From Streptomyces alboniger (GTDB taxonomy: Bacteria > Actinomycetota > Actinomycetes > Streptomycetales > Streptomycetaceae), in assembly GCF_008704395.1 (NCBI RefSeq), contig NZ_CP023695.1:1550001-1614000 (forward strand): a stretch of 64,000 nucleotides of DNA, read 5' to 3'. Position 1 is the first letter of the stretch. Each line of letters starts with the position of its first letter. The translations under genes and the position numbers were made by a program. The notes under the pieces were generated by a model. It did not search any database. It worked only from the letters and a program-made list of their open reading frames with translations, and was not told the origin of the DNA. Of this stretch, positions 1-64,000 are shown piece after piece.

Positions 1-841
1 TCTCGTCCACGTGAACGGTCACCACGTCCTGCTCCACCAGCTCGGCAAGCCGCTTCAGGTCGGCGGCGTCGGGGCGTACGAAGCAGTAGTGGCCGCCCAG
101 GCCGAGCACCCCGCCGTCCGCGATGGACGCCAGCCGGCCGCCCGGCGCGAGGAGTTCGGCGGAGGCCTTGAGGGTGTCGCCGCCGATGGTGTCGAACGCC
201 GCGTCCACGCCCTCGGGGGCCAGGGCGCGGACCCGGTCCACCAGCCCCTCCCCGTAGGTCACCGGCTCGGCGCCCAGCTCGCGCAGGAAGTCGTGGTTGC
301 GTTCGCCTGCCGTGCCGATGACGCGGGCGCCCGCGTGCCGGGCGAGCTGCACGGCGATGGAGCCGACCCCGCCGGCCGCCGCGTGCACGAGGACGACGTC
401 GCCCTCCTTGACGTCCAGCGCCTTGGTGATCACCTGGTAGGCGGTGAGCCCGGCGAGCGGCAGGCCCGCGGCCTCCTCGAAGGTGAGGTTGCGGGGCTTG
501 CGGGCGAGGGTGCGTACGGGCGCGGCGACGTACTCGGCGAAGGTGCCGCGCGAGAGGAAGTCCTCGCGTACGTACCCGATGACCTCGTCCCCTACGGCGA
601 ACTCGGGGACGGAGGGGCCCGGCTGGACCACCACCCCGGCGACGTCCCAGCCCGGGATCACGGGGAAGACCGGTTCGAGCACACCGTCGAGATAGCCCTC
701 GCGGCACTTCCAGTCGACGGGGTTGACGGCCGCGGCCCGCACCTTCACGAGGACGGAGTCGGGGCCGACCTTGGGGTCGGGCACCTCGCCGTACTCAAGG
801 ACTTCGGGTCCGCCGTAGCCGCGGTAGCTGATCGCCTTCAT
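1..841 (-). CDS. NAD(P)H-dependent MDR-family oxidoreductase (zeta-crystallin / quinone oxidoreductase-like), 3' part outside window
   Basis: Reading leftward from ATG at 841 gives 280 codons that run off the window edge, so the C-terminus is missing. The product starts MKAISYRGYGGPEVLEYGEV, the usual opening of zinc-independent medium-chain dehydrogenases of the quinone reductase group. A glycine-rich nucleotide-binding stretch (VLVHAAAGGVGSIAVQLARH) lies near residue 155. The structural-zinc cysteines of true alcohol dehydrogenases are not seen. Family members reduce quinones or enals with NADPH in the cytoplasm; the substrate here cannot be deduced. It points away from the His-rich gene, and the shared 170-bp gap holds both promoters. 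The open frame on the opposite strand across the same bases is a GC shadow. Confidence 0.85.
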   Translation of the reverse strand, partial: MKAISYRGYGGPEVLEYGEVPDPKVGPDSVLVKVRAAAVNPVDWKCREGYLDGVLEPVFPVIPGWDVAGVVVQPGPSVPEFAVGDEVIGYVREDFLSRGTFAEYVAAPVRTLARKPRNLTFEEAAGLPLAGLTAYQVITKALDVKEGDVVLVHAAAGGVGSIAVQLARHAGARVIGTAGERNHDFLRELGAEPVTYGEGLVDRVRALAPEGVDAAFDTIGGDTLKASAELLAPGGRLASIADGGVLGLGGHYCFVRPDAADLKRLAELVEQDVVTVHVDE

Positions 842-1011
842 GGGGTCGCTCTCATCCGGTCGCTGTCATCGGGGTGCCTTCACTGATCGCCCCCGGGTCA
901 CCGTCACGCAGGCCAGGAAACATCGACAAGACTGGCATATCGGAACTAAGGGGGCATCGGGGGCTAGCCTGAGAGAGTCAGCCTCCCCGGACGTCACAGA
1001 AGGTGCGCGCC

Positions 1012-1308
1012 ATGACCACGCTCCACCACGAACACCCGGTGCACGACCACATCCACGGCCCGGCGTGCGGGCACCCCGAGGTGCCGCACGGCGACCACGT
1101 CGACTACGCGCACGACGGGCACATGCACCGCCTGCACTCCGACCACTACGACGAGTGCGAGCCGGCCGGGCACGTCGCCCACCAGAACCACGGCCACCGG
1201 CACGGCGACGGCTGCGGTCACCCGTCCGTCCCGCACGGCGACCACGTCGACTACCTCCACGACGGACACCGGCACGCGGAGCACGACGGACACTGGGACG
1301 ACCACTGA
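1012..1308 (+). CDS. His-rich putative metal-binding protein with an internal repeat
   Basis: A 98-residue protein in which roughly a quarter of residues are His, with many Asp and a few Cys. Two copies of a block CGHP-x-VPHGDHVDY-x-HDGH-x-H (about residues 20-40 and 67-88) are separated by a linker that also carries CxxxxH. This composition suits buffering or delivery of zinc, nickel or copper in the cytoplasm; no signal peptide or membrane segment is visible. I chose ATG 1012 over an upstream in-frame GTG because GAAGGT sits just before it. A TAGCCT -10-like hexamer lies at 965-970. No canonical Zur palindrome was recognised upstream, so metal control is unproven. Real gene with good confidence; the metal is unknown. 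Confidence 0.75.
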   Translation: MTTLHHEHPVHDHIHGPACGHPEVPHGDHVDYAHDGHMHRLHSDHYDECEPAGHVAHQNHGHRHGDGCGHPSVPHGDHVDYLHDGHRHAEHDGHWDDH

Positions 1309-1342
1309 CCCCTGCGCCCTGGAGCTGAGGGGGTCTGGACGG

Positions 1343-1361
1343 CATACCGACTGGTCGGCAT
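1343..1361. promoter_or_regulatory. Probable TetR operator upstream of the APH-ACAD pair
   Basis: The bases ATACCGACTGGTCGGCAT form a near-perfect palindrome about 43 bp before the kinase start. The reverse complement of the site at 6936-6951 shares CATACCGACTGGT with it. The two sites front the two divergently read halves of one metabolic cluster, and the TetR gene at 3765-4358 lies between them. That makes it the likely binder, by inference. Confidence 0.6.
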
Positions 1362-1403
1362 CATGGGGTGGCACGCCACCACCACGCCGATCAGGAGCGA
1401 CAG

Positions 1404-2435
1404 ATGAGCCCAGACCAGCCGCCGGGACTCGACCTCGACCAGTTGCGCGGCCACCTCGACCGTGAGCGGCCGGGCCTGGTCGGCGGGCCGCTCACGGCGC
1501 GGCTGATCGAGGGCGGCAGGTCCAATCTCACGTACGCCGTGACCGACGGCATCGCGCGCTGGGTCGTCCGGCGGCCCCCGCTGGGCCATGTGCTGGCCAC
1601 CGCGCACGACATGAAGCGTGAGTACCGGGTCATCGAGGCCCTGCACCCCACGAACGTGCCCGTGCCCGCGCCCGTGCTGCTGGGCGAGGCCTTTGAGGAC
1701 AACGCGGCGGCCGGGGCGCCGTTCTACGTCATGGAGTTCGTGGACGGCACCCCGTACCGCACCGCCGAAGAACTCGCGCCGCTCGGCCCCGCGCGCACCC
1801 GCGCCGCCGTCCTCGGTCTCGTCGACACGCTCGTCGATCTGCACGCCGTCGACCCCGCGGCGGTCGGGCTCGGCGACTTCGGGCGGCCCGAGGGCTTCCT
1901 CGACCGGCAGCTGCGCCGCTGGGGCAAGCAGCTGGACGCCTCCCGCAACCGCGACCTGGCCGGCATCGACGAACTCCACGCGGCGCTCGGCCGCAACCTG
2001 CCCGCCTCGCCCGCGCCGACCGTCATCCACGGCGACTACCGCCTGGACAACGTCCTGATCGGCGAGGACGACCGGATCAAGGCCATCCTCGACTGGGAGA
2101 TGTCCACGCTCGGCGATCCGCTCACGGACCTCGGCCTGCTCGTGATGTACAGCGCGAAGCTGGAGGTACCCGACTCCCCCGTCAGCACCACGGCGGGCGC
2201 GCCGGGCCACCCGGACCCGGCCGAGCTGATCGAGCGGTACGCCGCGCGCTCGGGGCGTGATGTCTCCTCGGTGTCCTGGTACACCGCGTTCGCGTGGTTC
2301 AAGCTCGCCGTGATCCTGGAGGGCATCCACTACCGCTACACGCTCGGCCAGACGGTCGGCGCGGGCTTCGACCGGATCGGCGAGCTGGTGCCCGTGTTCA
2401 TCGAGCACGGCCTGACCACCCTTCAGGAAGGCTGA
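1404..2435 (+). CDS. APH-type phosphotransferase, likely 4-hydroxyacyl-CoA kinase (LvaA / ACAD10-11 kinase-domain type)
   Basis: A 343-residue aminoglycoside-phosphotransferase-fold kinase. The Brenner-type catalytic motif VIHGDYRLDNVLI (near residue 210) and the metal-binding ILDWEMSTLGDP (near 230) are intact. ATG 1404 is preferred because AGGAGCG precedes it; an upstream in-frame start would add a peptide overlapping the operator. This subfamily is not an antibiotic-resistance enzyme: in bacteria and as the N-terminal domain of animal ACAD10/11 it pairs with an acyl-CoA dehydrogenase and phosphorylates the 4-hydroxyl of 4-hydroxyacyl-CoA. The next gene, 7 bp downstream, is an ACAD11-like dehydrogenase, which strongly supports that role. 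The small partner LvaB of the Pseudomonas system was not found nearby. Confidence 0.85.
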   Translation: MSPDQPPGLDLDQLRGHLDRERPGLVGGPLTARLIEGGRSNLTYAVTDGIARWVVRRPPLGHVLATAHDMKREYRVIEALHPTNVPVPAPVLLGEAFEDNAAAGAPFYVMEFVDGTPYRTAEELAPLGPARTRAAVLGLVDTLVDLHAVDPAAVGLGDFGRPEGFLDRQLRRWGKQLDASRNRDLAGIDELHAALGRNLPASPAPTVIHGDYRLDNVLIGEDDRIKAILDWEMSTLGDPLTDLGLLVMYSAKLEVPDSPVSTTAGAPGHPDPAELIERYAARSGRDVSSVSWYTAFAWFKLAVILEGIHYRYTLGQTVGAGFDRIGELVPVFIEHGLTTLQEG

Positions 2436-2442
2436 GCGGACC

Positions 2443-3657
2443 ATGGACTTCGCATTCGACGCGCGCACCGAGGAACTCCGCACCAAGCTGCTCGCGTTCA
2501 TGGACGAGTACGTCTATCCGGCGGAGCCCGTCGCGCAGGCGCAGCGGGAGCGGCTGGCCTCACCCTGGGACACCCCGGCCGTGGTCGGCGAGTTGAAGGC
2601 CGAGGCCCGCCGCCAGGGCCTGTGGAACCTCTTCCTCCCCGACTCCGCGTACGGTGCCGGGCTGACGAACCTCCAGTACGCGCCGCTCGCCGAGATAACC
2701 GGCCGCTCCCCGCACCTGGCCCCCACCGCGCTGAACTGCGCGGCGCCCGACACCGGCAACATGGAGGTGCTCAGTCAGTTCGGCGACGAGCGCCAGCGCG
2801 AGCAGTGGCTGGAGCCGCTGCTCGCCGGTGAGATCCGTTCGGCGTTCGCGATGACCGAACCGGAGGTGGCCTCGTCCGACGCCACGAACATCACCACCCT
2901 CATCGAGCGGGACGGCGACGAGTACGTCATCACGGGCCGCAAGTGGTACATCTCAGGGGCGATGAACCCCGACTGCAAGATCTTCATCGTGATGGGCAAG
3001 ACGGATCCGGAGGGGTCCGACATCCGCCGTCAGCAGTCGATGGTGCTGGTGCCGCGTGACACGCCGGGTGTCGAGGTGAAGCGCGCGATGCGGGTGTACG
3101 GCTACGAGGACCACTCCCACGGCGGGCACGCGGAGGTCATTTTCCACGGTGCGCGCGTCCCCGTCACGAACCTCATCGGCGAGGAGGGCGGCGGCTTCGC
3201 CATCGCGCAGGCGCGCCTCGGCCCCGGCCGGATCCACCACTGCATGCGGCTGATCGGCATGGCCGAGCGGGCCATCGAGCTGATGTGCGAGCGTGCGGTG
3301 TCGCGCACGGCGTTCGGGAAGCCGCTGGCCCAGCAGGGCGTCGTACAGGAGTGGATCGCGGACGCGCGCGTCGCCGTGGAGCAGCTGCGCCTTCTCGTCC
3401 TGAAGACGGCCTGGCTGATGGACACGGTCGGCAACCGCGGTGCCCACACCGAGATCCAGGCCATCAAGATCGCCACGCCGCGGGCGGTGGTGGACATCCT
3501 CGACCGGGCGGTGCAGCTGCACGGCGCGGGCGGGGTCAGCCAGGACTTTCCGCTGGCGGAGCTGTGGGCGGCGGCGCGGACGCTGAGACTGGCCGATGGG
3601 CCTGATGAGGTGCATCAGCGGTCGCTGGCGCGGCGGGAGCTGAAGCGGTACGCGTAG
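2443..3657 (+). CDS. Acyl-CoA dehydrogenase, ACAD11 / LvaC-like
   Basis: A 404-residue FAD enzyme with the complete acyl-CoA dehydrogenase fold: helical N-domain, the FAD/substrate-binding FAMTEPEVASSDATNI (residues about 137-152), a beta domain, and a C-terminal helical domain with LHGAGGVSQDFPLAELW and RLADGPDEVH. GPGRIHHCMR and RLADGPDEVH are signatures I associate with the ACAD10/11 branch rather than straight-chain beta-oxidation dehydrogenases. In that branch the enzyme works on 4-phosphoacyl-CoA made by the partner kinase, eliminating phosphate toward an enoyl- and then 3-hydroxyacyl-CoA. It follows the kinase by 7 bp and is almost certainly co-transcribed. A hairpin at 3735-3752 ends the unit. 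Confidence 0.9.
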   Translation: MDFAFDARTEELRTKLLAFMDEYVYPAEPVAQAQRERLASPWDTPAVVGELKAEARRQGLWNLFLPDSAYGAGLTNLQYAPLAEITGRSPHLAPTALNCAAPDTGNMEVLSQFGDERQREQWLEPLLAGEIRSAFAMTEPEVASSDATNITTLIERDGDEYVITGRKWYISGAMNPDCKIFIVMGKTDPEGSDIRRQQSMVLVPRDTPGVEVKRAMRVYGYEDHSHGGHAEVIFHGARVPVTNLIGEEGGGFAIAQARLGPGRIHHCMRLIGMAERAIELMCERAVSRTAFGKPLAQQGVVQEWIADARVAVEQLRLLVLKTAWLMDTVGNRGAHTEIQAIKIATPRAVVDILDRAVQLHGAGGVSQDFPLAELWAAARTLRLADGPDEVHQRSLARRELKRYA

Positions 3658-3734
3658 GCGCGGGTCGTGATTCTTCCGCGGGTGCGCTGTGGCTTGTCGC
3701 GCCCACGCGGCGGAGCCGCACATGCCAGCGCCCC

Positions 3735-3752
3735 GCGCCCCTTACGGGGCGC
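3735..3752. terminator. Bidirectional hairpin between convergent genes
   Basis: GCGCCCC, loop TTAC, GGGGCGC form a perfect 7-bp stem between the convergent dehydrogenase and TetR genes. The preceding text (GTGCGCTGTGGCTTGTCGCGC) resembles sequences before the hairpins at 27499 and 32728, so this is one copy of a dispersed intergenic element. Confidence 0.6.
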
Positions 3753-3764
3753 CCCTGAGGCCCG

Positions 3765-4358
3765 TCACGGCCGCAAGGCCCGCAGCAGCAGGTCCGCCAG
3801 GTGGTCCGCCACCTGTTGGGGCGTCAGGGGGCCCTCCGGGCTGTACCAGGTGGACAGGTGGTGGACCGAGCCGAAGTGGTAGTCCACCACCAGATCCGCC
3901 GGGGTCGCCGTGGAGAAGACGCCGGACTCCTGGCCCTCCTCGATCAGGGCCCGGAAGCGCTCGTGGTAGCGGCGGCGTTCCGCGCGCACCTGCTTGTTCT
4001 TCTCGGGGCCGAGGTGGTGCATGGAGCGGAAGAAGATCGAGGCGTCGTCGAGGTTGTCGATGGTGGTGACCACGACGTCCGCCGCGGCGTCGCGGACCCG
4101 CCGCTCGACCGGGGCGTCCGCGTCCGCGATGGCGTCGAGCCGCTCCTGCTGGACGCGGAGCATCCGGGCGTAGACCTCGTGCAGGAGGTCGTCCTTGGAG
4201 CCGAAGTAGTGGTAGAGCGCGCCCTTGGTGACGCCGGCCGCCTCCACGATCTCCTGCACCGAGGTGCGGTCGTAGCCGTGGTCGGCGAAGAGCCGGGTGG
4301 CGGCGGCCAGCAGCCGCTGCGGGACGGGCGTGCCGTCACCGTCCGTCGTCCTGGCCAC
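3765..4358 (-). CDS. TetR-family transcriptional repressor
   Basis: A 197-residue regulator with a clear N-terminal helix-turn-helix, TSVQEIVEAAGVTKGALYHYFGSK, split here as TSVQEIVEAAGV and TKGALYHYFGSK (about residues 32-55). The ligand-binding C-domain is divergent, as usual. Two in-frame GTG codons are possible; 4358 is chosen because AAAGGCAGG lies about 8 nt upstream, whereas 4367 abuts it. It sits between the two arms of the 4-hydroxy-acid-like cluster and is read in the same direction as the SDR/synthetase pair. The repeated palindrome at 1343 and 6936 makes it the obvious candidate to repress both arms, probably released by an acyl-CoA intermediate; the effector is inferred. Confidence 0.88.
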   Translation of the reverse strand: MARTTDGDGTPVPQRLLAAATRLFADHGYDRTSVQEIVEAAGVTKGALYHYFGSKDDLLHEVYARMLRVQQERLDAIADADAPVERRVRDAAADVVVTTIDNLDDASIFFRSMHHLGPEKNKQVRAERRRYHERFRALIEEGQESGVFSTATPADLVVDYHFGSVHHLSTWYSPEGPLTPQQVADHLADLLLRALRP

Positions 4359-4379
4359 TGCCGCCACCTGCCTTTCGTG

Positions 4380-6113
4380 TCACTGACTGTCCTGTGGACG
4401 GGAACGCAGCTCCCGCCGGAGGATCTTCCCACTTGTCGTCTTCGGCAGCTCCGCCAGGATCTCGACCTCGCGCGGGTACTTGTACGCCGCGAGCCGCTCC
4501 TCGCAGTACCCGGTCAGGTCCTCGGCGCGGGTGTCACTGCCGGGACGCAGGCTGACGTACGCCTTGACGCTCTCCCCGCGGTAGCTGTCGGGCACGCCGA
4601 CGACGGCGGCCTCGCGCACGTCCGGGTGAGAGTAGAGGACGTCCTCGACCTCGCGCGGCCAGACCTTGAAGCCGGACGCGTTGATCATGTCCTTCTTGCG
4701 GTCGACGACGTAGAGCCAGCCGGCGGGGTCCATGAAGCCGATGTCGCCGGTGCGCAGTTCGCCGCCGGGGAAGGCCTCGGCGGTGGCGTCGGGGCGCTGC
4801 CAGTAGCCGGGGACGACCTGAGGTCCGGCGACGACGATCTCGCCGTGCTCCCCGAACGGGACCTCCCGGCCGGCCTCGTCCAGGATGCGCACGACCGTCT
4901 CGGGGCCCGGGACGCCGACGGCGAGCGTGCCGGAGGCGGGGTCGACCGGGGCCTCTTGTCCTGGCGGTACGGAGGCGCAGGGGGCGGTGCACTCGGTGAG
5001 GCCGTAGCCGTTGTGCAGATAGGGGCCGAAGGCCGCGCGGAACTTCTCCACGAGGGCCGGGGGCAGCGGCGCGCCGCCCGAGGAGATCAGCTTGAAGGAG
5101 TCGAAGTGGGCGCGGGTCACCGAGGGGTGCGCGGCGAGGGCCATGAAGGCCGTGGACGGGCCGACCGTGTACGCCGGGCGGTGTTCGGCGAAGGCGTCGA
5201 GGACCACGCCGGCCTCGAAGCGGTAGGCGAGCGCGAGCGTGCCCGCGTTGGTGACGCAAGCCCCGATCTGGGCGACCATGCCGGTGATGTGGAAGAGCGG
5301 CGCCATCGCGAAGTAGCAGGCGCCTTCCGGGATTCCGGCGCCGGAGCGCTGGCGTTCCGCGTTGTAGGTGATGTTGCCGTGGGTGTTCATGGCGCCCTTG
5401 GGGGTGCCGCTCGTGCCGGACGTGTAGCTGATGAGGGCCACGTCCGAGGGGCCGGGTTCGCGGTCGGCGGGCGCCGGGAGGCCCTGGCGCGCGACCGCCA
5501 CCAGGTCGTCGGCGTCCGCGGCGACGGGCAGCCGCTCGAAGTCGAGGACCCGGGTGTCGCCCCGGGTCTGGAGGTCGAGCTGGCAGGCGGTGAGCACGAC
5601 GCGTACCGGCGAGTCCGCCGCCGTAGCGCGCAGATACGCCTCCCAGGCGCGGTCCGCGCAGACCAGCGCGGTCACACCGGCGTCCGCGAGGACGTGGCTC
5701 ACCTCCGCGGACTTGTACATGGGGTTGACGGGCACCACCGTCGCGCCCGCCTTCCAGGCGCCGAGGAGCGCGATCACGAAGTGCGGGGTGTTCTGAAGAA
5801 TGATCGCGACGCGGTCGCCCCGCGCGACGCCGCGCGCGGCCAGGTACCCCGCGACGGAGTCACTGAGGGCGTCGGTCTCGCGGTAGCTCAGCCGCCCGTC
5901 GAAGTAGGCGAGGGCGGTGTGCTCGGGGGCCCTGGAGACGGCGGCGCGGAAGGCGTGGACCAGGGAGGGGGCGGGGGACACGGGCCTGCGCTGAGCTGCG
6001 TTGAGACGGGCGAGCCAGGGCTTGGCGGCGTAGAGGGAGCCGGTGCCGTCCGCGGTCTCGGGGCCGGGGGGAGCCTCGGGGGCGTGCGGGGTTTCAGGGG
6101 AGGGGTCCGTCAC
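4380..6113 (-). CDS. Acyl-CoA synthetase (AMP-forming, ANL superfamily)
   Basis: A 577-residue ligase that adenylates a carboxylic acid and transfers it to CoA. All ANL core motifs are present: P-loop ISYTSGTSGTPKGAM, A5-type YGLTECTAP, the hinge ELRTGDIGFMD followed by VVDRKKDMI, and the C-terminal catalytic lysine in TTSGKILRREL. GTG 6113 overlaps the stop of the SDR gene by the four bases GTGA, which decides the start and implies translational coupling. In the levulinate-type pathway the LvaE synthetase makes the starting CoA ester; its operon with an SDR, and the nearby kinase/dehydrogenase pair, fit that step. The substrate could instead be another medium-chain or keto acid. Confidence 0.92.
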   Translation of the reverse strand: MTDPSPETPHAPEAPPGPETADGTGSLYAAKPWLARLNAAQRRPVSPAPSLVHAFRAAVSRAPEHTALAYFDGRLSYRETDALSDSVAGYLAARGVARGDRVAIILQNTPHFVIALLGAWKAGATVVPVNPMYKSAEVSHVLADAGVTALVCADRAWEAYLRATAADSPVRVVLTACQLDLQTRGDTRVLDFERLPVAADADDLVAVARQGLPAPADREPGPSDVALISYTSGTSGTPKGAMNTHGNITYNAERQRSGAGIPEGACYFAMAPLFHITGMVAQIGACVTNAGTLALAYRFEAGVVLDAFAEHRPAYTVGPSTAFMALAAHPSVTRAHFDSFKLISSGGAPLPPALVEKFRAAFGPYLHNGYGLTECTAPCASVPPGQEAPVDPASGTLAVGVPGPETVVRILDEAGREVPFGEHGEIVVAGPQVVPGYWQRPDATAEAFPGGELRTGDIGFMDPAGWLYVVDRKKDMINASGFKVWPREVEDVLYSHPDVREAAVVGVPDSYRGESVKAYVSLRPGSDTRAEDLTGYCEERLAAYKYPREVEILAELPKTTSGKILRRELRSRPQDSQ

Positions 6114-6874
6114 CGCTGTGTCGCCTCCCACTTGCGCTGGATGTGGTTCATGCCGGTCAGCCATTTTTCGGGGGTGGCCGCGCGGGCCTCGTAGTACGCG
6201 GCGACCTCGGGGTGCGGCAGGATCAGGAAGCGGTCCTCCGCCATGCCCGCGAAGAGCGCGGCGGCGACGTCCTCCGGTTCGATCGCGGTGGGCGTGAGCA
6301 CGATGTCGCCCGCGGAGCCGGTGGCGGCGAGCATGTCGGTGCGCACGCCCTGCGGGCAGATCGCGTGGACCTTCAGGCCGCGGTGGCGGTAGGTCAGCGA
6401 GAGCCATTCGGCGAAGGCGTACGCGCCGTGCTTGGTGACGCTGTAGGGGGCGGCGCCGATCATGGTGAGCAGGCCGGCCGCGGAGACGGTGGAGACGAAG
6501 CGGCCGCCGCCGCGCTCCAGCCAGCCGGGCAGCAGGGCGTGGGCCGCGCGTACGTGCGCCATGACGTTGACGTCCCAGGCCGCGGCCCAGACCTCCTCGG
6601 GGGCGGCCTCGCTGCCGGCGGAGCCGAGGCCGGCGTTGGCGCAGTACACGTCGACGGTACCGCCGAGCACCTCGGTGGCCCGCGGCACGATTCCCGAGGC
6701 GTCTCCGGGGACGGCGATGCCGCCCACCTCGTCGGCGACGGCCTTCGCCTTGGCTCCGTCCAGGTCGTTGACGACGACGCGGGCGCCCTCGGCGGCGAAG
6801 CGGCGGGCGAGCGCGGCTCCGATTCCGCCCCCGGCGCCGGTGACGACAACTCCCTTGTCCTTCAGGCTCTCCAC
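6110..6874 (-). CDS. Short-chain dehydrogenase/reductase (SDR), possible 4-ketoacyl-CoA reductase
   Basis: A 254-residue classical SDR. The cofactor loop TGAGGGIGAALARRFA is near residue 11; the acidic D after strand 2 (VVVNDLDG) suggests NAD(H) preference. The catalytic S-Y-K is visible as VSAAG and YSVTKHG. GTG 6874 is chosen because AAGGAG lies 8 nt upstream; earlier in-frame codons would run through the operator at 6936. It is the first gene of a two-gene unit with the synthetase. In a 4-keto-acid route it would reduce the 4-keto CoA ester to the 4-hydroxy form that the kinase then phosphorylates; that assignment rests on context, not on the sequence alone. Confidence 0.9.
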   Translation of the reverse strand: MESLKDKGVVVTGAGGGIGAALARRFAAEGARVVVNDLDGAKAKAVADEVGGIAVPGDASGIVPRATEVLGGTVDVYCANAGLGSAGSEAAPEEVWAAAWDVNVMAHVRAAHALLPGWLERGGGRFVSTVSAAGLLTMIGAAPYSVTKHGAYAFAEWLSLTYRHRGLKVHAICPQGVRTDMLAATGSAGDIVLTPTAIEPEDVAAALFAGMAEDRFLILPHPEVAAYYEARAATPEKWLTGMNHIQRKWEATQR

Positions 6875-6935
6875 GAGCGGGCTCCTTCGACCTCGCGCTC
6901 GACCACGGCTCTCGCGGCCCGTCCCCCGCAGCAGA

Positions 6936-6951
6936 CTAACCAGTCGGTATG
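6936..6951. promoter_or_regulatory. Probable TetR operator before the SDR-synthetase pair
   Basis: CTAACCAGTCGGTATG lies about 62 bp before the SDR start. On the other strand it reads CATACCGACTGGTTAG and matches the first 13 bases of the site at 1343. It lies in the only AT-richer part of this promoter region. Confidence 0.55.
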
Positions 6952-7146
6952 TCGCGGCGAAAGGGGGTCGGGTGAGGTGTGGGGTGGGGTGGGGTGGGGC
7001 GATCCCCATCCCGGTCCGGGCGCCTGCCGGATGGCGGCACCGGACCGCCGTACGAGATCGTGCCCTTCGGGCCGCATCAGGCCATCGTCTCGGGTCGAGC
7101 CGGACGAGCGGCTTCAGGTCGACTCAAGTGAACCAGGAGGCACGAC

Positions 7147-8354
7147 ATGCCCCGCACGACACCGCGAAGAGTCCCGCTCCTGCTGGCCGCGGCGGCGGGG
7201 TGACGGCGCTCCTGGCCCCCGAGGCCGCGCGGGCGGCGCCCCGCCCGGCCGACCCGGTCGCGGCGATCGAGCGCGCGGCCCATCCCCTGCGGTCGACCGA
7301 CCCCGGCGGCGGTACGAAGGACCCGCGGCCCCTGGGCAGAATGGTGGGCGACGCCTCTGTGGTGGGTCTGGGCGAGGCGACGCACGGCTCGCACGAGTTC
7401 TTCACCATGAAGGAGCGGGTGTTCCGCTACCTCGTGGAGGAGAAGGGCTTCGCCTCGTTCTCGCAGGAGGTCAGCTGGACGACCGGGCTCCGCTTCGACG
7501 CGTACGTGCGGGGCGGTAGGGGCGACGTCCGTGAACTCGTCCACCGCGAGCTGGCGAAGACGCCCTGGGACACCGAGGAGTACGTCCACCTGCTCCGCTG
7601 GATGCGCGCGTACAACGACAAGCACCCGGACCGTCAGGTGCGCTTCATGGGCAACCACCTCAACTACCCCGAACTCGGCCGCGAGCTGTTCGACGGGGTG
7701 GAGGGCTACGTCCGCGCGTACGAGCCCGACCTGCTGCCCAGGATCACCGCCCGCTACGCGCCGATGCGGCGCCTCGCGGACGGCGACACGTACATGGGCC
7801 GGCCTCCGGAGGAGCGGCGGGAGCTGGCGAAGAAGGCGCACGAGGCCTTCGACCTGTTGAAGGAGCGCCGACCCGCCTCTGGGGAGCGGCAGTTCACCTG
7901 GGCACTCCAGCACGCCCGGTCCCCGTCGCGGACCGCCACCATCTACGCCTTCACCCTGGACACCGCCGAGGGCAAGAAGCAGGCCATGCTGTACCGCGAC
8001 CGCCTCATGGCGGCGAACACCGCGTGGTGGCAGCGGCACACCGGCGGCAAGGTGCTCCTTTCGGCCCACAACTCCCATGTCGCGTAAGAGAGTCACGATC
8101 GCGTGGAAGTCCTTCACGGTGGGCCCCGCGACGCGCGGCATGAACGAGCACACGCTCGACAAGGTGCGCCACGAGGACTACTTCGTGGACATGCGCTCCC
8201 TGCCGAAGCCGGCCCGCGCGTGACTGAGCGAGGCGCGGGTGACGCGCAGCATCGGCTCCGGCTGGCCGGACGGGCCGTACGAGTCCGTCTCGCGCCCTCG
8301 CACGACGTCCTCATCCATCTGCACCGCGTCACCGCGGCTCACCGGTCTCAATGA
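7147..8354 (+). pseudogene. Erythromycin-esterase-family protein, decayed
   Basis: The reading starts with a typical twin-Arg-like signal peptide (MPRTTPRRVPLLLAAAAG) that hits TGA at 7201. The rest of the signal region (TALLAPEAARAA) and the catalytic domain, with the family motif GLGEATHGSHEFF, continue one frame over to 8087 (stop after SAHNSHVA). Family sequence then resumes in another frame (WKSFTVGPATRGMNEHTLDKVR from 8101, written here only as a description), with an in-frame TGA at 8221 and a last frameshift near 8290 before HDVLIHLHRVTAA. At least four lesions plus loss of the segment normally following AHNSHVA make function unlikely. A GTG at 7200 could start a truncated, signal-less protein, but the C-terminal damage remains. 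Confidence 0.85.
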
Positions 8355-8398
8355 GCGAGACGAGCCGTCCCAGGTATTGACTGGCCTGTACATCCAAC

Positions 8399-9739
8399 GT
8401 GAGAGTGCCGCTCGTGCACAGCGAAATCTCACCGGAGCAGACCCGGCAGGACGCCGGGCCCCAGCAGGACACGAGCCCCGAGAGCATGCGCCGCGTGGCC
8501 GTGGCCTCCTTCATCGGGACGGCCATCGAGTTCTACGACTTCTACATCTACGGCACGGCGGCCGCCCTCGTCCTGAACCAGGCGTTCTTCCCGACGCTCG
8601 ATCCCGTCAACGCCACGCTCGCGTCGTTCTCCACGTACGCGGTGGCGTTCGCGGCGCGGCCCATCGGCTCGGTGATCTTCGGGCACTTCGGCGACCGGGT
8701 GGGCCGCAAGTCCGTCCTGGTGGCCTCGCTGCTCCTGATGGGCCTGTCCACCGCCCTCGTCGGGCTCCTGCCCGGCTACGGCACGTGGGGCGTCTGGGCC
8801 CCCGTCCTGCTGATCCTGCTGCGCTTCCTCCAGGGCATCGGGCTCGGCGGCGAGTGGGGCGGCGCGGCGCTGCTCGCCGTGGAGCACGCGCCGAAGAAGA
8901 AGCGCGGGATGTACGCGGCCTTCCCCCAACTCGGCCCGTCCGTGGGGTTCTTCGCGGCCACCGGTGTCTTCTGGCTGCTCTCCTCGGTGCTTTCCGACGA
9001 CGCGTTCCGCACCTGGGGCTGGCGCGTGCCGTTCCTGCTCTCCTTCCTGCTCGTCGGCGTCGGCCTCTTCGTGCGGCTGCGGATCAGCGAGACGCCGGTC
9101 TTCGCGAAGGTCATGGAGGCGCAGGAGGCCAGCAAGGTCCCCACGCTCGACGTGCTCCGCCGCCATCCCCGCGAGCTGCTGCTCGGCGCGGGCGGCATGG
9201 TCGTTGCGTACGGCCTCTTCTACACCGCCACGACCTACTGCCTCGCCTACGCCACCGGCACCTTGCACATCTCCCGCAACACCATGCTGGGCCTGTCCCT
9301 CGTCGCGTGCCTCTTCCTCGCGGCCGGCACCTGGCTCGCCGCGACGCGCTCCGACGGCGACGGGCGGCGCAAGCTGGTGCTCGCGGGCGCCGGGCTCTCG
9401 GCAGTGTGGGGGCTCGTGCTCTTCCCGCTCCTGGACACCGGCCGGCCGGTACTCATCGCGCTGGCACTGGGCGGCGCGCTGTTCTGCATGGGAGTGGTCT
9501 ACGGCCCGATGGGCGCCTACCTGCCGGAGCTGTTCGCCACGAACGTGCGGTACTCGGGCGCCTCGCTCGCCTACAACCTGGGCGGCGTGTTCGGCGGCGC
9601 GGTGTCGCCGCTGGTGGCGACCCGCCTCCAGTCGGCGTTCGGCTCCTCGTCGGTGGGCTGGTACGTGAGCGCGATGGCAGTCGTGTCCCTGGTGTGCGTC
9701 CTCGCGCTGCCCGAGACGCGGGAGCGCGAACTGACCTGA
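8399..9739 (+). CDS. MFS transporter, metabolite:H+ symporter (MHS / ShiA-like) family
   Basis: A roughly 446-residue, 12-helix permease. The N-terminal FIGTAIEFYDFYIYG and, after helix 2, GHFGDRVGRKSVL are hallmarks of the MHS branch (citrate, shikimate, dicarboxylate, osmolyte proton symporters); RFLQGIGLGGEWGGAAL in helix 4 is also diagnostic. It would import a small organic acid across the inner membrane. The start is uncertain: GTG 8399, 8405 and 8414 are all in frame and none has a convincing Shine-Dalgarno. No catabolic partner is adjacent; the following hydrolase is only 12 bp away and may be co-transcribed. Confidence 0.88.
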   Translation: MRVPLVHSEISPEQTRQDAGPQQDTSPESMRRVAVASFIGTAIEFYDFYIYGTAAALVLNQAFFPTLDPVNATLASFSTYAVAFAARPIGSVIFGHFGDRVGRKSVLVASLLLMGLSTALVGLLPGYGTWGVWAPVLLILLRFLQGIGLGGEWGGAALLAVEHAPKKKRGMYAAFPQLGPSVGFFAATGVFWLLSSVLSDDAFRTWGWRVPFLLSFLLVGVGLFVRLRISETPVFAKVMEAQEASKVPTLDVLRRHPRELLLGAGGMVVAYGLFYTATTYCLAYATGTLHISRNTMLGLSLVACLFLAAGTWLAATRSDGDGRRKLVLAGAGLSAVWGLVLFPLLDTGRPVLIALALGGALFCMGVVYGPMGAYLPELFATNVRYSGASLAYNLGGVFGGAVSPLVATRLQSAFGSSSVGWYVSAMAVVSLVCVLALPETRERELT

Positions 9740-9751
9740 CCCGCGCTGAGT

Positions 9752-11056
9752 ATGGCCAGGTGGCCCGGGTGGCAGGACCATACCGGCGTGGAGCCCTACT
9801 GGGAACTGACCTTCGACGCCGACGGCGACGTCGACACCGCGCAGCGCGAACGGCTGCTGTCCGGCACGGAACGCGAGAGCGTCACGGATCTGCTGGTCTT
9901 CGCGCACGGCTGGAACAACGACAAGAAGGACGCCCGCAAGCTGTACCGGCGCTTCTTCGCCCCCTGCCCGCGCCTCGCCGCGGCCGAGGTGCGCCTCGGC
10001 TACGTCGGGGTGCTGTGGCCCGCCATCCGCTTCCCCGACGAGCCGATCCCCGACTTCGACCCCTCCGCCGCCACCGCCGCCGCGCCCGGACCGCCCGGCG
10101 CGCCCGTGCTCGACGCGGCCACCCGGCAGGCGCTCGACCGCGCCTTCCCCGGCCACGGCCCGACGATCGACCGGATCGCCGAACTGCTCGAAGAGCGCTC
10201 CGACGTCCCCTCGCGCGTCTACGAGTTCGGGCGGCTCGTCCGCGAGCTGGTCTCCCTGCGCGAGACGAGCCCGGCCCGCAACCTCGGCGAGGACACGGGG
10301 GCGGGCGAGCCGGCCATGCTCACCGACGACGCGGTCCAGGTCTGCGAGGTGCTGGCCGCGGCCCGCGCCGACACCGGGCAGCCCGAGCTGCTGGGGGACT
10401 TGCGCAAACGGGTGTGGAACGGCGCGCACGAACTGCTGCGGCAGGGCACCTACTTCGCGATGAAGCGCCGGGCGGGCGCGGTCGGCCAGCTGGGGCTCGG
10501 CCCCGCGATCGGCCTGCTCAGCGCTGACGTACCCAATGTCAGGGTGCACCTGATCGGGCACAGCTTCGGCGGCAGGCTCGTCTCGTACGCGCTGCGCGGC
10601 ATGCCCGCGGACGTCCGCGCGGTGAAGTCGGTGACGCTGCTCCAAGGCGCCTTCTCCCACTACGCGTTCGCCGATCGGCTGCCGCACGACCGCTCGCGCG
10701 GCGGCGCCCTGCACGGCGTGCAGCGCCGGATCGACGGCCCCCTCGTGTCCTGCTACTCACGTCACGACGACGCCCTCGGGCGCCTCTACCCCCTGGCGTC
10801 GAAGCTGACCGGGGACTCCACGAGCTTCCTGAACCTGTGGGAGCGGTGGGGCGCCGTCGGGTACGACGGCATCCGGGCCGTGGACGGCACCAAGCGCATC
10901 AGGCTCGGCGAGGCGATACCGGCCAAGGGGTGCGTCAGCGTGGACGTGGCGTCGGTGGTGCGGCGCGGCGGCCCGCCCGCCGGCGCGCACAGCGATGTGT
11001 GCCATGAGGAGCTGGCACGTGCCGTGTTCGCCGCCGGGCGGATCGCGACGGCCTGA
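9752..11056 (+). CDS. Alpha/beta-hydrolase-fold protein of unknown substrate
   Basis: A 434-residue cytoplasmic protein without signal peptide. LLVFAHGWNNDKKDARKLYRRF near residue 48 (quoted in part: FAHGWNNDKKDARK) looks like the oxyanion-strand HG motif, and VHLIGHSFGGRLVSYAL around residue 270 carries the nucleophile elbow G-H-S-F-G. A long insertion rich in Ala/Pro and charged residues separates the two. The family is serine hydrolases (esterase, lipase or peptidase). ATG 9752 is 12 bp after the transporter stop; no strong ribosome site. A second hydrolase with an HG-basic opening lies at 63643; whether they are related needs alignment. Confidence 0.7.
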   Translation: MARWPGWQDHTGVEPYWELTFDADGDVDTAQRERLLSGTERESVTDLLVFAHGWNNDKKDARKLYRRFFAPCPRLAAAEVRLGYVGVLWPAIRFPDEPIPDFDPSAATAAAPGPPGAPVLDAATRQALDRAFPGHGPTIDRIAELLEERSDVPSRVYEFGRLVRELVSLRETSPARNLGEDTGAGEPAMLTDDAVQVCEVLAAARADTGQPELLGDLRKRVWNGAHELLRQGTYFAMKRRAGAVGQLGLGPAIGLLSADVPNVRVHLIGHSFGGRLVSYALRGMPADVRAVKSVTLLQGAFSHYAFADRLPHDRSRGGALHGVQRRIDGPLVSCYSRHDDALGRLYPLASKLTGDSTSFLNLWERWGAVGYDGIRAVDGTKRIRLGEAIPAKGCVSVDVASVVRRGGPPAGAHSDVCHEELARAVFAAGRIATA

Positions 11057-11068
11057 GCCGGGCGCCGC

Positions 11069-13912
11069 CTACCCCCGGCGGCGGGGGAACTCGACGACCT
11101 GCTGGTAGGTGGGGCGGTTCTGCCACTGGACCGGCTGGTGCGTGATGCCGCCGAGCGGGCGGTGGATGATCGCGTCCGCGCACCACTGGTCGCCCGCCGC
11201 GCACGCGGCGTCGCCGGGATAGACCGTGGTGGCGGGCTTGGCGACGGCCTGTGCGAGGGTGGTGAGCAGGGTGTCGCGGCAGGCGTCGAGCTTGCCGTCC
11301 CCGCAGTAGGTGTCGGCCAGCTCGCCCTTCACCGGCTGCCCGAGGACCTTCCGCAGGTCCTTGTCGGCGTAACCCCACCAGCCGTACTGGAAGGCCGATC
11401 CGGCGTGCGCCCCGGTGGGGCCGTGGCCCGCGGAGGGTGCCTCGTCGGTGCTCAGCTGCGCGGTCAGCGCCTCGTACAGCTCCTTGCCCATGCCCGGCTT
11501 GAACTGGGCCTCGATGAGCAGCGGCCACCAGGCGTCCATGACGCGTACGGCGTCGGGGTGGGCGTACGTCTTGGAGCCGGCGGCCGTCTGGTTGCGCTGC
11601 GCGCCCGCCTTGCGCCACGCCTCCAACTGCTTCACGGCCCTGGCGAGTCGCGGGTCGGTGACCGGCTTGCTCCGCACCACCTTCAGCAGCTCGGGCAGCA
11701 CCTGCTCGCCGCGCAGGTCGGTGACGGCCGCCTCGGACATGGCCCGCGTGAGCGAGGCGCGGGTGACACCGCCTTCCTGCGTGAGCTTCCTGACCCGCCC
11801 GTCGAGCAGGTCGCCGCGGTGCACGGCGCTGACGCCGAAGCCGGCCGTACTGAAGTCCTTCGCCTGCTTGTTGTTCCAGGAGATGTAGTAGTCCTGGTTG
11901 ACGGACTGAGGGTGCGCGGCGGGCGGGGTCTGCGCCGAGGTGTTGTCCTCGGGGTCGAAGTCCTGCCATTCGTACGCCCGTTGGCCCTTGACGGGCAGGG
12001 CGGGGTCGATGCCGTCGGCGCGTTCGGGGTTGGCTCCGCTGTTGTAGTACGCGATGTCGCGCGCGTCGGCGTAGAACCAGTTGAAGGCGTAGCTGATGTG
12101 CCGCGCCGCCTTCTTGAAGCTCGCGGCGTCCTTGACGTACGCGGGGTCGTTCAGCATCTGGAAGCCGATGATGGAGTCGGCCTCGTGGCGGTAGGTGGAG
12201 CGCAGCGAGACATAGGCGACCGGCGTGGAACCGACGCTCGCGCGGTGCGTGACGACGCCGTACTTGGTGCGGAAGACCTGCATTCGGTAGGAGCCGGCGG
12301 CCGTGGAGTCGGCGAGGGTCGGCTTCCAGGCGTTCTTGCGCTCCAGCTTCTCCATGGGGGTGCAGGTGCCCCGGTAGAGGTAGCCGGTGGACTGCTTGGT
12401 GGGGGTGCCGCCGCCCGGCTCGCACAGCTCGACTGCGTACGTGTCCGTGATGTCCTGCCCGGCGGAGGTCGCCGACCAGGCGTAGTCCTGGCCGCGCCCC
12501 AGCTGGACGTACATCCCGACCCCCGCGAAGGAGACGCCGCGGGCGCTGATGCCGGGGCCCTGGAGTTCCTGCTGCATGAGGAGCTGGGGTGCGAAGTAGC
12601 CGGTCTGGGGGCCGAAGACGGCGACCGGGTTTCCGCTCGCGGTGTGCTTGCCGGAGACGAGCAGGGCGTTCGACATGCCCTTCTTTCGGCCACCCGGCCG
12701 GAAGAGGTCGGCGGGCAGGACGCCCCTGTCGTACACGCCCTGGAGCGGCTTGAGCTTCTCGGGTGCCCGGACCGGATCCTTGGCGCCGGACCTGGCGCCG
12801 CCTTCACGGTCGTACACGAGCTGCTCGGGTTCGACCGAGCCGGGGTCGGGCAGCGCGGTGCCGCGCGCCTTCTCCGGTTTTCCGGCGTACGGGAAGCTCG
12901 TGCCGTCGTGAATGGTCTGGACGGCCTCGGGGTCGTTGCGGGCGCGGAAGGACTCCCAGACCTTCGTGCCCTTCTCGACGCCGTACTTCTCCTGGGCCTT
13001 CAGGAGCGAGAGCGCGGACTCGACCTCTCCGCCGCCGCCGTTGCCGAAGAGCCCGCCGACGACCGAGGCCAGCGCGATCATGTCGGTGACCTTGAAGGGC
13101 TCGATCTCGCCGATGTTGGTGATCGCGTCGATCTTGCCGGTGAGGACGTACTCGCCGGGGAAGTAGCGGCCGTTCTTCGCCTTCACGCGGTAGGCGTTGA
13201 GCCCGTCGATGTAGGCCTGCGCGTCCTCCATGGCCTGCCTGCCGCGCTCGCCCCGCGTCGCCTTGATGTACTCGACCTGCTTCTCCAGATCCTTCTCGGT
13301 GTACGGGGCCTGCGGCCAGAACTGCTGCTCAAGGCCTTGGTTGGCGGGCGCACCGCCCGCGAACGAGGTCAGCTGCCCGCGTCCGATGTGCCGGAAGAGG
13401 TCGATGAGCCAGAGCCGGTCCTGCCCGGCGGCGAAGCCCGCGCCGAACTCGGTGCCGTAGCGCGTGGTGCCCTTGATGTGCGGGATGCCGTACTTCTTGT
13501 CGCGCGTGATCGTCACGTCGTCGCGCGGCTTGGTGACGGAGGCGACCTGACCGTCGCGCACCCCGAAGGAGGCGTCGCCGAAGAACTCGGCGATGCGGTC
13601 GTCGGTGAGGGAGGGGTAGCCGGAGGAGAGGGCGTCGTAGGGGCCCAACTGGTCGTCGGCGTGGGCGGGTCGGGTGCCGAGGAGCCGGTGGGCGAGTATC
13701 TCGGCGAGCGTCGCGTTGCCATGGGCTCCGGGCGGCAGGACGTCCGCGCACTGCCCCTCGCAGTAGTCGGCGCCCTCATCGGCGGCGGGCCTCTCGGCCG
13801 CGGGCTCCCGCGGCGCCGCCCCCGCACCCGGCAGGGGTGCCGTCAGGGAGGCGCCGAGCGCCAGCGCCGCTCCCGCCGTGAGCATTCTGAGTCTGACGAT
13901 GCGTCGTCGCAT
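11069..13912 (-). CDS. Secreted penicillin-acylase-family Ntn hydrolase
   Basis: A 947-residue precursor. Residues 1-33 form a signal peptide (MRRRIVRLRML, hydrophobic core, then AGAAP). The alpha-subunit region contains DVTITRDKKYGIPHIKG. The autocleavage site and N-terminal nucleophile are seen in KKGMSNALLVSGKHTASG, making Ser414 the predicted new N-terminus of the beta chain. The family hydrolyses amide bonds of beta-lactams, acyl-homoserine lactones or lipopeptides after self-processing. A 413-residue part ahead of the nucleophile is long compared with classical penicillin G acylase. The C-terminus ends FPRRRG. It stands alone, converging on the hydrolase at 9752-11056. Substrate cannot be predicted. 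Confidence 0.88.
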   Translation of the reverse strand: MRRRIVRLRMLTAGAALALGASLTAPLPGAGAAPREPAAERPAADEGADYCEGQCADVLPPGAHGNATLAEILAHRLLGTRPAHADDQLGPYDALSSGYPSLTDDRIAEFFGDASFGVRDGQVASVTKPRDDVTITRDKKYGIPHIKGTTRYGTEFGAGFAAGQDRLWLIDLFRHIGRGQLTSFAGGAPANQGLEQQFWPQAPYTEKDLEKQVEYIKATRGERGRQAMEDAQAYIDGLNAYRVKAKNGRYFPGEYVLTGKIDAITNIGEIEPFKVTDMIALASVVGGLFGNGGGGEVESALSLLKAQEKYGVEKGTKVWESFRARNDPEAVQTIHDGTSFPYAGKPEKARGTALPDPGSVEPEQLVYDREGGARSGAKDPVRAPEKLKPLQGVYDRGVLPADLFRPGGRKKGMSNALLVSGKHTASGNPVAVFGPQTGYFAPQLLMQQELQGPGISARGVSFAGVGMYVQLGRGQDYAWSATSAGQDITDTYAVELCEPGGGTPTKQSTGYLYRGTCTPMEKLERKNAWKPTLADSTAAGSYRMQVFRTKYGVVTHRASVGSTPVAYVSLRSTYRHEADSIIGFQMLNDPAYVKDAASFKKAARHISYAFNWFYADARDIAYYNSGANPERADGIDPALPVKGQRAYEWQDFDPEDNTSAQTPPAAHPQSVNQDYYISWNNKQAKDFSTAGFGVSAVHRGDLLDGRVRKLTQEGGVTRASLTRAMSEAAVTDLRGEQVLPELLKVVRSKPVTDPRLARAVKQLEAWRKAGAQRNQTAAGSKTYAHPDAVRVMDAWWPLLIEAQFKPGMGKELYEALTAQLSTDEAPSAGHGPTGAHAGSAFQYGWWGYADKDLRKVLGQPVKGELADTYCGDGKLDACRDTLLTTLAQAVAKPATTVYPGDAACAAGDQWCADAIIHRPLGGITHQPVQWQNRPTYQQVVEFPRRRG

Positions 13913-14208
13913 GGCTGCTCCTCCGGGTCGTGCGGAAGGCCGATGCGGCGGAGGTTACTGGTGGGTTGACGAACTCGAAAGATGAACAACCTTCGCCTTT
14001 TCGGAATCACCACAACGCGCCCCCTTCCTGGGCGCATCAGACCTGCTCGGGCGGGCAGGCGGAAAGCGGTCGCCTCGAAAGGGAGCCGATTCGCGTGTCG
14101 ATACGTCTACTCGACGACGTCGTTTCGACTTCGGCTCGACAGCGGCGCCGGCAGATAAACGGAACACGGGGTACCAGTACGAAGGACGTGTGACGGAGGT
14201 GCAGGGCG
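13913..14208. promoter_or_regulatory. Divergent intergenic region, no gene
   Basis: This 296-bp stretch separates the acylase from the next rightward gene and is locally AT-richer. It holds a TTGACG at 13966-13971 without a clear -10, and a hairpin GCGCCC / GGGCGC at 14018-14036. A GGAAC-type ECF -35-like motif occurs near 14160, but the partner -10 is not convincing. I recognise no coding sequence here. Confidence 0.4.
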
Positions 14209-14817
14209 ATGGCCGGATTCCGGAGTCTCGCGAGACAGGTGCGTGATCCGCAGAGCGATCTGGCGCTGCGGCGCTACTCGCTGCGCAAGTGCCTGGAGAG
14301 GTTCGCCCCCTATGGGCACCGGGCGACCTGGGACCATCTGTGTTCCCGGGCGGGCTTCGGGCCCGAGGACAGGTCACCCGATCCGGCGCGGCTGGTGGCC
14401 GCGCTGGAGGAACTGGAGGCGGCGCGGGCGGTCTGGCTCGCCTACGAGGCGGACTTCGCGGAGCGCCGCCGCAAGGAGAAGCACGACGGGCTCAGGCGCC
14501 CCGGCAGCGAGGACGACTGGCACCGCCGCACCTGGGGCGGCTGCGGGGTCGCCTGGTGCGACGACCCCGGCGTCCACCCCCGCGCCCCCCTCGCCGAGGT
14601 GCTGCGCCGCCTGATCGCGGCACTGGAGAGGGAGCCGGGCACGTCCTGCCCGGTCTGCGGCGACACCTCCCTGGTGTGGAAGCGCGGCCTGGCGCACGCG
14701 CCGTCCTCGGGGGCGGTGTGCACGGGCTGCGGCATCGTCGTGCCCGCCCCCGTCCTCACCCAGGACGCGGTGGCCCGCGCGCGGGCACGGCGGCTGCGGC
14801 CGCTGGTGTCGGCGTGA
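14209..14817 (+). CDS. Hypothetical protein with C-terminal zinc-ribbon-like motif
   Basis: A 202-residue soluble protein that I do not recognise as a named family. GGAGG precedes ATG 14209. The N-terminal half is basic and helical; LVAALEELEAARAVWLAYEA suggests a helix pair. A central WGGCGVAWCDDPGVHP is followed by a C-terminal CPVCGDTSL...CTGCGIVVP, two CxxC pairs about 30 residues apart, typical of a zinc ribbon. Such proteins are often nucleic-acid or protein binding, but nothing more can be said. Third-position GC and the ribosome site support it as real. It converges on the next gene. Confidence 0.7.
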   Translation: MAGFRSLARQVRDPQSDLALRRYSLRKCLERFAPYGHRATWDHLCSRAGFGPEDRSPDPARLVAALEELEAARAVWLAYEADFAERRRKEKHDGLRRPGSEDDWHRRTWGGCGVAWCDDPGVHPRAPLAEVLRRLIAALEREPGTSCPVCGDTSLVWKRGLAHAPSSGAVCTGCGIVVPAPVLTQDAVARARARRLRPLVSA

Positions 14818-14833
14818 GGGAGGGGCTCGGCGG

Positions 14834-15352
14834 TCAGGGTGTCATCACGCCCGTGTGAATGGCGAGTTTGAACTGGGCGTGCGTGAGCGGCGTGGCGAGT
14901 CGTACGTCTCCCACGCCGCGCGCCGTGACCTTCAGTCCGACGGGTGTGTCGGGGTGGACGAACATCTGCCAGACGTACGACCGGAACTGACTGCCCCTGG
15001 TGGGCGCGGAGTCGGTGGTGGCCGTCGAGTCGTAGCCGGTGGTGAGGCCCAGCGGGTCGCGGACGAAGCGGAAGCGGTACTCGGCCGGTCGGCTGTCCGG
15101 CTGCCAGAAGACCAGCGCGGAGAGCACGCCCCAGCCGTCGTGGCTGGGCCAGATCAACCCCGAGCGGTCGTGCGGGAACTGGGCGGGGGCGGTGCCGCCC
15201 TTCGCCGGGTCGTGCATGCGCCACGGGTCGTACGACTCCGCCTCCGCCCCGTACGGAAAGCGCACGAGGTGATAGCCGTCGCTGTCGTACCTGATGGCCT
15301 GCGGCCCGTGCTGTGCGGCGTCCCACTTCAACGAGCAGATGGCTACCGACAT
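14834..15352 (-). CDS. Hypothetical cytoplasmic protein
   Basis: A 172-residue protein, MSVAICSLKWDAAQHG onward, without signal peptide or membrane helix. It is rich in Trp, Tyr and Phe, with strand-like segments such as YRFRFVRDPLGL and SYVWQMFVHPDTPVGLKV, which suggests an all-beta fold. I do not recognise a family or catalytic motif. It converges with the zinc-ribbon gene (17 bp between stops) and is about 70 bp from soxR, which is read in the same direction downstream of its own promoter. Codon bias supports a real gene. Confidence 0.65.
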   Translation of the reverse strand: MSVAICSLKWDAAQHGPQAIRYDSDGYHLVRFPYGAEAESYDPWRMHDPAKGGTAPAQFPHDRSGLIWPSHDGWGVLSALVFWQPDSRPAEYRFRFVRDPLGLTTGYDSTATTDSAPTRGSQFRSYVWQMFVHPDTPVGLKVTARGVGDVRLATPLTHAQFKLAIHTGVMTP

Positions 15353-15422
15353 CGGCCCTCCCCCATGAGTGACGTGGCGTGGTGCCTCTGTTCTCTCTTG
15401 TACTACGCCTCGGCCGGCCGCA

Positions 15423-15890
15423 CTACGCCTTGGAGCGGCGCTCCACCATCAGGCGGGAGCCGGTGAGGCGTTCACCGAAGACGTCGTCGGGGTTGGAGAG
15501 CACGCACGTCTCCAGGGAGAGGCAGCCGCAGCCGATGCAGTCCGTGAGGTGGTCGCGCAGGCGGCCCAACTGCTTGATGCGCTCGTCCAGTTCCTCCCGC
15601 CAGTGCTCCGAGAGGTGCGCCCAGTCCTCTCGGTTGGGCGTGCGCTCCTCGGGCAGCGAGTCGAGGGCCTCCCGGATCGTGGCGAGCGGGATGCCGACGC
15701 GCTGGGAGGCGCGGATGAAGGCGACGCGGCGCAGCGTGTCCCGGCAGTAGCGGCGCTGGTTGCCCGAGGTGCGGCGGCTGGTGATGAGGCCCTTGGACTC
15801 GTAGAAGTGCAGGGCGGAGACGGCGGCGCCGCTACGGGCCGACAGCTGGCCGACCGTGAGTTCGTGGACCTTCTCTGGAATCTGGGGCAC
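15423..15890 (-). CDS. soxR: SoxR, redox-sensing MerR-family regulator with [2Fe-2S] cluster
   Basis: A 155-residue protein, essentially the length of E. coli SoxR (154). The MerR winged helix is at residues 11-45 ([20 protein letters not shown]). A dimerisation helix follows, then the cluster motif [12 protein letters not shown] with Cys118, 121, 123 and 129, matching the known C-x2-C-x-C-x5-C ligand spacing. GTG 15890 is chosen because it gives the family N-terminus and has GAGGGG upstream. In streptomycetes SoxR senses endogenous redox-active antibiotics and activates a small set of oxidoreductase and efflux genes. It is divergent from the MaoC gene; no SoxR box was recognised in the gap. 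Confidence 0.95.
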
Positions 15891-15915
15891 CCCTCGAACC
15901 CTAATGGCTGGTCCG

Positions 15916-15944
15916 TTGACACGCGTCGGCACACCCAGCATGCT
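15916..15944 (+). promoter_or_regulatory. Promoter for the MaoC gene
   Basis: A perfect -35 TTGACA at 15916-15921 is followed after 17 bp by CATGCT at 15939-15944, a weak -10. Transcription would start near 15951, inside the palindrome at 15944-15958, so a bound repressor would block initiation. Confidence 0.5.
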
Positions 15945-15958
15945 GAGCAAGCGCTTAG
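15944..15958. promoter_or_regulatory. TetR operator-like site (copy 1)
   Basis: TGAGCAAGCGCTTAG, containing the 8-bp palindrome AAGCGCTT, is identical over 15 bases to the site at 17161-17175 before the TetR gene. Identity at both the MaoC promoter and the regulator's own promoter marks them as shared operators. Confidence 0.65.
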
Positions 15959-15994
15959 TCTGCGCGTGACGCATACGTCTAGGAGGCCAGGGAC

Positions 15995-16459
<465 letters not shown>

Positions 16460-16464
16460 GGCCC

Positions 16465-17106
16465 CTACCGCTTCTGAACTCCTGCGGGGCGGGCGCCCAC
16501 CATCCGCAGGACGAGGTCGGCGTAGAGCGCGCCGACCTCGTCGGGCGTCCGGTGCCCGGCCGCGTTGAACCAGCGGGCCACGTCGATGCAGAGGGAGAGC
16601 ACGGCGAGTGTCGTGCCCGGCACGTCCGGGACGTCGAACTCGCCCGCCCGCACACCGTCGTTGATGATGCCCCTGACCGCCGCGTCCGACTCGCGGCGCA
16701 GCGCGACGATCTCCGTACGGTGCTCCTCGCCGAGCGCGTCCAGCTCGTACTGCACCACGCGCGCGGTGGTGTGGTGCGCGGCGTGCCAGCCGACGAAGGA
16801 GCGCACGGCCGCCGCCAGCCGGTCGGCCGCGCTGCCCTCGCCGTCCGCCGCGGTGCGCAGGATGGTGAGGGCCTTGTCGTGGCCGATCCTGCTGATGCGG
16901 TGGAGCAGCTCTTCCTTGGTCTTGTAGTGGATGTAGAGCGCGGCGGGGCTCATCCCCGCGCGGCCCGCGATGTCGCGGGTGGTCGTCGCGTGGTAGCCGC
17001 GCTCGGCGAAGGCCTCGACGGCGGCGATCAGCAGCCGCCTTGCCGCGTCAGGGCTGACCTCGCCCCACGGCTGCTCCTCGACGCCGGTCTCCTCCGCCGC
17101 ACCCAT
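16465..17106 (-). CDS. TetR-family regulator
   Basis: A 213-residue protein with a canonical N-terminal domain: AARRLLIAAVEAFAERGYHA then TTRDIAGRAGMSPAALYIHY, the recognition helix being MSPAALYIHYKTKEELL. Its C-domain resembles the group regulating acyl-CoA metabolism. ATG 17106 is preferred to ATG 17127 because AGGAG is well spaced ahead of it. The 15-bp site at 17161-17175 in its promoter is repeated exactly before the MaoC gene, so autoregulation and control of that hydratase are likely. Confidence 0.88.
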   Translation of the reverse strand: MGAAEETGVEEQPWGEVSPDAARRLLIAAVEAFAERGYHATTTRDIAGRAGMSPAALYIHYKTKEELLHRISRIGHDKALTILRTAADGEGSAADRLAAAVRSFVGWHAAHHTTARVVQYELDALGEEHRTEIVALRRESDAAVRGIINDGVRAGEFDVPDVPGTTLAVLSLCIDVARWFNAAGHRTPDEVGALYADLVLRMVGARPAGVQKR

Positions 17107-17160
17107 GCCCACTCCTGCCCACTCCATCGCCTTTCGGGAGAGTCACCATACCCCTGATGG

Positions 17161-17175
17161 TGAGCAAGCGCTTAG
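17161..17175. promoter_or_regulatory. TetR operator-like site (copy 2)
   Basis: TGAGCAAGCGCTTAG, identical to 15944-15958. It lies 55 bp upstream of the TetR start, and immediately past the stop of the small membrane-protein gene at 17185. Confidence 0.65.
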
Positions 17176-17184
17176 GGGGCCGGA

Positions 17185-17472
17185 TCAGACCTTGGTGAAC
17201 GGGTCGTGCTCGGCGAGCAGCTTGTCGACGCGGGCCTGGTCGACCCTGCTGACGATCTGCTCCACCTCCTGGCGGTCCCTGACCACCTTGGCGAGCGTGA
17301 ACGCGGAGGTCGTCAGGTACAGCACCGAGATGGCCAGGAAGGCCCGCACCCAGGCGGAGGCGTCGAGGTACCCGATGCCGACGGACACCGCGGCCAGGGC
17401 GATGGCGAAGGACGCCACGGCCTGGCCGTAGAAGGCCGTGGTGCTCTGCTTCTTGATGAGCGGCTCAGTCAT
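17185..17472 (-). CDS. YiaA/YiaB-family two-helix inner-membrane protein
   Basis: A 95-residue protein with two predicted membrane helices (about residues 14-36 and 44-64) linked by GIGYLDASAWVRAFLA and followed by SAFTLAKVVRDRQE. This matches the YiaA/YiaB domain, in which the second helix ends in a conserved TLAK-x-x-RD-x-x-E stretch. The charged C-terminus is probably cytoplasmic. Function in the family is unknown. ATG 17472 gives the family N-terminus (MTEPLIKKQSTTAFYGQ); an earlier codon would add a cysteine-containing extension. No strong ribosome site. Confidence 0.8.
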   Translation of the reverse strand: MTEPLIKKQSTTAFYGQAVASFAIALAAVSVGIGYLDASAWVRAFLAISVLYLTTSAFTLAKVVRDRQEVEQIVSRVDQARVDKLLAEHDPFTKV

Positions 17473-17532
17473 GGACGACAGCTTCGGCGAGCGCGCCCCC
17501 CGGCACATCCGCTCAGCTACTCATGCGGGTGC

Positions 17533-18684
17533 TCAGAACGCCGAGACACCGGTCAGCGCACGGCCGATGACCAGCTTCTGGATCTGGCTGGTGCCCTCGT
17601 AGAGCGTCATCACGCGTGCGTCGCGCAGCAGTTTGCCCACCGGGTACTCGTCTATGTAGCCGTACCCGCCGAAGACCTGGAGCGCGTTGTTGGCGGCGCG
17701 TACGGCGGCCTCGGAGGCGAACAGCTTGGCCTTGGAGGACTCCGTGGCGAAGGGCTGCCCGCGGTCGATGAGGTCGGCGACCCGCCACGTCAGCAGGCGC
17801 GCCGCGTCCACGTCCACCGCGATGTCGCTGATCAGCTCCTGGATCAGCTGGTGGTGGGCGATGGTCTTGCCGAACTGCCCGCGCTCACCCGCGTACTTCA
17901 CCGCCGCGTCCAGCGCGGCCTGCGCGATGCCCACACAACCGGCGGCCACCGACATGCGCCCCTTGGCCAGCGCCGACATCGCTACGGAGAAGCCCTTGCC
18001 CTCGGGGGCCAGCATGGCCGAAGCGGGGACGCGGACGTCCTCCAGGACCAGCTCGGCGGTGGCCTGGCCGCGCAGGCCGAGTTTGCCGTGGACGGTGCGG
18101 CGGCCGAGGCCGGGCGCGTCGGTGGGAACCAGGAAGGCGGATACGCCCTTGTGTCCCGGGGCGCCGTTCGTGCGGGCGAAGAGGAGGACGACGTCGGCCC
18201 AGGTGCCGTTGGTGATGAACATCTTGGCGCCGTTGATCACGTAGTCGTCGCCGTCGCGGACGGCCCTGGTCGTGAGGTTGCCCGCGTCCGAGCCGGTGCC
18301 GGGCTCGGTGAGCCCGAAGCAGCCGACGTACTCCCCGGAGGTGAGGCCCGGCAGCCACCGCCGCTTCTGCGCCTCGCTGCCCCAGGAGGCGATGGTCTTG
18401 GCGACGAGGCCGAGCGAGACGGAGACGATGCCGCGCACGGAGGAGTCGCCGCGGCCCAGCTCCTCGGTCACCAGGCAGTACGCGAGGTGATCACCGCCCG
18501 AGCCGCCGTACTCCTCGTCGATCGTGAGCCCCAGGAACCCGACGTCGCCGAGCTTCTTCACGATGGCCCGGTCCACGCTCTCGGCGCGGTCCCACTCGAC
18601 GACGTACGGGGTGATCTCGCGCGCGACGAAGTCCTCGGCCAGCTGCCGGACGGCGGTCTGCTCCTCGCTGAGCTCCAGGTTCAT
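17533..18684 (-). CDS. Acyl-CoA dehydrogenase
   Basis: A 383-residue flavoenzyme, the normal length for short/medium or branched-chain acyl-CoA dehydrogenases. It shows FGLTEPGTGSDAGNL (FAD and substrate contact), FITNGTWADV, RKGQ-region equivalent AGERGQFGKTIAHHQ, and the C-terminal QVFGGYGYIDEYPVGKLLRDARVMTLYEGTSQI region, whose glutamate in LYEGTS is the classical catalytic base of this branch. ATG 18684 is fixed by GAGAGGTG 7 nt upstream. It is divergent from the TetR gene at 18768, with a palindrome between them. It probably oxidises a short or branched acyl-CoA ahead of the MaoC hydratase. Confidence 0.93.
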   Translation of the reverse strand: MNLELSEEQTAVRQLAEDFVAREITPYVVEWDRAESVDRAIVKKLGDVGFLGLTIDEEYGGSGGDHLAYCLVTEELGRGDSSVRGIVSVSLGLVAKTIASWGSEAQKRRWLPGLTSGEYVGCFGLTEPGTGSDAGNLTTRAVRDGDDYVINGAKMFITNGTWADVVLLFARTNGAPGHKGVSAFLVPTDAPGLGRRTVHGKLGLRGQATAELVLEDVRVPASAMLAPEGKGFSVAMSALAKGRMSVAAGCVGIAQAALDAAVKYAGERGQFGKTIAHHQLIQELISDIAVDVDAARLLTWRVADLIDRGQPFATESSKAKLFASEAAVRAANNALQVFGGYGYIDEYPVGKLLRDARVMTLYEGTSQIQKLVIGRALTGVSAF

Positions 18685-18724
18685 CGCGGGCACCTCTCGC
18701 GTCGGCATATCCGGGGAGTTTTAA

Positions 18725-18740
18725 ATTAGCAGTGCTAGTT
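18725..18740. promoter_or_regulatory. TetR operator-like palindrome in divergent promoter
   Basis: ATTAGCAGTGCTAGTT contains TAGCA-G-TGCTA. Its reverse complement AACTAGCACTGCTAAT is close to AACTAGCGCTGATAGTT at 23961-23977 before the aldehyde dehydrogenase gene. It lies between the divergent acyl-CoA dehydrogenase and TetR starts. Confidence 0.6.
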
Positions 18741-18767
18741 TACTGCGGCAGCCCTACTATGTGCCGC

Positions 18768-19448
18768 ATGGCCCGACCGCGCAAGCCCCTCCTCAGCCGG
18801 GAACGCATCGTCGAGGCGGCGCGCGTCATCGTGGACGCGGAGGGCCTCGCGGCCGTCTCCACGCGCCGTCTCGCCGCCGAGCTGGGGGTCAGCGGGCCGT
18901 CCCTCTACAACCACTTCCGCACCAAGGACGAGATCCTGGAGGCCGTCGCCGACTCGGTGAGCGCACAGGTCGACCTGTCGATGTTCGACACCGCCGACGG
19001 CCGCGACTGGCGCACCGCGCTGCACGACTGGGCGGTCTCCTACCGGGCCGCGCTCACCCTGCACCCGAACATCGTTCCGGTCCTCGCCCGTGGCCCCGGG
19101 CGCCGCCCGGCGGGGCTGCGGCTCGCGGACACGATGTTCGGGGCGATGGTCGACGCGGGCTGGCCCGCCGCGCAGGCCACGTCGATCGGCGCGCTGATGC
19201 GGTACTTCATCATGGGCTCCGCGCTCGGCTCCTTCGCCGGCGGCTTCGTGGACGACGAGACGGCGTACGACCCGTCGGCCTACCCCCACCTCGGCCAGGC
19301 CCACCTCCTGGCCGACCGTCAGCAGCTCATCGACGACCGCGCCTTCGAGACGGGCCTCACGGCGCTGCTCGACGGACTCACCTTGCAGTACGAGGCCTTG
19401 CGGCACGAACGGGCCCGCACGGTTCGGGGTGCGCCGAGGCGTTCCTGA
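18768..19448 (+). CDS. TetR-family regulator (TetR_C type)
   Basis: A 226-residue protein. Residues 8-55 hold the helix-turn-helix (AAELGVSGPSLYNHFRTKDE). The C-domain (WAVSYRAALTLHPNIVPVLA and beyond) resembles that of tetracycline-repressor-type regulators. ATG 18768 and ATG 18759 are both in frame; 18768 gives the standard MARPRKPLLSRERI start and would be leaderless or nearly so, with TACTAT at 18755-18760 as -10. Its promoter palindrome recurs before the aldehyde dehydrogenase, so it may control the divergent dehydrogenase and that operon. Confidence 0.87.
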   Translation: MARPRKPLLSRERIVEAARVIVDAEGLAAVSTRRLAAELGVSGPSLYNHFRTKDEILEAVADSVSAQVDLSMFDTADGRDWRTALHDWAVSYRAALTLHPNIVPVLARGPGRRPAGLRLADTMFGAMVDAGWPAAQATSIGALMRYFIMGSALGSFAGGFVDDETAYDPSAYPHLGQAHLLADRQQLIDDRAFETGLTALLDGLTLQYEALRHERARTVRGAPRRS

Positions 19449-19456
19449 CCCACCGG

Positions 19457-20032
19457 TCATTCGTGCACGATGCGCTCCACCGCCGCCGCGACGAGCGCGT
19501 CCCGCTCGGCCTCCGAGAGCATCCCGGGCAGCGTGAGCTGCTCCACGATGAGCCAGTTGAACGCCAGATAGAGCAGCCGCACGGCGGTCGCGTCCCCCGG
19601 CAGTCCGGAGGCCTCGTGGTAGGCGAGGTTGTTCTCCAGATCGGCCCGGACCCGCTCGGTGAGGACGGCGCGCAGATCCGGGCGGCGGGTCGCCTCCAGG
19701 CGCAGTTCGAGCAGGGCGAGATAGCCGGTGCGGAAGCCGCTGACCCGGCTGACCACGTCGCGCATCAGCGCCGCGTACGTCTCCTTGTCGGGCTTGGCGG
19801 TGCGCTGGCGCTCGACCTCCTCCGCACTGGGGTGGAGACGCTCGTAGACCCGGGCGGCCGCCTGGGTCAGCAGGTCGTCGCGGTTACCGAAGTAGTTGGA
19901 GGCCGTGCCGGTGGGCACACCGGCCTGGGTGTCGACCGCGCGAAACGTCAGCCCCCGGGCGCCCTCCGCGGCCAGTACCTCGATGGATGCGTCGACCAGA
20001 GCCGCACGCCGTTCGTCGTTCCTCCGCACCAT
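19457..20032 (-). CDS. TetR-family regulator
   Basis: A 191-residue regulator: VDASIEVLAAEGARGLTFRA then VDTQAGVPTGTASNYFGNRD is the DNA-binding domain. The C-domain is of the type seen in small efflux or reductase repressors. ATG 20032 is chosen over GTG 20041 because TGGAG is 8 nt upstream. It converges with the preceding TetR gene (8 bp between stops) and is divergent from a deleted DHFR-like gene, which may have been its original target. The palindrome GTAGTACTAC lies in its promoter. Confidence 0.86.
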   Translation of the reverse strand: MVRRNDERRAALVDASIEVLAAEGARGLTFRAVDTQAGVPTGTASNYFGNRDDLLTQAAARVYERLHPSAEEVERQRTAKPDKETYAALMRDVVSRVSGFRTGYLALLELRLEATRRPDLRAVLTERVRADLENNLAYHEASGLPGDATAVRLLYLAFNWLIVEQLTLPGMLSEAERDALVAAAVERIVHE

Positions 20033-20048
20033 TGACGCCACTCCATTC

Positions 20049-20086
20049 GTAGTACTACGTTCCGACCACTACAAAAAGAGTACTAC
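20049..20086. promoter_or_regulatory. Operator-like GTAGTACTAC palindrome with second half-site
   Basis: A perfect 10-bp palindrome GTAGTACTAC (20049-20058), with AGTACTAC repeated 28 bp further on (20079-20086). It lies 17-54 bp upstream of the TetR start, in an AT-rich island, consistent with autorepression. Confidence 0.5.
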
Positions 20087-20094
20087 AACGGGAG

Positions 20095-20337
20095 TTACCC
20101 AAGGAAGAGGCCGCCGGCGTCCCGAGCCCGTACGCGCACCTGCGCCAGTACGTCGTGTCGTCGACGCTCGGATCCGCCCCCGGCCCCGCGGTGACCGTGA
20201 AGAGCTACCCGGTGGTCGCGGGGGCCGGAATCCCCGTGTTCGGCGGGGAGTTCGACCCCACGGCGTTTCACGTGAGCCGGCGCGGGTCGTTCCCCAACGA
20301 CGTCACGATCACCTGGTTCACGCGCGGGCGCTCGTGA
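20095..20337 (+). pseudogene. Remnant of a dihydrofolate-reductase-like (RibD_C) gene with internal deletion
   Basis: One open frame reads PSPYAHLRQYVVSSTLGS, typical of the middle of small DHFR-family proteins, and after only eight further residues reads KSYPVVAGAGIPVFGG, which is the family's C-terminal part, then ends TWFTRGRS. The normal NADPH-binding segment that should lie between (with a GGxxL-type turn and a DEL motif) is absent, and no start codon or N-terminal domain is present. About half of a ~190-residue protein is therefore missing. The divergent TetR gene is intact. Confidence 0.6.
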
Positions 20338-20383
20338 CGATATTGCGGTGAGGGCCGAGGTGTCCGGCGCCTAGCCTCTCCTC

Positions 20384-21340
20384 ATGTCTACCTCCAGCCT
20401 CTCCCCCGAGCCGGCCGCCCGCCGCTCGGCCCGCCGCCCCGAACTGCTCGCCGCGGCGGCCGCCACGTTCACCGTCGTCATGTGGGCCTCCGCCTTCGTC
20501 TCCATCCGCAGCGCGGGATCCGCCTACTCCCCCGGCGCGCTCGCGCTCGGGCGCCTGCTCGCCGGGGCGCTGACGCTCGGCGTCATATGGGCGGTGCGCC
20601 GCGAGGGGCTGCCGCCGCGCGCCGCCTGGCCGGGGATCGCCGTGTCCGGCCTGCTCTGGTTCGGGGTCTACATGGTCGTACTCAACTGGGGTGAGCAGCA
20701 GGTCGACGCGGGTACCGCCGCGCTGCTCGTGAACATGGGCCCGATCCTCGTGGCCCTGCTCGGCTCGCGGCTGCTGGGCGACCCGCTGCCGCCGCGGCTG
20801 CTCGCGGGCATGGCGGTGTCGTTCGCGGGCGCGATCGCCGTCGGCTTCTCGATGTCCGGCGAGGGCCGCGCGTCCGTGCTCGGCGTGGCGCTCTGCCTCA
20901 TCGCCGCCGTGGGGTACGCGGCCGGGGTCGTCGCCCAGAAGCCCGCGCTCGGCAGCGCGAGCGCCCTCCAGGTGACGACCTTCGGCTGCCTGGTGGGCGC
21001 CGTGCTGTGCCTGCCGTTCGCGGGGCAGCTCGTGGACGAACTGAGCCGGGCGCCCGCCTCCGCCACTCTCAACATGCTCTACCTGGGTGTCTTTCCGACC
21101 GCCCTCGCCTTCACCACCTGGGCGTACGCGCTGGCCCGCACGACCGCGAGCCGCATGGGCGCGACGACGTACGCCGTGCCGGCGCTGGTCGTCGTGATGT
21201 CGTGGCTCGCCCTCGACGAGGTGCCGGGTGCCGTCACCCTCGCCGGGGGCGCGCTGTGCCTGGCCGGGGTCGCGGTGGCGCGTTCCCGTCCCCGCGGCCG
21301 CGCCGAGGCCGTCCCCGCACCCGCCCCCTCCGGCAAGTAG
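20384..21340 (+). CDS. EamA-family (drug/metabolite) transporter
   Basis: A 318-residue protein with about ten hydrophobic helices arranged as two EamA repeats, each of five helices: first repeat from FTVVMWASAFVSIRSAGSAY, second from VLGVALCLIAAVGYAAGVVA. Glycine-rich GAITVG-like segments (FAGAIAVGFSM) are typical. Members export amino acids, nucleosides or other metabolites, or are of unknown substrate. TAGCCT at 20372-20377 is 6 nt from ATG 20384, so the mRNA is probably leaderless. The C-terminus is short and cytoplasmic. Confidence 0.9.
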   Translation: MSTSSLSPEPAARRSARRPELLAAAAATFTVVMWASAFVSIRSAGSAYSPGALALGRLLAGALTLGVIWAVRREGLPPRAAWPGIAVSGLLWFGVYMVVLNWGEQQVDAGTAALLVNMGPILVALLGSRLLGDPLPPRLLAGMAVSFAGAIAVGFSMSGEGRASVLGVALCLIAAVGYAAGVVAQKPALGSASALQVTTFGCLVGAVLCLPFAGQLVDELSRAPASATLNMLYLGVFPTALAFTTWAYALARTTASRMGATTYAVPALVVVMSWLALDEVPGAVTLAGGALCLAGVAVARSRPRGRAEAVPAPAPSGK

Positions 21341-21376
21341 CCGTCACCGGGGCCCTGCCGCCCCGGCGGCCGGGCG

Positions 21377-22456
21377 TCAGAAGACGATCAGCGCTCGGCC
21401 GCCCTTGCCCGCGATCATGTGCTCGAAGGCCGCCGGGATGCCGTCGAGGGCGATCCGGTCGGTCACCAGGACACCGAGGTCCAGGCGGCCCGCCCGGATG
21501 TGCTCGGCGAGGATTGGCAGGTCGACCGCCGGGTCGCAGTTGCCGTACACGCAGCCGGACAGGGTCCGGCCCCAGTGGAAGAGCTCCAGGGCGTTGAAGG
21601 TGACCTGCTGATCCTTGCCGCCGATGCCGACCACCGTGGTGCGGCCGCCGCGGCGCGTGGACTCCCAGGCCGTGCGGATCGTCACCGCGCGGCCCACGCA
21701 CTCCACGGCGACGTCGACGCCCTGCCCGCCGGTGAGCCCCCGGATGGCGCGGGCGGTCTTCTCCGAGGCGACCACATAGTCGGTGGCGCCCGCCGAACGT
21801 GCCAGCTCCTCCTTCTCCGGGGAGACGTCGACCGCGATGAGCCGCGAGGCGCCGGCGATCCGGGCCGCCTGCAAGGTGGCGAGGCCGACCCCGCCGACTC
21901 CGAACACCGCGACGGTCTCGCCCGCGCGCACCTTCGCCGAGTGGTGCACGGCGCCGTATCCGGTCAGGACGGCGCAGCCGAGGAGGGCCGCGTCGGTGAG
22001 CGGGACGCCTTCCGGCACCGGCAGGACGCAGTTGGCCGCGACGACGGTCTCCTCGGCGAACGCGGCGACGTTCAGGCCGGGGTGCAGATCCGTGCCGTCC
22101 GGCCGCTTCGCGTAGACGTCGGCGGCGCCCGCGAGGGCGTTCGCGCAGAGCCACACCTCGCCGATCGAACAGGCGTGACAACTGCCGCAGGAAGGCGCCC
22201 AGTTCAGGACGACGCCGGCGCCGGGGGCGAGCCCCGTGACGCCCTCGCCGACGGAGACGACGGTGCCCGCGCCCTCGTGGCCGAGCACGGCGGGCACCGG
22301 CACCCGCATCGTGCCGTCGGACAGGGACAGATCGGAGTGGCAGACCCCGGCGGCGGCGAGGCGCACGCGGACCTGGCCGGGTCCCGGCTCCGGCAGATCG
22401 ATGTCGGCGATCTCCAGCGGGGAGCCGACGGCGGGGAGGATGGCGGCGCGGACCAC
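21377..22456 (-). CDS. Zinc-dependent alcohol dehydrogenase (class III-like MDR)
   Basis: A 359-residue MDR alcohol dehydrogenase. Catalytic-zinc residues are seen in AGVCHSDLSLSDG (Cys), LGHEGAGTV (His-Glu) and ALLGCAVLTGYGAV (Cys). A structural-zinc lobe with several Cys (SCGSCHACSIGEVWLC) follows. The Rossmann motif is VFGVGGVGLATLQAA, with D after strand 2 favouring NAD. GTG 22456 is chosen because AAGGAG is 9 nt ahead; GTG 22462 is only 3 nt away. It lies 63 bp downstream of the aldehyde dehydrogenase gene and is read with it, so alcohol to aldehyde to acid oxidation is likely. Confidence 0.9.
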   Translation of the reverse strand: MVRAAILPAVGSPLEIADIDLPEPGPGQVRVRLAAAGVCHSDLSLSDGTMRVPVPAVLGHEGAGTVVSVGEGVTGLAPGAGVVLNWAPSCGSCHACSIGEVWLCANALAGAADVYAKRPDGTDLHPGLNVAAFAEETVVAANCVLPVPEGVPLTDAALLGCAVLTGYGAVHHSAKVRAGETVAVFGVGGVGLATLQAARIAGASRLIAVDVSPEKEELARSAGATDYVVASEKTARAIRGLTGGQGVDVAVECVGRAVTIRTAWESTRRGGRTTVVGIGGKDQQVTFNALELFHWGRTLSGCVYGNCDPAVDLPILAEHIRAGRLDLGVLVTDRIALDGIPAAFEHMIAGKGGRALIVF

Positions 22457-22519
22457 GTTCACGTACTCCTTGGAGAAGCTGGCTGGCTGGCTGGCTCGGG
22501 CGAGTGGGGTCGGAACCGC

Positions 22520-23929
22520 TCAGAATTGCAGCGACTTCGTCTGTACGTATTCCGCCAGGCCGTGCGCCCCCAGCTCGCGGCCGACGCCCGACTGCTTGTA
22601 ACCGCCGAAGGGGGCGAGGGGGTTGAAGCCGCCGCCGTTGATGTCGACCTGGCCGGTGTCCATGCGGCGGGCGAAGGCGACCGCCTCGGCGTCGTCGGCC
22701 GCCCACACCGCGCCCGCGAGGCCGTACACCGTGCCGTTGGCGATGCGCAGGGCGTCGTCCTCGTCCTCGTACCGGATGAGGGAGAGCACCGGGCCGAAGA
22801 TCTCCTCCTGGGCGATGGTCATCTCCGGGGTGACGTCGGCGAAGACGGTGGGCTGGACGAAGTACCCCCGCTCCGTCGGCGATTCGGGGCCGCCCGCCAC
22901 GATCCTGGCCCCCTCCTCGACGCCCTTCTCGATGTAACCGCGCACCCGGGCCTGCTGCTTGGCGTTGACGACCGGGCCGATGCGGGGGCCGTACTTGGCC
23001 GCGGCGGCGGACGCCAGCTCCACCGCCTCGTCGTAGCGCGCGGAGTCCACCAGCATGCGGGTCCAGGCGCTGCACGTCTGGCCGGAGTTGGACATGACGT
23101 TCGCCACGCCCACGTTGACGGCCTTGGCGAGGTCGGCGCTCGGCAGGATGACGTTGGCGGACTTGCCGCCCAGCTCCAGGGCGACGCGCTTGACGGCCGC
23201 GCCCGCCGTGGCGCCGATCCGCCGGCCGACGGCCGTGGAGCCGGTGAACGAGACCAGGTCGACGCCCTCGTGCTCGGCGAGCGCCCGCCCCGCGACCGGG
23301 CCGAGCCCGGTGACGAGGTTGAACACGCCCGCGGGCACGCCCGCCTCGTGCACCGCCTCGGCGAAGAGCTGGGCGGTGAGCGGGGTGTCCTCGGCGGGCT
23401 TGAGCACGACCGTGCAGCCCGCGGCGAGCGCGGGGGCCACCTTGTTGACGATCTGGTGCAGGGGGTAGTTCCAGGGCGTGATCGCGCCGACCACGCCGAC
23501 CGGCTCCAGATAGACGGTGGAGTTGCCCACCTTCTCCTCGAAGGGGTGGGTCGCGGCCAGTTCGGCGTACGAACCGCAGACGATGACCGGCACCCCGGCG
23601 TGGACCGCCTGCGAGAACGGCAGCGGGGCACCCAGCTCGGCGGTGACGATCCCGGCGATCTCGTCCTTGCGGGCGACCAGCCGGTCGCGGAGCGCGCCGA
23701 TCAGGGCCGCCCGCTCGGCGGGCGGGGTGGCGGCCCAGCCGGGCAGGGCGGCGCGGGCGGCGCGCACCGCGGCGTCGACGTCCTGCGCGGTGCCGGCCGG
23801 GACCCGCCCGATGGTCCGCTCGTCGGCCGGGTTGACGACCGTGATCGTGTCGGTGCCCGCGGCCGGGCGCCATGCGCCGTCGATGTACATGCCGTCGTGC
23901 GCCTCGTACACGCCGTCGTGGGCCTTCAT
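22520..23929 (-). CDS. Aldehyde dehydrogenase family protein
   Basis: A 469-residue NAD(P)-dependent aldehyde dehydrogenase. The catalytic Cys is in [14 protein letters not shown], the general base Glu in [12 protein letters not shown], and the cofactor loop in [11 protein letters not shown]; the C-terminal EEIFGPVLS is intact. GGAGGAG 7 nt ahead of ATG 23929 fixes the start. The N-terminus repeats AHDG twice ([14 protein letters not shown]). It heads an operon with the zinc alcohol dehydrogenase; the site at 23961 suggests shared control with the acyl-CoA dehydrogenase at 17533. Confidence 0.93.
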
Positions 23930-23960
23930 CGCACTCCTCCAGGTTGACGTCCGCACTACA

Positions 23961-23977
23961 AACTAGCGCTGATAGTT
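23961..23977. promoter_or_regulatory. TetR operator-like palindrome before aldehyde dehydrogenase
   Basis: AACTAGCGCTGATAGTT, 32 bp upstream of the aldehyde dehydrogenase start, is an imperfect palindrome that closely matches the reverse complement of 18725-18740. Confidence 0.6.
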
Positions 23978-24043
23978 TTCTGGCACCAGGGGCAGCCGGC
24001 GTCCTCCCCTTTCCGCCGCCCTCCCCGCTCCAGGCTCGCCCTC

Positions 24044-24214
24044 ATGCCGCCTCTGCGCCGTACGTTGCGGATGACCATGGTCCTGGCCGTGACCCTCGCA
24101 GCCGCCCTCGTCGGGGCGGGAACGCCACCAGGAGCGGAGCGGCCGGTCGGTCGGTCTCACGGTCGGTCCTGGCCCGCACGCCGTATGGGACTTCGAGGCG
24201 GCGGGGACGCGGGG
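24044..24214 (+). other. Possible remnant of a secreted-protein gene (signal peptide only)
   Basis: The 290 bp between aldehyde dehydrogenase and the sigma-factor gene contain ATG 24044 followed by a convincing signal peptide (MPPLRRTLRMTMVLAVTLAA). The mature part that follows is low-complexity and reads as plausible protein only in a different frame (PGPHAVWDFEAAGTRG). A short duplication (CCGACGGC...CTCACCG) lies at 24238-24275. This looks like the 5' end of an eroded gene. Weak evidence. Confidence 0.3.
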
Positions 24215-24267
24215 CTGACACGCACGACCCCCCACCGCCGACGGCTTCCTCACCGCCGACGGCCTCC

Positions 24268-25455
24268 TCACCGGCGGCCGTTGAGCCGGGCGGCCTGGCG
24301 TGTCAGGTGGTCGCGTTCGGCGAGGTTGGGCGCCTTCCGGGCCGCCTCGGCGTACAGCCGTGCCGCCGTCGCCAGGTCTCCGTTCCGCTCGTGGAGGTAC
24401 GCCGCCACCGCGGTGCGGCGGGGAAGGGGGTCCCGGTTCGAAGAGCCCGCGAGGGACGGGAAGGAGTCGTCGAGCGCCGCGAGCGCCGCGAGGCCCGCGC
24501 GCGGCCCCTCGGCCTCACCGACGGCCACCGCGCGGTTGAGCCGGACGACCGGGCTCCCGGTCAGGCGGGCGAGTTCGTCGTACCACTCGACGATCTGCGC
24601 CCAGTCGGTCTCCTCGGTGCTGGGCGCGTCGGCGTGCAGCGCCGCGATGGCGGCCTGCGCCTGGAACTCGCCGAGCCGGTCGCGGGCGAGGGCCGCTTGG
24701 AGGATCCCGATGCCCTCGGCGATCGACGCGGTGTCCCACCGGCCGCGGTCCTGCTCGGCGAGCGGCACGAGAGCGCCGTCTGGGGTGGTCCGGGCGGCGC
24801 GCCGCGCGTGGTGGAGCAGCATCAGGGCGAGCAGCCCCGCCGCCTCGGGGTGGTCGATCCCGGCCGCGAGCTGCCGGGTGAGCCGGATCGCCTCGGCGGC
24901 GAGGTCGACCTCGCCGGAGTAGCCCTCGTTGAAGACGAGGTAGAGGACGCGCAGCACGGTGGCGACATCGCCGGGCCGGTCGAACCGGACCGCCGAGACA
25001 GTGCGCTTGGCCCGGCTGATCCGCTGTGCCATCGTCGCCTCGGGCACCAGGTACGCGCGGGCGATCTGGCGGGTGGTCAGCCCGCCGACGGCCCGCAGGG
25101 TGAGCGCGACGGCCGAGGACGGGCTCAGCGACGGATGGGCGCACAGGAAGTAGAGCTGGAGCGTGTCGTCCGCCGTCGGGGCGGGCCCTGGTGCCGGTTC
25201 CTCGTCGACGCGTTCCTCGCGCCGGCGCCGGGCGGTGTCCGCCCGGACCGCGTCGAGGAACTTGCGCCAGGCCGCGGTGATCAGCCAGCCCTTCGGGTCG
25301 CGCGGAGGGTCGTCGGGCCAGACGCGGACCGCCTCCACCAGAGCGTCCTGCACGGCGTCCTCGGCCGCCGCGAAGTCGGCTCCGCGGCGGACGAGGATCG
25401 TCAGGACGCTCGGTGTGAGGCTCCTCAGCAGGGCCTCGTCCATCGGTGAGGTCAC
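24268..25455 (-). CDS. ECF42-type RNA polymerase sigma factor with C-terminal extension
   Basis: A 395-residue sigma factor: sigma-2 region near residues 15-80 (FAAAEDAVQDALVEAVRVWP), sigma-4 near 110-165 (GGLTTRQIARAYLVPEATMA), then about 220 residues of a helical, TPR-like extension with LVFNEGYSG and EWYDELARL. This architecture and its pairing with a DGPF/YCII-protein gene define group ECF42. GTG 25455 overlaps the DGPF gene's stop as GTGA, so translation is coupled. No anti-sigma gene is present; in this group the extension is thought to modulate activity. A matching ECF42-type promoter lies at 25911-25937. Confidence 0.93.
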   Translation of the reverse strand: MTSPMDEALLRSLTPSVLTILVRRGADFAAAEDAVQDALVEAVRVWPDDPPRDPKGWLITAAWRKFLDAVRADTARRRREERVDEEPAPGPAPTADDTLQLYFLCAHPSLSPSSAVALTLRAVGGLTTRQIARAYLVPEATMAQRISRAKRTVSAVRFDRPGDVATVLRVLYLVFNEGYSGEVDLAAEAIRLTRQLAAGIDHPEAAGLLALMLLHHARRAARTTPDGALVPLAEQDRGRWDTASIAEGIGILQAALARDRLGEFQAQAAIAALHADAPSTEETDWAQIVEWYDELARLTGSPVVRLNRAVAVGEAEGPRAGLAALAALDDSFPSLAGSSNRDPLPRRTAVAAYLHERNGDLATAARLYAEAARKAPNLAERDHLTRQAARLNGRR

Positions 25456-25859
25456 TCCGTGATGGTGGGCGGCGCGGCCAGGAACGGGCGCAGTTCGAGC
25501 CACTCGTGGATCGGCTTCCCGCCCGCCCCGGGGGCGGCCGACAGCTCTCCGGCCAGCTCGACGGCGCGCTCGTAGGTGTCGACGTCGATGATCATCCAGC
25601 CCGCGATGAGGTCCTTGGTCTCGGCGAACGGGCCGTCGGTGACCGGCGGGCGCCCTTCACCGTCGTACCGCACCCACGTCCCTTCGGGGGCGAGCGCCTG
25701 ACCGTCGACGAACTCGCCCGTCTTCTCCAGCCGGTCCGCGAAGTCCCTCATGTACTGGATGTGCGCCGAGATCTCCTCGGGCGTCCACTGGTCCATGGGC
25801 ACGTCGTTGTTCGCGGCCGGGGCGCCCCGGTAGTGCTTCAGCAGCAGGTACTTGGCCAT
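25452..25859 (-). CDS. YCII-related DGPF-domain protein
   Basis: A 135-residue protein with a single YCII domain; the namesake VTDGPFAETKDLIAGW is at about residues 73-88, preceded by EFVDGQALAPEG. The dimeric ferredoxin-like fold is known but its chemistry is not. GGAGAG precedes ATG 25859. The pairing DGPF protein then ECF42 sigma factor is conserved across actinomycetes, with DGPF genes being direct targets of their sigma factor. Here the two overlap by four bases. Confidence 0.92.
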   Translation of the reverse strand: MAKYLLLKHYRGAPAANNDVPMDQWTPEEISAHIQYMRDFADRLEKTGEFVDGQALAPEGTWVRYDGEGRPPVTDGPFAETKDLIAGWMIIDVDTYERAVELAGELSAAPGAGGKPIHEWLELRPFLAAPPTITE

Positions 25860-25910
25860 CGTGCTCTCCTCGGTTCCGACGCGGCCCATTGTGGTCGCGT
25901 TCACCTCGGG

Positions 25911-25937
25911 GACGGAGCCGGTCACGGGTTCTCGACA
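25911..25937 (-). promoter_or_regulatory. ECF42-dependent promoter
   Basis: On the minus strand TGTCGA (25932-25937) is followed after exactly 17 bp by CGTC (25911-25914), matching the published ECF42 consensus of TGTCGA at -35 and CGA/TC at -10. It is 52 bp upstream of the DGPF start, implying autoregulation of the pair. Confidence 0.65.
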
Positions 25938-26110
25938 CGGCGGGCGAAGTTTTTTCGCGATTCCGAGAAGTGACTCCACGAAGCGGCTCCAAAGCTGACA
26001 TTCACCGCGACGTCGTCCGGAATTTGATTTCCGTTGCGTGACATACGCATGACAAGACGTCGCACCTCTTGATCTACCCCACGCGCAGCGGCCACGCTGC
26101 TGCTCGCGAC

Positions 26111-26132
26111 GGGAGCGGACCGCACCGCTCCC
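26111..26132. terminator. Strong hairpin in the leader region of the subtilisin gene
   Basis: GGGAGCGG, loop ACCGCA, CCGCTCCC form a perfect 8-bp stem followed by TTCT; a second weaker inverted repeat (GTGCG / CGCAC, 26141-26154) follows. Both lie in the 230-bp leader of the protease gene, with no gene between, so an attenuator or mRNA-stability element is possible. Confidence 0.4.
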
Positions 26133-26216
26133 TTCTGTGTGTGCGATCACGCACGCACCCCCCACAGTCGCGTCGCCCCACCCGGGCGCGCCGCCTATGA
26201 GGAGGACTCCCTCGTA

Positions 26217-27428
26217 ATGGCAATGCTGCGTAGCAAGAAGACGGTGATCGCCGCGGCGATCTCGACCGCCGCCGTCGCCGTCCTCGGCACGGTCACCGCG
26301 CTCCCCGCCCAGGCCGCTCCCGCCGAGGGCACCGTGATCGCGGCGGGCTCCGCCGACGCGGTCAAGGGCAGTTACATCGTCACGCTGAAGAAGAGCTCGG
26401 GCCTCAAGGCCGCCACGAGCCGGGGCAAGGGCCTCATATCCGAGTACGGCGGCTCGGTGACGAAGACATTCAAGTCCGCGCTCAACGGCTATACCGCGAA
26501 GCTGAGCGAGGCGGAGGCGAGACGCCTCGCCGCCGACCCCGCGGTCGCGAGCGTCGAGCAGAACCAGCGCGTGCGGGTCAGCGCGACGCAGACCAACGCG
26601 CCCTGGGGCCTCGACCGCATCGACCAGGCGAGGCTGCCGCTGAACGGCGGCTTCACCTACCCGGACACCGCGGGCTCCGGCGTCACGGCGTACGTGATCG
26701 ACACCGGCGTACGCATCTCGCACTCGGAGATCAGCGGCCGCGCGGTCAACGGCTACGACGCCGTCGACGGCGACGCCACCGCCCAGGACGGCAACGGCCA
26801 CGGTACGCACGTCGCCACGACCATCGCGGGCAAGACGTACGGCGTCGCCAAGAAGACCAAGATCGTGGGCGTCCGCGTGCTCGACAACGACGGCTCCGGT
26901 ACCACCGCCGGTGTCATCGCGGGCATCGACTGGGTGACCGGACACCACGCCGCCGGCGCCCCGGCCGTGGCCAACATGTCGCTCGGCGGCGGCGCCTCCA
27001 CGTCGCTGGACAACGCGGTGAAGAACTCCATCGCCGACGGCGTCACCTACGCGGTCGCCGCGGGCAACGAAGGCGTCAACGCCTCCAGTTCCTCCCCGGC
27101 CCGGGTCCCCGCGGCCATCACGGTGGGCGCGACCGGCAGCAACGACGCCAGGGCCAGCTGGTCGAACTACGGCTCGGTCCTGGACATATTCGCGCCCGGC
27201 GTCTCCATCAAGGCGGGCTGGCACACCGGCGACACGGCGACCAACACCATCTCCGGCACGTCGATGGCCACGCCGCACGTCGCGGGTGCGGCCGCTATCT
27301 ACCTGGCGGGCCACACCTCCGCCACGCCCGCGCAGGTCTCCTCTGCGCTGGTGAACGGGGCCACGCCCAGCGTTGTGACCAGCCCCGGGTCCGGTTCTCC
27401 TAACCGGCTGCTCAAGATTGTTCAGTAA
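26217..27428 (+). CDS. Secreted subtilisin-like serine protease (S8) with I9 propeptide
   Basis: A 403-residue pre-pro-enzyme. Signal peptide residues 1-35 (MAMLRSKKTVIAAAI, ending LPAQAAPAE); an inhibitor-I9 propeptide (SYIVTLKKSSGL to VASVEQNQRV); then the mature protease beginning near TQTNAPWGLDRIDQ. The triad is intact: Asp in YVIDTGVRISH, His in GNGHGTHVATTIAG, Ser in SGTSMATPHVAGAAA, plus the oxyanion Asn in AAGNEG. GAGGAGG at 26199 fixes ATG 26217. It is a proteinase-K-like extracellular enzyme typical of streptomycetes. No accessory C-domain is present. Confidence 0.95.
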   Translation: MAMLRSKKTVIAAAISTAAVAVLGTVTALPAQAAPAEGTVIAAGSADAVKGSYIVTLKKSSGLKAATSRGKGLISEYGGSVTKTFKSALNGYTAKLSEAEARRLAADPAVASVEQNQRVRVSATQTNAPWGLDRIDQARLPLNGGFTYPDTAGSGVTAYVIDTGVRISHSEISGRAVNGYDAVDGDATAQDGNGHGTHVATTIAGKTYGVAKKTKIVGVRVLDNDGSGTTAGVIAGIDWVTGHHAAGAPAVANMSLGGGASTSLDNAVKNSIADGVTYAVAAGNEGVNASSSSPARVPAAITVGATGSNDARASWSNYGSVLDIFAPGVSIKAGWHTGDTATNTISGTSMATPHVAGAAAIYLAGHTSATPAQVSSALVNGATPSVVTSPGSGSPNRLLKIVQ

Positions 27429-27498
27429 TTCAGCGGCCCGTGGGGGTAGTTGACCGTTTGTCCCTGCGGGTTGTTCTTGGCTGGTCGCGCAGTTCCCC

Positions 27499-27515
27499 GC
27501 GCCCCTTCGGGGCGC
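27499..27515. terminator. Bidirectional hairpin of the dispersed GCGCCCC family
   Basis: GCGCCCC, loop TTC, GGGGCGC between the convergent protease and MFS genes, preceded by GGTCGCGCAGTTCCCC. The same element is at 3735 and 32728. Confidence 0.65.
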
Positions 27516-27520
27516 TTCCC

Positions 27521-28693
27521 TCAGGGGCGTGGGGAGCGTACGGCCAGCGTCGCGGCCAGGAAAAGCAGGCCTCCCAGCATCACGAAAGGTGCTGCCACAC
27601 CCGCGACTCCCGCGATCAGGCCCGCCGACGCGGGAGCTGCTACCTGGCCCAGGCGGTTGCCGGTGAGGCGCAGTGCCAGGGCCGTCGAGCGCGCGCCGTC
27701 GGGGGCCGCCTGGACGACGGTCGTCATGGAGAGCGGCTGCCCGGCGCCGAGGCAGAAGCCGAGCGCGGCGAACATCAGGGCGAGCCCCCACAACGGTACG
27801 GGCAGCGCCATGCCCGCGCAGAGCAGCCCGCCCAGCAGACAGGTGCCGGTGAGCAGGGCGGTCCTGCCGAGCAGGCGGATCATCGGGGTCATCACCAGGC
27901 GGCAGGCGATGGTCGACGCCGCCCGCAGGCTCAGGAGCAGCCCGACCGTCGCGGGGGCGATGCCGCGGTGCTCGCCGACCACCGGCAGGTAGGCGGTGAG
28001 GATGTCCGTCGCCGAGAGCACGGCGAGGCTGACGAAGATGCCCCCGGGCACGCCACGGGCGCGCAGGATGCCCAGCACCGGCACCCGCTCGGCGCTCTCC
28101 ACGGAACGCGCCGGCCGGACGTGCTCGATGCGCCACAGCGAGGCGAGGGAGACCGCGCCGACCGCCGCCGAGACGAGCAGGGCCAGCGCGCTGGTGCGCC
28201 CCATGTCCGCGCCGATCAGGGCGCCCGCGGCGATCGGACCGACCAGCTGGCCGAGCGAGGCCCCGATGGTGAAGTGCCCGAAGTTGCGGTCCTGTTCGTC
28301 GGGTGCCGACTGCCGGGCCACGATCGACTGGGCGCCGATCACGAAGCAGAGGTGGCCGAGCCCCATCACGCCGCTCCAGGCGGCCATCGCGGCGAGCGAG
28401 CCCGCCGCCCCGCTCAGCGCGCAGCCGCCGGAGATCAGCACGACACCGAAGGGCAGCAGCGGCGCGCACCGCCCGTGGTCCGTCCTGCGTCCCAGCGGTA
28501 CGGCGGCGAAGAGCGGGAGCAGCGCGTAGACGCCCGCGATGACACCGACGGCCCGCTCGTCGGCGCCGAGCGAGAGGGCCCGGTAGGAGACGGCGGGCCG
28601 CGCCATCGACACCGCCCCCTGCGCGAAGCCGAAGGCGATGACGAGGCGCAACAACCAGGCCCGGCCGGCAGGCCCGGCCGACGCGTGTGGCAT
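27521..28693 (-). CDS. MFS transporter
   Basis: A 390-residue permease with about 12 helices. The loop after helix 2 reads AVPLGRRTDHGRCAPLL, an MFS motif-A variant, and C-terminal halves contain GAGQPLSMTTVVQAAP and RLTGNRLGQVAAP, usual in drug-efflux-like MFS proteins. ATG 28693 overlaps the stop of the citrate transporter by one base (TGATG), so the two are translationally coupled. Co-expression suggests a linked substrate, but MFS type alone does not reveal it. Confidence 0.87.
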   Translation of the reverse strand: MPHASAGPAGRAWLLRLVIAFGFAQGAVSMARPAVSYRALSLGADERAVGVIAGVYALLPLFAAVPLGRRTDHGRCAPLLPFGVVLISGGCALSGAAGSLAAMAAWSGVMGLGHLCFVIGAQSIVARQSAPDEQDRNFGHFTIGASLGQLVGPIAAGALIGADMGRTSALALLVSAAVGAVSLASLWRIEHVRPARSVESAERVPVLGILRARGVPGGIFVSLAVLSATDILTAYLPVVGEHRGIAPATVGLLLSLRAASTIACRLVMTPMIRLLGRTALLTGTCLLGGLLCAGMALPVPLWGLALMFAALGFCLGAGQPLSMTTVVQAAPDGARSTALALRLTGNRLGQVAAPASAGLIAGVAGVAAPFVMLGGLLFLAATLAVRSPRP

Positions 28694-30171
28694 CAGATGA
28701 TGCCGAAGAGGATCCCGGCGCCGAGCACCACGAGCGAGGTGAGCACGGCCCACTTGACGGTGAACCTCGTGTGGTCGCCGAACTCGACCTTGGCCATGCC
28801 CACGAGTACGTACACGGCGGGCACCAGGGGGCTCGACATGTGCAGCGCCTGGCCGGCGATGGAGGCGCGGGCGATCTCCAGGGTGGAGACGCCGTGGGCC
28901 TGGCCCGCCTCGGCGAGGACGGGCAGGACACCGAAGTAGAAGCCGTCGTTGGACATGAAGTAGGTCAGCGGGATCGACAGGAGGCCGGTGACCAGGCCCA
29001 TGTGCGGGCCCATGCCCTCGGGGATGGCGTCGACGAGCCAGTCGGCCATGTGGTCGACCATGCCGGTGCCGGTGAGGACGCCGGTGAAGACTGCGGCGGC
29101 GAAGACCATGCCGGTGACGTTGAGGACGTTCTCCGCGTGGGCGGCGATGCGGGCCTTCTGGTCGGGCATGTGCGGGAAGTTGACCGTGAGGGCGAGCGCG
29201 GCGCCGAGCAGGAAGAGGACCGGGATCGGCAGCCACTCCATGATCATGGCGGTGAGCAGCAGGACGGTGAGGCCCGCGTTGAACCAGTAGAGCTTGGGCC
29301 TCAGGGTGGCGCGGTCCGGGTCGAGTCCCTGGAACCCGTCGTCCTCGCCGTCCTCGCCGTCCGCATCGGCCTCACCGGACGCACCGGACTCACCGGTCCC
29401 GCCCGTCGCGCCGGAAGCGGCGTCCGTGTCCGTACCCGAACCCGCTCCCCCGGTGGCCGTCTTGACGAGCGACGTCCGCCCCTCGGTGCCGCCGCCCGCG
29501 CCCACCAGGACCGTATCTCCCGCCGTCTCCTTCTCCAGGACCTCGTCCAGGGAGAGCGTGCCGAGCCGCTTGCGCTCCCGCAGGCCGAGTGCGTACGAGA
29601 GGAGGAACACGGCGACCAGGCCCATGGCGAGCGCCGGGATCATCGGGACGAAGATGTCGGCGGCGTCGACCTTGAGCGCGGTCGCGGCACGGGCCGTCGG
29701 GCCGCCCCAGGGCAGGGTGTTCATGACGCCGTTGGCGGTGGCGGCGACGCCGGTCATCACGACGAGGCTCATCTTGAGGCGCTTGTACAGCGGGTACATC
29801 GCCGAGACCGTGATCATGAAAGTGGTCGAGCCGTCGCCGTCGAGGGAGACGATCGCGGCGAGCACGGCGGTGCCGACCACGATGCGCATCGGGTCCGCCT
29901 TGCAGAACCGCAGGATGCCCCGGACGACCGGGTCGAAGAGGCCGACGTCGATCATGACGCCGAAGTACACGATGGCGAACATGAGCATGGCCGCCGTGGG
30001 CGCGAGATTGCCGACGCCGTCGAGGACGTAGTCCCCGAGATGGGCTCCCTTTCCTACGAACACGCAGAAGAGCGCGGGGATCAGCACGAGTGCCGCGATC
30101 GGCGACATCTTCTTCATCATGATCAGCGCCAGGAAGGTGGCGATCATGACGAATCCGAGGATTGTCAGCAT
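28693..30171 (-). CDS. CitMHS-family citrate (metal-citrate):H+ symporter
   Basis: A 492-residue polytopic membrane protein, MLTILGFVMIATFLALIMMK onward, with two blocks of about six helices. DGDGSTTFMITVSAMYPLYK and LPWGGPTARAATAL match the conserved substrate region of CitM/CitH; SNDGFYFGVLPVLAEAG in the second half is also conserved. Between the halves sits an unusually long hydrophilic segment of about 90 residues, rich in Gly, Thr, Ser, Asp and Glu. The family imports divalent-metal-citrate complexes. Inverted repeat CGTTAAC / GTTGACG lies 76 bp upstream. Confidence 0.93.
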   Translation of the reverse strand: MLTILGFVMIATFLALIMMKKMSPIAALVLIPALFCVFVGKGAHLGDYVLDGVGNLAPTAAMLMFAIVYFGVMIDVGLFDPVVRGILRFCKADPMRIVVGTAVLAAIVSLDGDGSTTFMITVSAMYPLYKRLKMSLVVMTGVAATANGVMNTLPWGGPTARAATALKVDAADIFVPMIPALAMGLVAVFLLSYALGLRERKRLGTLSLDEVLEKETAGDTVLVGAGGGTEGRTSLVKTATGGAGSGTDTDAASGATGGTGESGASGEADADGEDGEDDGFQGLDPDRATLRPKLYWFNAGLTVLLLTAMIMEWLPIPVLFLLGAALALTVNFPHMPDQKARIAAHAENVLNVTGMVFAAAVFTGVLTGTGMVDHMADWLVDAIPEGMGPHMGLVTGLLSIPLTYFMSNDGFYFGVLPVLAEAGQAHGVSTLEIARASIAGQALHMSSPLVPAVYVLVGMAKVEFGDHTRFTVKWAVLTSLVVLGAGILFGII

Positions 30172-30246
30172 GGGGGCTACCTAACGTTCACCATCGAACT
30201 CCCACCAGGTCTGGCGGTCCGGTCGACGTTAGGACTCGCTCTTTCG

Positions 30247-30265
30247 CGTTAACAAGATGTTGACG
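30247..30265. promoter_or_regulatory. Inverted repeat in the citrate-transporter promoter
   Basis: CGTTAACAAGATGTTGACG: 7-bp arms (one mismatch) around AAGAT, in an AT-rich patch upstream of the citM-like start. A candidate operator; the regulator is not identifiable. Confidence 0.4.
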
Positions 30266-30314
30266 TGCGAGCAATAAGCGCAAAACTCCAGGTCAACGCC
30301 GGGGCGGCGAGGCG

Positions 30315-32543
30315 TCACCCCGATGCGGCCGTGACGCGTACGGCGAAGCCGTTGAGTACGGCGTTCCCGGAGAGCGGGTCGAGGAGGGTGCCGTCGAGGA
30401 GTTGGTTGACGTTGGCGCCGGGCTCCTGGGAGGCGACACCGAGCCGCGTGCCGGGCCGGTCGTGGCCCCAGCCGTGCGGCAGGCTCACCACGCCGGGGCG
30501 CACGGTGTCCGTGACCTCCACGCGTACGTCGATCTCCCCTCCGTCGGCGGCCACGCGCGCGTGGCCGCCGTCCGCGAGACCGAGGCGGGCCGCGTCGCCG
30601 GGGTGGACGTGCAGGGTGCAGCGGTTGGAGCCGCCGACGAGGGCGGGGACGTTGTGCATCCAGCTGTTGTTGGAACGCAGGTGGCGGCGGCCGACCAGGA
30701 CCAGCTCGCGCGGCGCCGCGTCCAGGGCGCGGGCGAGCCGCGGCAGGTCGGCGGCGATCGGGGCGGGCAGCAGTTCGACCCGTCCACTGCGGGTCTTCAG
30801 GACCTCCCCGATGCGGGGGCGGAGCGGGCCGAGGTCGATGCCGTGCGGGTGGGCGAGGAGGCGCTCCAGGGTGAGGCCTTCGGGGCGTACGCCGAAGCCG
30901 TCGCCGTAGGGGCCGAGGCGCAGCATCATGTCGAGCCGCCGCTCGGGCCCGTCGTCGCCGGTGAGCTGCCCGGCGAGGTCCTTCGGGTCGCGGCCGTGGA
31001 CCGGGGAGTGCGGGTCGGTGACGGCCTTGCCGAGGACGGTGTCGACGACCATCGTGTCGACGGTGGCCGGATCGGCGCCGTGCATGCCGCCGGCGGCGAG
31101 CACGAACCGGGCGAGGATCTCGGTCTCCGGCAGCCGCCCCTCCTCCAGGGGGACGGGGGCGCGGGTGTAGCGGACCTGGTTGCGCACGGCGAGCGCGTTG
31201 AAGGCGAAGTCGAAGTGGGCGCTCCGGCTTGGCGGGGGCGGCGGCAGGACGACGTGGGCGTGGCGTGAGGTCTCGTTCAGATACGGGTCCACGCTCACCA
31301 TGAAGTCGAGGGAGCCGAGGGCCTTGTCGAGGCGGTCGCCGTCGGGCGCGGACAGGACGGGGTTGGTGGCGATGGCGATGAGGGCGCGGATCGCTCCCTC
31401 CCCCGGGGTGTCGATCTCCTCGGCGAGCACGGCCAGCGGCAGCTCCCCCTTGGCCTCGGGGCGCCGGCTGACACGGCTGTGCCAGCGGGCGAGCGTGAAT
31501 CCCTTGCCGGGAGCCGCGGGCCGGGGCGCGCGGGCGGTGGCGGCGAGCGGGAAGAGGGCGCCGCCGGGCCGGTCGAGATTGCCGGTCAGGATGTTGAGTA
31601 CGTCGACGAGCCAGTTGGTGACGGTGCCGAAGGCGACGGTGCTCGCGCCCATGCGGCCGTACACGGCGGCGGTGGGGGCGGCGGCGAGGTCGCGGGCCAG
31701 GGTGCGGATGGTGTCGGCGGGCACGTCGCAGGCCGCGGCGACGGCCTCGGGGGCGAACTCCCGTACGGCTCCGCGGAGTTCACCGAAGCCCTCGACCTGC
31801 CCTTCGAGCGCGCCGAGGTCCGTCAGCTTCTCGTCGAAGAGGACCTGGACGAGTGCGGCGAGCAGCAGGGCGTCCGTGCCGGGCCGGATCTCGAGGTGCC
31901 GGTCGGCGGCCTTGGCGGTGCGGGTGCGGCGCGGGTCGACGACGGTGAGCGTGCCGCCCCGCGCGCGCAGCGCCCTGAGCCTGCCGGGGAAGTCGGGAGC
32001 GGTGCACAGGCTCCCGTTGGAATCCAGGGGGTTGGCGCCCAGGAGCAGCAGATGGCCGGTCCGGTCGAGATCGGGCACGGCGATCGCGTACGGGTCACCG
32101 AAGAGGAGGCCGCTCGACACGTGCTTGGGCATCTGGTCGACCGTGGTGGCGGTGAAGAGGTTGCGGGTGCGCAGGGCGCGCAGCAGCAGGGGCGGGTAGA
32201 GGCCGCCGGCCACGGTGTGGACGTTCGGATTGCCGAGGACGACGCCGACCGCGTCCGGCCCGTGCCGCTCGATCAGTGGCCGCAGCCCGGCGGCCACGGA
32301 GTCGAACGCCTCGTCCCACCCGGCCTCTTGGAGCCGTCCGTCCTTGCGGACGAGCGGCCCCCGAAGCCGGTCGGGGTCGGCGTCCGCCTCTGTGAAGGCG
32401 GCGCCCTTGGGGCAGATGAACCCCCGGCTGAACACGTCCTCCCGGTCCCCGCGCGCCCCGGTCACCCGGGCGCCTTCGACGGTGAGCGTGAGCCCGCAGG
32501 TGGCTTCGCAGAGGGGGCAGATACGCAGGGCGGTGCGGGGCAT
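30315..32543 (-). CDS. Molybdopterin-dependent oxidoreductase (DMSO-reductase superfamily)
   Basis: A 742-residue soluble subunit. An N-terminal [4Fe-4S] motif is seen as ICPLCEATCGLTL...GFICPKG (C-x2-C-x3-C-x~30-C), followed by molybdopterin-binding domains with LLLLGANPLDSNG and the C-terminal dinucleotide-binding beta barrel (PHGWGHDRPG). No twin-Arg signal, so it is cytoplasmic, resembling formate-dehydrogenase-like or assimilatory types; substrate unknown. GGGAGG precedes ATG 32543. It stands alone: no FeS or membrane subunit is adjacent. A perfect-armed palindrome at 32583-32600 lies in its promoter. Confidence 0.9.
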   Translation of the reverse strand: MPRTALRICPLCEATCGLTLTVEGARVTGARGDREDVFSRGFICPKGAAFTEADADPDRLRGPLVRKDGRLQEAGWDEAFDSVAAGLRPLIERHGPDAVGVVLGNPNVHTVAGGLYPPLLLRALRTRNLFTATTVDQMPKHVSSGLLFGDPYAIAVPDLDRTGHLLLLGANPLDSNGSLCTAPDFPGRLRALRARGGTLTVVDPRRTRTAKAADRHLEIRPGTDALLLAALVQVLFDEKLTDLGALEGQVEGFGELRGAVREFAPEAVAAACDVPADTIRTLARDLAAAPTAAVYGRMGASTVAFGTVTNWLVDVLNILTGNLDRPGGALFPLAATARAPRPAAPGKGFTLARWHSRVSRRPEAKGELPLAVLAEEIDTPGEGAIRALIAIATNPVLSAPDGDRLDKALGSLDFMVSVDPYLNETSRHAHVVLPPPPPSRSAHFDFAFNALAVRNQVRYTRAPVPLEEGRLPETEILARFVLAAGGMHGADPATVDTMVVDTVLGKAVTDPHSPVHGRDPKDLAGQLTGDDGPERRLDMMLRLGPYGDGFGVRPEGLTLERLLAHPHGIDLGPLRPRIGEVLKTRSGRVELLPAPIAADLPRLARALDAAPRELVLVGRRHLRSNNSWMHNVPALVGGSNRCTLHVHPGDAARLGLADGGHARVAADGGEIDVRVEVTDTVRPGVVSLPHGWGHDRPGTRLGVASQEPGANVNQLLDGTLLDPLSGNAVLNGFAVRVTAASG

Positions 32544-32582
32544 GGGCCCTCCCGGGCGGGGACGGGGGTGCGTGCGGGCCCA

Positions 32583-32600
32583 GCATACCGACCGGTATGC
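32583..32600. promoter_or_regulatory. TetR-type palindrome upstream of the molybdopterin oxidoreductase
   Basis: GCATACCG-AC-CGGTATGC: perfect 8-bp arms, 40 bp before the start codon. The half-site CATACCG is shared with the operator at 1343-1361, so either a related TetR or the same one could bind. Confidence 0.55.
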
Positions 32601-32619
32601 ATCTGGCCAGCCCCCGCCG

Positions 32620-32742
32620 GGCGGGGCTGCCGTGCGCCTCGCTCCGGTTGCCCGCGGGTGCGCCGTGGTTGCCCGCGCCGCATTCCGACCACTTGCGGGC
32701 GCGTCGTGGTTGCTCGCGCCGTTCCCCGCGCCCCTGGGGCGC
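32620..32742. repeat. Intergenic repeat block ending in a GCGCCCC hairpin
   Basis: Two near copies of GTGGTTGCCCGCGCC (second with TGCTCGCGCC) are followed by GTTCCCC and the hairpin GCGCCCC-T-GGGGCGC at 32728-32742. The same composite appears at 3700-3752 and 27460-27515. It carries no gene and lies before the 3' end of the TetR gene at 32772. Confidence 0.55.
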
Positions 32743-32771
32743 TGGTCTCGGCCCCCGCCCAGAGGTGTGCG

Positions 32772-33404
32772 TCAGTCCAGCGACCGCGCGAAGTACGCGT
32801 GCAGCAAGGTCCGCGCCTCCTCCACGAGGTCCGCGTCGCCCGACGGTCGCCCCCGGAAGGCCAGTTGCAGTACCGCGTCGACCGCTTCGACCGCGACCAG
32901 CACGGTCCGGCGCAGCCGGTCGTCCAGGGGGCGGTCGAGGTGGTGCGCGAGGAGGGCCGCCACACGCTCCGCCACCCGTACGTTCGCGTCCGGCATCGCC
33001 TCCGGGGCCGAGGGGACGCCGAAGTCGACCAGGCCGAATCCGGGTACGGTGCGCTTCATCTCCAGGTACTCGTCGAAGGCCGCGTCGACCGCGCCACGCC
33101 AGTCGCCGCGTTCGACGCCGGCCACCCGCGCGGCCACGCGCTCCGCGTACGCGTCGAGATTGCGGTGGGCGAGGGCGTCCGCGAGGGCCCGCTTGTTGCC
33201 GAAGAAGCGGTAGACCGAGCCGATCGGGACGCCCGCGCGGTGCGCGACGGCGCGGGTCGTCAGCCCTTCGTAGCCGACCTCGTCCAGGACGTCGGCGCAG
33301 GCGTCGAGGATCCGGGTCAGGCGCTCGGCGCTGCGCTCCTGCACGGGCACGCGGCGCAGGGAGGCCGGGGGCCGCGGTTCCTCGGGCGGGTTCCGGTGGG
33401 ACAT
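32772..33404 (-). CDS. TetR-family regulator
   Basis: A 210-residue regulator with HTH AVAHRAGVPIGSVYRFFGNK (about residues 40-59) and a long C-domain beginning ALADALAHRNLDAYAERVAA. ATG 33404 gives a normal-length N-terminus (MSHRNPPEEPRPP); ATG 33422 is an alternative six codons upstream; neither has a good ribosome site. It is divergent from hmgA, with about 110 bp between them that contain the repeat GGAATCCTA...TAGGAATC at 33471-33493. It may regulate hmgA and itself, by position only. Confidence 0.85.
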   Translation of the reverse strand: MSHRNPPEEPRPPASLRRVPVQERSAERLTRILDACADVLDEVGYEGLTTRAVAHRAGVPIGSVYRFFGNKRALADALAHRNLDAYAERVAARVAGVERGDWRGAVDAAFDEYLEMKRTVPGFGLVDFGVPSAPEAMPDANVRVAERVAALLAHHLDRPLDDRLRRTVLVAVEAVDAVLQLAFRGRPSGDADLVEEARTLLHAYFARSLD

Positions 33405-33513
33405 CCCGGGAGAGTAGAGCATCGCCCCGGCCCGGAAGGAGAGCGCTCCCTCTTGCGGAAGGAAAACGGGAATCCTACGGTGTTCCATAGGAATCAGGTG
33501 CGAGGGAGCGATC

Positions 33514-34887
33514 ATGAGCGGGGACCACGTGAACGACGCAAGCCGTGCGGGCCGGGGCGACGTACGCGAGACGGCCGAGAAGCTGAGCTACCTCTCCGGC
33601 TTCGGTAACGAACACAGCTCCGAGGCGGTGCCCGGCGCACTGCCGCACGGCCGCAATTCGCCACAGCGCGCCCCCCTCGGGCTCTACGCCGAGCAGCTGA
33701 GCGGCTCGGCCTTCACCGAGCCCCGCGCGCACAACCGCCGCTCGTGGCTCTACCGCATCCGCCCCTCGGCCGCACACCCGCGGTTCACGCGCGTCGACAA
33801 CGGCACGCTGCGCACGGCCCCCTTCACCGAGTCGGTGCCCGATCCGAACCGGCTGCGCTGGAACCCCCTCCCGGACCCCGCGCCCGGCACGGACTTCCTG
33901 GCGGGCCTGTGGACGCTGGGCGGCAACGGCGACGCGACGCAGCGCACCGGCATGGGCATCCACCTCTACCACGCCAACTCCTCGATGACGGACCGGGTGT
34001 TCAGCGACGCGGACGGCGAGCTGCTGATCGTCCCCGAGCGCGGCGGCCTGCTGCTGCGCACCGAGTTCGGGCTGCTGCGCGCCGAGCCGGGCGAGGTCGC
34101 CCTGATCCCGCGCGGCGTCCGCTTCCGCGTGGAGCTGCTGGAGGCCGCCTCGGACAGCGGGCAGGGCCCGACCGCGCGCGGATACGTCTGCGAGAACTAC
34201 GGCGCCCCCTTCCAGCTCCCCGACCTCGGCCCGATCGGCGCCAACGGCCTGGCGAACGCACGGGACTTCAGGGCGCCCGTGGCGGCGTACGAGGAGGTGG
34301 AGGGCCCGGTGGAGGTGGTGAACAAGTTCTGCGGCAACCTCTGGCGCGCCACCTACGACCACTCCCCCCTCGATGTCGTCGCCTGGCACGGCAACCATGT
34401 CCCGTACGTCTACGACCTGCGCCGCTTCAACGTGATCGGCTCGATCAGCTACGACCACCCGGACCCGTCGATCTTCACCGTGCTCACCTCGCCGTCGGAC
34501 ACCCCGGGCCTCGCGGGTGTCGACTTCGTGGTCTTCGCGCCGCGCTGGCTGGTGGGCGAGGACACCTTCCGGCCGCCGTACTTCCACCGGAACGTGATGA
34601 GCGAGTACATGGGCCTGATCGAAGGCGCGTACGACGCGAAGGCGGAAGGCTTCGTGCCGGGCGGTGGCTCGCTGCACAACATGATGTCCGCGCACGGCCC
34701 CGACCGCGACACGTTCGACAAGGCGTCGGCGGCCGAGCTGAGGCCACAGAAGATCGACGACGGCCTTGCCTTCATGTTCGAGACGCGGTGGCCGGTGACG
34801 GCGACGGAACAGGCGGCTCGGGCGTCGCACCTCCAGCGCGGTTACGACGACGTATGGCAGGGTCTGGAGCGCCACTTCCGTAACTGA
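33514..34887 (+). CDS. hmgA: Homogentisate 1,2-dioxygenase
   Basis: A 457-residue non-haem iron dioxygenase, close to the family's usual length. The N-terminal [19 protein letters not shown] and the C-terminal iron-site region [18 protein letters not shown] (His and Glu ligands) and MSAHGPD are strongly diagnostic. It opens the ring of homogentisate to maleylacetoacetate in tyrosine and phenylalanine breakdown. GAGGGAG precedes ATG 33514. Maleylacetoacetate isomerase and fumarylacetoacetase genes are not adjacent, as is common in streptomycetes. The next gene, 27 bp on, is a GntR regulator. Confidence 0.97.
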
Positions 34888-34914
34888 TCAAAGCACGACT
34901 GATTCGGAGAGACC

Positions 34915-35664
34915 GTGACCGCTTTTGCCCCGGACTCGATCGTCCTGAATCGGAAGTTGCCGCTCTGGTATCAGGTGTCGCAGTCCCTGCGCGCCTCGAT
35001 ACTCGGCCGCACCCCCGAGGCCCCGCTCCGACTGCCCACCGAGGAGCAGTTGGCGGGGCACTACGGAGTGAGTGTGCTGACCATGCGGCAGGCGCTCAAG
35101 GAGCTGGAGGACGAGGGGCTGATCACCCGCCATCGCAGGCGCGGCACGTTCATCGAACCGAGCGCCCGGCGCGGCGCGCCCGTCCGCCTGCTCGGCTCGG
35201 TCGACGCGATCGTGGCCCAGCAGTCGGGCATGATCACAAAACTGCTCGACCACGACACGGCTCCCCCGCCCGCCGAACTCGCCCCGTACTTCCCGGACTC
35301 GGTGGAGGTGGCGACGTACCACCGGCTGCGCAGCGACGAGAAGACGGGCGAACCGACCAACCACGCCCGCAATTTCGTCCGCCCCGACCTGGCCGCCCGC
35401 ATCGACCTGGACGATCTGGTGCGCTGGCCGATGACGAAGGTGCTCCGCGATGTGGTGGGGGTGCGCATCAGCCGCATCACGGACACCGTGGAAGCCACGC
35501 TCGCCGACCCGGAGACCGCGCGCCTCCTCCAAGTGCCACTGCTCAGCCCGATCCTGCACTACACCGGCGTCACCTACGACGAGGACGGCCGCGCCCTGGA
35601 CGTGGTCCGCATCCACTACCGCGGCGACCGCTTCTCCTTCTCGGTCACGCTCGAAGCGACGTGA
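34915..35664 (+). CDS. GntR-family (HutC type) regulator with UTRA domain
   Basis: A 249-residue regulator. The winged helix is at residues 18-88 (LPTEEQLAGHYGVSVLTMRQ), followed by RRRGTFIEP and a C-terminal UTRA ligand domain (about 100-245), which ends HYRGDRFSFSVTLEAT. GTG 34915 has GGAGAG upstream. It lies 27 bp after hmgA and is probably co-transcribed, suggesting that it senses an aromatic-acid intermediate; an unrelated regulon is possible. Confidence 0.9.
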   Translation: MTAFAPDSIVLNRKLPLWYQVSQSLRASILGRTPEAPLRLPTEEQLAGHYGVSVLTMRQALKELEDEGLITRHRRRGTFIEPSARRGAPVRLLGSVDAIVAQQSGMITKLLDHDTAPPPAELAPYFPDSVEVATYHRLRSDEKTGEPTNHARNFVRPDLAARIDLDDLVRWPMTKVLRDVVGVRISRITDTVEATLADPETARLLQVPLLSPILHYTGVTYDEDGRALDVVRIHYRGDRFSFSVTLEAT

Positions 35665-35698
35665 CGCCCGCCACCGGGTCCGTCGTACGATGCCGGGC

Positions 35699-36898
35699 GT
35701 GACGCACGACGAAGCGCCGCTGCTCGCGGACCTCATGCCGTGGTCCGTCGCACCGCTCCGGCCGGGCCGCGGGTGGCCGATGGGACCGGACGCCGCATCG
35801 TTGAAGGCCCGCTGGGCGGCCTTCCTCCGCGCGGACGACGCGGCCCGCGAGGCCCTCTTCCGCCCGACCCGCTCCCGCACCCTGCACTCGGCCGTCGCCC
35901 AACTCCCGGGCCACCCCTGCGGAACGGGCCGCCTGGTCAGGGAGGCGGGCCCCTGCCCCGAGCCCGTGCGCGTCGCCCACGGCCCCTTCGACGAGCAATG
36001 GCTGATCCCCGACCACCGCCTCCTGGACGTGGCCCGTCCCGAGCTGTGGCGGGTCGCCGGCGAGGGCCAGCTCTTCGTCGTCGAACAGGGCTACGTGCCC
36101 GGTGCCGCGGGGCCCGTGGTCCTCGCGTCGGCCGCGCTGCCGGACGGGCACTCACCGGCCGGGCGGCCCGGCCGCGTCAGACCGCTGTTCCGCCGCCCCG
36201 GGGGCCGGGAACCCAACGTGGCGCCCGGCCTGCTCGGGCACCTGTCGGGGCTGCTCGGCGAGGAGGTCACGGCGCGGACGCTGCTCGCCTGGGTGTTCGC
36301 CACGGGGTCCGGTTCGGCGGCGGGCTGCCGCGTGCCGCTCACGGCGGACGCCGGGCTCTGGGCGCGGGGCGTGGCCCTCGGGCGGGGACTGCTGCGGCTT
36401 CACCTGCGCGGCGACGGCGAGCGCCCGAAGCTGCCCGGGGGGCGCAGACCGTATGTCCGCGCGCCGCTGCCCGCGCGCCCCCGCTCACTGTCGTACGAGG
36501 CCGGGGAACAGGTCCTGCGGGTCGGCGAGGAGGGGGTCATCTCGCCGGTACCGAAGGAGGCATGGGAGTTCGAGGTGAGCGGGGTGCGGGTGCTGGAGCG
36601 GTGGTTCGGGCAGCGCGCGGGCGACCCGGAGACGGAGCCGGGGACGCTGGAGGCGATCCGGCCCGCGGCATGGCCGCAGGCCTGGACGTCCGAACTCCTC
36701 GAACTGATCACGATCATCGCGCTGATCGCGGAACTCGCTCCGAGGCAGCGTGAGTTGCGGGACGCGCTCGACGAGTCGATCACCGGGGACGAATTGCGGC
36801 GGGCGGGCGTCCTGCCCGTGCCCGACGGCGCACGGCGGCCGGCATCCGTCCTCGATCACCACGAGGAGGGGCCGGAGGGGCAGTTCGCGCTGCTCTAA
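35699..36898 (+). CDS. Protein resembling the C-terminal specificity domain of type ISP restriction enzymes, without catalytic domains
   Basis: A 399-residue soluble protein. The C-terminal third, WEFEVSGVRVLERWFGQRAG, TLEAIRPAAWPQAWTSELLE and LAPRQRELRDAL, resembles the target-recognition/C-terminal domain of type ISP restriction-methyltransferases. No methyltransferase NPPF/Y motif, helicase Walker motifs or nuclease is visible. The N-terminal two thirds (APLRPGRGWPMGPDAASLKA and HGPFDEQWLIPDHR) are conserved in streptomycetes as far as I recall. GTG 35699 is chosen as leaderless: TACGAT at 35685-35690 is 8 nt upstream; ATG 35690 would overlap the -10. The role is unknown; DNA binding is an inference. 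Confidence 0.75.
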   Translation: MTHDEAPLLADLMPWSVAPLRPGRGWPMGPDAASLKARWAAFLRADDAAREALFRPTRSRTLHSAVAQLPGHPCGTGRLVREAGPCPEPVRVAHGPFDEQWLIPDHRLLDVARPELWRVAGEGQLFVVEQGYVPGAAGPVVLASAALPDGHSPAGRPGRVRPLFRRPGGREPNVAPGLLGHLSGLLGEEVTARTLLAWVFATGSGSAAGCRVPLTADAGLWARGVALGRGLLRLHLRGDGERPKLPGGRRPYVRAPLPARPRSLSYEAGEQVLRVGEEGVISPVPKEAWEFEVSGVRVLERWFGQRAGDPETEPGTLEAIRPAAWPQAWTSELLELITIIALIAELAPRQRELRDALDESITGDELRRAGVLPVPDGARRPASVLDHHEEGPEGQFALL

Positions 36899-37004
36899 GG
36901 CCGGCTCACGGGTCGGCACCGGTCATGGGGGTGGGTGTGGGCGTGCATGACAAGGTTGTCATCGGGGGACGCGGGGAGGGGTCTAACGGGTGGGTGGGAA
37001 AGAC

Positions 37005-37047
37005 CCGCCGCGGAGCGGCGGCTCAGTCCCGGGGACCACCCGTGGTC
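37005..37047. terminator. Hairpins between convergent genes
   Basis: CCGCCGC-GGA-GCGGCGG (37005-37021) is a perfect 7-bp stem; GACCA-CCCG-TGGTC (37034-37047) follows and overlaps the stop of the leftward gene. The 147-bp gap otherwise holds nothing recognisable. Confidence 0.5.
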
Positions 37048-37315
37048 AGCGACCGCCGAAGAGCGATCGCCGCAGCCTGCGCAGCGGCGCGAAGAGCGAG
37101 ACATGCCTCACTCGGGCACCCCTGCTGCTGCGGGCGCGCGTGGTGTCACGTGAGGTGAGCTCACGCATCAGCAGCGTCGCCTCGTGCGACTCGCGCTGCG
37201 GGACGGCGGGGCCGCCCAGCACCGAGAGATGACGATCGAGACGCGAGCTGCTCGCGCTGCTCCCACAAGTGATCGCAGGGACACGCGCCCTGCTGCGCAC
37301 CGTTATCTGTTCCAT
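37046..37315 (-). CDS. Small basic hypothetical protein
   Basis: An 89-residue, Arg/Ser-rich protein (MEQITVRSRARVPAITCGSS onward) with a central DRHLSVLGGPAVPQRE and LLMRELTSRD, and a basic amphipathic tail SLFAPLRRLRRSLFGGR that could touch membrane or nucleic acid. GGGGAG is 4 nt ahead of ATG 37315, supporting translation. No known domain. It is divergent from the kinase gene across about 320 bp. Confidence 0.55.
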   Translation of the reverse strand: MEQITVRSRARVPAITCGSSASSSRLDRHLSVLGGPAVPQRESHEATLLMRELTSRDTTRARSSRGARVRHVSLFAPLRRLRRSLFGGR

Positions 37316-37636
37316 GTCACTCCCCACCCGTACGAGGGCACCCGGCCCAGGGCAGGTTAACCCTATCGCCCCGCGGTGACACACGTGTATCCCGGGCGCA
37401 GGATTCACCTCCCCCACAAGGGGGTTGACGACTACTCTCCGAATATGAGTGATTCCAGGGCGAGTTGGACATACACCCCCTGAGGCCTGCGCGGGCGGCG
37501 GCCCCGCCAGGGCTCACGTGGGCTATCTCACGTGCCGCCATCCGCATTCCCGTTCGTACGGGCAACCGCCTCCCCCTTCCTACGGGGGGTTGCTACTTTT
37601 GTGGAGAATCGCACCGCTGCGAATGGGGGGGCGCCC
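37316..37636. promoter_or_regulatory. Divergent promoter region of the kinase gene
   Basis: Contains ACACGTGT (37381-37388), an inverted repeat CCCCC-ACAA-GGGGG, and TTGACG at 37425-37430 without an ideal -10. A TTGCTA and GAGAAT pair lies at about 37585-37605, before the kinase start. No gene recognised. Confidence 0.35.
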
Positions 37637-39352
37637 GTGAGCCGGTCAGAGCGTGTGATCGCCGGGCGGTACCGCCTTCTGGCGCCGCTCGGCGAGGGCG
37701 GGATGGGCACCGTGTGGCGGGCCAGGGACGATGTGCTCGGGCGCGAGGTCGCCGTCAAGGAGGTGCGCGCGCCCGCCGGCCTCCCGGCGAGCGAGGTGGA
37801 CCGGCTGTACGCCCGTCTTGAGCGGGAGGCCTGGGCGGCCGCCCGCATCCCGCACCGCAATGTGGTCACGGTCTATGACGTGGCGACGGACGAGGGGCGT
37901 CCCTGGATCGTCATGGAGCTGGTGCGGGGGCTCTCCCTGGCCGAGGTCCTCGACGCGGAGGGGACCCTGCCCCCGCAGCGCGTCGCCCGCATCGGCGCCG
38001 AGGTGCTCGCGGCCCTGCGCGCCGCCCATGACGCCGGTGTCCTGCACCGCGACGTCAAACCCGGCAACGTACTGATCGCCAACGACGGCCGGGTCGTCCT
38101 CACCGACTTCGGCATCGCCATGGTCGAGGGCACCTCCGCACTGACGATGACCGGGGAGGTCGTCGGGTCGCCAGAATTCCTCGCTCCGGAGCGGGCGTTG
38201 GGCAACCACCCCGGACCCGCGTCCGATCTGTGGTCGCTCGGCGTGCTGCTCTACGCGGCCGTGGAGGGAAGTTCGCCGTTCCGCCAGGACACCCCGCTGA
38301 GCACGCTGCGCGCGGTGGTGGACGAGGAACTGCCGCCCGCCCGCAACGCCGGGCCGCTCACCTCGGTCATCGAGGGGCTGCTGCGCAAGGATCCGGACGA
38401 GCGGATGCCCGCCGCCGACGCCGAGCGCGACCTGCGGCTCATCATCTCGGGCGGCAGGCCGCTCGGCGGGACCCCTCTCAGCCACCAGCCGACCGTCACG
38501 GCCGGACCCGGGCCGTACGGCTCCCCGGTGCCCGCGCCTCTCCCCGCCCCCTCTCCGCAACCCGCCCGGCCCTCCCCGGACACCACGACGACCGAGCCGG
38601 ACCGGCGCCGCCGCACGGCGCTCGCCCTGATCGCGGGGTTCATCGCCCTGGCACTGGCCCTGGCCGGACTCACGTACGCCTTGGTCAACCGCGACAGCGG
38701 CGGCGGGGGCAACGGCGGCGGTTCAGCGAGCCAGGACTCCCCCGCTGTGACGGGCGGCGGGGACGGGGCCGACCGGACGGCGGGGGGCTCGGGCGGCGGG
38801 TCCGGCGACGGCGGTTCGCGGAGGGACTCCCCGGACGACGGCGGCGAGGGTGACGACGGGGGCAGGTCCAAGGGCGGTGGCGGCGGCAGCGGCGGAGGCG
38901 GAGGCGGGGCCAACGGCGGTACGACCGCTCCGCCCGCCCAGACCGTGAAGGTCCACGTCTCCGGCGCCCACACCGAGTACGAGGGCTCCTGTCCGCCGAC
39001 GGCGGGCCAAGCGCCGTCGTTCACCGCGACGTTCACGGTCGGGCGCGTGCCGGCCGACGTCCAGTACCGGTGGGTCACCGCATCGGGCGAGCCGGGCGAC
39101 CCGGGGTGGAAGACGCTGTCGTTCCCCTCCGGAGGCGGCAGGACGCGGCAGGCCCATCACGTCGAGGCGGCGTACGGGCCGGGCAACGGCACGGTCACGA
39201 ACTCGATGAGCGTGCAGGTGCGCGACCCCGTGGACGTGACGTCCAACGCGGTGGCGTACTCGGTCACGTGCGTGCAGGAGACCCCGACGGGCGGGGCCTC
39301 CTACTCGCCGAACGCGTTCGCCCAGCAAGCGGTGGTCAGGCCGCCGAGGTGA
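37637..39352 (+). CDS. Transmembrane Ser/Thr protein kinase (PknB-like) with extracytoplasmic domain
   Basis: A 571-residue receptor-like kinase. Catalytic domain residues 12-275: LGEGGMGTVWRARD, Lys41 in VAVKEV, HRDVKPGN with Asp139, DFG at 157-159, and VGSPEFLAPERA. A Pro-rich juxtamembrane stretch follows, then one membrane helix (ALIAGFIALALALAGLTYAL) near residues 335-355. The outside part starts with a long Gly/Ser/Asp low-complexity linker and ends in a roughly 130-residue Ig-like beta domain with two Cys (EYEGSCPPT, YSVTCVQET). GTG 37637 follows a G-rich ribosome site. Its 3' end overlaps the convergent lipase gene by 17 bp. Ligand unknown; PASTA repeats are absent. Confidence 0.93.
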   Translation: MSRSERVIAGRYRLLAPLGEGGMGTVWRARDDVLGREVAVKEVRAPAGLPASEVDRLYARLEREAWAAARIPHRNVVTVYDVATDEGRPWIVMELVRGLSLAEVLDAEGTLPPQRVARIGAEVLAALRAAHDAGVLHRDVKPGNVLIANDGRVVLTDFGIAMVEGTSALTMTGEVVGSPEFLAPERALGNHPGPASDLWSLGVLLYAAVEGSSPFRQDTPLSTLRAVVDEELPPARNAGPLTSVIEGLLRKDPDERMPAADAERDLRLIISGGRPLGGTPLSHQPTVTAGPGPYGSPVPAPLPAPSPQPARPSPDTTTTEPDRRRRTALALIAGFIALALALAGLTYALVNRDSGGGGNGGGSASQDSPAVTGGGDGADRTAGGSGGGSGDGGSRRDSPDDGGEGDDGGRSKGGGGGSGGGGGGANGGTTAPPAQTVKVHVSGAHTEYEGSCPPTAGQAPSFTATFTVGRVPADVQYRWVTASGEPGDPGWKTLSFPSGGGRTRQAHHVEAAYGPGNGTVTNSMSVQVRDPVDVTSNAVAYSVTCVQETPTGGASYSPNAFAQQAVVRPPR

Positions 39353-40145
39353 ACACGGGGAGGTAGCCACCGGACTGTCCGGAGGCCGTGGGGTGGTAGG
39401 ACTCGCCGATGTTGAGCCAGTTCACGCTGTGCAGCCACGCGCTGCCCGAGCAGATCTCGTGGCCGGCGAAGGTGCGCGTGACGTCGCCGAAGGCGAAGCC
39501 GTGGTCGGCGGCGCGCTTGGCGGTCGCCGTGTTGAGGTAGTCGGCCGCGTCGTTGATCGCGGACCGCTCGCGCTCGGAGAGGCCGGCCGTGCACGAACCG
39601 CCCAGCTTGTAGAAGCGGGGGTAGCCGAGCACCACCACGCGGGCGGAGGGGGCCTTCGTCTTGATGGCGGAGTAGACCTTGTCGAGGTTGCCGGGGAGAG
39701 TCGAGTCCACGTACGAGCGCGCCTGGGCGATGCGGGAGAGGCAGCTGCTCTCGGACTGGAGCACACAGGTCGTCATGACGTCGGAGAAGCCGGCGTCGTT
39801 GCCTCCGACGGAGACGGAGACGAGACCGGTGCCGGAGCCGAGCGGGCCCAGCTGGTTCGCCAGAACATCACCCGTACGAGCGCCCGCACAAGCCGTGAAG
39901 TTGAAGCTCGAGGGTGAATGCGCGGCCGCCCAGAGGGCGGGGTAGGCGCGGGTGCTGCGCTTGCAGGAGCCGCTCCCGCTGTCGTAGGCACCGGCGCCGA
40001 CACCCGACGAATAGGAGTCGCCGAGCGCCACATAGCCGGTGGCCTTTGCCGACTGGTCCGCTTGTGCCGCTGTGGCCCCGGTGAGAGCGAAGGCGATGGA
40101 GAGGAGGAGCGAGGACATGTATGCCGTGGTTCGGGACAATCTCAT
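39336..40145 (-). CDS. Secreted SGNH/GDSL lipase-esterase
   Basis: A 269-residue secreted enzyme. Signal peptide 1-28 (MRLSRTTAYMSSLLLSIAFA, then AAQADQ). GDSL block YVALGDSYSSGVGAG (nucleophile Ser), block III SVGGNDAGFSD, block V SYHPTASGQSGGY with the catalytic His. Six Cys suggest three disulfides, as in Streptomyces GDSL lipases. GGGAGG precedes ATG 40145. It hydrolyses short to medium acyl esters outside the cell. It is convergent with the kinase gene, sharing 17 bp at the 3' ends. Confidence 0.95.
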   Translation of the reverse strand: MRLSRTTAYMSSLLLSIAFALTGATAAQADQSAKATGYVALGDSYSSGVGAGAYDSGSGSCKRSTRAYPALWAAAHSPSSFNFTACAGARTGDVLANQLGPLGSGTGLVSVSVGGNDAGFSDVMTTCVLQSESSCLSRIAQARSYVDSTLPGNLDKVYSAIKTKAPSARVVVLGYPRFYKLGGSCTAGLSERERSAINDAADYLNTATAKRAADHGFAFGDVTRTFAGHEICSGSAWLHSVNWLNIGESYHPTASGQSGGYLPVFTSAA

Positions 40146-40381
40146 GGAACCTCCCTTAGCAGGGTTTCCGCCTTGTCCGTGGTAGCACGCACCCCCGCCT
40201 GTCGATAGTGTCCATGTCAACAAATTCTTCAACGATTCCCCTCCGCGCACGCCGAGTTCACCCGCGTCTCAGCGGTCTGACGGGGAACATCTGCGCGGAT
40301 TCTCGGCGTCTTGACGGCCCGCCGGGGACTGCGCGACATTGAAGCCCGGCATCCGGCGCGTCGGGGGGCGAAGAGTCGCGA

Positions 40382-40843
40382 ATGCAGACCATCAGGATCA
40401 AGGCACCGCCATCAGGTACAGGGAGCGGCGCCGGGCAGGACGCCGGGCGCGAGACCGAGAACGACACCGAGCAGGGCCGCCACAAGGATCTGCTGCCGCT
40501 GCTCGTGGGCGCCGCCGTCGCCGTGGGGGCGGTCGGCGCGATGCTCGCGCTGGTCGACCTCGAATCGCCGCTGCGCGGGCCCTTCACCCTCTTCTTCCTC
40601 CTCGCCGCGCCTGGAGCGGCGATCGCCGCCGCGCTGCGGGCCCTCGCGCCGTGGGGGCGTGCCGTGGCCTCCGTGGCCGGCGCCGTCGCGGTCGACCTCC
40701 TCGTGGCGCAGGGGATGCTGGCGCTGCACATGTGGTCGGTGCGCGGTGGAATCGTCGCCGTCACCGCTCTCAGCGCGCTCACTCTTGTGGCGGCGGTGGC
40801 GGGGCGCCTGCGCCGCCGTGCGGCAAGAAGGTGGACTGCCTGA
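40382..40843 (+). CDS. Small four-helix membrane protein, first gene of exopolysaccharide locus
   Basis: A 153-residue protein with a hydrophilic N-terminus of about 35 residues and four predicted helices (LLPLLVGAAVAVGAVGAML, TLFFLLAAPGAAIAAALRAL, SVAGAVAVDLLVAQGMLAL, VTALSALTLVAAVAG). No domain recognised. Its stop is 1 bp before the next gene's GTG, so it is coupled to the acyltransferase. Comparable small proteins occur at the heads of polysaccharide operons, but the role here is unknown. Confidence 0.7.
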   Translation: MQTIRIKAPPSGTGSGAGQDAGRETENDTEQGRHKDLLPLLVGAAVAVGAVGAMLALVDLESPLRGPFTLFFLLAAPGAAIAAALRALAPWGRAVASVAGAVAVDLLVAQGMLALHMWSVRGGIVAVTALSALTLVAAVAGRLRRRAARRWTA

Positions 40844-40844
40844 C

Positions 40845-41945
40845 GTGACCATCACCGTGCACCGCCCCGGCGAGCTGACGGCCGCCGACCGGGCGGCGTG
40901 GACCGCCGTACAGTCCAAGGCCCACCTCCACGGCTCGCCCGAGCTGGGCAACCCCTTCCTCGCCCCGGAGTTCGCACTCGCCACGGCTCACGGACGGCGC
41001 GGGGTGCGGATCGCCGTCGTACGCGAAGGCGGCGAACCGGCCGCGTTCTTCCCCTTCCAGCGGTCCGTCACCGGCGTGGGCCGGGCCATCGGGCTCGGCG
41101 TCTCGGACTGCCAGGGCCTGGTGCACCGCCCCGGGTTCCGCTGGGACGGCCGGGAGCTGCTGCGCGCCTGCGGGCTCTTCGTATGGGAGTTCGACCATCT
41201 GGCGGGCGGGCAGGGGCCGTTCGAGACGGGGGCCACCGGCTCCTTTCCCTCCCCCGTCATCGACATCGACGAGGGATACGAGACCTATCTCGGCCAACTA
41301 CGCGCGCGGTCGCCCAAGTTCACCCGCACGACACTCGCCAAGGAGCGCAGGCTCGGCCGCGACCACGGAGCGGTGCGCTACGTCCATGACGAGCGCGACC
41401 CCGAGGCCCTGGCCACCCTGATGGGCTGGAAGTCCGCGCAGTACCGCAGGACGGGGCGCAGCGACCGCTTCGCCCACCCCTGGATCACCGAGCTGGTGCG
41501 CCGGCTCTTCCACACCAGGAGCGAGTCGTTCGCCGGGATCCTCTCGGTGCTGTACGTGGCCGACGTACCGGTCGCGGCGCACTTCGGGCTGCGCGGCGAG
41601 CGGGTCCTCGCCTGCTGGTTCCCGGCCTACGACCCGGCGTTCTCGAAGTACTCGCCCGGCCTCGTGCTGCATCTGCGCATGGCCGAGGCGGCGGCCGCCG
41701 ACGGCATCGCGTATCTGGATCTCGGCCGTGGCCAGAAGGAATACAAGGACTCCCTGAAGACACGCGAACTCACCGTGTCGGAGGGGTGGGTGGCACTGCG
41801 CCATCCGGTGGCGCTCGGACACAGGGCGCGACGCGCTCCGGTCAGGGCGCTGCGGAACACCGTGCTGTCCAGGCCGGAATTCTTCGAACCGGCCGACAAA
41901 TTGCTCAAGCGGATGGGCAAAATCCGATCGCTGAGCAGGGATTAG
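40845..41945 (+). CDS. FemAB/GNAT-like acyltransferase for polysaccharide modification (BcsL-like)
   Basis: A 366-residue cytoplasmic protein of the Acetyltransf_6 / FemAB-like fold. The C-terminal half has VADVPVAAHFGLRGERVLAC and ISYLDLG-like GIAYLDLGRGQKEYKDSLK, typical of the second GNAT-like half, while SPKFTRTTLAKERRLGRDHG sits in the middle. Members attach acyl or aminoacyl groups during envelope or exopolysaccharide assembly. GTG 40845 is 1 bp after the preceding stop. Its place with glycosyltransferases, deacetylase and flippase argues that it acts on the lipid-linked sugar or a precursor. Confidence 0.85.
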   Translation: MTITVHRPGELTAADRAAWTAVQSKAHLHGSPELGNPFLAPEFALATAHGRRGVRIAVVREGGEPAAFFPFQRSVTGVGRAIGLGVSDCQGLVHRPGFRWDGRELLRACGLFVWEFDHLAGGQGPFETGATGSFPSPVIDIDEGYETYLGQLRARSPKFTRTTLAKERRLGRDHGAVRYVHDERDPEALATLMGWKSAQYRRTGRSDRFAHPWITELVRRLFHTRSESFAGILSVLYVADVPVAAHFGLRGERVLACWFPAYDPAFSKYSPGLVLHLRMAEAAAADGIAYLDLGRGQKEYKDSLKTRELTVSEGWVALRHPVALGHRARRAPVRALRNTVLSRPEFFEPADKLLKRMGKIRSLSRD

Positions 41946-42256
41946 AGCAGTCCGAATGTGACCGCATAGATTGCTCAAATAATGTGAAAAGCGAGGCCAT
42001 CTACCAGGTCTTGCCATAGAGTCTCAGTCATCAATACCGTCATACATCCACCCGCAACGACCCATCACGTAATGCGATCTAGGGGAGGGCTCAAGATCGC
42101 GATGGTTGTCTGCGGGGCGCGGTAGGGGGGTGCCGTGCCCGGTGATCGCTCTTCAGCCGGGTCACGTGCCGCGTTATGCCAGCTCACTCGGCATGCACGG
42201 AGATCTGTTTCGGCATGCTCAAGTGAGAGCCCCCCTTTCGAACCGGATCAATTACC
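41946..42256. promoter_or_regulatory. Long leader region before the glycosyltransferase operon
   Basis: About 360 bp separate the acyltransferase stop from the first glycosyltransferase. The first 150 bp are markedly AT-richer than surroundings (ATTGCTCAAATAATGTGAAA region near 41970), unlike the coding neighbourhood. I find no convincing protein here; it probably holds a second promoter, plus the hairpin at 42257. Confidence 0.45.
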
Positions 42257-42280
42257 GGACCGCCCGGGGGCGGGCGGTCC
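42257..42280. promoter_or_regulatory. Perfect 10-bp stem-loop in 5' leader of glycosyltransferase gene
   Basis: GGACCGCCCG, loop GGGG, CGGGCGGTCC, 25 bp upstream of ATG 42306. No U-run follows, so it is either a transcription attenuator of the actinomycete type or an mRNA structure affecting translation or stability of the six-gene polysaccharide message. Confidence 0.45.
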
Positions 42281-42305
42281 ACCGGACGAGAGGGATCACC
42301 GACTC

Positions 42306-43139
42306 ATGTCTTCTTTTGTGCACCCGGCCACCGCCGGACAGGACCCGTTAGACGAGATCACCAGGAACTACCGTCCGATCTCCACGCACTTGGCGATCAC
42401 TCCGCCGGTGAGTGTGGTGATTCCCGCGATGAACGAAGCGGAGAATCTTCCGTACGTCTTCAAGACACTTCCCGACTGGATCCACGAGGTCGTTCTCGTG
42501 GACGGGAACTCCACCGACGACACGGTGGCCGTGGCCCGCGAGCTGTGGCCGGACGTCAAGGTCGTCCGCCAGCTCGGCAAGGGCAAGGGCGACGCCCTGA
42601 TCACCGGCTTCGCCGCGTGCACGGGCGACATCATCGTGATGGTCGACGCCGACGGCTCTGCCGACGGCAGCGAGATCGTCTCCTATGTCTCCGCCCTCGT
42701 CTCGGGCGCCGACTTCGCCAAGGGCTCCCGCTTCGCCAACGGCGGCGGCACGGACGACATGACGCCGATCCGCAAGCTCGGCAACCACGTCCTGTGCTCC
42801 GTCGTCAACGCCAAGTTCGGCGCCCGCTACACCGACCTCTGCTACGGCTACAACGCCTTCTGGCGGCACTGCCTCGACAAGATCGAGCTCGACTGCACCG
42901 GCTTCGAGGTCGAGACCCTGATGAACATCCGGGTGGTCAAGGCCGGGCTGAAGGTGCAGGAGATCCCGAGCCACGAGTACCTGCGGATCCACGGCGCCAG
43001 CAACCTCAGGGCCGTCCGCGACGGCATCCGCGTACTGAAGGTGATCCTCGCCGAGCGCTCCAGCCGCGGCAGGCGCGGCGACCGGCGCAAGGGCGCGCGG
43101 GGCCTCCCCTTCGGCAAGGGCCAGGGAGAGGTGTCTTGA
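42306..43139 (+). CDS. Glycosyltransferase family 2 (DPM1/DGT1-like)
   Basis: A 277-residue GT-A enzyme: SVVIPAMNEAENLPYVFKTL at about 35-54, first Asp motif VLVDGNSTDDT, and metal-binding VMVDADGSADGS at about 110-121. GLCYGYNAFWR-like TDLCYGYNAFWRHC and FEVETLMNIRVVKAG match dolichol/undecaprenyl-phosphate sugar transferases. No membrane helix. It probably makes a polyprenyl-linked sugar or extends the repeat unit. Its stop overlaps the next gene's TTG start. Confidence 0.9.
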   Translation: MSSFVHPATAGQDPLDEITRNYRPISTHLAITPPVSVVIPAMNEAENLPYVFKTLPDWIHEVVLVDGNSTDDTVAVARELWPDVKVVRQLGKGKGDALITGFAACTGDIIVMVDADGSADGSEIVSYVSALVSGADFAKGSRFANGGGTDDMTPIRKLGNHVLCSVVNAKFGARYTDLCYGYNAFWRHCLDKIELDCTGFEVETLMNIRVVKAGLKVQEIPSHEYLRIHGASNLRAVRDGIRVLKVILAERSSRGRRGDRRKGARGLPFGKGQGEVS

Positions 43140-44182
43140 GAACTGAGATCTCCGTTGTCATCTGTGTGTACACCGAGGACCGCTGGGAGGACATCCTGGC
43201 GGCGGTCTCCTCGGTGCGCGCGCAGTCGCGGGCGGCCCTGGAGACCCTTCTGGTGGTCGATCACAACGCCTCGCTCCTCGACCGCCTGGCCAGGGAGTAC
43301 AAGGAGACCGAGGGGGTGCGGGTGCTCGCCAACGCAGGCCCCCGCGGCCTGTCGGCCGGGCGCAACACCGGCATCGCGGCCTCGCGCGGCTCCGTCATCG
43401 CCTTCCTCGACGACGACGCCGTCGCCGAGCGGGACTGGCTGCGCCACTTCGCCGAGGCGTTCGAGGACCCGCGGGTCCTCGCAGTCGGCGGGCGCACCGA
43501 GCCGCTGTGGGAGTCCGGGCGGCGGCCCGTCTGGTTCCCCGAGGAGTTCGACTGGGTCGTCGGCTGTACGTACAAGGGGCACCCGGAGGGCCGCGCGCGG
43601 GTGCGCAACGTCCTCGGCGGCAACGCCTCCTTCCGTCGCTCCGCCTTCGACGTGGCGGGCGGCTTCGCGACCGGCATCGGCCGCGACGGCGACAAGCGGC
43701 CGCTCGGCTGCGAGGAGACGGAGTTCTGCATCCGGCTCACCCGCGCCCAGCCGGACGCGGTCCTGCTGATCGACGACCGCTCGGTGATCCACCACCGGGT
43801 GCCGGCGGCGCGGGAGCGGTTCCGCTACTTCCGTACGAGGACGTACGCCGAGGGCCTGTCGAAGGCCCTGGTGTCCCGGAGCGTGGGCGCGGGCAAGGGA
43901 CTTGAGTCCGAGCGGCGCTACACCACGCGCGTCCTGCCCGCCGGGGTGGGCCGTGGCCTGCGGGACGCTCTGCTCGGACGGCCCGGCGGCGCGGGCCGAG
44001 CGGGCGCCATCGTGGCGGGAGTGGCCGCAGCGGCCGGGGGGTACGTCCTCGGCAGTGTCCGTGCGCGCAGGGGAGGTACCACGTTCTCCGTCGTGGAGAT
44101 CGCCGATCAGGCCGGAGACACGCATGGCACGGGCGGAACGGGTAGCACCGGCGGCACGGGCGGCGACGGGGCCGCCGCATGA
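43136..44182 (+). CDS. Glycosyltransferase family 2
   Basis: A 348-residue enzyme from TTG 43136, which overlaps the previous stop (TTGA) with GGAGAGG upstream; no better in-frame start exists. The GT-A core is intact: ISVVICVYTEDRWEDILAAV, AGPRGLSAGRNTGIAASRG, and DxD-like FLDDDAVAERDWL. Later VLGGNASFRRSAFDVAGGF and CEETEFCIRL give the acceptor site and catalytic base. C-terminal GARAG-rich segments and a Gly/Thr-rich tail (GTGGTGSTGGTGG) may be a membrane-proximal tether. It probably elongates the exopolysaccharide repeat. Confidence 0.9.
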   Translation: MRTEISVVICVYTEDRWEDILAAVSSVRAQSRAALETLLVVDHNASLLDRLAREYKETEGVRVLANAGPRGLSAGRNTGIAASRGSVIAFLDDDAVAERDWLRHFAEAFEDPRVLAVGGRTEPLWESGRRPVWFPEEFDWVVGCTYKGHPEGRARVRNVLGGNASFRRSAFDVAGGFATGIGRDGDKRPLGCEETEFCIRLTRAQPDAVLLIDDRSVIHHRVPAARERFRYFRTRTYAEGLSKALVSRSVGAGKGLESERRYTTRVLPAGVGRGLRDALLGRPGGAGRAGAIVAGVAAAAGGYVLGSVRARRGGTTFSVVEIADQAGDTHGTGGTGSTGGTGGDGAAA

Positions 44183-44982
44183 GCGACAGACCCGTGCCGA
44201 TCCTCATGTACCACTCGATCGCGCGGCTGCCGAGCGCGGCGACGCGCGGCCTGTCGGTGTCACCCGAGGCTTTCGCACGCCAGATGGAGGTGCTCGGCGA
44301 GCGGGGCTTCACCCCCCTCACCACCGGCCAACTCGCCGCCGTCTGGCGGTCATCGGGCGCCTCGCTGCCCGAACGCCCCGTCCTGATCACATTCGACGAC
44401 GGCTACGAGGGCGTGCACCGGTACGCGCTGCCCGAGCTGGCCAGGCACGGCTTCACCTCCACCCTGTTCGTCTCCACGGGCTGGCTGCGCGGGGAGCACG
44501 ACACCGGCGGCGGTCTCGACCTCATGCTCGACTGGGACCAGGTGCGCGAGCTGGCCGCCGCGGGGACGGAGATCGGGGGGCACGGCCACACCCATCTCGA
44601 ACTCGATCAACTCACCGACGAAGAACTGCGGTTGGAACTGAGCCGCTGCCGTGACATCGTCGTCGGCGAGCTGGGCACCCGGCCCGTGTCCTTCGCGTAT
44701 CCCTACGGTTACTCCAACCGAAGGGTGCGCGGGCGGGTGCGGGAGGCGGGCTTCGCCCAGTCGCTCGCCGTCGGCAACACCCTGGCCCGCCGCGCCCAGG
44801 GCCCGTACGCGCTGCGGCGGGTCACCGTGCGACGATCCACCGGAACCGAGGAGTTCGAGCGGCTCGTGGAGGGCCGCGCCATCGCCCGTACGTTCGCCAG
44901 GGACCATGTCCTCACCAAGGGGTACGCCATGGTCCGCAGAGCCCGACAGGTCCGCCGGAAGGCCATCAGTTCCCGTGTCTGA
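44179..44982 (+). CDS. Polysaccharide deacetylase (NodB / CE4)
   Basis: A 267-residue CE4 enzyme without signal peptide. Motif 1 TFDDGYEGVH (catalytic and metal Asp), motif 2 GGHGHTHLEL (metal His residues), motif 3 SFAYPYGYSN are intact. It removes N- or O-acetyl groups from sugar polymers or precursors. ATG 44179 overlaps the glycosyltransferase stop (ATGA); its own stop overlaps the next GTG. A cytoplasmic position suggests deacetylation of lipid-linked precursors, unless a non-classical export occurs. Confidence 0.92.
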   Translation: MSDRPVPILMYHSIARLPSAATRGLSVSPEAFARQMEVLGERGFTPLTTGQLAAVWRSSGASLPERPVLITFDDGYEGVHRYALPELARHGFTSTLFVSTGWLRGEHDTGGGLDLMLDWDQVRELAAAGTEIGGHGHTHLELDQLTDEELRLELSRCRDIVVGELGTRPVSFAYPYGYSNRRVRGRVREAGFAQSLAVGNTLARRAQGPYALRRVTVRRSTGTEEFERLVEGRAIARTFARDHVLTKGYAMVRRARQVRRKAISSRV

Positions 44983-47900
44983 CACGACCACCGCCCACGC
45001 CGACGTCTCCGGTTCGGACACCGGGGAGCAGCCGCCGTCCGGCAAGCCCCGCAGGACGCGCAGAATGCGCCTGCCCGGCGGGGGCGGCGGCAGCCCGTTG
45101 TTCCGCAACGCCTACGCGCTCATGCTCAACACGGGTATATCCGGTGTGCTCGGCGTCGGCTTCTGGCTGGCCGCCGCCCGGTACTACTCGGAGTCGGCGG
45201 TCGGCCAGGGCTCGGCGGCGATCGCGGCGATGAAGCTCCTCGCGGGCCTCACCGCCGTGACGCTGACCGGCGCCCTCGCGCGGTTCATCCCCATCGCGGG
45301 CCGCGCGACGGGCAAGCTCATCTTCCGTACGTACGCGGGCAGTTCGGTGGCGGTGGCGCTCGCCGCGGTGGTGTTCCTGCTCACGCTCAGCTCATGGGGG
45401 CCCTCGTACCGCTTCCTGCACGGCCCGGTGCACGGCGTCGGGTTCGTCCTCGCCGTCGTGGCCTGGTCGGTCCTGACCTTGCAGGACGGTGTCCTGACCG
45501 GGCTGCGCAACGCGCTCTGGGTGCCCGTCGGCAACACCGCCTTCTCGGTGGCGAAGCTGGGGCTGCTCATCGCGATGGCCGCCGCGATCCCCACGGCGGG
45601 GGTCTTCGTCTCCTGGGTCGCCTCCATCCTCGTCTCGGTGATCCCGCTCGGCTGGCTCGTCTTCCGGCGCCTGGTGCCGCGCCATGTGAAGGCCACCGAC
45701 GGCAGGACGAAACCGCCGACGCTGCGCGAGATCGGCCGCTTCCTCGCCGGTGACTACACCGGCTCGCTCTTCTCGCTCGCCGTGGTCTATCTCGTCCCGG
45801 TGATCGTCGCCTCGCAGGTCAGCTCGGTCGACAACGCGTACTTCTACATCACCACCACCATCGGCGGCACCGTCAACCTCCTCGCCATCAACATGGGCGC
45901 CTCACTGACCGTGGAGGGCGCGCACGATCCGGCGCGGCTCGCCGCCAACACCCGGGCCGCGCTGCGCCGGATGGCGGTGATCATGCTGCCGGTCTGCGCC
46001 GTCCTCTTCCTCGCGGCGCCGCTCGTACTGCGCATGTTCGGGCAGGGATACGCGGACGCCGCCACTCCCCTGCTGCGCTGGTTCGCGGTGGGGGCGCTGC
46101 TGCGGGTCGTCATGGAGACGTACTTCGCGGTGCAGCGGGCGCAGAGCAAGACCTCCGGGATCGCCTGGCTCCAGGGCCTGCTGTGCGTACTGGTCCTCGG
46201 TCTCACGCTGATCCTGCTGCCGCGGATGGGGCTGGCCGGCGCGGGTGTCGCGGAGATCTCAAGCCTGGCGGTGATCGTCGCGATCGCGGCGCCCAAGCTG
46301 TACCGCGTGATGCGGGTGGCGCCCGGCGGCGGGCCCGCCCGGGGCGCGGCCCCCGACGGGGACCTGGCCGACCTCGGGACGCCGGACGCGCCCGCGGGGC
46401 GGGTGCGGGCGGAAACCCCCGGGGGCCGGGCCGAGGGCGCCGCGTACAAGGAGCGGCACGGGCCCGCGTGGGCGCTGCGGGAGTCCCTGGACTCGGACAC
46501 CCTCCAGCTGGCCGTGCAGCTCGACTTCGAACACCAGGAGCGCAGGCCGGACGTGCGGCCCGGCCCTGGCACGCCCGCCGCCGGCACCTCCGTCCTCGGG
46601 GTGACCACGGCGAAGAGCGAGGGGGACGACATGGAGCACCGGCCCACGTGGGCGCTGAGAACCCCGGCCACCGGGCCGTCCTCGCCCCTGCCGACCACGG
46701 CGGGACCGGAGGCGGGTCCGGGAGCGGGCCCGGATGCAGGTCCGGAAGCAAGTCCGGAAACAGGTCCGGAAGCCGAGCCCCAGGACCATGCCGTCGCCGA
46801 GAGGCCGTCGGCCTCGGCCTCCGAGGCGTCCCTCGCCGAGCGGCCCCACGCCGAGGAGAGCGTGGCGAGGCGGGAGGGGCCGGGGCAGCCGCGGTCCCCC
46901 GAGCCGGACACCGATGACCCGCTCGCCGAAGCGCCGTCCGCCTTCCCGCACCCGTCCCGCCTGCGCGTCCTCGTCATGGCGCTGCTGCTGGCCGTCGCGC
47001 TCGCCCTGTACTGGGTGCCCGTCATCGGCCTCGGCGAGCGGGACCTGGACGGCATGGGCGGGCTCGGCCTGATCTCCGTGCTGCCCGCACCGACACTGCT
47101 CGGCGCCGCGCTGCTGGTCGTCGTGTTCGCCGTACTGCTCTGGATGGACCGGCCGATCAAGGGCCTCCTCCTGGTGACGCTGCTCGCCACGGTCGTGTCG
47201 CTGCACGCGCTGCCCGCGGTCATCGAGACCGAGCCGCGGTTCGCCACGGCCTGGCAGCACCTGGGCTTCATGGAGTACATCGACCGGACCGGCACCGCCG
47301 TGCCCGATCTGGACGCGCGCTGGAGCTGGCCCGGCTTCTTCGCCGCGGCCACGTTCGTCGCACAGGCGTGCGGCGTCTCGGACATGACCGAGGTGATCCG
47401 CTGGTGGCCGACGGCCATGCAACTGCTCTATCTGGCGCCGATGTTCCTGCTCGTGCGCTCGATGCGGGCGGCCTGGCGCGCCAAGTGGACGGGACTGTGG
47501 ATCTTCGTACTGAGCGGCTGGGTCGGCCAGGACTACTTCTCCCCGCAGGGCTTCACGTACCTGCTCTACATCGCGTTCGTCGCCGTACTCCTGGTGTGGT
47601 TCCGCGCCCCGCGCGTGCTGTGGGCCAAGCGGCGCCCCGGTGAGAGCGAGGTCGAGCCGGCGGGCCGCGGGGAGCGCGCGGTGCTGCTCCTGGTCCTTGT
47701 CGGCCTCTTCTCGGCGACCGTGCCCGCCCATCAGCTGACGCCGTTCGTGATGCTCGGCGTCCTCGCCGTGCTCGTCCTGATCGGCCGCTCGGAGCTGCGC
47801 GGCCTGCCGATGCTGTTCGGGGTGATGGTCGTCGTGTGGCTGGGCTTCCTCGCCGAGCCGTACTGGTCGGGGCACTTCAACGAACTGTTCGGCGGGGTCG

Positions 47901-48964
47901 GTGGTGTCGGCGGCAACGTCTCCTCGTCGGTCTCCGGGCGCATCGAGGGAGGCAGCTCGACGCATCAGCTCGTGCTGTACGTGCGCGTGGCGATGGCCGG
48001 CGGGGTCATGGCGTTCGCCTGCTGGGGCTGGTGGCGGCGGCGCTTCTACCGGTACAGCGAGCGTTCGCTCCTCGTCCTGACCTTCGTGCCGTTCCTCGGC
48101 TTCGGCATGCAGTCGTACGGCGGTGAGATGGCCCTGCGCGTCTTCATGTTCGCGCTGCCGGGCGCGGCGCTGCTCGCCGGGCTCGCGCTGTTCCCGCGGG
48201 CGGGCCTCACCGAGAAGGAGCGGGACCGGGACCGGGTGAGCCTCGCGCCGCTGGCCGCGCTGATGGCCGGGCTGGTCCTGATGGGCGGCTTCCTGGTGGC
48301 GCGCTGGGGCAACGAGGCGTTCGAGCGGATCCGGCCCGGCGAGGTCGCGGCCATGGAGTACGTGTACGCGCACGACGAGCCGACCGTGCGGCTGCTGTGG
48401 ATGAGCAACGACACGGTGAACAACGTGACGCCCGCGATGCCGTGGGGCACCCGCGACATGGAGAAGGTCGAGTACGTCCCCACGCTCGCGCCCGCCGACC
48501 CGGTCCTGGTCTCCGGCCTTGTGAAGGCGCTCAAGGACGCGGGGCCCAACTCGTATCTGATGATCAACCGCGGTCAGTCGACGTATCTCCAGCTGGACGC
48601 GGGCTATGCGAAGACGTGGGAGCCGCGGCTCATCCGCCACCTCGACGACCGCCGGGAGCTGAAGAAGGTCCTCACCAACGAGGACGCCACCCTCTACAGC
48701 CTGCGTGGACGGCCGGACGGCGCGGCGCCGAAGGCCGATCCGGGGGCGGTCGGGCCGAAGGTGACGTGGACGCCGTGGACGGTGGTGGGCGCGCTCGCCG
48801 CCGTGGCGCTCGTGCTGCTGCTCACCACGCGCGAGGTGGTGCGGGTGGCGGCGGCGCCGAGCGTGCGGCAGCAGCGGTGGCTACAGAGCAGTTTCTGGTT
48901 CTCGCTGCCGTTGCTCGCGGTGCTGTTCGCGTCGCTGATCCAGCGGTTCGTGACGCTGGCGTGA
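44975..48964 (+). CDS. Giant fusion: Wzx/MATE-like polysaccharide flippase + second polytopic (Wzy/GT-C-like) domain
   Basis: A 1329-residue membrane protein. Residues about 40-445 are a MOP-superfamily flippase with 12-14 helices (SPLFRNAYALMLNTGISGVL; ALARFIPIAGRATGKL). A 200-residue hydrophilic linker follows with GPEAGPGAGPDAGPEAS-type repeats. From about residue 655 to the end there is a second block of 10-12 helices (SRLRVLVMALLLAVALALYW) with large outside loops and a final soluble patch (YLMINRGQSTYLQLDAGY) before two last helices. The second half resembles polymerase or GT-C enzymes only in topology; an acidic GERDLDGMGG follows helix 1. Flippase plus polymerase or transferase in one chain would couple export to assembly. 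Confidence 0.85.
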   Translation: MSDTTTAHADVSGSDTGEQPPSGKPRRTRRMRLPGGGGGSPLFRNAYALMLNTGISGVLGVGFWLAAARYYSESAVGQGSAAIAAMKLLAGLTAVTLTGALARFIPIAGRATGKLIFRTYAGSSVAVALAAVVFLLTLSSWGPSYRFLHGPVHGVGFVLAVVAWSVLTLQDGVLTGLRNALWVPVGNTAFSVAKLGLLIAMAAAIPTAGVFVSWVASILVSVIPLGWLVFRRLVPRHVKATDGRTKPPTLREIGRFLAGDYTGSLFSLAVVYLVPVIVASQVSSVDNAYFYITTTIGGTVNLLAINMGASLTVEGAHDPARLAANTRAALRRMAVIMLPVCAVLFLAAPLVLRMFGQGYADAATPLLRWFAVGALLRVVMETYFAVQRAQSKTSGIAWLQGLLCVLVLGLTLILLPRMGLAGAGVAEISSLAVIVAIAAPKLYRVMRVAPGGGPARGAAPDGDLADLGTPDAPAGRVRAETPGGRAEGAAYKERHGPAWALRESLDSDTLQLAVQLDFEHQERRPDVRPGPGTPAAGTSVLGVTTAKSEGDDMEHRPTWALRTPATGPSSPLPTTAGPEAGPGAGPDAGPEASPETGPEAEPQDHAVAERPSASASEASLAERPHAEESVARREGPGQPRSPEPDTDDPLAEAPSAFPHPSRLRVLVMALLLAVALALYWVPVIGLGERDLDGMGGLGLISVLPAPTLLGAALLVVVFAVLLWMDRPIKGLLLVTLLATVVSLHALPAVIETEPRFATAWQHLGFMEYIDRTGTAVPDLDARWSWPGFFAAATFVAQACGVSDMTEVIRWWPTAMQLLYLAPMFLLVRSMRAAWRAKWTGLWIFVLSGWVGQDYFSPQGFTYLLYIAFVAVLLVWFRAPRVLWAKRRPGESEVEPAGRGERAVLLLVLVGLFSATVPAHQLTPFVMLGVLAVLVLIGRSELRGLPMLFGVMVVVWLGFLAEPYWSGHFNELFGGVGGVGGNVSSSVSGRIEGGSSTHQLVLYVRVAMAGGVMAFACWGWWRRRFYRYSERSLLVLTFVPFLGFGMQSYGGEMALRVFMFALPGAALLAGLALFPRAGLTEKERDRDRVSLAPLAALMAGLVLMGGFLVARWGNEAFERIRPGEVAAMEYVYAHDEPTVRLLWMSNDTVNNVTPAMPWGTRDMEKVEYVPTLAPADPVLVSGLVKALKDAGPNSYLMINRGQSTYLQLDAGYAKTWEPRLIRHLDDRRELKKVLTNEDATLYSLRGRPDGAAPKADPGAVGPKVTWTPWTVVGALAAVALVLLLTTREVVRVAAAPSVRQQRWLQSSFWFSLPLLAVLFASLIQRFVTLA
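46701..46777 (+). repeat. In-frame 12-nt-based tandem repeat in the flippase-fusion linker
   Basis: Units related to GGTCCGGAAGCA encode GPEA/GPGA/GPDA/SPET tetrapeptides. They form the centre of the hydrophilic linker between the two membrane halves; copy number may vary between strains. Confidence 0.7.
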
Positions 48965-49032
48965 GCGTGGCCTTCGGGGGATGGCGTGAGCGTGGCTTCG
49001 AGGGGGTGGCGCCAGCGTGGCTTCGGGGCGTG
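48958..49032 (+). repeat. Three 25-bp tandem repeats spanning a stop codon
   Basis: Three consecutive 25-bp units (48958-48982, 48983-49007, 49008-49032) begin GGCGTGAGCGTGGCCTTCGG; the third is more divergent. The first contains the stop of the flippase fusion; the rest are intergenic. Confidence 0.75.
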
Positions 49033-49037
49033 GGCCC

Positions 49038-49060
49038 GGTGGCTCAGCGCTTGAGCCACC
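49038..49060. terminator. Bidirectional terminator hairpin
   Basis: GGTGGCTCA, loop GCGCT, TGAGCCACC: a perfect 9-bp stem. It overlaps the last codons and stop of the leftward GH39-like gene and follows the rightward operon. Confidence 0.65.
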
Positions 49061-50465
49061 TCACCTCGTACCCCTTCAGGTCGAACCGCTGCCCGTCCAC
49101 CTTGGCGCTGATCTGCCGGTCGAGGGTGTTCGCCACGAGGACCGCCTCGTCGTCGGCGAGGACGCGGAGGTGGGGGCGGTCGTCGGCGGCGACCGTCACC
49201 GTCTCGTACGTGGTGCCGGGGCCGAACTCCTTGCCGAACCGCTCGATGAGCTCCAGCATCGGCAACTTGGCGCCGCCATCCGCCTGTTGGGTGGCCGACC
49301 ACAGGCAGCCCGCGCACTTCGCACCCCGCTTCTGCGGGTTCCAGTAGAAGCCGCTGGTGGCGCCGCCGCGGGCGATCGCCATCAGGCCCGACGCGTGGAC
49401 GGCCACGCGGTGCGCCTCGGACCAGTCGTCGCGGTTGTCCTGGCTGTCGCCGGGCTCCACGTAGTACTCGGCCCACCACAGGGGCAGGTCCCCGGTCCGC
49501 TCGCGCACCCACTCGCCGACGGCCGTGAGCTTCTCGGTGGCCTTGAACTCGTCGGGCAGCATCTCGTCGTCGGCGGTGTAGCTGGCGCCGTCGACGACGA
49601 CGAAGTCCGCGCCCTTCTTGTGCTTGTTCCAGTACGCGAAGGCGTCGAGGGGCCGCTGGTCGAGACGGCCCCAGGGCCCCTCCACGTCGGAGGCGTTCTG
49701 GGTCTGGCGGGGGTCGATGCTGTCCATGACCAGGTAGGGGCCGCCGACCATGATGTTCTTGTCGACCTTCTTCAGCTCGCGGTGGACGAGGTTGTAGAGG
49801 TCGGTGTAGCCCTCGTAGTCCCAGCGGGCCTTCTCGTTGTTCCAGAAGCCCTTGAACTCGTTCCAGACGATGAAGTGGCGTACGTCCGGATAGCGCTTGG
49901 CGACCGTCGCGGCGAGCCGCGCGAAGTCGTCGTAGTGCTCGCGCTTCGGGGCGGTCTCCAGCGCCTGCTGGCTCCAATCGGTGTTCTCCGCGCCGGGCTT
50001 GCCGCCCTTCATCCAGTCCGGGGCGCAGCAGAGCGTGACCACGGGCGTGCCCTTGCTCGCCCGGATGAAGTCGATCCGGCGGTCCATGTCGGAGAAGTCG
50101 TAGCGGCCGTCGACCGGTTCCGGGTTGCCCGCGCCCCAGCCCATGATGTGCTGGATCTGCGGGATGGGCCGTCCCTGCCCCGCGAGTTCGCCGCGGACGC
50201 GCTCGACGGCTGCCTCCTCGCCCTCGTCCGCGCTGTACTGGGTGTGGGTGAAGCCCCAGCCGACCTCCGGCGCGGTCTCCCTGGGCGGGACCGCGGGCGT
50301 GCCGTGCACCTTGTCGCCGTCCGTCGTGGTGCCCTCGGTGCTGCCGTCGTCCCCGGGCATCGTGTAGACCAATGTGATCACCAGGGCCAGTAGGGCCGCA
50401 CCAACGCCGAGCAGTGCGGTGAGCCGCCACCGCCGTGCATCCGAAAACCACCCATGACGTCCCAT
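49044..50465 (-). CDS. Membrane-anchored GH39-like glycoside hydrolase
   Basis: A 473-residue protein with one N-terminal membrane anchor (RLTALLGVGAALLALVITLV) and an outside TIM-barrel hydrolase. The clan-A acid/base Glu is in HFIVWNEFKGFWN and the nucleophile Glu in PLWWAEYYVEPG, matching the two-Glu pattern of GH39 beta-xylosidase-like enzymes; GWGFTHTQYSADEGEEAA starts the barrel. ATG 50465 is used; a TTG 9 bp upstream is possible. It converges on the exopolysaccharide operon and may trim or release the polymer outside the membrane. Confidence 0.85.
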   Translation of the reverse strand: MGRHGWFSDARRWRLTALLGVGAALLALVITLVYTMPGDDGSTEGTTTDGDKVHGTPAVPPRETAPEVGWGFTHTQYSADEGEEAAVERVRGELAGQGRPIPQIQHIMGWGAGNPEPVDGRYDFSDMDRRIDFIRASKGTPVVTLCCAPDWMKGGKPGAENTDWSQQALETAPKREHYDDFARLAATVAKRYPDVRHFIVWNEFKGFWNNEKARWDYEGYTDLYNLVHRELKKVDKNIMVGGPYLVMDSIDPRQTQNASDVEGPWGRLDQRPLDAFAYWNKHKKGADFVVVDGASYTADDEMLPDEFKATEKLTAVGEWVRERTGDLPLWWAEYYVEPGDSQDNRDDWSEAHRVAVHASGLMAIARGGATSGFYWNPQKRGAKCAGCLWSATQQADGGAKLPMLELIERFGKEFGPGTTYETVTVAADDRPHLRVLADDEAVLVANTLDRQISAKVDGQRFDLKGYEVRWLKR

Positions 50466-50621
50466 CAGCGACAAGCGTATCGGTGGTCATAGGCGGTAGG
50501 ACAGGTTCCGCACAACAGCTCTTCACCGCGGTCGCGGGCGCCCGGGAGTGTGAACGGCGCGAGGGGGACGTCCCGCGGAAACCGGGTGCGCGGGGGCGCG
50601 TGCGTGGCGGATCATGGCGGC

Positions 50622-51716
50622 ATGTCTGCCAACCCTCACGACGCCCTGCCGATCCGGCTCAACGTCGACGACAGCGACTCCCCGTCGGATGTCGTGGACG
50701 CGCTGTTCCTCGGCCGCTTCGCGACGGGCGAGCAGCCCTTCTCGCACAGCGCGAACATCGAACGTGTCAAGAAGGGCTCCACCCTGCTCCCGCCCGGGGC
50801 GAGGGTGCTGCGGGCCGCCAGGGACGACGACCGCAGCGCGACGCTCGCCGAGGGCGACGGGTGGACACTGCTGGTCTCCCGCTGGAACCGCGGCGCGGAC
50901 GTCACGGTCACGGCGACCACGGCCGACCTCGCCGAGCGCGTCCTGAAGCAGGCCACGGACGGCTCTTCGGACGAGCCCGAACCCCAGCCGGATAACGTGA
51001 CCATGGGGTTCTGGTACGTCTCGCCGCGCCGCGGCCCGCACCGCACCACCCGCCAGATCTCGGCCGGTACGTGGGAAGAGGTGCGCCCCAACTACACGGC
51101 GCCGGTGGCCGACGCCATGGACAAGCTGATGAAGACGACGCCCGAGGACATCTCGGGGCGCCTGCTCCTCCTGCACGGCCCGCCGGGCACGGGCAAGACG
51201 TCGGCGCTGCGGACGCTCGCGCGGTCGTGGCGGGACTGGTGCCAGGTGGACTGCGTCCTGGACCCGGAGCGGCTCTTCGGCGACGTCGGCTATCTGATGG
51301 ACATCGCGATCGGCGAGGACGACGGCACGGCGAAGGGACGCTGGCGGCTGCTGCTCCTGGAGGACTGCGACGAGCTGATCCGCGGCGAGGCGAAGCACAC
51401 GGCGGGGCAGGCGCTCTCGCGGCTGCTCAACCTCACGGACGGCCTCCTCGGCCAGGGGCGCAACGTCCTGGTCGGCGTCACCACCAACGAGGACCTGGAG
51501 CGTCTGCACCCCGCGGTCGTCCGCCCCGGCCGGTGTCTGGCCCGTATCGAGGTCGGCGCGCTGACCCGGCCCGAGGCGGTGGAGTGGCTCGGCACGGAGG
51601 AGGGTGTCTCCCGCGACGGCGCCACCCTCGCCGAACTCTTCGCGCTGCGCCGCGGCACGTCCCCGACGTCGGTCCCCGAGCAGCGGGAGGGGGCGGACGC
51701 GGGGCTGTATCTGTAG
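50622..51716 (+). CDS. AAA-family ATPase with DUF5925 N-terminal domain
   Basis: A 364-residue protein. Residues 8-110 match the DUF5925 region (RLNVDDSDSPSDVVDALFLG). The AAA core has Walker A LLHGPPGTGKTSALRT near 185, Walker B LLLLEDCDELIRG, sensor 1 LVGVTTNEDLERL, and an Arg finger in HPAVVRPGRC, which is BCS1/CbbX-like. It probably remodels a protein partner, unknown. ATG 50622 has no strong ribosome site. Divergent from the GH39-like gene. Confidence 0.88.
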   Translation: MSANPHDALPIRLNVDDSDSPSDVVDALFLGRFATGEQPFSHSANIERVKKGSTLLPPGARVLRAARDDDRSATLAEGDGWTLLVSRWNRGADVTVTATTADLAERVLKQATDGSSDEPEPQPDNVTMGFWYVSPRRGPHRTTRQISAGTWEEVRPNYTAPVADAMDKLMKTTPEDISGRLLLLHGPPGTGKTSALRTLARSWRDWCQVDCVLDPERLFGDVGYLMDIAIGEDDGTAKGRWRLLLLEDCDELIRGEAKHTAGQALSRLLNLTDGLLGQGRNVLVGVTTNEDLERLHPAVVRPGRCLARIEVGALTRPEAVEWLGTEEGVSRDGATLAELFALRRGTSPTSVPEQREGADAGLYL

Positions 51717-51755
51717 CCCCCGCGCCCACCGGAGGGCGAGTGCCGTCGTCCGGGG

Positions 51756-52343
51756 TCAGCCGCGCAGACCCGCTTCGAGCCGGCGGTGGAGGGCGCCGAG
51801 CCGGGTGCGGCCGGGCCTGCCGGCGGGCATCCGCCCCACCACCACGCGGACCTGGGGCGGCACTTGCTCCAGCGCCCAGCGGACCTCGTCGTCGCCGACG
51901 CCGGGGTCGTCGCCCTCGGCGAACTCACGGGCCCGCGCCTGGTACACCGCGGGTCCGAGGACGTGTTTCAGCTGGTGCGGGGTGGCCAGCGGATGCAGGT
52001 AGGGGGCTCCCGCCGCACAGCCCGCGGCGCGGGCGGCGGCCGCGGCCGCGGGGTCGGCGGCCTCGCGTGCGGCCGCGTACGCGCCCCAGGCCGCGGTGCG
52101 CAGCCGCACCGTCCGCCGTCCTCCGAGCGCGAAGGCCCGGGCGGCCTCGACCGCCTCGCGCGGTCGGATGTCGGAGGGTGCCTCGGCCTCGAAGAGCGGC
52201 AGCGCGCGTGCGGCGCAGGTGACGGCCCAGAGGGTGATGAAGCGGCGGTCGTCCTCGCTCAGTGCGAATTCCTGAACGTCCTTGCTTTCCTGAAGATCCT
52301 TGCCTGCCTGAACGTCCTTGCTTTCCTGCGCGTCCTTCCTCAT
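51756..52343 (-). CDS. Imm-5-like putative immunity protein with N-terminal hexapeptide repeats
   Basis: A 195-residue protein. After an N-terminal run of Q-x-x-K-D-[VL] repeats (residues 6-24), the Imm-5-like domain begins ALSEDDRRFITLWAVTCAAR and shows IRPREAVEAARAFALG, YAAAREAADPAAAAAARAAG and a GAPYLHPLATPHQLKH helix. In its family such proteins are predicted immunity proteins of polymorphic toxin systems. No toxin gene is next to it. GGAGC precedes ATG 52343. A C-terminal basic tail follows. Confidence 0.7.
   Translation of the reverse strand: MRKDAQESKDVQAGKDLQESKDVQEFALSEDDRRFITLWAVTCAARALPLFEAEAPSDIRPREAVEAARAFALGGRRTVRLRTAAWGAYAAAREAADPAAAAAARAAGCAAGAPYLHPLATPHQLKHVLGPAVYQARAREFAEGDDPGVGDDEVRWALEQVPPQVRVVVGRMPAGRPGRTRLGALHRRLEAGLRG
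52271..52342 (-). repeat. Four 18-bp repeats encoding QESKDV-type hexapeptides
   Basis: Units of 18 bp beginning CCTGAACGTCCTTGCTTT on the plus strand occur at 52271, 52289, 52307 and 52325; units 1 and 3 are identical, 2 and 4 diverged. They encode the repeated N-terminus of the Imm-5-like protein. Confidence 0.85.
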
Positions 52344-52440
52344 GAAGCTCCATCGTATCTTTGAAGGACCGGTGGAGACTTTCGCAGAGGAACACCTTGT
52401 TCTACCGCTCTTTGACGCCGCGAAGCTTCAATCCGGGGTG

Positions 52441-52821
52441 CTAGCCGGACGTCCCGTAAGCGGCGCGCAGCGCGTCCCGTACGGCGGCCAGCGCGTCCTC
52501 CTCGGAGAGGCCGAGCCGCCGGGCCCGCTCGGCGTAGGACTGCGCCGCGGAGGACGCCTCCTTCGCGGCGGCGTCCCCGGCGGCGGCGACGAAGGTGCCG
52601 TTGCGGCCCCGGGTCTCGATGACGCCGTCGGACTCAAGGGCCCGGTACGCCTTGGCCACCGTGTTCGCCGCGAGCCCCAGCGACTGGGCGAGCCCTCGTA
52701 CCGTGGGCAGTTTGTAACCGACGGGCAGCGCGCCCGAACGTGCCTGCCCGGCGATCTGGGCCCGTACCTGCTCGTACGGCGCGTCGCCCGCGCCCTCATC
52801 GATGTCGATCTTCAAAGTCAC
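52441..52821 (-). CDS. GntR-family regulator, YtrA subfamily
   Basis: A 126-residue protein: winged helix PTVRGLAQSLGLAANTVAKA at about 45-64, with YEQVRAQIAGQARSGALPVG before and YRALESDGVIETRGRNGTFV after, then a short helical tail, the YtrA architecture without a large ligand domain. GTG 52821 follows GGGAG. YtrA regulators usually control ABC or drug transporters; none is adjacent. It is divergent from the GNAT gene. Confidence 0.88.
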   Translation of the reverse strand: MTLKIDIDEGAGDAPYEQVRAQIAGQARSGALPVGYKLPTVRGLAQSLGLAANTVAKAYRALESDGVIETRGRNGTFVAAAGDAAAKEASSAAQSYAERARRLGLSEEDALAAVRDALRAAYGTSG

Positions 52822-52891
52822 GGAGCGATTCTCCCGTACGGGCCGGAAAATGGGAGGCACCCCGGCGCGCGCCCCGCGTACCGTGCGGCCC

Positions 52892-53830
52892 ATGACTGTG
52901 ATCGTCCGGACCCTCGCCCCCGACGCCGCCACCGCGGCCGCCGACGACGCGGGGTTCGCCGCCGTACGCCGGGCGTGTGTGCCCGCCATGCTCGCCACCT
53001 CCGAGTCGGTCGCCTTCGACCGCGCGCACGCCCATCCGGCCGCCCGGTACCGGCAGTTGATCGCCGAGGCCGACGGGGAGGTCATCGGCACGGCGCAGGT
53101 GGGCCTCGCCTACGACAGCCCCGAGCCGGGCCAGGGCTTCGCCAACGTCTACGTGCATCCGCGGCGGCTCGGCACCGGTGCGGGCACGCTTCTGCTGCGC
53201 GGCGCGGAGGAGTATCTGGCCGGCGAGGGCGCCAGCACCGTCTACTCCTGGGTCCTCGACGATCCCGCGAGCCTCGCCTTCGCCGCCCGCCGCGGCTACC
53301 GCGCGAGCCGCCGCGCGCACTTCCTCCGCCTGGACCTCGCGCACGGCACGCTGCCGCCGCTCCAGGCGCCGGCCGCGGGCGTGGAGCTGGTGAGCGGGTC
53401 GGTGTTCGCGGACGACGCGCGGCCGCTCTTCGCGCTGGAGGCGGAGACGGTGGCGGACGAACCGAGCGATGTGACCGCGGAGTTCACGGACTACGCGCAC
53501 TGGCTCGCCGAGACCTGGCACCACCCGCTGGTCAGCCAGGAGCTCACCACCGTGGCCCTGGTGGACGGCCGCCCCGCCGCCTTCAGCCTGGCCCGCACGG
53601 ACGGCGCGGGCCGCTACGCCTCGGGCATGACGGGCACCGCGCGCGCCCATCGCGGCCGGGGCCTCGCCAAGCTCGCCAAGAACGACTCCCTGCACCGCGC
53701 CCGCGCGGCCGGCTGCACGGAGGCGTTCACGGGCAACGACGCCGGGAACGGACCGATGCTGGCGATCAACAAGTGGTTCGGTTACGAGATCTGCGGAACG
53801 GAGGTACGCCATGTCCGGGACCTCGGCTGA
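52892..53830 (+). CDS. Tandem-GNAT acetyltransferase
   Basis: A 312-residue protein with two GNAT folds. The first has acetyl-CoA motif VYVHPRRLGTGAGTLLL at about 90-106; the second GTARAHRGRGLAKLAKNDS near 245, with NDAGNGPMLAINKWFGY after it, resembling mycothiol-synthase-type or MshD-like duplications. Substrate unknown. ATG 52892 may be near-leaderless (TACCGT upstream). It overlaps the DUF402 gene by 20 bp. Confidence 0.85.
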   Translation: MTVIVRTLAPDAATAAADDAGFAAVRRACVPAMLATSESVAFDRAHAHPAARYRQLIAEADGEVIGTAQVGLAYDSPEPGQGFANVYVHPRRLGTGAGTLLLRGAEEYLAGEGASTVYSWVLDDPASLAFAARRGYRASRRAHFLRLDLAHGTLPPLQAPAAGVELVSGSVFADDARPLFALEAETVADEPSDVTAEFTDYAHWLAETWHHPLVSQELTTVALVDGRPAAFSLARTDGAGRYASGMTGTARAHRGRGLAKLAKNDSLHRARAAGCTEAFTGNDAGNGPMLAINKWFGYEICGTEVRHVRDLG

Positions 53831-54320
53831 CGGGCGCCGCTCGGCCACCTCGGAAACCTTGGAGATCGCCCTCGTCAAGGCGGGCCGCACGAAGATCCGC
53901 TACCCCGCGGAACTCCTCGACGACGACGGAACACGGATCACGGTCCGCGCCCCCTGGGCGGCCCCCGGCGTCCGCGACTTCGGCTTCGTCCGCTTCGAGC
54001 CGGGCGACGTCTTCACCGAGCACTTCTGGCGCGACCGCTGGTACGCCATCAAGGAGGTGTACGCCGCCGACGGCACCTTCAAGGGCTGGTACTGCGACGT
54101 GACGCGCCCCGCGGTCCGCGAGGACGGGATCCTGACGGTGGAGGACCTGGACCTCGACCTGTGGTGCTCGGCGGACGCGAGCACCGTACTGCGCCTGGAC
54201 GAGGACGAGTTCGAGGCGAGCGGCCTGCCCGCCACGGACCCACCGGCGGCCTCCGCGGCCCGCCGCGCCCTCACGGAACTGGAGTCCTTGGCCCGGGGGA
54301 ACCTCCTCGGCACGGTCTGA
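53811..54320 (+). CDS. DUF402-domain protein
   Basis: A 169-residue protein with the DUF402 beta-barrel: RFEPGDVFTEHFWRDRWYAI, FKGWYCDVTRPAV and VEDLDLDLWCSAD, the last containing the acidic residues conserved in this fold. Relatives include nucleoside di/triphosphate hydrolases, so phosphohydrolase activity is possible. GGAGG precedes ATG 53811. Its last 50 bp overlap the convergent gene. Confidence 0.88.
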   Translation: MSGTSADGRRSATSETLEIALVKAGRTKIRYPAELLDDDGTRITVRAPWAAPGVRDFGFVRFEPGDVFTEHFWRDRWYAIKEVYAADGTFKGWYCDVTRPAVREDGILTVEDLDLDLWCSADASTVLRLDEDEFEASGLPATDPPAASAARRALTELESLARGNLLGTV

Positions 54321-55440
54321 CACGGGGCGCGGGCCCGAGCGGGACCGACGCGGTGGTGCGCTCACCGTCGTAGGCGACGGGCTCCTCGTCCGACTGCCAG
54401 TGCACGGTGAAGCGCTCGCCCCTGTGCCAGGCGGACAGGCCCTCTCGGCAGTACGCCACCATGTCGTGCGGCAGGGAGGTGAGGGGGTGCCAGGCCAGCT
54501 CGGCGCACTTGTCCGGCTCGGCGTTGAACGGCTCGCCGCCCGCGCCGTACTCCGCCGTGAAGAACCAGCCCATGCGGGGTGCTTCGCCGGGCCCGCGGTG
54601 CTGGACGACGGCTTCCGCCCGCAGGTCCCCCGGGGCGAGGGCGAGGCCGATCTCCTCGCGCGCCTCACGGATCATCGCCGCGCGGACGTCCTCGTGGTCC
54701 TCCATGTGGCCCGACGGGAGGTTCCACAGCCCGTCGGCGTATCCGGTGTTGGCGCGGCGGGCCAGCAGGACCTCGTCACCGCGGCGCAGGATCAGGTGGA
54801 CGTCGACGATCTCCGTGTGCCGCCGCGGGGGCTCGGGCAGCATCCCCACCACCGCGTACCGCTCGTCGTCGACCGGTCCGCCCCACAGGCGCGCGTCCCC
54901 CGAGAGGCGTTCGGAGTGCAGGCGGGTGACCAGCGGGGACAGGGCTGCGATCACGCGGGGCATCGGGAGGCCGCGGGGGTGCGTCGCGCCCCACACTCCT
55001 TCGACGAGGATCAGGCGGCCGCCGGGGCGCAGGAGGGTGTGCCAGTGGCGCAGGGCCGCCTCGGGGTCCGGGAGGAGCCACAGGACGTGCCGCACGAGGA
55101 CGGCGTCGAACTTCCGTCCGGCCACTGGTGGGTGGCCCGCGTCGCCGGTGAGTACCTCGGCGTCGTGGCCCGCCAGCTTCTCGCGGGCACGTGCCGCCAT
55201 GTCCGGCGAGAGGTCGACCGCGGTGACGCGGTGGCCGCGCTCCGCGGCGAGCAGGGCGAGGCTGCCGGTGCCGCACCCCAGGTCCAGCACGTCACCGGGG
55301 GTGTCCGGCAGCCACCGCGCGAGCCGCTCCGCCCAGGCCTGGCGCACCGTCTTCTCGCGCAGGCCGTGGTCCGGTTCGTCGTCGAAGGTGGCAGCGGCGG
55401 CATCCCAGTCGATCTCCGCGGCGGGTTCGTTCGGCGTCAT
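54271..55440 (-). CDS. Fusion of SAM-dependent methyltransferase and NUDIX hydrolase
   Basis: A 389-residue two-domain protein. Residues 1-200 are a class I methyltransferase: DVLDLGCGTGSLALLAAERG (SAM loop), VTAVDLSPDM, and WLLPDPEAALRHWHTLLRPG. Residues 210-350 are NUDIX: DVHLILRRGDEVLLARRA and the box GHMEDHEDVRAAMIREAREE (continuing IGL). C-terminal 40 residues are Pro/Arg-rich and are encoded in the 50-bp overlap with the convergent DUF402 gene. Such fusions are uncommon; perhaps they methylate and then cleanse the same nucleotide or cofactor. Confidence 0.88.
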   Translation of the reverse strand: MTPNEPAAEIDWDAAAATFDDEPDHGLREKTVRQAWAERLARWLPDTPGDVLDLGCGTGSLALLAAERGHRVTAVDLSPDMAARAREKLAGHDAEVLTGDAGHPPVAGRKFDAVLVRHVLWLLPDPEAALRHWHTLLRPGGRLILVEGVWGATHPRGLPMPRVIAALSPLVTRLHSERLSGDARLWGGPVDDERYAVVGMLPEPPRRHTEIVDVHLILRRGDEVLLARRANTGYADGLWNLPSGHMEDHEDVRAAMIREAREEIGLALAPGDLRAEAVVQHRGPGEAPRMGWFFTAEYGAGGEPFNAEPDKCAELAWHPLTSLPHDMVAYCREGLSAWHRGERFTVHWQSDEEPVAYDGERTTASVPLGPAPRVRPCRGGSPGPRTPVP

Positions 55441-55568
55441 GTTCCGATCGTGGCATCCGCCACTGACAACGAGTCCGGCACCACCGAGAACGGTGTTCGA
55501 TCAAAAAGCCGGGCCGCGGAGGTCTAGCACGGGGCTGCGATGGACATCGGTAAGGCAGGGAGGCAGCC

Positions 55569-55709
55569 ATGCGCCGAGTCACCACGCACAAGCCCGCGGT
55601 CAAGCCCGTCAGCCGCCGGGTGCGGGAACGCCAAGAGGCCGAGGTTCAGCCACGGGAGAGGCCGGAGGTCCGCAAGGACATCCAGCGGACCTGGTGGCCC
55701 GACGGGTGA
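55569..55709 (+). CDS. 46-residue basic protein
   Basis: A very small gene (MRRVTTHKPAVKPVSRRVRE, then QEAEVQPRERPEVRKDIQ, ending TWWPDG) with GGGAGG 8 nt ahead of ATG 55569. High content of Arg, Lys, Pro and Glu, a conserved-looking WWP tail, and no predicted membrane segment. I do not recognise a family. It ends 6 bp before the stop of the convergent tctA. Confidence 0.55.
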   Translation: MRRVTTHKPAVKPVSRRVRERQEAEVQPRERPEVRKDIQRTWWPDG

Positions 55710-55715
55710 GCCCCG

Positions 55716-57230
55716 TCAGGCGCCGCCGTCACGACTCCGCGCCCGCGCCAGCGCCTTCGTCAGCGCCTTCTTCAACAACGGCCACGCCACTATCAGGGCG
55801 ATGAGGCCGTAGACCGTCACGGAGAAGGGCGTGTCGACGAGCCCGCTGACGCTTCCGTCGCTGATCTGGAGGGCGCGGCGCAGCTGTTGCTCGGCGTTGG
55901 GGCCGAGGATGACGCCGATGACAGCGGGCAGGACGGGCAGTCCGTAGCGCCGCATGCCGAGGCCGACGAGGCCGATGACGAGCAGGATGACGAGGTCGAT
56001 CGGCTCGCCGCCGACCGCGTAGGCGCCGACGGCCGCGAAGAACAGGATGCCCGCGTAGAGGTAGGGCCGCGGGACGCGCAGCAGCTTCGCCCAGAGGGGG
56101 GCCAGCGGGAGGTTCAGGGCGAGCAGCAGCACCATGCCCACGAACAGGGACGCGATCAGGCCCCACACCAGGTCGGGTTCGCGTTCGAAGAGCAGGGGGC
56201 CCGGCTGGATCCCGTACTGCTGGAAGGCCGCGAGCATCACGGCGGCGACGGCGGTGGTGGGCAGGCCGAGCGTCAGCATGGAGACGAGGGTGCCCGCCGC
56301 TGATGCGGACGATGCCGACTCGGGGCCGGCGACGCCCTCGATGGCGCCCTTGCCCCACTCCTCCTGGTGCTTGGACAGGCGCTTTTCGGTGACGTAGGAG
56401 AGGAAGGTGGGGATCTCGGCGCCACCGGCCGGGATCGCGCCGAACGGGAAGCCGATGAGGGGGCCGCGCAGCCAGGACTTCCAGCTGCGGCGTACGTCCT
56501 TCCTCGCGAGCCAGGGCCGGCCGACGGGGATCGCGTCGGCGCCGGTGCGGCGCAGGTGCGCGGCGACCCACAGGGCCTCGCCGATCGCGAAGAGGCCGAC
56601 CGCAACGATCACCACGTCGATGCCGTCGGCGAGTTGGAGCGAGCCGAAGGTGAGCCGCTGCTGGCCCGTCATCTGGTCGAGGCCCACGAGGCCGATGGTC
56701 AGGCCGATCAGGAGCGAGGCGAGGCCGCGGACGCGGGAGGAGCCGAGGACCGAGGTGACCGCGATGAAGGCGAGCACCATGACCGCGAAGTAGTCCGGCG
56801 CGCCGATGCCGACGGCGAGGTCGGCGACGGTCGGCGCGAGGGCGACCAGCAGGACCGTGCCGATCATGCCGCCCGCGAAGTGGCCGATGGCGGCGGCCGC
56901 GAGGGCCTGCGCGCCCCGCCCCGCCCTGGCCATGGGGTGGCCTTCCATGGCGGCGACGACGGCGGCGCTCTCGCCGGGGGTGTTGAGCAGGATCGAGGTC
57001 GTCGAGCCGCCGAACATCGCCCCGTAGTAGATGCCCGCGAACATGATGAAGGCGCCGGTCGGTTCGAGCCCGTAGGTGACGGGGAGCAGCAGGGCCACGG
57101 CCATCGCGGGGCCGATGCCGGGCAGGACGCCGATCGCGGTGCCGAGGAGCACGCCGACCGCGGCCCACAGGAGGTTCAGCGGGGTGAGGGCGGTACCGAA
57201 GCCGCCGATGAGGGAGTTGAAGGCGTTCAT
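55716..57230 (-). CDS. tctA: Tripartite tricarboxylate transporter, large permease
   Basis: A 504-residue permease with 12 helices; the family signature [17 protein letters not shown] is near the N-terminus, with [20 protein letters not shown] and, later, [20 protein letters not shown]. It is the main subunit of TctABC-type secondary transporters driven by the proton gradient. ATG 57230 is 1 bp after the tctB stop. Part of the tctCBA operon. Confidence 0.95.
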
Positions 57231-57231
57231 G

Positions 57232-57762
57232 TCACAGCACTCCCGTCAGGGGGCCGCCCGGCAGGGGGACGCCGAGCAGGTTGTTGAAGACCGCGTACGT
57301 GGTGACGGAGAGCCCTGCGGAGATCAGCGGGTCGCGGTCGGGGTGGCGGCTGCCGAGTGCGTAGGCGGAGCCCCAGAAGAGCAGCGCGCCGGCGACGGGG
57401 AAGCCGACGGGCTCGATGAGGACGGCGGTGGCGAGGAAGACGCCCGCCAGGAGCAGGACGGTGCGCCAGTCGGCGGGCTCGGACAGGTCGATGTCCTCGC
57501 CGCCCTCGGCCTCGCCGCGGCCGCCGCGCAGGACGTCGACCGCGAGCAGCAGGGCGACGGCGAGGAGGCCGGTGCCCACGGCGACCGGTACGGTCCTCGG
57601 GCCGACGGGGCCGCGCTGGGTGATCTCCACGTCCATGGTGAGCGCGTCGGTGAGGACGAGCGTACCGAGGAGCAACAGAAGGACGCTGACGCCGAGTTCG
57701 GAGTGTTCGCGCAGCCAGGTGCGGCGGCTTCGCCGGGCGGGGGGTGCGTCGGTGGTGGTCAC
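57232..57762 (-). CDS. tctB: Tripartite tricarboxylate transporter, small subunit
   Basis: A 176-residue membrane protein with four helices ([40 protein letters not shown]) and a short acidic cytoplasmic loop ([10 protein letters not shown]). Size and topology suit TctB. GTG 57762 overlaps the tctC stop (GTGA), and its own stop is 1 bp from tctA. Confidence 0.9.
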
Positions 57763-58742
57763 AGCCCCAGCTCCTTCAGTACCGATACGACGCGCTGGTC
57801 CTGGGCGTCCAGGAAGTCGCCGAACCTGTCGCCGGTCAGGAAGGCGTCGTCCCAGCCGTTCGTCTTGAGGGACTTCTTCCACTCGGGCGAGGCGTGCAGC
57901 TTCCTGAACAGCTCGGTGAGCTTCTCGCGTTCGGCGTCGGTGAGGCCCGGTGGGGCGACGATGCCGCGCCAGTTGGTGAAGTCCACGTCGTAGCCGGACT
58001 CCCTGAGGGTGGGTCCGTCCAGGCCGCGCACCCGCTTCGGGCCGGTCACGGCGAGCAGGCGCAGCTCCCCGGACTTGATCTGGTCCAGGTATTCGCCGAC
58101 TCCGGAGACACCGAAGGAGACCTTGCTGCCGAGGATCGAGGCGAGCAGTTCGCCGCCGCCGTCGAAGGGGACGTAGTTGACCTTCTTCGGGTCGATCCCG
58201 GCGGCGCGTGCCATCAGCATCGGGGCGAGGTGGTCGGGGCCGCCGGGTGCGGAGCCGCCTCCCACGGGCAGTTTGCCGGGGTTCTTCTTCCAGGCCGTGA
58301 TGAGCTGGTCGATGGTCTTGTACGGGGAGTCCCCGGCGACCACCACGACGTCCTGCTCCTCGGTGAGCCGGGCGATCGGGGTGGTGTCGGCGAGGGTCTT
58401 CGGGGAGTGGTTGGAGCGGGCGGCGCCGACGACGCCGAGGCCCATGGACATGGCGAGCTTGCCGTTGCCGTGCTCGCCGACGAGCCGGGTCAGGCCGACG
58501 GTGCCGCCGGCGCCGGGCAGGTTGAACACCTCGATGTTGTGGGTGAGTTCGGCGTCCTCGGCGTTCTTCGCGGCGGTGCGGGCGGTGATGTCGTAGCCGC
58601 CGCCGGGTGTGTTGGGGACCATGAGGCGCAGGCCGGGGATCTGCGTGCCGGTCCCGGCGCCGCTGCCCGGGGTGAGCAGGGGCGGCGCCACGAGCACGAG
58701 GAGCGTGGCGCCGAGCAGGGCGAGGGGGGTGCGCAGGCGCAT
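57759..58742 (-). CDS. tctC: Tripartite tricarboxylate transporter substrate-binding protein
   Basis: A 327-residue exported binding protein. Signal peptide MRLRTPLALLGATLLVLVAP, then the Bug-family core: LMVPNTPGGGYDITART, NLPGAGGTVGLTRLV, PKKVNYVPFDGGGELLASIL. No lipobox Cys is visible. It captures the tricarboxylate or related acid outside the membrane. AGGTGG precedes ATG 58742. First gene of the operon, divergent from a response regulator. Confidence 0.93.
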   Translation of the reverse strand: MRLRTPLALLGATLLVLVAPPLLTPGSGAGTGTQIPGLRLMVPNTPGGGYDITARTAAKNAEDAELTHNIEVFNLPGAGGTVGLTRLVGEHGNGKLAMSMGLGVVGAARSNHSPKTLADTTPIARLTEEQDVVVVAGDSPYKTIDQLITAWKKNPGKLPVGGGSAPGGPDHLAPMLMARAAGIDPKKVNYVPFDGGGELLASILGSKVSFGVSGVGEYLDQIKSGELRLLAVTGPKRVRGLDGPTLRESGYDVDFTNWRGIVAPPGLTDAEREKLTELFRKLHASPEWKKSLKTNGWDDAFLTGDRFGDFLDAQDQRVVSVLKELGL

Positions 58743-58846
58743 GTGGGCCACCACCTGTCGGTAACGTCGGACGGGGCATGGGTGTGAGGTGGCCCACATG
58801 TTGCCCGGGTGTTAACAACCTGTCTCTCTTCCGGAATCAACGGACG

Positions 58847-58876
58847 TTGTGGTCGTTGTGGTCGCGCCCATAGCCT
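58847..58876 (+). promoter_or_regulatory. Promoter of the response-regulator gene, with direct repeats
   Basis: TTGTGG (58847-58852), 18-bp spacer, TAGCCT (58871-58876), then 6 nt to ATG 58883: a leaderless arrangement. Two 9-bp repeats GTTGTGGTC (58846-58854, 58855-58863) overlap the -35 and may be a regulator site. Confidence 0.5.
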
Positions 58877-58882
58877 GCGGCG

Positions 58883-59569
58883 ATGACAAGGGTCCTGGTC
58901 GTGGACGACGACTTCATGGTCGCCAGGCTGCACTCCCGGTACGTCGGCGCGGTGGACGGATTCACCGTGGCCGGTGTCGCCCACAGCGGCTCCGAGGCGC
59001 TCGGCGCGGCGGAGCGGCTGCGCCCCGACCTCGTACTCCTCGACGTGTATCTGCCCGACATGGACGGGATCGCGGTGCTCCGTGAGCTGCGGGCCGCCGA
59101 GGAGCGCGATCCGGGGCGGCAGCCGGTGGACGCCCTGTTCATCACGGCCGCGCGGGACGCGGAGGTCGTGCGGGCCGCGCTGCGGGCGGGCGCGCTGCAC
59201 TATCTGATCAAGCCGTTCGACCAGGCGGCCCTGCACGAGCAGTTGAGGCATGTGGCGGCGCTGCGGGCCCGGCTCGACGAGCTGGACGAGGCACGTCAGG
59301 AGGACGTCGACCACCTCTTCGGCGCGCGCCCGCCCGGTTCCCGGGGGCTGCCGAAGGGCCTCGCCGCGCACACCGCGGACCTGGTGGAGCAGACCTTGCG
59401 GGACCACCCCGGGGGCCTCTCGGCGTCGGAGTGTGCGGGCGCGGGCTCCCTCTCCCGCGTGAGCGCCCGCCGCTACCTGGAGTTCTTCGCGGACACGGGC
59501 CGCGCCGAGGTGACGCTCCGCTACGGGGGGACGGGGCGGCCGGTGCGGCGGTATCGGTGGGTGGGGTGA
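58883..59569 (+). CDS. CitB/DcuR-class response regulator, apparently orphan
   Basis: A 228-residue regulator. Receiver residues 1-120: VLVVDDDFMVARLHSRYVG, phospho-acceptor Asp in VLLDVYLPDMDG, Lys in YLIKPFDQ. A helical linker is followed by a winged-helix output (GGLSASECAGAGSLSRVSAR, RYLEFFADTGRAEVTLRYG) of the CitB type. Members work with CitA-type kinases that sense tri- and dicarboxylates; it is divergent from tctCBA and probably controls it. No sensor kinase lies on either side, and a truncated transposase starts 43 bp after its stop. Confidence 0.92.
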   Translation: MTRVLVVDDDFMVARLHSRYVGAVDGFTVAGVAHSGSEALGAAERLRPDLVLLDVYLPDMDGIAVLRELRAAEERDPGRQPVDALFITAARDAEVVRAALRAGALHYLIKPFDQAALHEQLRHVAALRARLDELDEARQEDVDHLFGARPPGSRGLPKGLAAHTADLVEQTLRDHPGGLSASECAGAGSLSRVSARRYLEFFADTGRAEVTLRYGGTGRPVRRYRWVG

Positions 59570-59602
59570 GCCCGCCGACTGAGGTGAGCCCGCCGCGTTC
59601 AG

Positions 59603-60780
59603 CAGCGCTTACTTAAGCCGGGTGCAGGAGCGGGTGGATGGTGTGGTGGACGAGCAGGTGCCCCCACAGCTCCTGCTCGACGCCGCCGGGCCAGCGTGAC
59701 CGCAGGACCGGCAGGGTGTCCCGTCGCAGCGTACCGACGGCTTCCAGAGACGCCCTGATCCCCCACCGCCGGCGGTACAGGGCTCGCAGAACGGGAGCTG
59801 GGTGCGCCTCGTGGTCCACGAGCGTCGTGATCAGGCGGTGCGGAGGGCCGTCGAGCACCCTGACCTTGGTACGCGGCCGCGCGGGCCCGCAGCGCACGTC
59901 GCAGAGGTAGGAGCCGTCGGGCAGCGCGGTGCGCTCCGGCAGTACGGCGACCTCCGACGGTCCGGTGCCCTCCTGCGGTACGGGCCAGGCGTCGGCCCGC
60001 CACAGCACGTCCGCGCCGGCGGCACGGATCGCGGGCAGCAGTTCCGGGTCGGCCGAGCCGTGGTCGGCGAGCAGCAGGTCTCCACGGGTCAGGGCCGCCA
60101 GCAGATCGTTCGTGAGTGCGTGCCCCGTCTCGGCGGGCAACTTCCCGAGCGCGGCCCGGGTGATGGAGTGGCTGCCGCACTCCGCCAGCGCCGCCAGATG
60201 CGCCTGCGGCAGGGCCGCGGAGCCCGCCCCGGTGATCGGCGGGTAGCTGTAACGGGCCCGGTTCTCCGGTGTGTCCGGGACGCCCATCGCTGTCGCGTCG
60301 ACCGCCATCACCCGCCGCCCCAGATAGCGGGCGCACCGTTCCTCCGTGCGCCGCGCCCGTGCGTCGCGCGCGGCTTGCGCGAACAGCGCGGCCAGCGGCT
60401 CGGGCCCCAAGCGCACGCGAGCCCGGGAGATGGCAGCGGACGTGGGCGCCGCGGGAGGGCAGCCGTCCTGCCGGGTCACCCAGGACATCGCTTCCGCCAG
60501 CCTCCTGGCCACCTGGTCGTAACTGTGCTGGGCGAACAGGCATATGGCGAGGATGAAGTACACGACTGTGCGGGCGGGCAGAAGGCGGTTGCGCCGCTCG
60601 GTCCTTCCGCATTCCGCGATCACGCGGTCCACCGCGTCGGGCGGAAACGTACGCATCAGCAGCGCGAGGGCGATGCGGTCGGACAATCCGTCGGTGGCCG
60701 CCGCCCTCAACTGCCCCGGCCGTGGCATCGGAGCACCCTCCCGGTCGTATTGATGAATGGCTTGCTTTAAGTCAGCAGTA
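59603..60780 (-). mobile_element. Truncated IS4-family element
   Basis: The interval holds an IS4-type transposase plus about 50 bp of 5' flank. The transposase stops soon after its YREK-type block, suggesting its 3' part and the element's inner end are missing. A short ACTTAA-containing similarity between the two edges is too weak to define inverted repeats, so the boundaries are approximate. No target duplication seen. Confidence 0.6.
59613..60728 (-). pseudogene. IS4-family transposase, C-terminally truncated
   Basis: 371 residues from ATG 60728 (GGGAGG upstream). N-terminal domain TDGLSDRIALALLMRTFPPD is the IS4 N-terminal domain. DDE residues are readable as VMAVDATAMGVPD, LLLADHGSADPEL, and the YRRRWGIRASLEAVGTL block (Y-x2-R-x3-E region). 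After LWGHLLVHHTIHPLLHPA it stops, where relatives have about 60-80 further residues. The protein therefore looks broken; the other end appears intact. The missing tail may have been removed together with the response regulator's partner kinase. Confidence 0.65.
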
Positions 60781-60822
60781 CCAATCGGCACCGACTTGCC
60801 CGACCCCTGGCAGGGGTAAACC

Positions 60823-60975
60823 ATGAAAACAAGCCGACACAGCCAAACCTTCCTTCTGCTGTCGGACGCGCATTTCTCGGCTCTGGTTGCATTGCACTTC
60901 GAAGAATCGATTCTGTGCAGAAGTCGACGGCCACGCGCGGCATGCGGAAGAAACACAGAAAGGGTTGGGCGATGA
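60823..60975 (+). CDS. Possible 50-residue leader ORF coupled to the caspase gene
   Basis: ATG 60823, preceded by AGGGG at 6-nt spacing, reads MKTSRHSQTFLLLSDAHFSA and ends at a TGA that overlaps the caspase ATG (ATGA). Codon usage is less GC-biased than neighbours. Either a translationally coupled leader or a chance frame; no homology is recognised. Confidence 0.25.
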   Translation: MKTSRHSQTFLLLSDAHFSALVALHFEESILCRSRRPRAACGRNTERVGR

Positions 60976-62606
60976 CAGATCGCGCGTTGCTCATCGGCAT
61001 CGACGAGTATCCGGATCCGCTGAACAACCTCAACAGTTGCGTCGCCGACACCGTCGCCTTCACCGACCTGCTCGGCCAACTCGACTTCGACAGTTCCGGA
61101 ATCCGTGTGCTGCTCAACGCGGACGCGACCCTGGCAGCGACCCGGGACGGTCTCGACTGGTTGCTGGACGAGGCCGAGGAGGGGGACCGCCTGGTCTTCT
61201 TCCAGTCCTCCCACGGGTACCGCTACCTCAAGGGTGACGTCATGACGGAGGTGCTCTGCGCCTACGACGAGTTCCTGGAGGACACCGAACTCGCCGAGCG
61301 CACCGCCCTCCTCCCCCAAGGCGTTCTCACCGTGGTGCTCGACTCCTGCCACTCAGGCGGCATGGAGAAGTCCCTCTTCCGCAGGGGCCTTCAGGAGACC
61401 GTGCGCACCAAGGTGTTCACGCCACCCCGGGAGAAGCTCCTGGAACGGGCCAAGTCGGTCTCCCTGGCGCGCGCGCTGAAGCCCTTCGGCCGCACCACCT
61501 TGCGCAACGAGGCGTCCCTGACCCTGAACATGGCGCACGTCCCCAACAAGGCGCCCAGGACCAAGGGCGCCATCACCGGGGCGAACGAGCTGAACGCGGT
61601 GCTCCTCACCGCCTGTCAGGCGGACCAGACCGCGGCGGCGGGCAGCGCCCCCACCAACGGGCTCTCGGCGTTCACCTACGCCCTGACCACGGAGATGGAC
61701 CGGTCGGCCTCCGTCTCCGCCCTGCGCGACCGAACCGTGACGCGCATCGAAGGCCTCAACATGAGCCAGACGCCCTGCGCCTTCGCTCCCTCGGATCAAC
61801 CGCACCTCCTCACCGAAACGTTTATCTCCCGGCAGCAGACAAAGAGCAAGGAGATGATCCGACAGGTCGAGGAGATGCTCAAAGAGGTGGCCTACGCAGG
61901 CGGTGGGCACAAACCTTCCACCCCTGGAAAGGGCGAAGGAATCTCAGCGAAAAGTCACACACCGGAGGTAAAGGGAATGAGCACGGTAGAGCTTGAGAAG
62001 TCGGTCGGCGCGGCCACCGAAAAGATACTCGCCGGCGTCAAGACGGCGGGTAAGAGCAAGTCGGTCTGGGGCAACGTCCCGTCCGGCCTGGACTACCAGC
62101 TGGACACGCAGACGGTCGCCGCCGTTCTCGCCCCCGCCATGGCGGCCGCGATTCCGGTGGACGGCAAGAGCTTCACGGTGCAAGCGTCCGTGACGGACAC
62201 GGACAATCTCCTCGACAAGGGCTTCTGGGACTCCGCGGCCAGGCTCGCACGGGTCGTCGTACCCGCCGTCCTCGACGAGCTGACCAAGAGCGGCGGTCCC
62301 GGGAAGGGTCACTCCAAGGCCGCCGACCCGGACGAGGTGAACCGTGAGATCGCACGGGCGGTCCCGTCGGCCCGGATGGGTGACCCGAAGTTCTTCGGGC
62401 TCGTGGAGACGCTGATCGGCATCGCGGCGCCGATCGTCATCAACGCGATCACCAAGGACTTCAAGCCCAACGAGCGTCCCACCGGCGGCAGGATCCAGGT
62501 CGATCTGCCGGCCGGCATGAGCGAGAGCGAGAGGAAGAGCTTCTGGGACGACGCCCTCGACGTGGTCAGTACGGCGCTGCCGTACGTCATCCGCGCCATC
62601 GCCTAG
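60972..62606 (+). CDS. Caspase-family (peptidase C14) protein with three repeated C-terminal amphipathic helices
   Basis: A 544-residue protein. Residues 1-280 are a caspase-like domain: ALLIGIDEYPDPLNNLNSCV opens the fold, the catalytic His81 lies in FFQSSHGYRY and Cys126 in VVLDSCHSGGM. A charged linker (about 285-345) follows, and the C-terminal part contains three similar segments at about 418-440, 474-495 and 524-544, each starting F[WF] and containing a mid-helix Pro (KGFWDSAARLARVVVPAVL; FFGLVETLIGIAAPIVINAI; FWDDALDVVSTALPYVIRAI). ATG 60972 has AAAGGG upstream. Prokaryotic caspases act mostly in conflict or cell-death systems; the next two genes encode a trypsin-like protease and a hydrolase. 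Confidence 0.9.
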   Translation: MTDRALLIGIDEYPDPLNNLNSCVADTVAFTDLLGQLDFDSSGIRVLLNADATLAATRDGLDWLLDEAEEGDRLVFFQSSHGYRYLKGDVMTEVLCAYDEFLEDTELAERTALLPQGVLTVVLDSCHSGGMEKSLFRRGLQETVRTKVFTPPREKLLERAKSVSLARALKPFGRTTLRNEASLTLNMAHVPNKAPRTKGAITGANELNAVLLTACQADQTAAAGSAPTNGLSAFTYALTTEMDRSASVSALRDRTVTRIEGLNMSQTPCAFAPSDQPHLLTETFISRQQTKSKEMIRQVEEMLKEVAYAGGGHKPSTPGKGEGISAKSHTPEVKGMSTVELEKSVGAATEKILAGVKTAGKSKSVWGNVPSGLDYQLDTQTVAAVLAPAMAAAIPVDGKSFTVQASVTDTDNLLDKGFWDSAARLARVVVPAVLDELTKSGGPGKGHSKAADPDEVNREIARAVPSARMGDPKFFGLVETLIGIAAPIVINAITKDFKPNERPTGGRIQVDLPAGMSESERKSFWDDALDVVSTALPYVIRAIA

Positions 62607-62617
62607 CGACCGGCGCG

Positions 62618-62650
62618 GGGACGGCGGCCGCCGCGAACGGCCGCCGTCCC
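62618..62650 (+). terminator. Strong 13-bp stem-loop between caspase and trypsin-like genes
   Basis: GGGACGGCGGCCG, 7-nt loop CCGCGAA, CGGCCGCCGTCCC: perfect 13-bp stem, 12 bp after the caspase stop and 34 bp before the protease ATG. Without a U-tract it could be a partial terminator or 3'-end stabiliser that sets the ratio of the two products. Confidence 0.6.
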
Positions 62651-62683
62651 GTCGGCATCCCACCCAGTGGAGGGACTTGCCCG

Positions 62684-63646
62684 ATGCCCGAAGACAACGC
62701 CGTCTCCGATGGGACGGCTGCTCGCTGGAGGGCCAGTGCCGGGCAGATCGCCGATACGGCGACAGCGCTGCGCGAGCGGGACCTGGCTCTGGCCAACGCC
62801 CCGGACGAGATCGAACGGCGTCAACGGCGGCTGGCCGACCAGGGGCTCGGCCTGGAGGCGCTCGTCGGCGACGACGACTCCGTCGGGACGAACTTCTTGA
62901 GTCGCGGCACCACCGCTGCCCGGTCGGTGAGTCGCGTGGTCAGCGTGGCGTCGCGCCGTGATCCGCCCGTCCCGCTCGCCACGGGAGTGCTGATCGCTCC
63001 ACGGCTGCTCCTGACGAACAACCATGTGGTGCCCGGCGAGGTCGATGCCGCGGAGGCGGCCGCGCAGTTCGGCTTCGAGGTCGATGAGGCGGGCCGTGAG
63101 GGTGAGTACGTGACCTGCGCGCTTGCCCCGGAAGTGTGCTGGTTCACCGACGAGGAGCTGGATTTCACCGTGGTGGCCGTCGCCGACTCGCACGGCGAGG
63201 CACCGGGAGAGGCCTACGGCTGGGTGCCGCTCATCGAGCAGACCGGGAAAGCGCTCAAGTGCGAGGTGCTGAACGTGATCCACCACCCCGGCGGCGAAAG
63301 GAAGCGGGTCAGCATCCGGGCGAACCGGATGGTGGCCCAGGACGAGATCTGGCTGCGGTACACCAGTGACACCCGGAAGGGCTCGTCGGGAGCGCCCGTC
63401 TTCAACGATCAGTGGGAGATGGTCGCGCTCCATCGCCGAGGTATCAAATTGCTGGACGAACAGGGAGCGCCGGTCGCCCGCGGCGGGGAGCGCTGGACAC
63501 CCGAGATGGGTCGTGACGCCGCTGTGTACATGGGAAACGAAGGCGCCAGGGTGAGCAGAATCGTCAAGCGGCTGAGAGCGGCCCCTCTCACCCCGCCGAT
63601 GCGGACCCTGATCGATGCGGCGATCGAGGCGGGTGCAGACGTATGA
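62684..63646 (+). CDS. Trypsin-like serine protease
   Basis: A 320-residue cytoplasmic protein (no signal peptide). After an N-terminal helical, charged region of about 75 residues (possible adaptor or coiled coil: RQRRLADQGLGLEALVG), the chymotrypsin-fold domain has His114 in LLTNNHVVPGE, Asp160 in EELDFTVVAVADS and Ser235 in RKGSSGAPVFND, with GEAYGWVPLIEQTGK between. GGAGGG precedes ATG 62684. Trypsin-like domains of this cytosolic type recur in bacterial conflict systems beside caspases. Its stop overlaps the next ATG. Confidence 0.88.
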   Translation: MPEDNAVSDGTAARWRASAGQIADTATALRERDLALANAPDEIERRQRRLADQGLGLEALVGDDDSVGTNFLSRGTTAARSVSRVVSVASRRDPPVPLATGVLIAPRLLLTNNHVVPGEVDAAEAAAQFGFEVDEAGREGEYVTCALAPEVCWFTDEELDFTVVAVADSHGEAPGEAYGWVPLIEQTGKALKCEVLNVIHHPGGERKRVSIRANRMVAQDEIWLRYTSDTRKGSSGAPVFNDQWEMVALHRRGIKLLDEQGAPVARGGERWTPEMGRDAAVYMGNEGARVSRIVKRLRAAPLTPPMRTLIDAAIEAGADV

Positions 63647-64000
63647 ACGCGACGTTGGTGTTGGTCCACGGCCGCAAGCAGGAGTGGAAGGACCCCGTCG
63701 AGCTCCGGCGCACATGGCAGGCGGGGCTGGCGGCAGGGCTTGTCAAAGCGGGCTTGCCGCCGGTGGACGGCCCCGTGCTCTTCCCGTACTTCGGGAACGT
63801 ACTGCGCAGGATCACTGACACCTTGGCCCAGAGCAATGCGGCCATCGACCTGGAAACGCTGCCCTCGGACCCCGACAGGCCGGGCCCGCTGCACCCCTGG
63901 CTGGGGTCGGACATCGGCGTGATGGAACGGAAGATGCTGGAGGACATGGCCGTCGGAGCGGGCTGGGTTCCCGGGAACGCCGACGACGACCTGGAACGCC
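63643..64000 (+). CDS. Alpha/beta-hydrolase-like protein, C-terminus outside window
   Basis: The first 119 residues only. ATG 63643 overlaps the protease stop (ATGA). LVLVHGRKQEWKDPVELRR is an oxyanion-type HG motif, followed by LFPYFGNVLRRITDTLAQ; the nucleophile elbow must lie beyond the window. Probably a lipase, esterase or peptidase, translationally coupled to the trypsin-like protease. Confidence 0.65.
   Translation, partial: MNATLVLVHGRKQEWKDPVELRRTWQAGLAAGLVKAGLPPVDGPVLFPYFGNVLRRITDTLAQSNAAIDLETLPSDPDRPGPLHPWLGSDIGVMERKMLEDMAVGAGWVPGNADDDLER

Follow-up and report, generated by a model that had tools for sequence, protein, structure and literature searches.

The EACC1-caspase pair is a two-gene conflict system (PMC7159879). 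The Rpn genes are genes-within-genes toxin–antitoxin systems with variable repeats, in which RpnS holds RpnL inactive (PMC10327210). Activation of pro-enzymes by proteases is a published theme, which includes the Canu caspase–nuclease and trypsin–pronuclease pairs (PMC12799240), and the characterised C14 proteases, with the exception of the animal caspases, cleave after Arg or Lys (PMC5756287).

We analysed a stretch of 64,000 nucleotides from Streptomyces alboniger (NZ_CP023695.1, positions 1,550,001 to 1,614,000), referred to as the window, which carries a caspase gene whose C-terminal domain is made up of hydrophobic helices in repeated units, the helical "FW-repeat". The evidence leans toward a mobile conflict cassette, for self-destruction or against invaders, that would be built around this metacaspase-type caspase; the function is one that we infer from sequence.

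Organization of the Locus

The features, numbered from the first base of the window, are:

59613..60728, − strand: IS4-type transposase-like gene, putatively domesticated, 371 aa, divergent from the caspase gene (Nterm_IS4, DDE_Tnp_1)
60767..60779, no strand: TTAAGTCAGCAGT, conserved intergenic motif (8/8 loci carry AAGTCAGC)
60904..60913, no strand: GAATCGATTC palindrome, 5′ of the caspase gene (7/8 loci; absent from S. smaragdinus)
60972..62606, + strand: long product of 544 aa, a C14 caspase that ends in the FW-repeat domain (Peptidase_C14 match, alignment, model)
61964..61969, + strand: internal Shine–Dalgarno (SD) sequence GGAGGT (junction scan of fused genes)
61977..62606, + strand: predicted short product of 209 aa, limited to the FW-repeat domain and starting at an in-frame ATG (Met336) (SD and codon signature, separate-gene relatives)
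62208..62288, + strand: FW unit 1, residues 413–439, its last residue the conserved Lys439 (alignment, model)
62382..62456, + strand: FW unit 2, residues 471–495 (alignment, model)
62529..62603, + strand: FW unit 3, residues 520–544 (alignment, model)
62618..62650, + strand: hairpin directly 3′ of the caspase stop, arms 62618–62630 and 62638–62650 (by eye)
62667..62686, + strand: deletion scar, the ribosome-binding site of a lost adaptor gene, now abutting the trypsin ATG (match in S. umbrinus, G128)
62684..63646, + strand: trypsin-like protease, 320 aa (Trypsin_2, E = 8.6e-19)
63643..64000, + strand: alpha/beta hydrolase, 297 aa, ending at G000:C1:1614536 (PGAP1, 8.9e-6; SHSLG)

A hairpin like that at 62618..62650 was also seen, by eye, in G093 and G128.

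The genes for the caspase, the trypsin-like protease and the alpha/beta hydrolase, of which an earlier note had spoken as a set of three, are real, and the start of the hydrolase overlaps the trypsin gene via ATGA. The hydrolase ends 536 bases beyond the window; the genes after it are unrelated. The inserted unit comprises four genes only and lies between genes that are adjacent to each other in relatives. The caspase occurs in 6/392 Streptomyces genomes. With this insertion, this sporadic occurrence and families that belong to published conflict systems (PMC7159879), the view of the locus as accessory, mobile and probably conflict-related was upheld. Among defence profiles, the PADLOC "caspase" model matched the window caspase (1.5e-16), but the 10 neighbour proteins scanned matched just generic models (methyltransferase, receiver domain) and thus give no sign of a defence island. 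A sensor gene was not found either. In two of the three plasmid loci read, lysis-type genes (N-acetylmuramidase and GH108) lie downstream.

The catalytic part of the caspase matches Peptidase_C14 (PF00656) with E = 2e-21 in a Pfam profile search, and the His and Cys previously described as intact (His81 and Cys126) are invariant among 26 aligned sequences including that of the window. By profile, its best relatives of solved structure are the metacaspases MC4 and MC9, which we take to be plant enzymes of type II, with the MC9 match spanning residues 5–285; the window caspase differs from these in being bacterial and in carrying the FW domain and operon partners. Plasmid and phage collections yielded just distant caspases (5 and 1 records, respectively).

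The cassette resembles the EACC1-caspase system in that an actinobacterial caspase, its C-terminal domain variable, is accompanied by a small partner gene. It differs in that no EACC1-type gene lies 5′ of the caspase, where the neighbour is instead the divergent transposase relic in 8/8 Streptomyces loci, and in that the partner lies 3′ and has no Pfam/NCBIfam match. As an EACC1-type caspase, the window protein was rejected, since it scores 34 bits where the cut-off is 140.

The FW-Repeat Domain

Among the proteins submitted, the FW domain had no Pfam/NCBIfam match at or above cut-off, and on this basis it was ruled out as a known family. The structure model consists of three long helices, one per unit, joined by low-confidence linkers; confidence is low throughout, with means of about 42–70 for the helix blocks. 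In the FW alignment K104 is invariant, and K160 and K187 are nearly so. The claim of conserved lysines rests on this alignment and not on the hand-picked units, of which only 27/38 carry a basic tail residue; a count of 36/38 units with Lys or Arg is biased, because the regular expression prefers charged residues preceding Phe/Trp. Units for the profile and the residue counts were chosen by this expression and by eye from many of the same loci; the profile matches that were not built in are L095, L102–L104, L108 and L109. The profile missed plasmid locus L207. Repeats in the plasmid loci are termed FW-like by position and by eye, and the units of L208 and L209 are inside the profile. The FW domain has the highest dN/dS of the cassette (0.32–0.60; all dN/dS values given here are from three species).

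Some bacteria encode the FW partner by a gene of its own, and others have it fused to the caspase. With the domain of the window as query, direct tblastn detected the separate gene in Microvirga (L096, 1.5e-6) and Arthrobacter (L098, 2.5e-9), while in L097, L099 and L100 a separate downstream gene was assigned by position and weak alignment.

Two Probable Products of the Caspase Gene

At the junction between the caspase and FW domains of the fused genes, the in-frame ATG is preceded by an SD match in 16/16 cases (14/14 in a first set and 2/2 in further Myxococcus genes; L103 was excluded for a run of N). A conserved internal SD and in-frame start at a domain border are features of a gene-within-gene of the Rpn type. 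A match was defined as at least 5 nt, located 3–12 nt 5′ of the ATG. Set against the 14/14 of the first set, the same definition picked out 12/115 other in-frame ATGs, two of the matches being the second Met of one Bradyrhizobium site, and 4/59 out-of-frame ATGs. Codons ending in A or T make up 76/144 of the nine preceding each junction ATG, compared to 1266/8719 elsewhere; the enrichment falls below 0.05 in 11/16 genes, with a combined p of 7e-9 across nine lineage representatives. (SD length, spacing and the nine-codon window were chosen after the junctions had been seen.) The encoded junction peptides vary by lineage (EVKG, KGTS, RKD, GDKS, AGEQT, NEGVKT), and the DNA signal persists. Other measures count against the signal: by duplex energy the junction ATG ranks best in its own gene in just 7/14, within-gene synonymous shuffling frequently regenerates an SD (P from 0.0025 to 1.0), and a 42-nt dip in GC at the junction is among the lowest 5% in 6/14 genes. 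Folding of the mRNA around the internal start showed no clear departure from shuffles at five loci.

Thus, from the SD, the in-frame ATG and the A/T-ending codons before it, we consider it highly probable that the caspase gene yields two proteins, the long one and the FW domain alone. A reading in which the long caspase is the sole product, the internal SD a leftover of gene fusion and the transposase-like gene a chance IS in decay strikes us as very improbable. Separate-gene forms of FW do exist, but the SD and codon signature extends from Streptomyces to Microlunatus, Bradyrhizobium, cyanobacteria and myxobacteria.

Rather than a toxin or substrate, the predicted short protein might be an intragenic antitoxin, or a titrating subunit, that attaches to the caspase's FW part and keeps the caspase inactive, as RpnS does with RpnL; we regard this as a serious though somewhat doubtful contender. 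The layout and the variable repeats are as in Rpn (PMC10327210), FW copies number 3, 5 and 7 across Myxococcus species, and a Bradyrhizobium repeat gene at the equivalent position has 15.8 copies at 99%. For a simple inhibitor, however, it would be unusual to reach 874 aa, as some partners do, and to have hydrophobic helices joined by basic linkers that are conserved. Unlike in Rpn, the toxic part here would be a protease and not a nuclease, certain lineages have the partner as a gene of its own, and the second product is a predicted one.

The Adaptor and the Trypsin–Hydrolase Pair

Of the 19 closest relatives, 10 are actinobacterial loci, and in 8/10 of these an adaptor gene of ~120 aa lies 3′ of the caspase. 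It is present in 5/392 Streptomyces genomes, each among the six that are caspase-positive (p = 8e-11), where what informs is that other genomes lack it: the adaptor profile was derived from caspase neighbours and includes rows from most loci found, 4/5 of the genomes being already in it, so that distant, unlinked adaptors might escape detection. Among the proteins submitted, the adaptor had no Pfam/NCBIfam match at or above cut-off and was dropped as a known family; its candidate PDB relatives were dropped as well (best E 0.43). We read the caspase, the helical FW-repeat partner and this adaptor as the conserved core. The window copy has no adaptor, and a string of 20 bases at 62667..62686, ATG included, is identical to the adaptor start in G128; by this comparison, the adaptor gene was deleted from the window's copy of the cassette.

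The catalytic triad of the trypsin, earlier called intact, is so by eye: His (NNHVV), Asp (ELDFTVV) and Ser (GSSGAPV). Trypsin and hydrolase accompany the caspase in 3/8 Streptomyces loci and are missing from the other 5/8 (RP5T was read ~1.2 kb past the adaptor), and in 10 other genomes the two are fused as one protein without this caspase. The caspase and the trypsin–hydrolase pair are thus found apart, and the co-occurrence on which the earlier note had staked its module largely fails for the trio, which was rejected as a natural unit. The note's dedicated cascade, in which the caspase would activate the trypsin and the trypsin the hydrolase, appears quite improbable in light of these same loci, even though three species have the genes intact, in one direction and with the ATGA coupling, the dN/dS of the three catalytic parts is about 0.1–0.3, and protease-activated pro-enzymes are known (PMC12799240). 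Related trypsins are fused to Endonuclease I in place of the hydrolase. We regard the trypsin and hydrolase as a bolt-on, interchangeable effector pair.

With Canu the locus shares a protease with hydrolytic effectors in mobile loci and, in relatives, the fusion of trypsin to Endonuclease I; it differs in pairing the trypsin with an alpha/beta hydrolase and in having no MBL-type pro-nuclease among the four cassette proteins (Pfam). The coupling of trypsin to a DNA endonuclease seen in trypsin–nuclease (NucA-trypsin) systems is likewise absent from the window. The VMAP/MoxR-vWA ternary systems (PMC7159879) combine a caspase with an alpha/beta hydrolase and a trypsin with a partner; no MoxR ATPase, vWA or VMAP was found by Pfam among the four genes of the inserted unit.

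The Transposase-like Gene

The gene divergent from the caspase matches Nterm_IS4 (4.3e-27) and DDE_Tnp_1 (2.2e-6) in Pfam and is shorter than true IS4 transposases. Previously described as a truncated transposase of a broken IS element, it is instead a complete open reading frame with a start identical, and an end nearly so, in relatives. The frame is open beside the same partner in 8/8 distinct, diverged Streptomyces caspase loci, and its dN/dS of about 0.2 indicates purifying selection. A broken IS was rejected on these grounds, and they also count against the decaying chance IS considered above. In favour of the latter, relics of IS4-type terminal repeats flank the gene in three species, and its single copy says little for domestication: the gene is the sole match in its own genome at E 0.001, and 38/66 genomes with a match list one. 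The RWE.E motif, presumably the site of the IS4 catalytic Glu, is absent from 9/9 caspase-linked rows (eight strains, G211 and S. calvus being one) and present in 14/14 aligned IS rows (of 23 loci, nine having been dropped for an unmatched start motif). From these comparisons we take the gene to be a catalytically dead, domesticated IS4 derivative and a partner of the caspase in Streptomyces.

The conserved intergenic motif has one exact copy in the genome, and an inverted copy lies past the transposase-like gene in S. smaragdinus, S. calvus and S. xanthophaeus. IS4-type terminal inverted repeats are clear in three loci and degenerate in G000 and G128. Of 19 loci scanned for AAGTCAGC in related IS elements, the G128 caspase locus alone has the motif. 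The TTAAGTCAGCAGT motif probably remains from the terminal repeat of an IS and is possibly an operator.

Proposed Function

A self-destruct or defence role for the cassette seems to us somewhat more likely than not. The long and short products would assemble via their FW helices, with the short form setting a threshold, and the adaptor would relay a trigger to the caspase. The caspase, expected to cut after Lys or Arg, would then cleave the conserved lysines between the FW helices; that the FW domain is the caspase's substrate is plausible, if not quite an even proposition. Membrane-active helices set free in this way, the released caspase, or the trypsin and hydrolase could each kill or arrest the cell. 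Control of the promoter may lie with the transposase relic, acting on its former terminal-repeat site, with TTAAGTCAGC within 60729–60971 as candidate operator. In a further version, what the caspase gene also encodes via its internal start would be a chain of membrane-active helices that proteolysis cuts and releases as a pore or peptide toxin, expandable to ~3 to 16 tandem units, with the small adaptor as the route of the trigger and, in Streptomyces, the dead transposase in control at the old terminal-repeat site; we hold it to be unlikely as it stands.

Unlikely, too, is a role in development or competition, in which the caspase would mature a secreted or membrane-active FW peptide during differentiation or against neighbours. 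The FW units form helices that are hydrophobic and in part amphipathic, and tandem-repeat precursors suit peptide release; sporadic occurrence and insertion as a unit, on the other hand, do not fit a conserved developmental gene, and Pfam identified no exporter among the four cassette genes.

If read correctly as a self-destruct or defence module, the cassette would be a compact model for the restraint and the targets of prokaryotic caspases. Bacteria would make the tail of a caspase a second time, as a protein in its own right beside the caspase, which could let a single gene fix the level at which self-destruction sets in, and a dead transposase would have been recruited into the module. The FW repeat and the adaptor, two families without a Pfam/NCBIfam match, thereby acquire a context.

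Organization of the locus

The three genes reported in the earlier note, encoding a caspase, a trypsin-like protease and an α/β hydrolase, were confirmed, with the hydrolase stop codon lying beyond the window end, at G000:C1:1614536 in the 8 Mb, single-contig Streptomyces alboniger genome (G000), of which the window covers G000:C1:1550001–1614000. The features of the region, in window coordinates, are:

58883–59569, response regulator, 5′ flank of the insertion
59613–60728 (−), transposase relic derived from IS4, divergent to the caspase in 8/8 Streptomyces loci
60972–62606 (+), caspase with C-terminal FW repeats
62684–63646 (+), trypsin-like protease
63643–64536 (+), α/β hydrolase
64668 on, secreted protein, 3′ flank of the insertion

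The four genes between 59613 and 64536 are a single insertion, since the flanking response regulator and secreted-protein genes lie close together in relatives. The two were found within ≈2 kb in 9 of 61 relatives searched (G002, G004, G006, G015, G019 (partial match), G021, G028, G029 and G030), while the other relatives had no such close pair among the matches listed. DNA directly 3′ of the hydrolase stop matched intergenic DNA in four of seven close-flank sites fetched; two of the seven were occupied by another gene. Strain WAC 01529 (G093) has the same filled site. The genes after the hydrolase, which we take to encode a chitin-binding-type secreted protein and then a lipase-like product, are unrelated to the cassette. 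A GC-rich hairpin lies between the caspase stop and the next gene (62618–62650), with similar ones in G093 and S. umbrinus (G128); it may decouple the genes after it from caspase expression.

The conserved core

The caspase was found in 6/392 Streptomyces genomes at E 1e-30. Combining this set with named genomes and removing duplicates gave eight distinct fused-caspase loci: G000, G093, G128, G054, S. smaragdinus, S. calvus, S. xanthophaeus and RP5T. The idea of the three genes as a conserved unit did not hold, as only three of the eight (G000, G093 and G128) have trypsin and hydrolase behind the caspase; tblastn gave no match to either in the DNA around the other five, which in RP5T extends only ≈1.2 kb past the adaptor.

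What had been described as a broken IS element beside the trio is a conserved divergent partner of the caspase in all eight, separated from it by 190–256 bp. The relics share the start M/V-PR-x-GQ and, compared to 14 aligned IS relatives, none of them retains the glutamate motif RWE.E, the DEIK motif or the C-terminal tail. Across three species, the relic dN/dS of 0.20–0.22 is similar to that of trypsin and hydrolase. The relic is the sole such gene in G000 at E 0.001, which says little by itself, as 38 of the 66 genomes that gave any match list just one (others up to 10). Within the spacer, TAAGTCAGC is retained in 8/8 loci and GAATCGATTC in 7/8. TAAGTCAGC is probably an old terminal repeat, because an inverted copy lies on the far side of the relic gene in three species. 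The relic itself might act as a regulator or sensor. A subtilisin-family gene lies directly behind a relic at L073:11284–12162 (PF00082, 1.4e-23) and, by eye, in the matching stretch of L092.

In G128, a 122-aa adaptor gene immediately follows the caspase; in G093 the adaptor is fused to trypsin, and in the window it is absent, the trypsin start codon lying right behind the counterpart of the G128 adaptor's ribosome-binding site. A profile (A2) built from 11 such proteins matched 5/392 Streptomyces genomes, all among the six caspase carriers (p 8e-11), and none of the remaining 386; four of the five were already rows of the profile, so the informative part is the absence elsewhere. A search of 5.8 billion proteins (8000 candidates scored) yielded at least 34 relatives, several on contigs equal in size to caspase contigs (322462, 10221775, 605201, 93966 and 216301). 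Caspase loci were also collected across 84,980 species, and the best 80 of 155 were scored with FW and adaptor profiles built in part from those same loci. Of the 19 closest (L091–L109), 16 have the FW domain according to its profile, and position together with a weak alignment indicates it in the remaining three; 10 have the adaptor. A single weak FW match and no adaptor came from the 61 others.

Trypsin was found at 21 places in 199 genomes at E 2.5e-42 or better. Three are the G000, G093 and G128 caspase loci, 10 are trypsin–hydrolase fusions in one frame, seven run on into an Endonuclease I-like part and one ends at a contig edge. Trypsin and hydrolase are thus a genuine functional pair in which the partner can be exchanged, attached in the window to a different core. 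The Endonuclease I fusions (L074:5904–8105, with PF04231 at 4e-27; L090:6579–8780 and the rest by tblastn), all in Streptomyces, resemble protease–nuclease effector pairs.

The FW domain and a predicted internal start

The FW unit has the rough consensus [DE]K.FW....(V)....P.(V/I)I.A(L/I).K and occurs three times in the window, eight times in a Bradyrhizobium MAG (L105) and three to seven times in Myxococcus; a Bradyrhizobium plasmid repeat gene has 15.8 units of 162 nt at 99%. AlphaFold predicted the N-terminal caspase part confidently, a low-confidence linker around residues 288–341, and, at low to medium confidence, three long helices (416–438, 472–494 and 518–543), one per FW unit. These helices are hydrophobic and partly amphipathic.

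Met336, which starts the C-terminal 209 residues, is invariant across 26 aligned sequences, while the preceding linker is not conserved. The FW domain is a separate gene in Microvirga (tblastn 1.5e-6) and Arthrobacter (2.5e-9); Streptomyces CG 926, an actinomycete bin and Tessaracoccus have a separate gene in the same position that aligns weakly to it. Root-nodule bacteria have a separate gene immediately after the caspase in three plasmid loci (L207, Paraburkholderia; L208, Sinorhizobium; L209, Bradyrhizobium), and in two of these it is rich in repeats. It is followed in L207 and L208 by a gene for an N-acetylmuramidase or GH108 protein, as in a lysis cassette.

A Shine–Dalgarno match of ≥5 nt precedes the junction ATG in 16/16 fused genes with a readable junction (14/14 in a first set, 2/2 further; eight Streptomyces, Microlunatus, two Bradyrhizobium, two cyanobacteria and three Myxococcus), against 12/115 other in-frame ATGs, with thresholds set after the junctions had been seen. 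The residues encoded there vary among lineages. Codons ending in A or T make up 76/144 of the nine codons ahead of the junction ATG, compared to 1266/8719 elsewhere, an excess individually below 0.05 in 11 of 16 genes (combined p 7e-9 for nine lineage representatives). Against an internal start, the junction ATG ranks best in its gene by duplex energy in only 7/14, and synonymous shuffling often recreated the Shine–Dalgarno site. However, the junction ATG stands out from other ATGs, the peptides encoded around it differ, and the codons ahead of it carry a signature; taken together, these observations argue for a gene within a gene, from which a short FW protein is predicted.

Linker lysines are among the best-conserved FW-domain positions (K104 invariant, K160 and K187 nearly so, in alignment numbering). 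Characterized C14 proteases other than animal caspases cleave after Arg or Lys (PMC5756287), and the two observations together make the FW domain a candidate caspase substrate. By analogy with RpnS (PMC10327210), the domain might instead be an inhibitor, which is about as plausible.

Related loci and known systems

Runs of short ORFs (63–70 aa) with a common motif like TALRTPFQTPAVDRNP..GVEA occupy L076:6051–6807 and L080:5416–6150, flanked on one side by a trypsin–hydrolase fusion and on the other by a large gene judged subtilisin-like by eye; they resemble a family of multi-peptide precursors. L086–L089 (G175, G064, G137 and G173) share a distinct conserved locus, possibly a ternary conflict system, with an α/β hydrolase, a ≈370-aa protein, a ≈1000-aa protein and a distant trypsin; in L089 the ≈370-aa and ≈1000-aa proteins are in one frame and a caspase-like gene adjoins (tblastn 6e-6). 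L075 (G033), with a distant caspase amid large genes resembling an ATPase and a repeat protein, is possibly another ternary system.

Membership in EACC1, Canu or VMAP was rejected on the features tested. PADLOC returned generic matches only among ten proteins searched (seven outside the cassette, two within it and the G128 adaptor), and searches of the openly accessible literature listed no description of a module of caspase, FW repeat and adaptor. We favour the interpretation that the locus is a mobile self-destruct or defence cassette.
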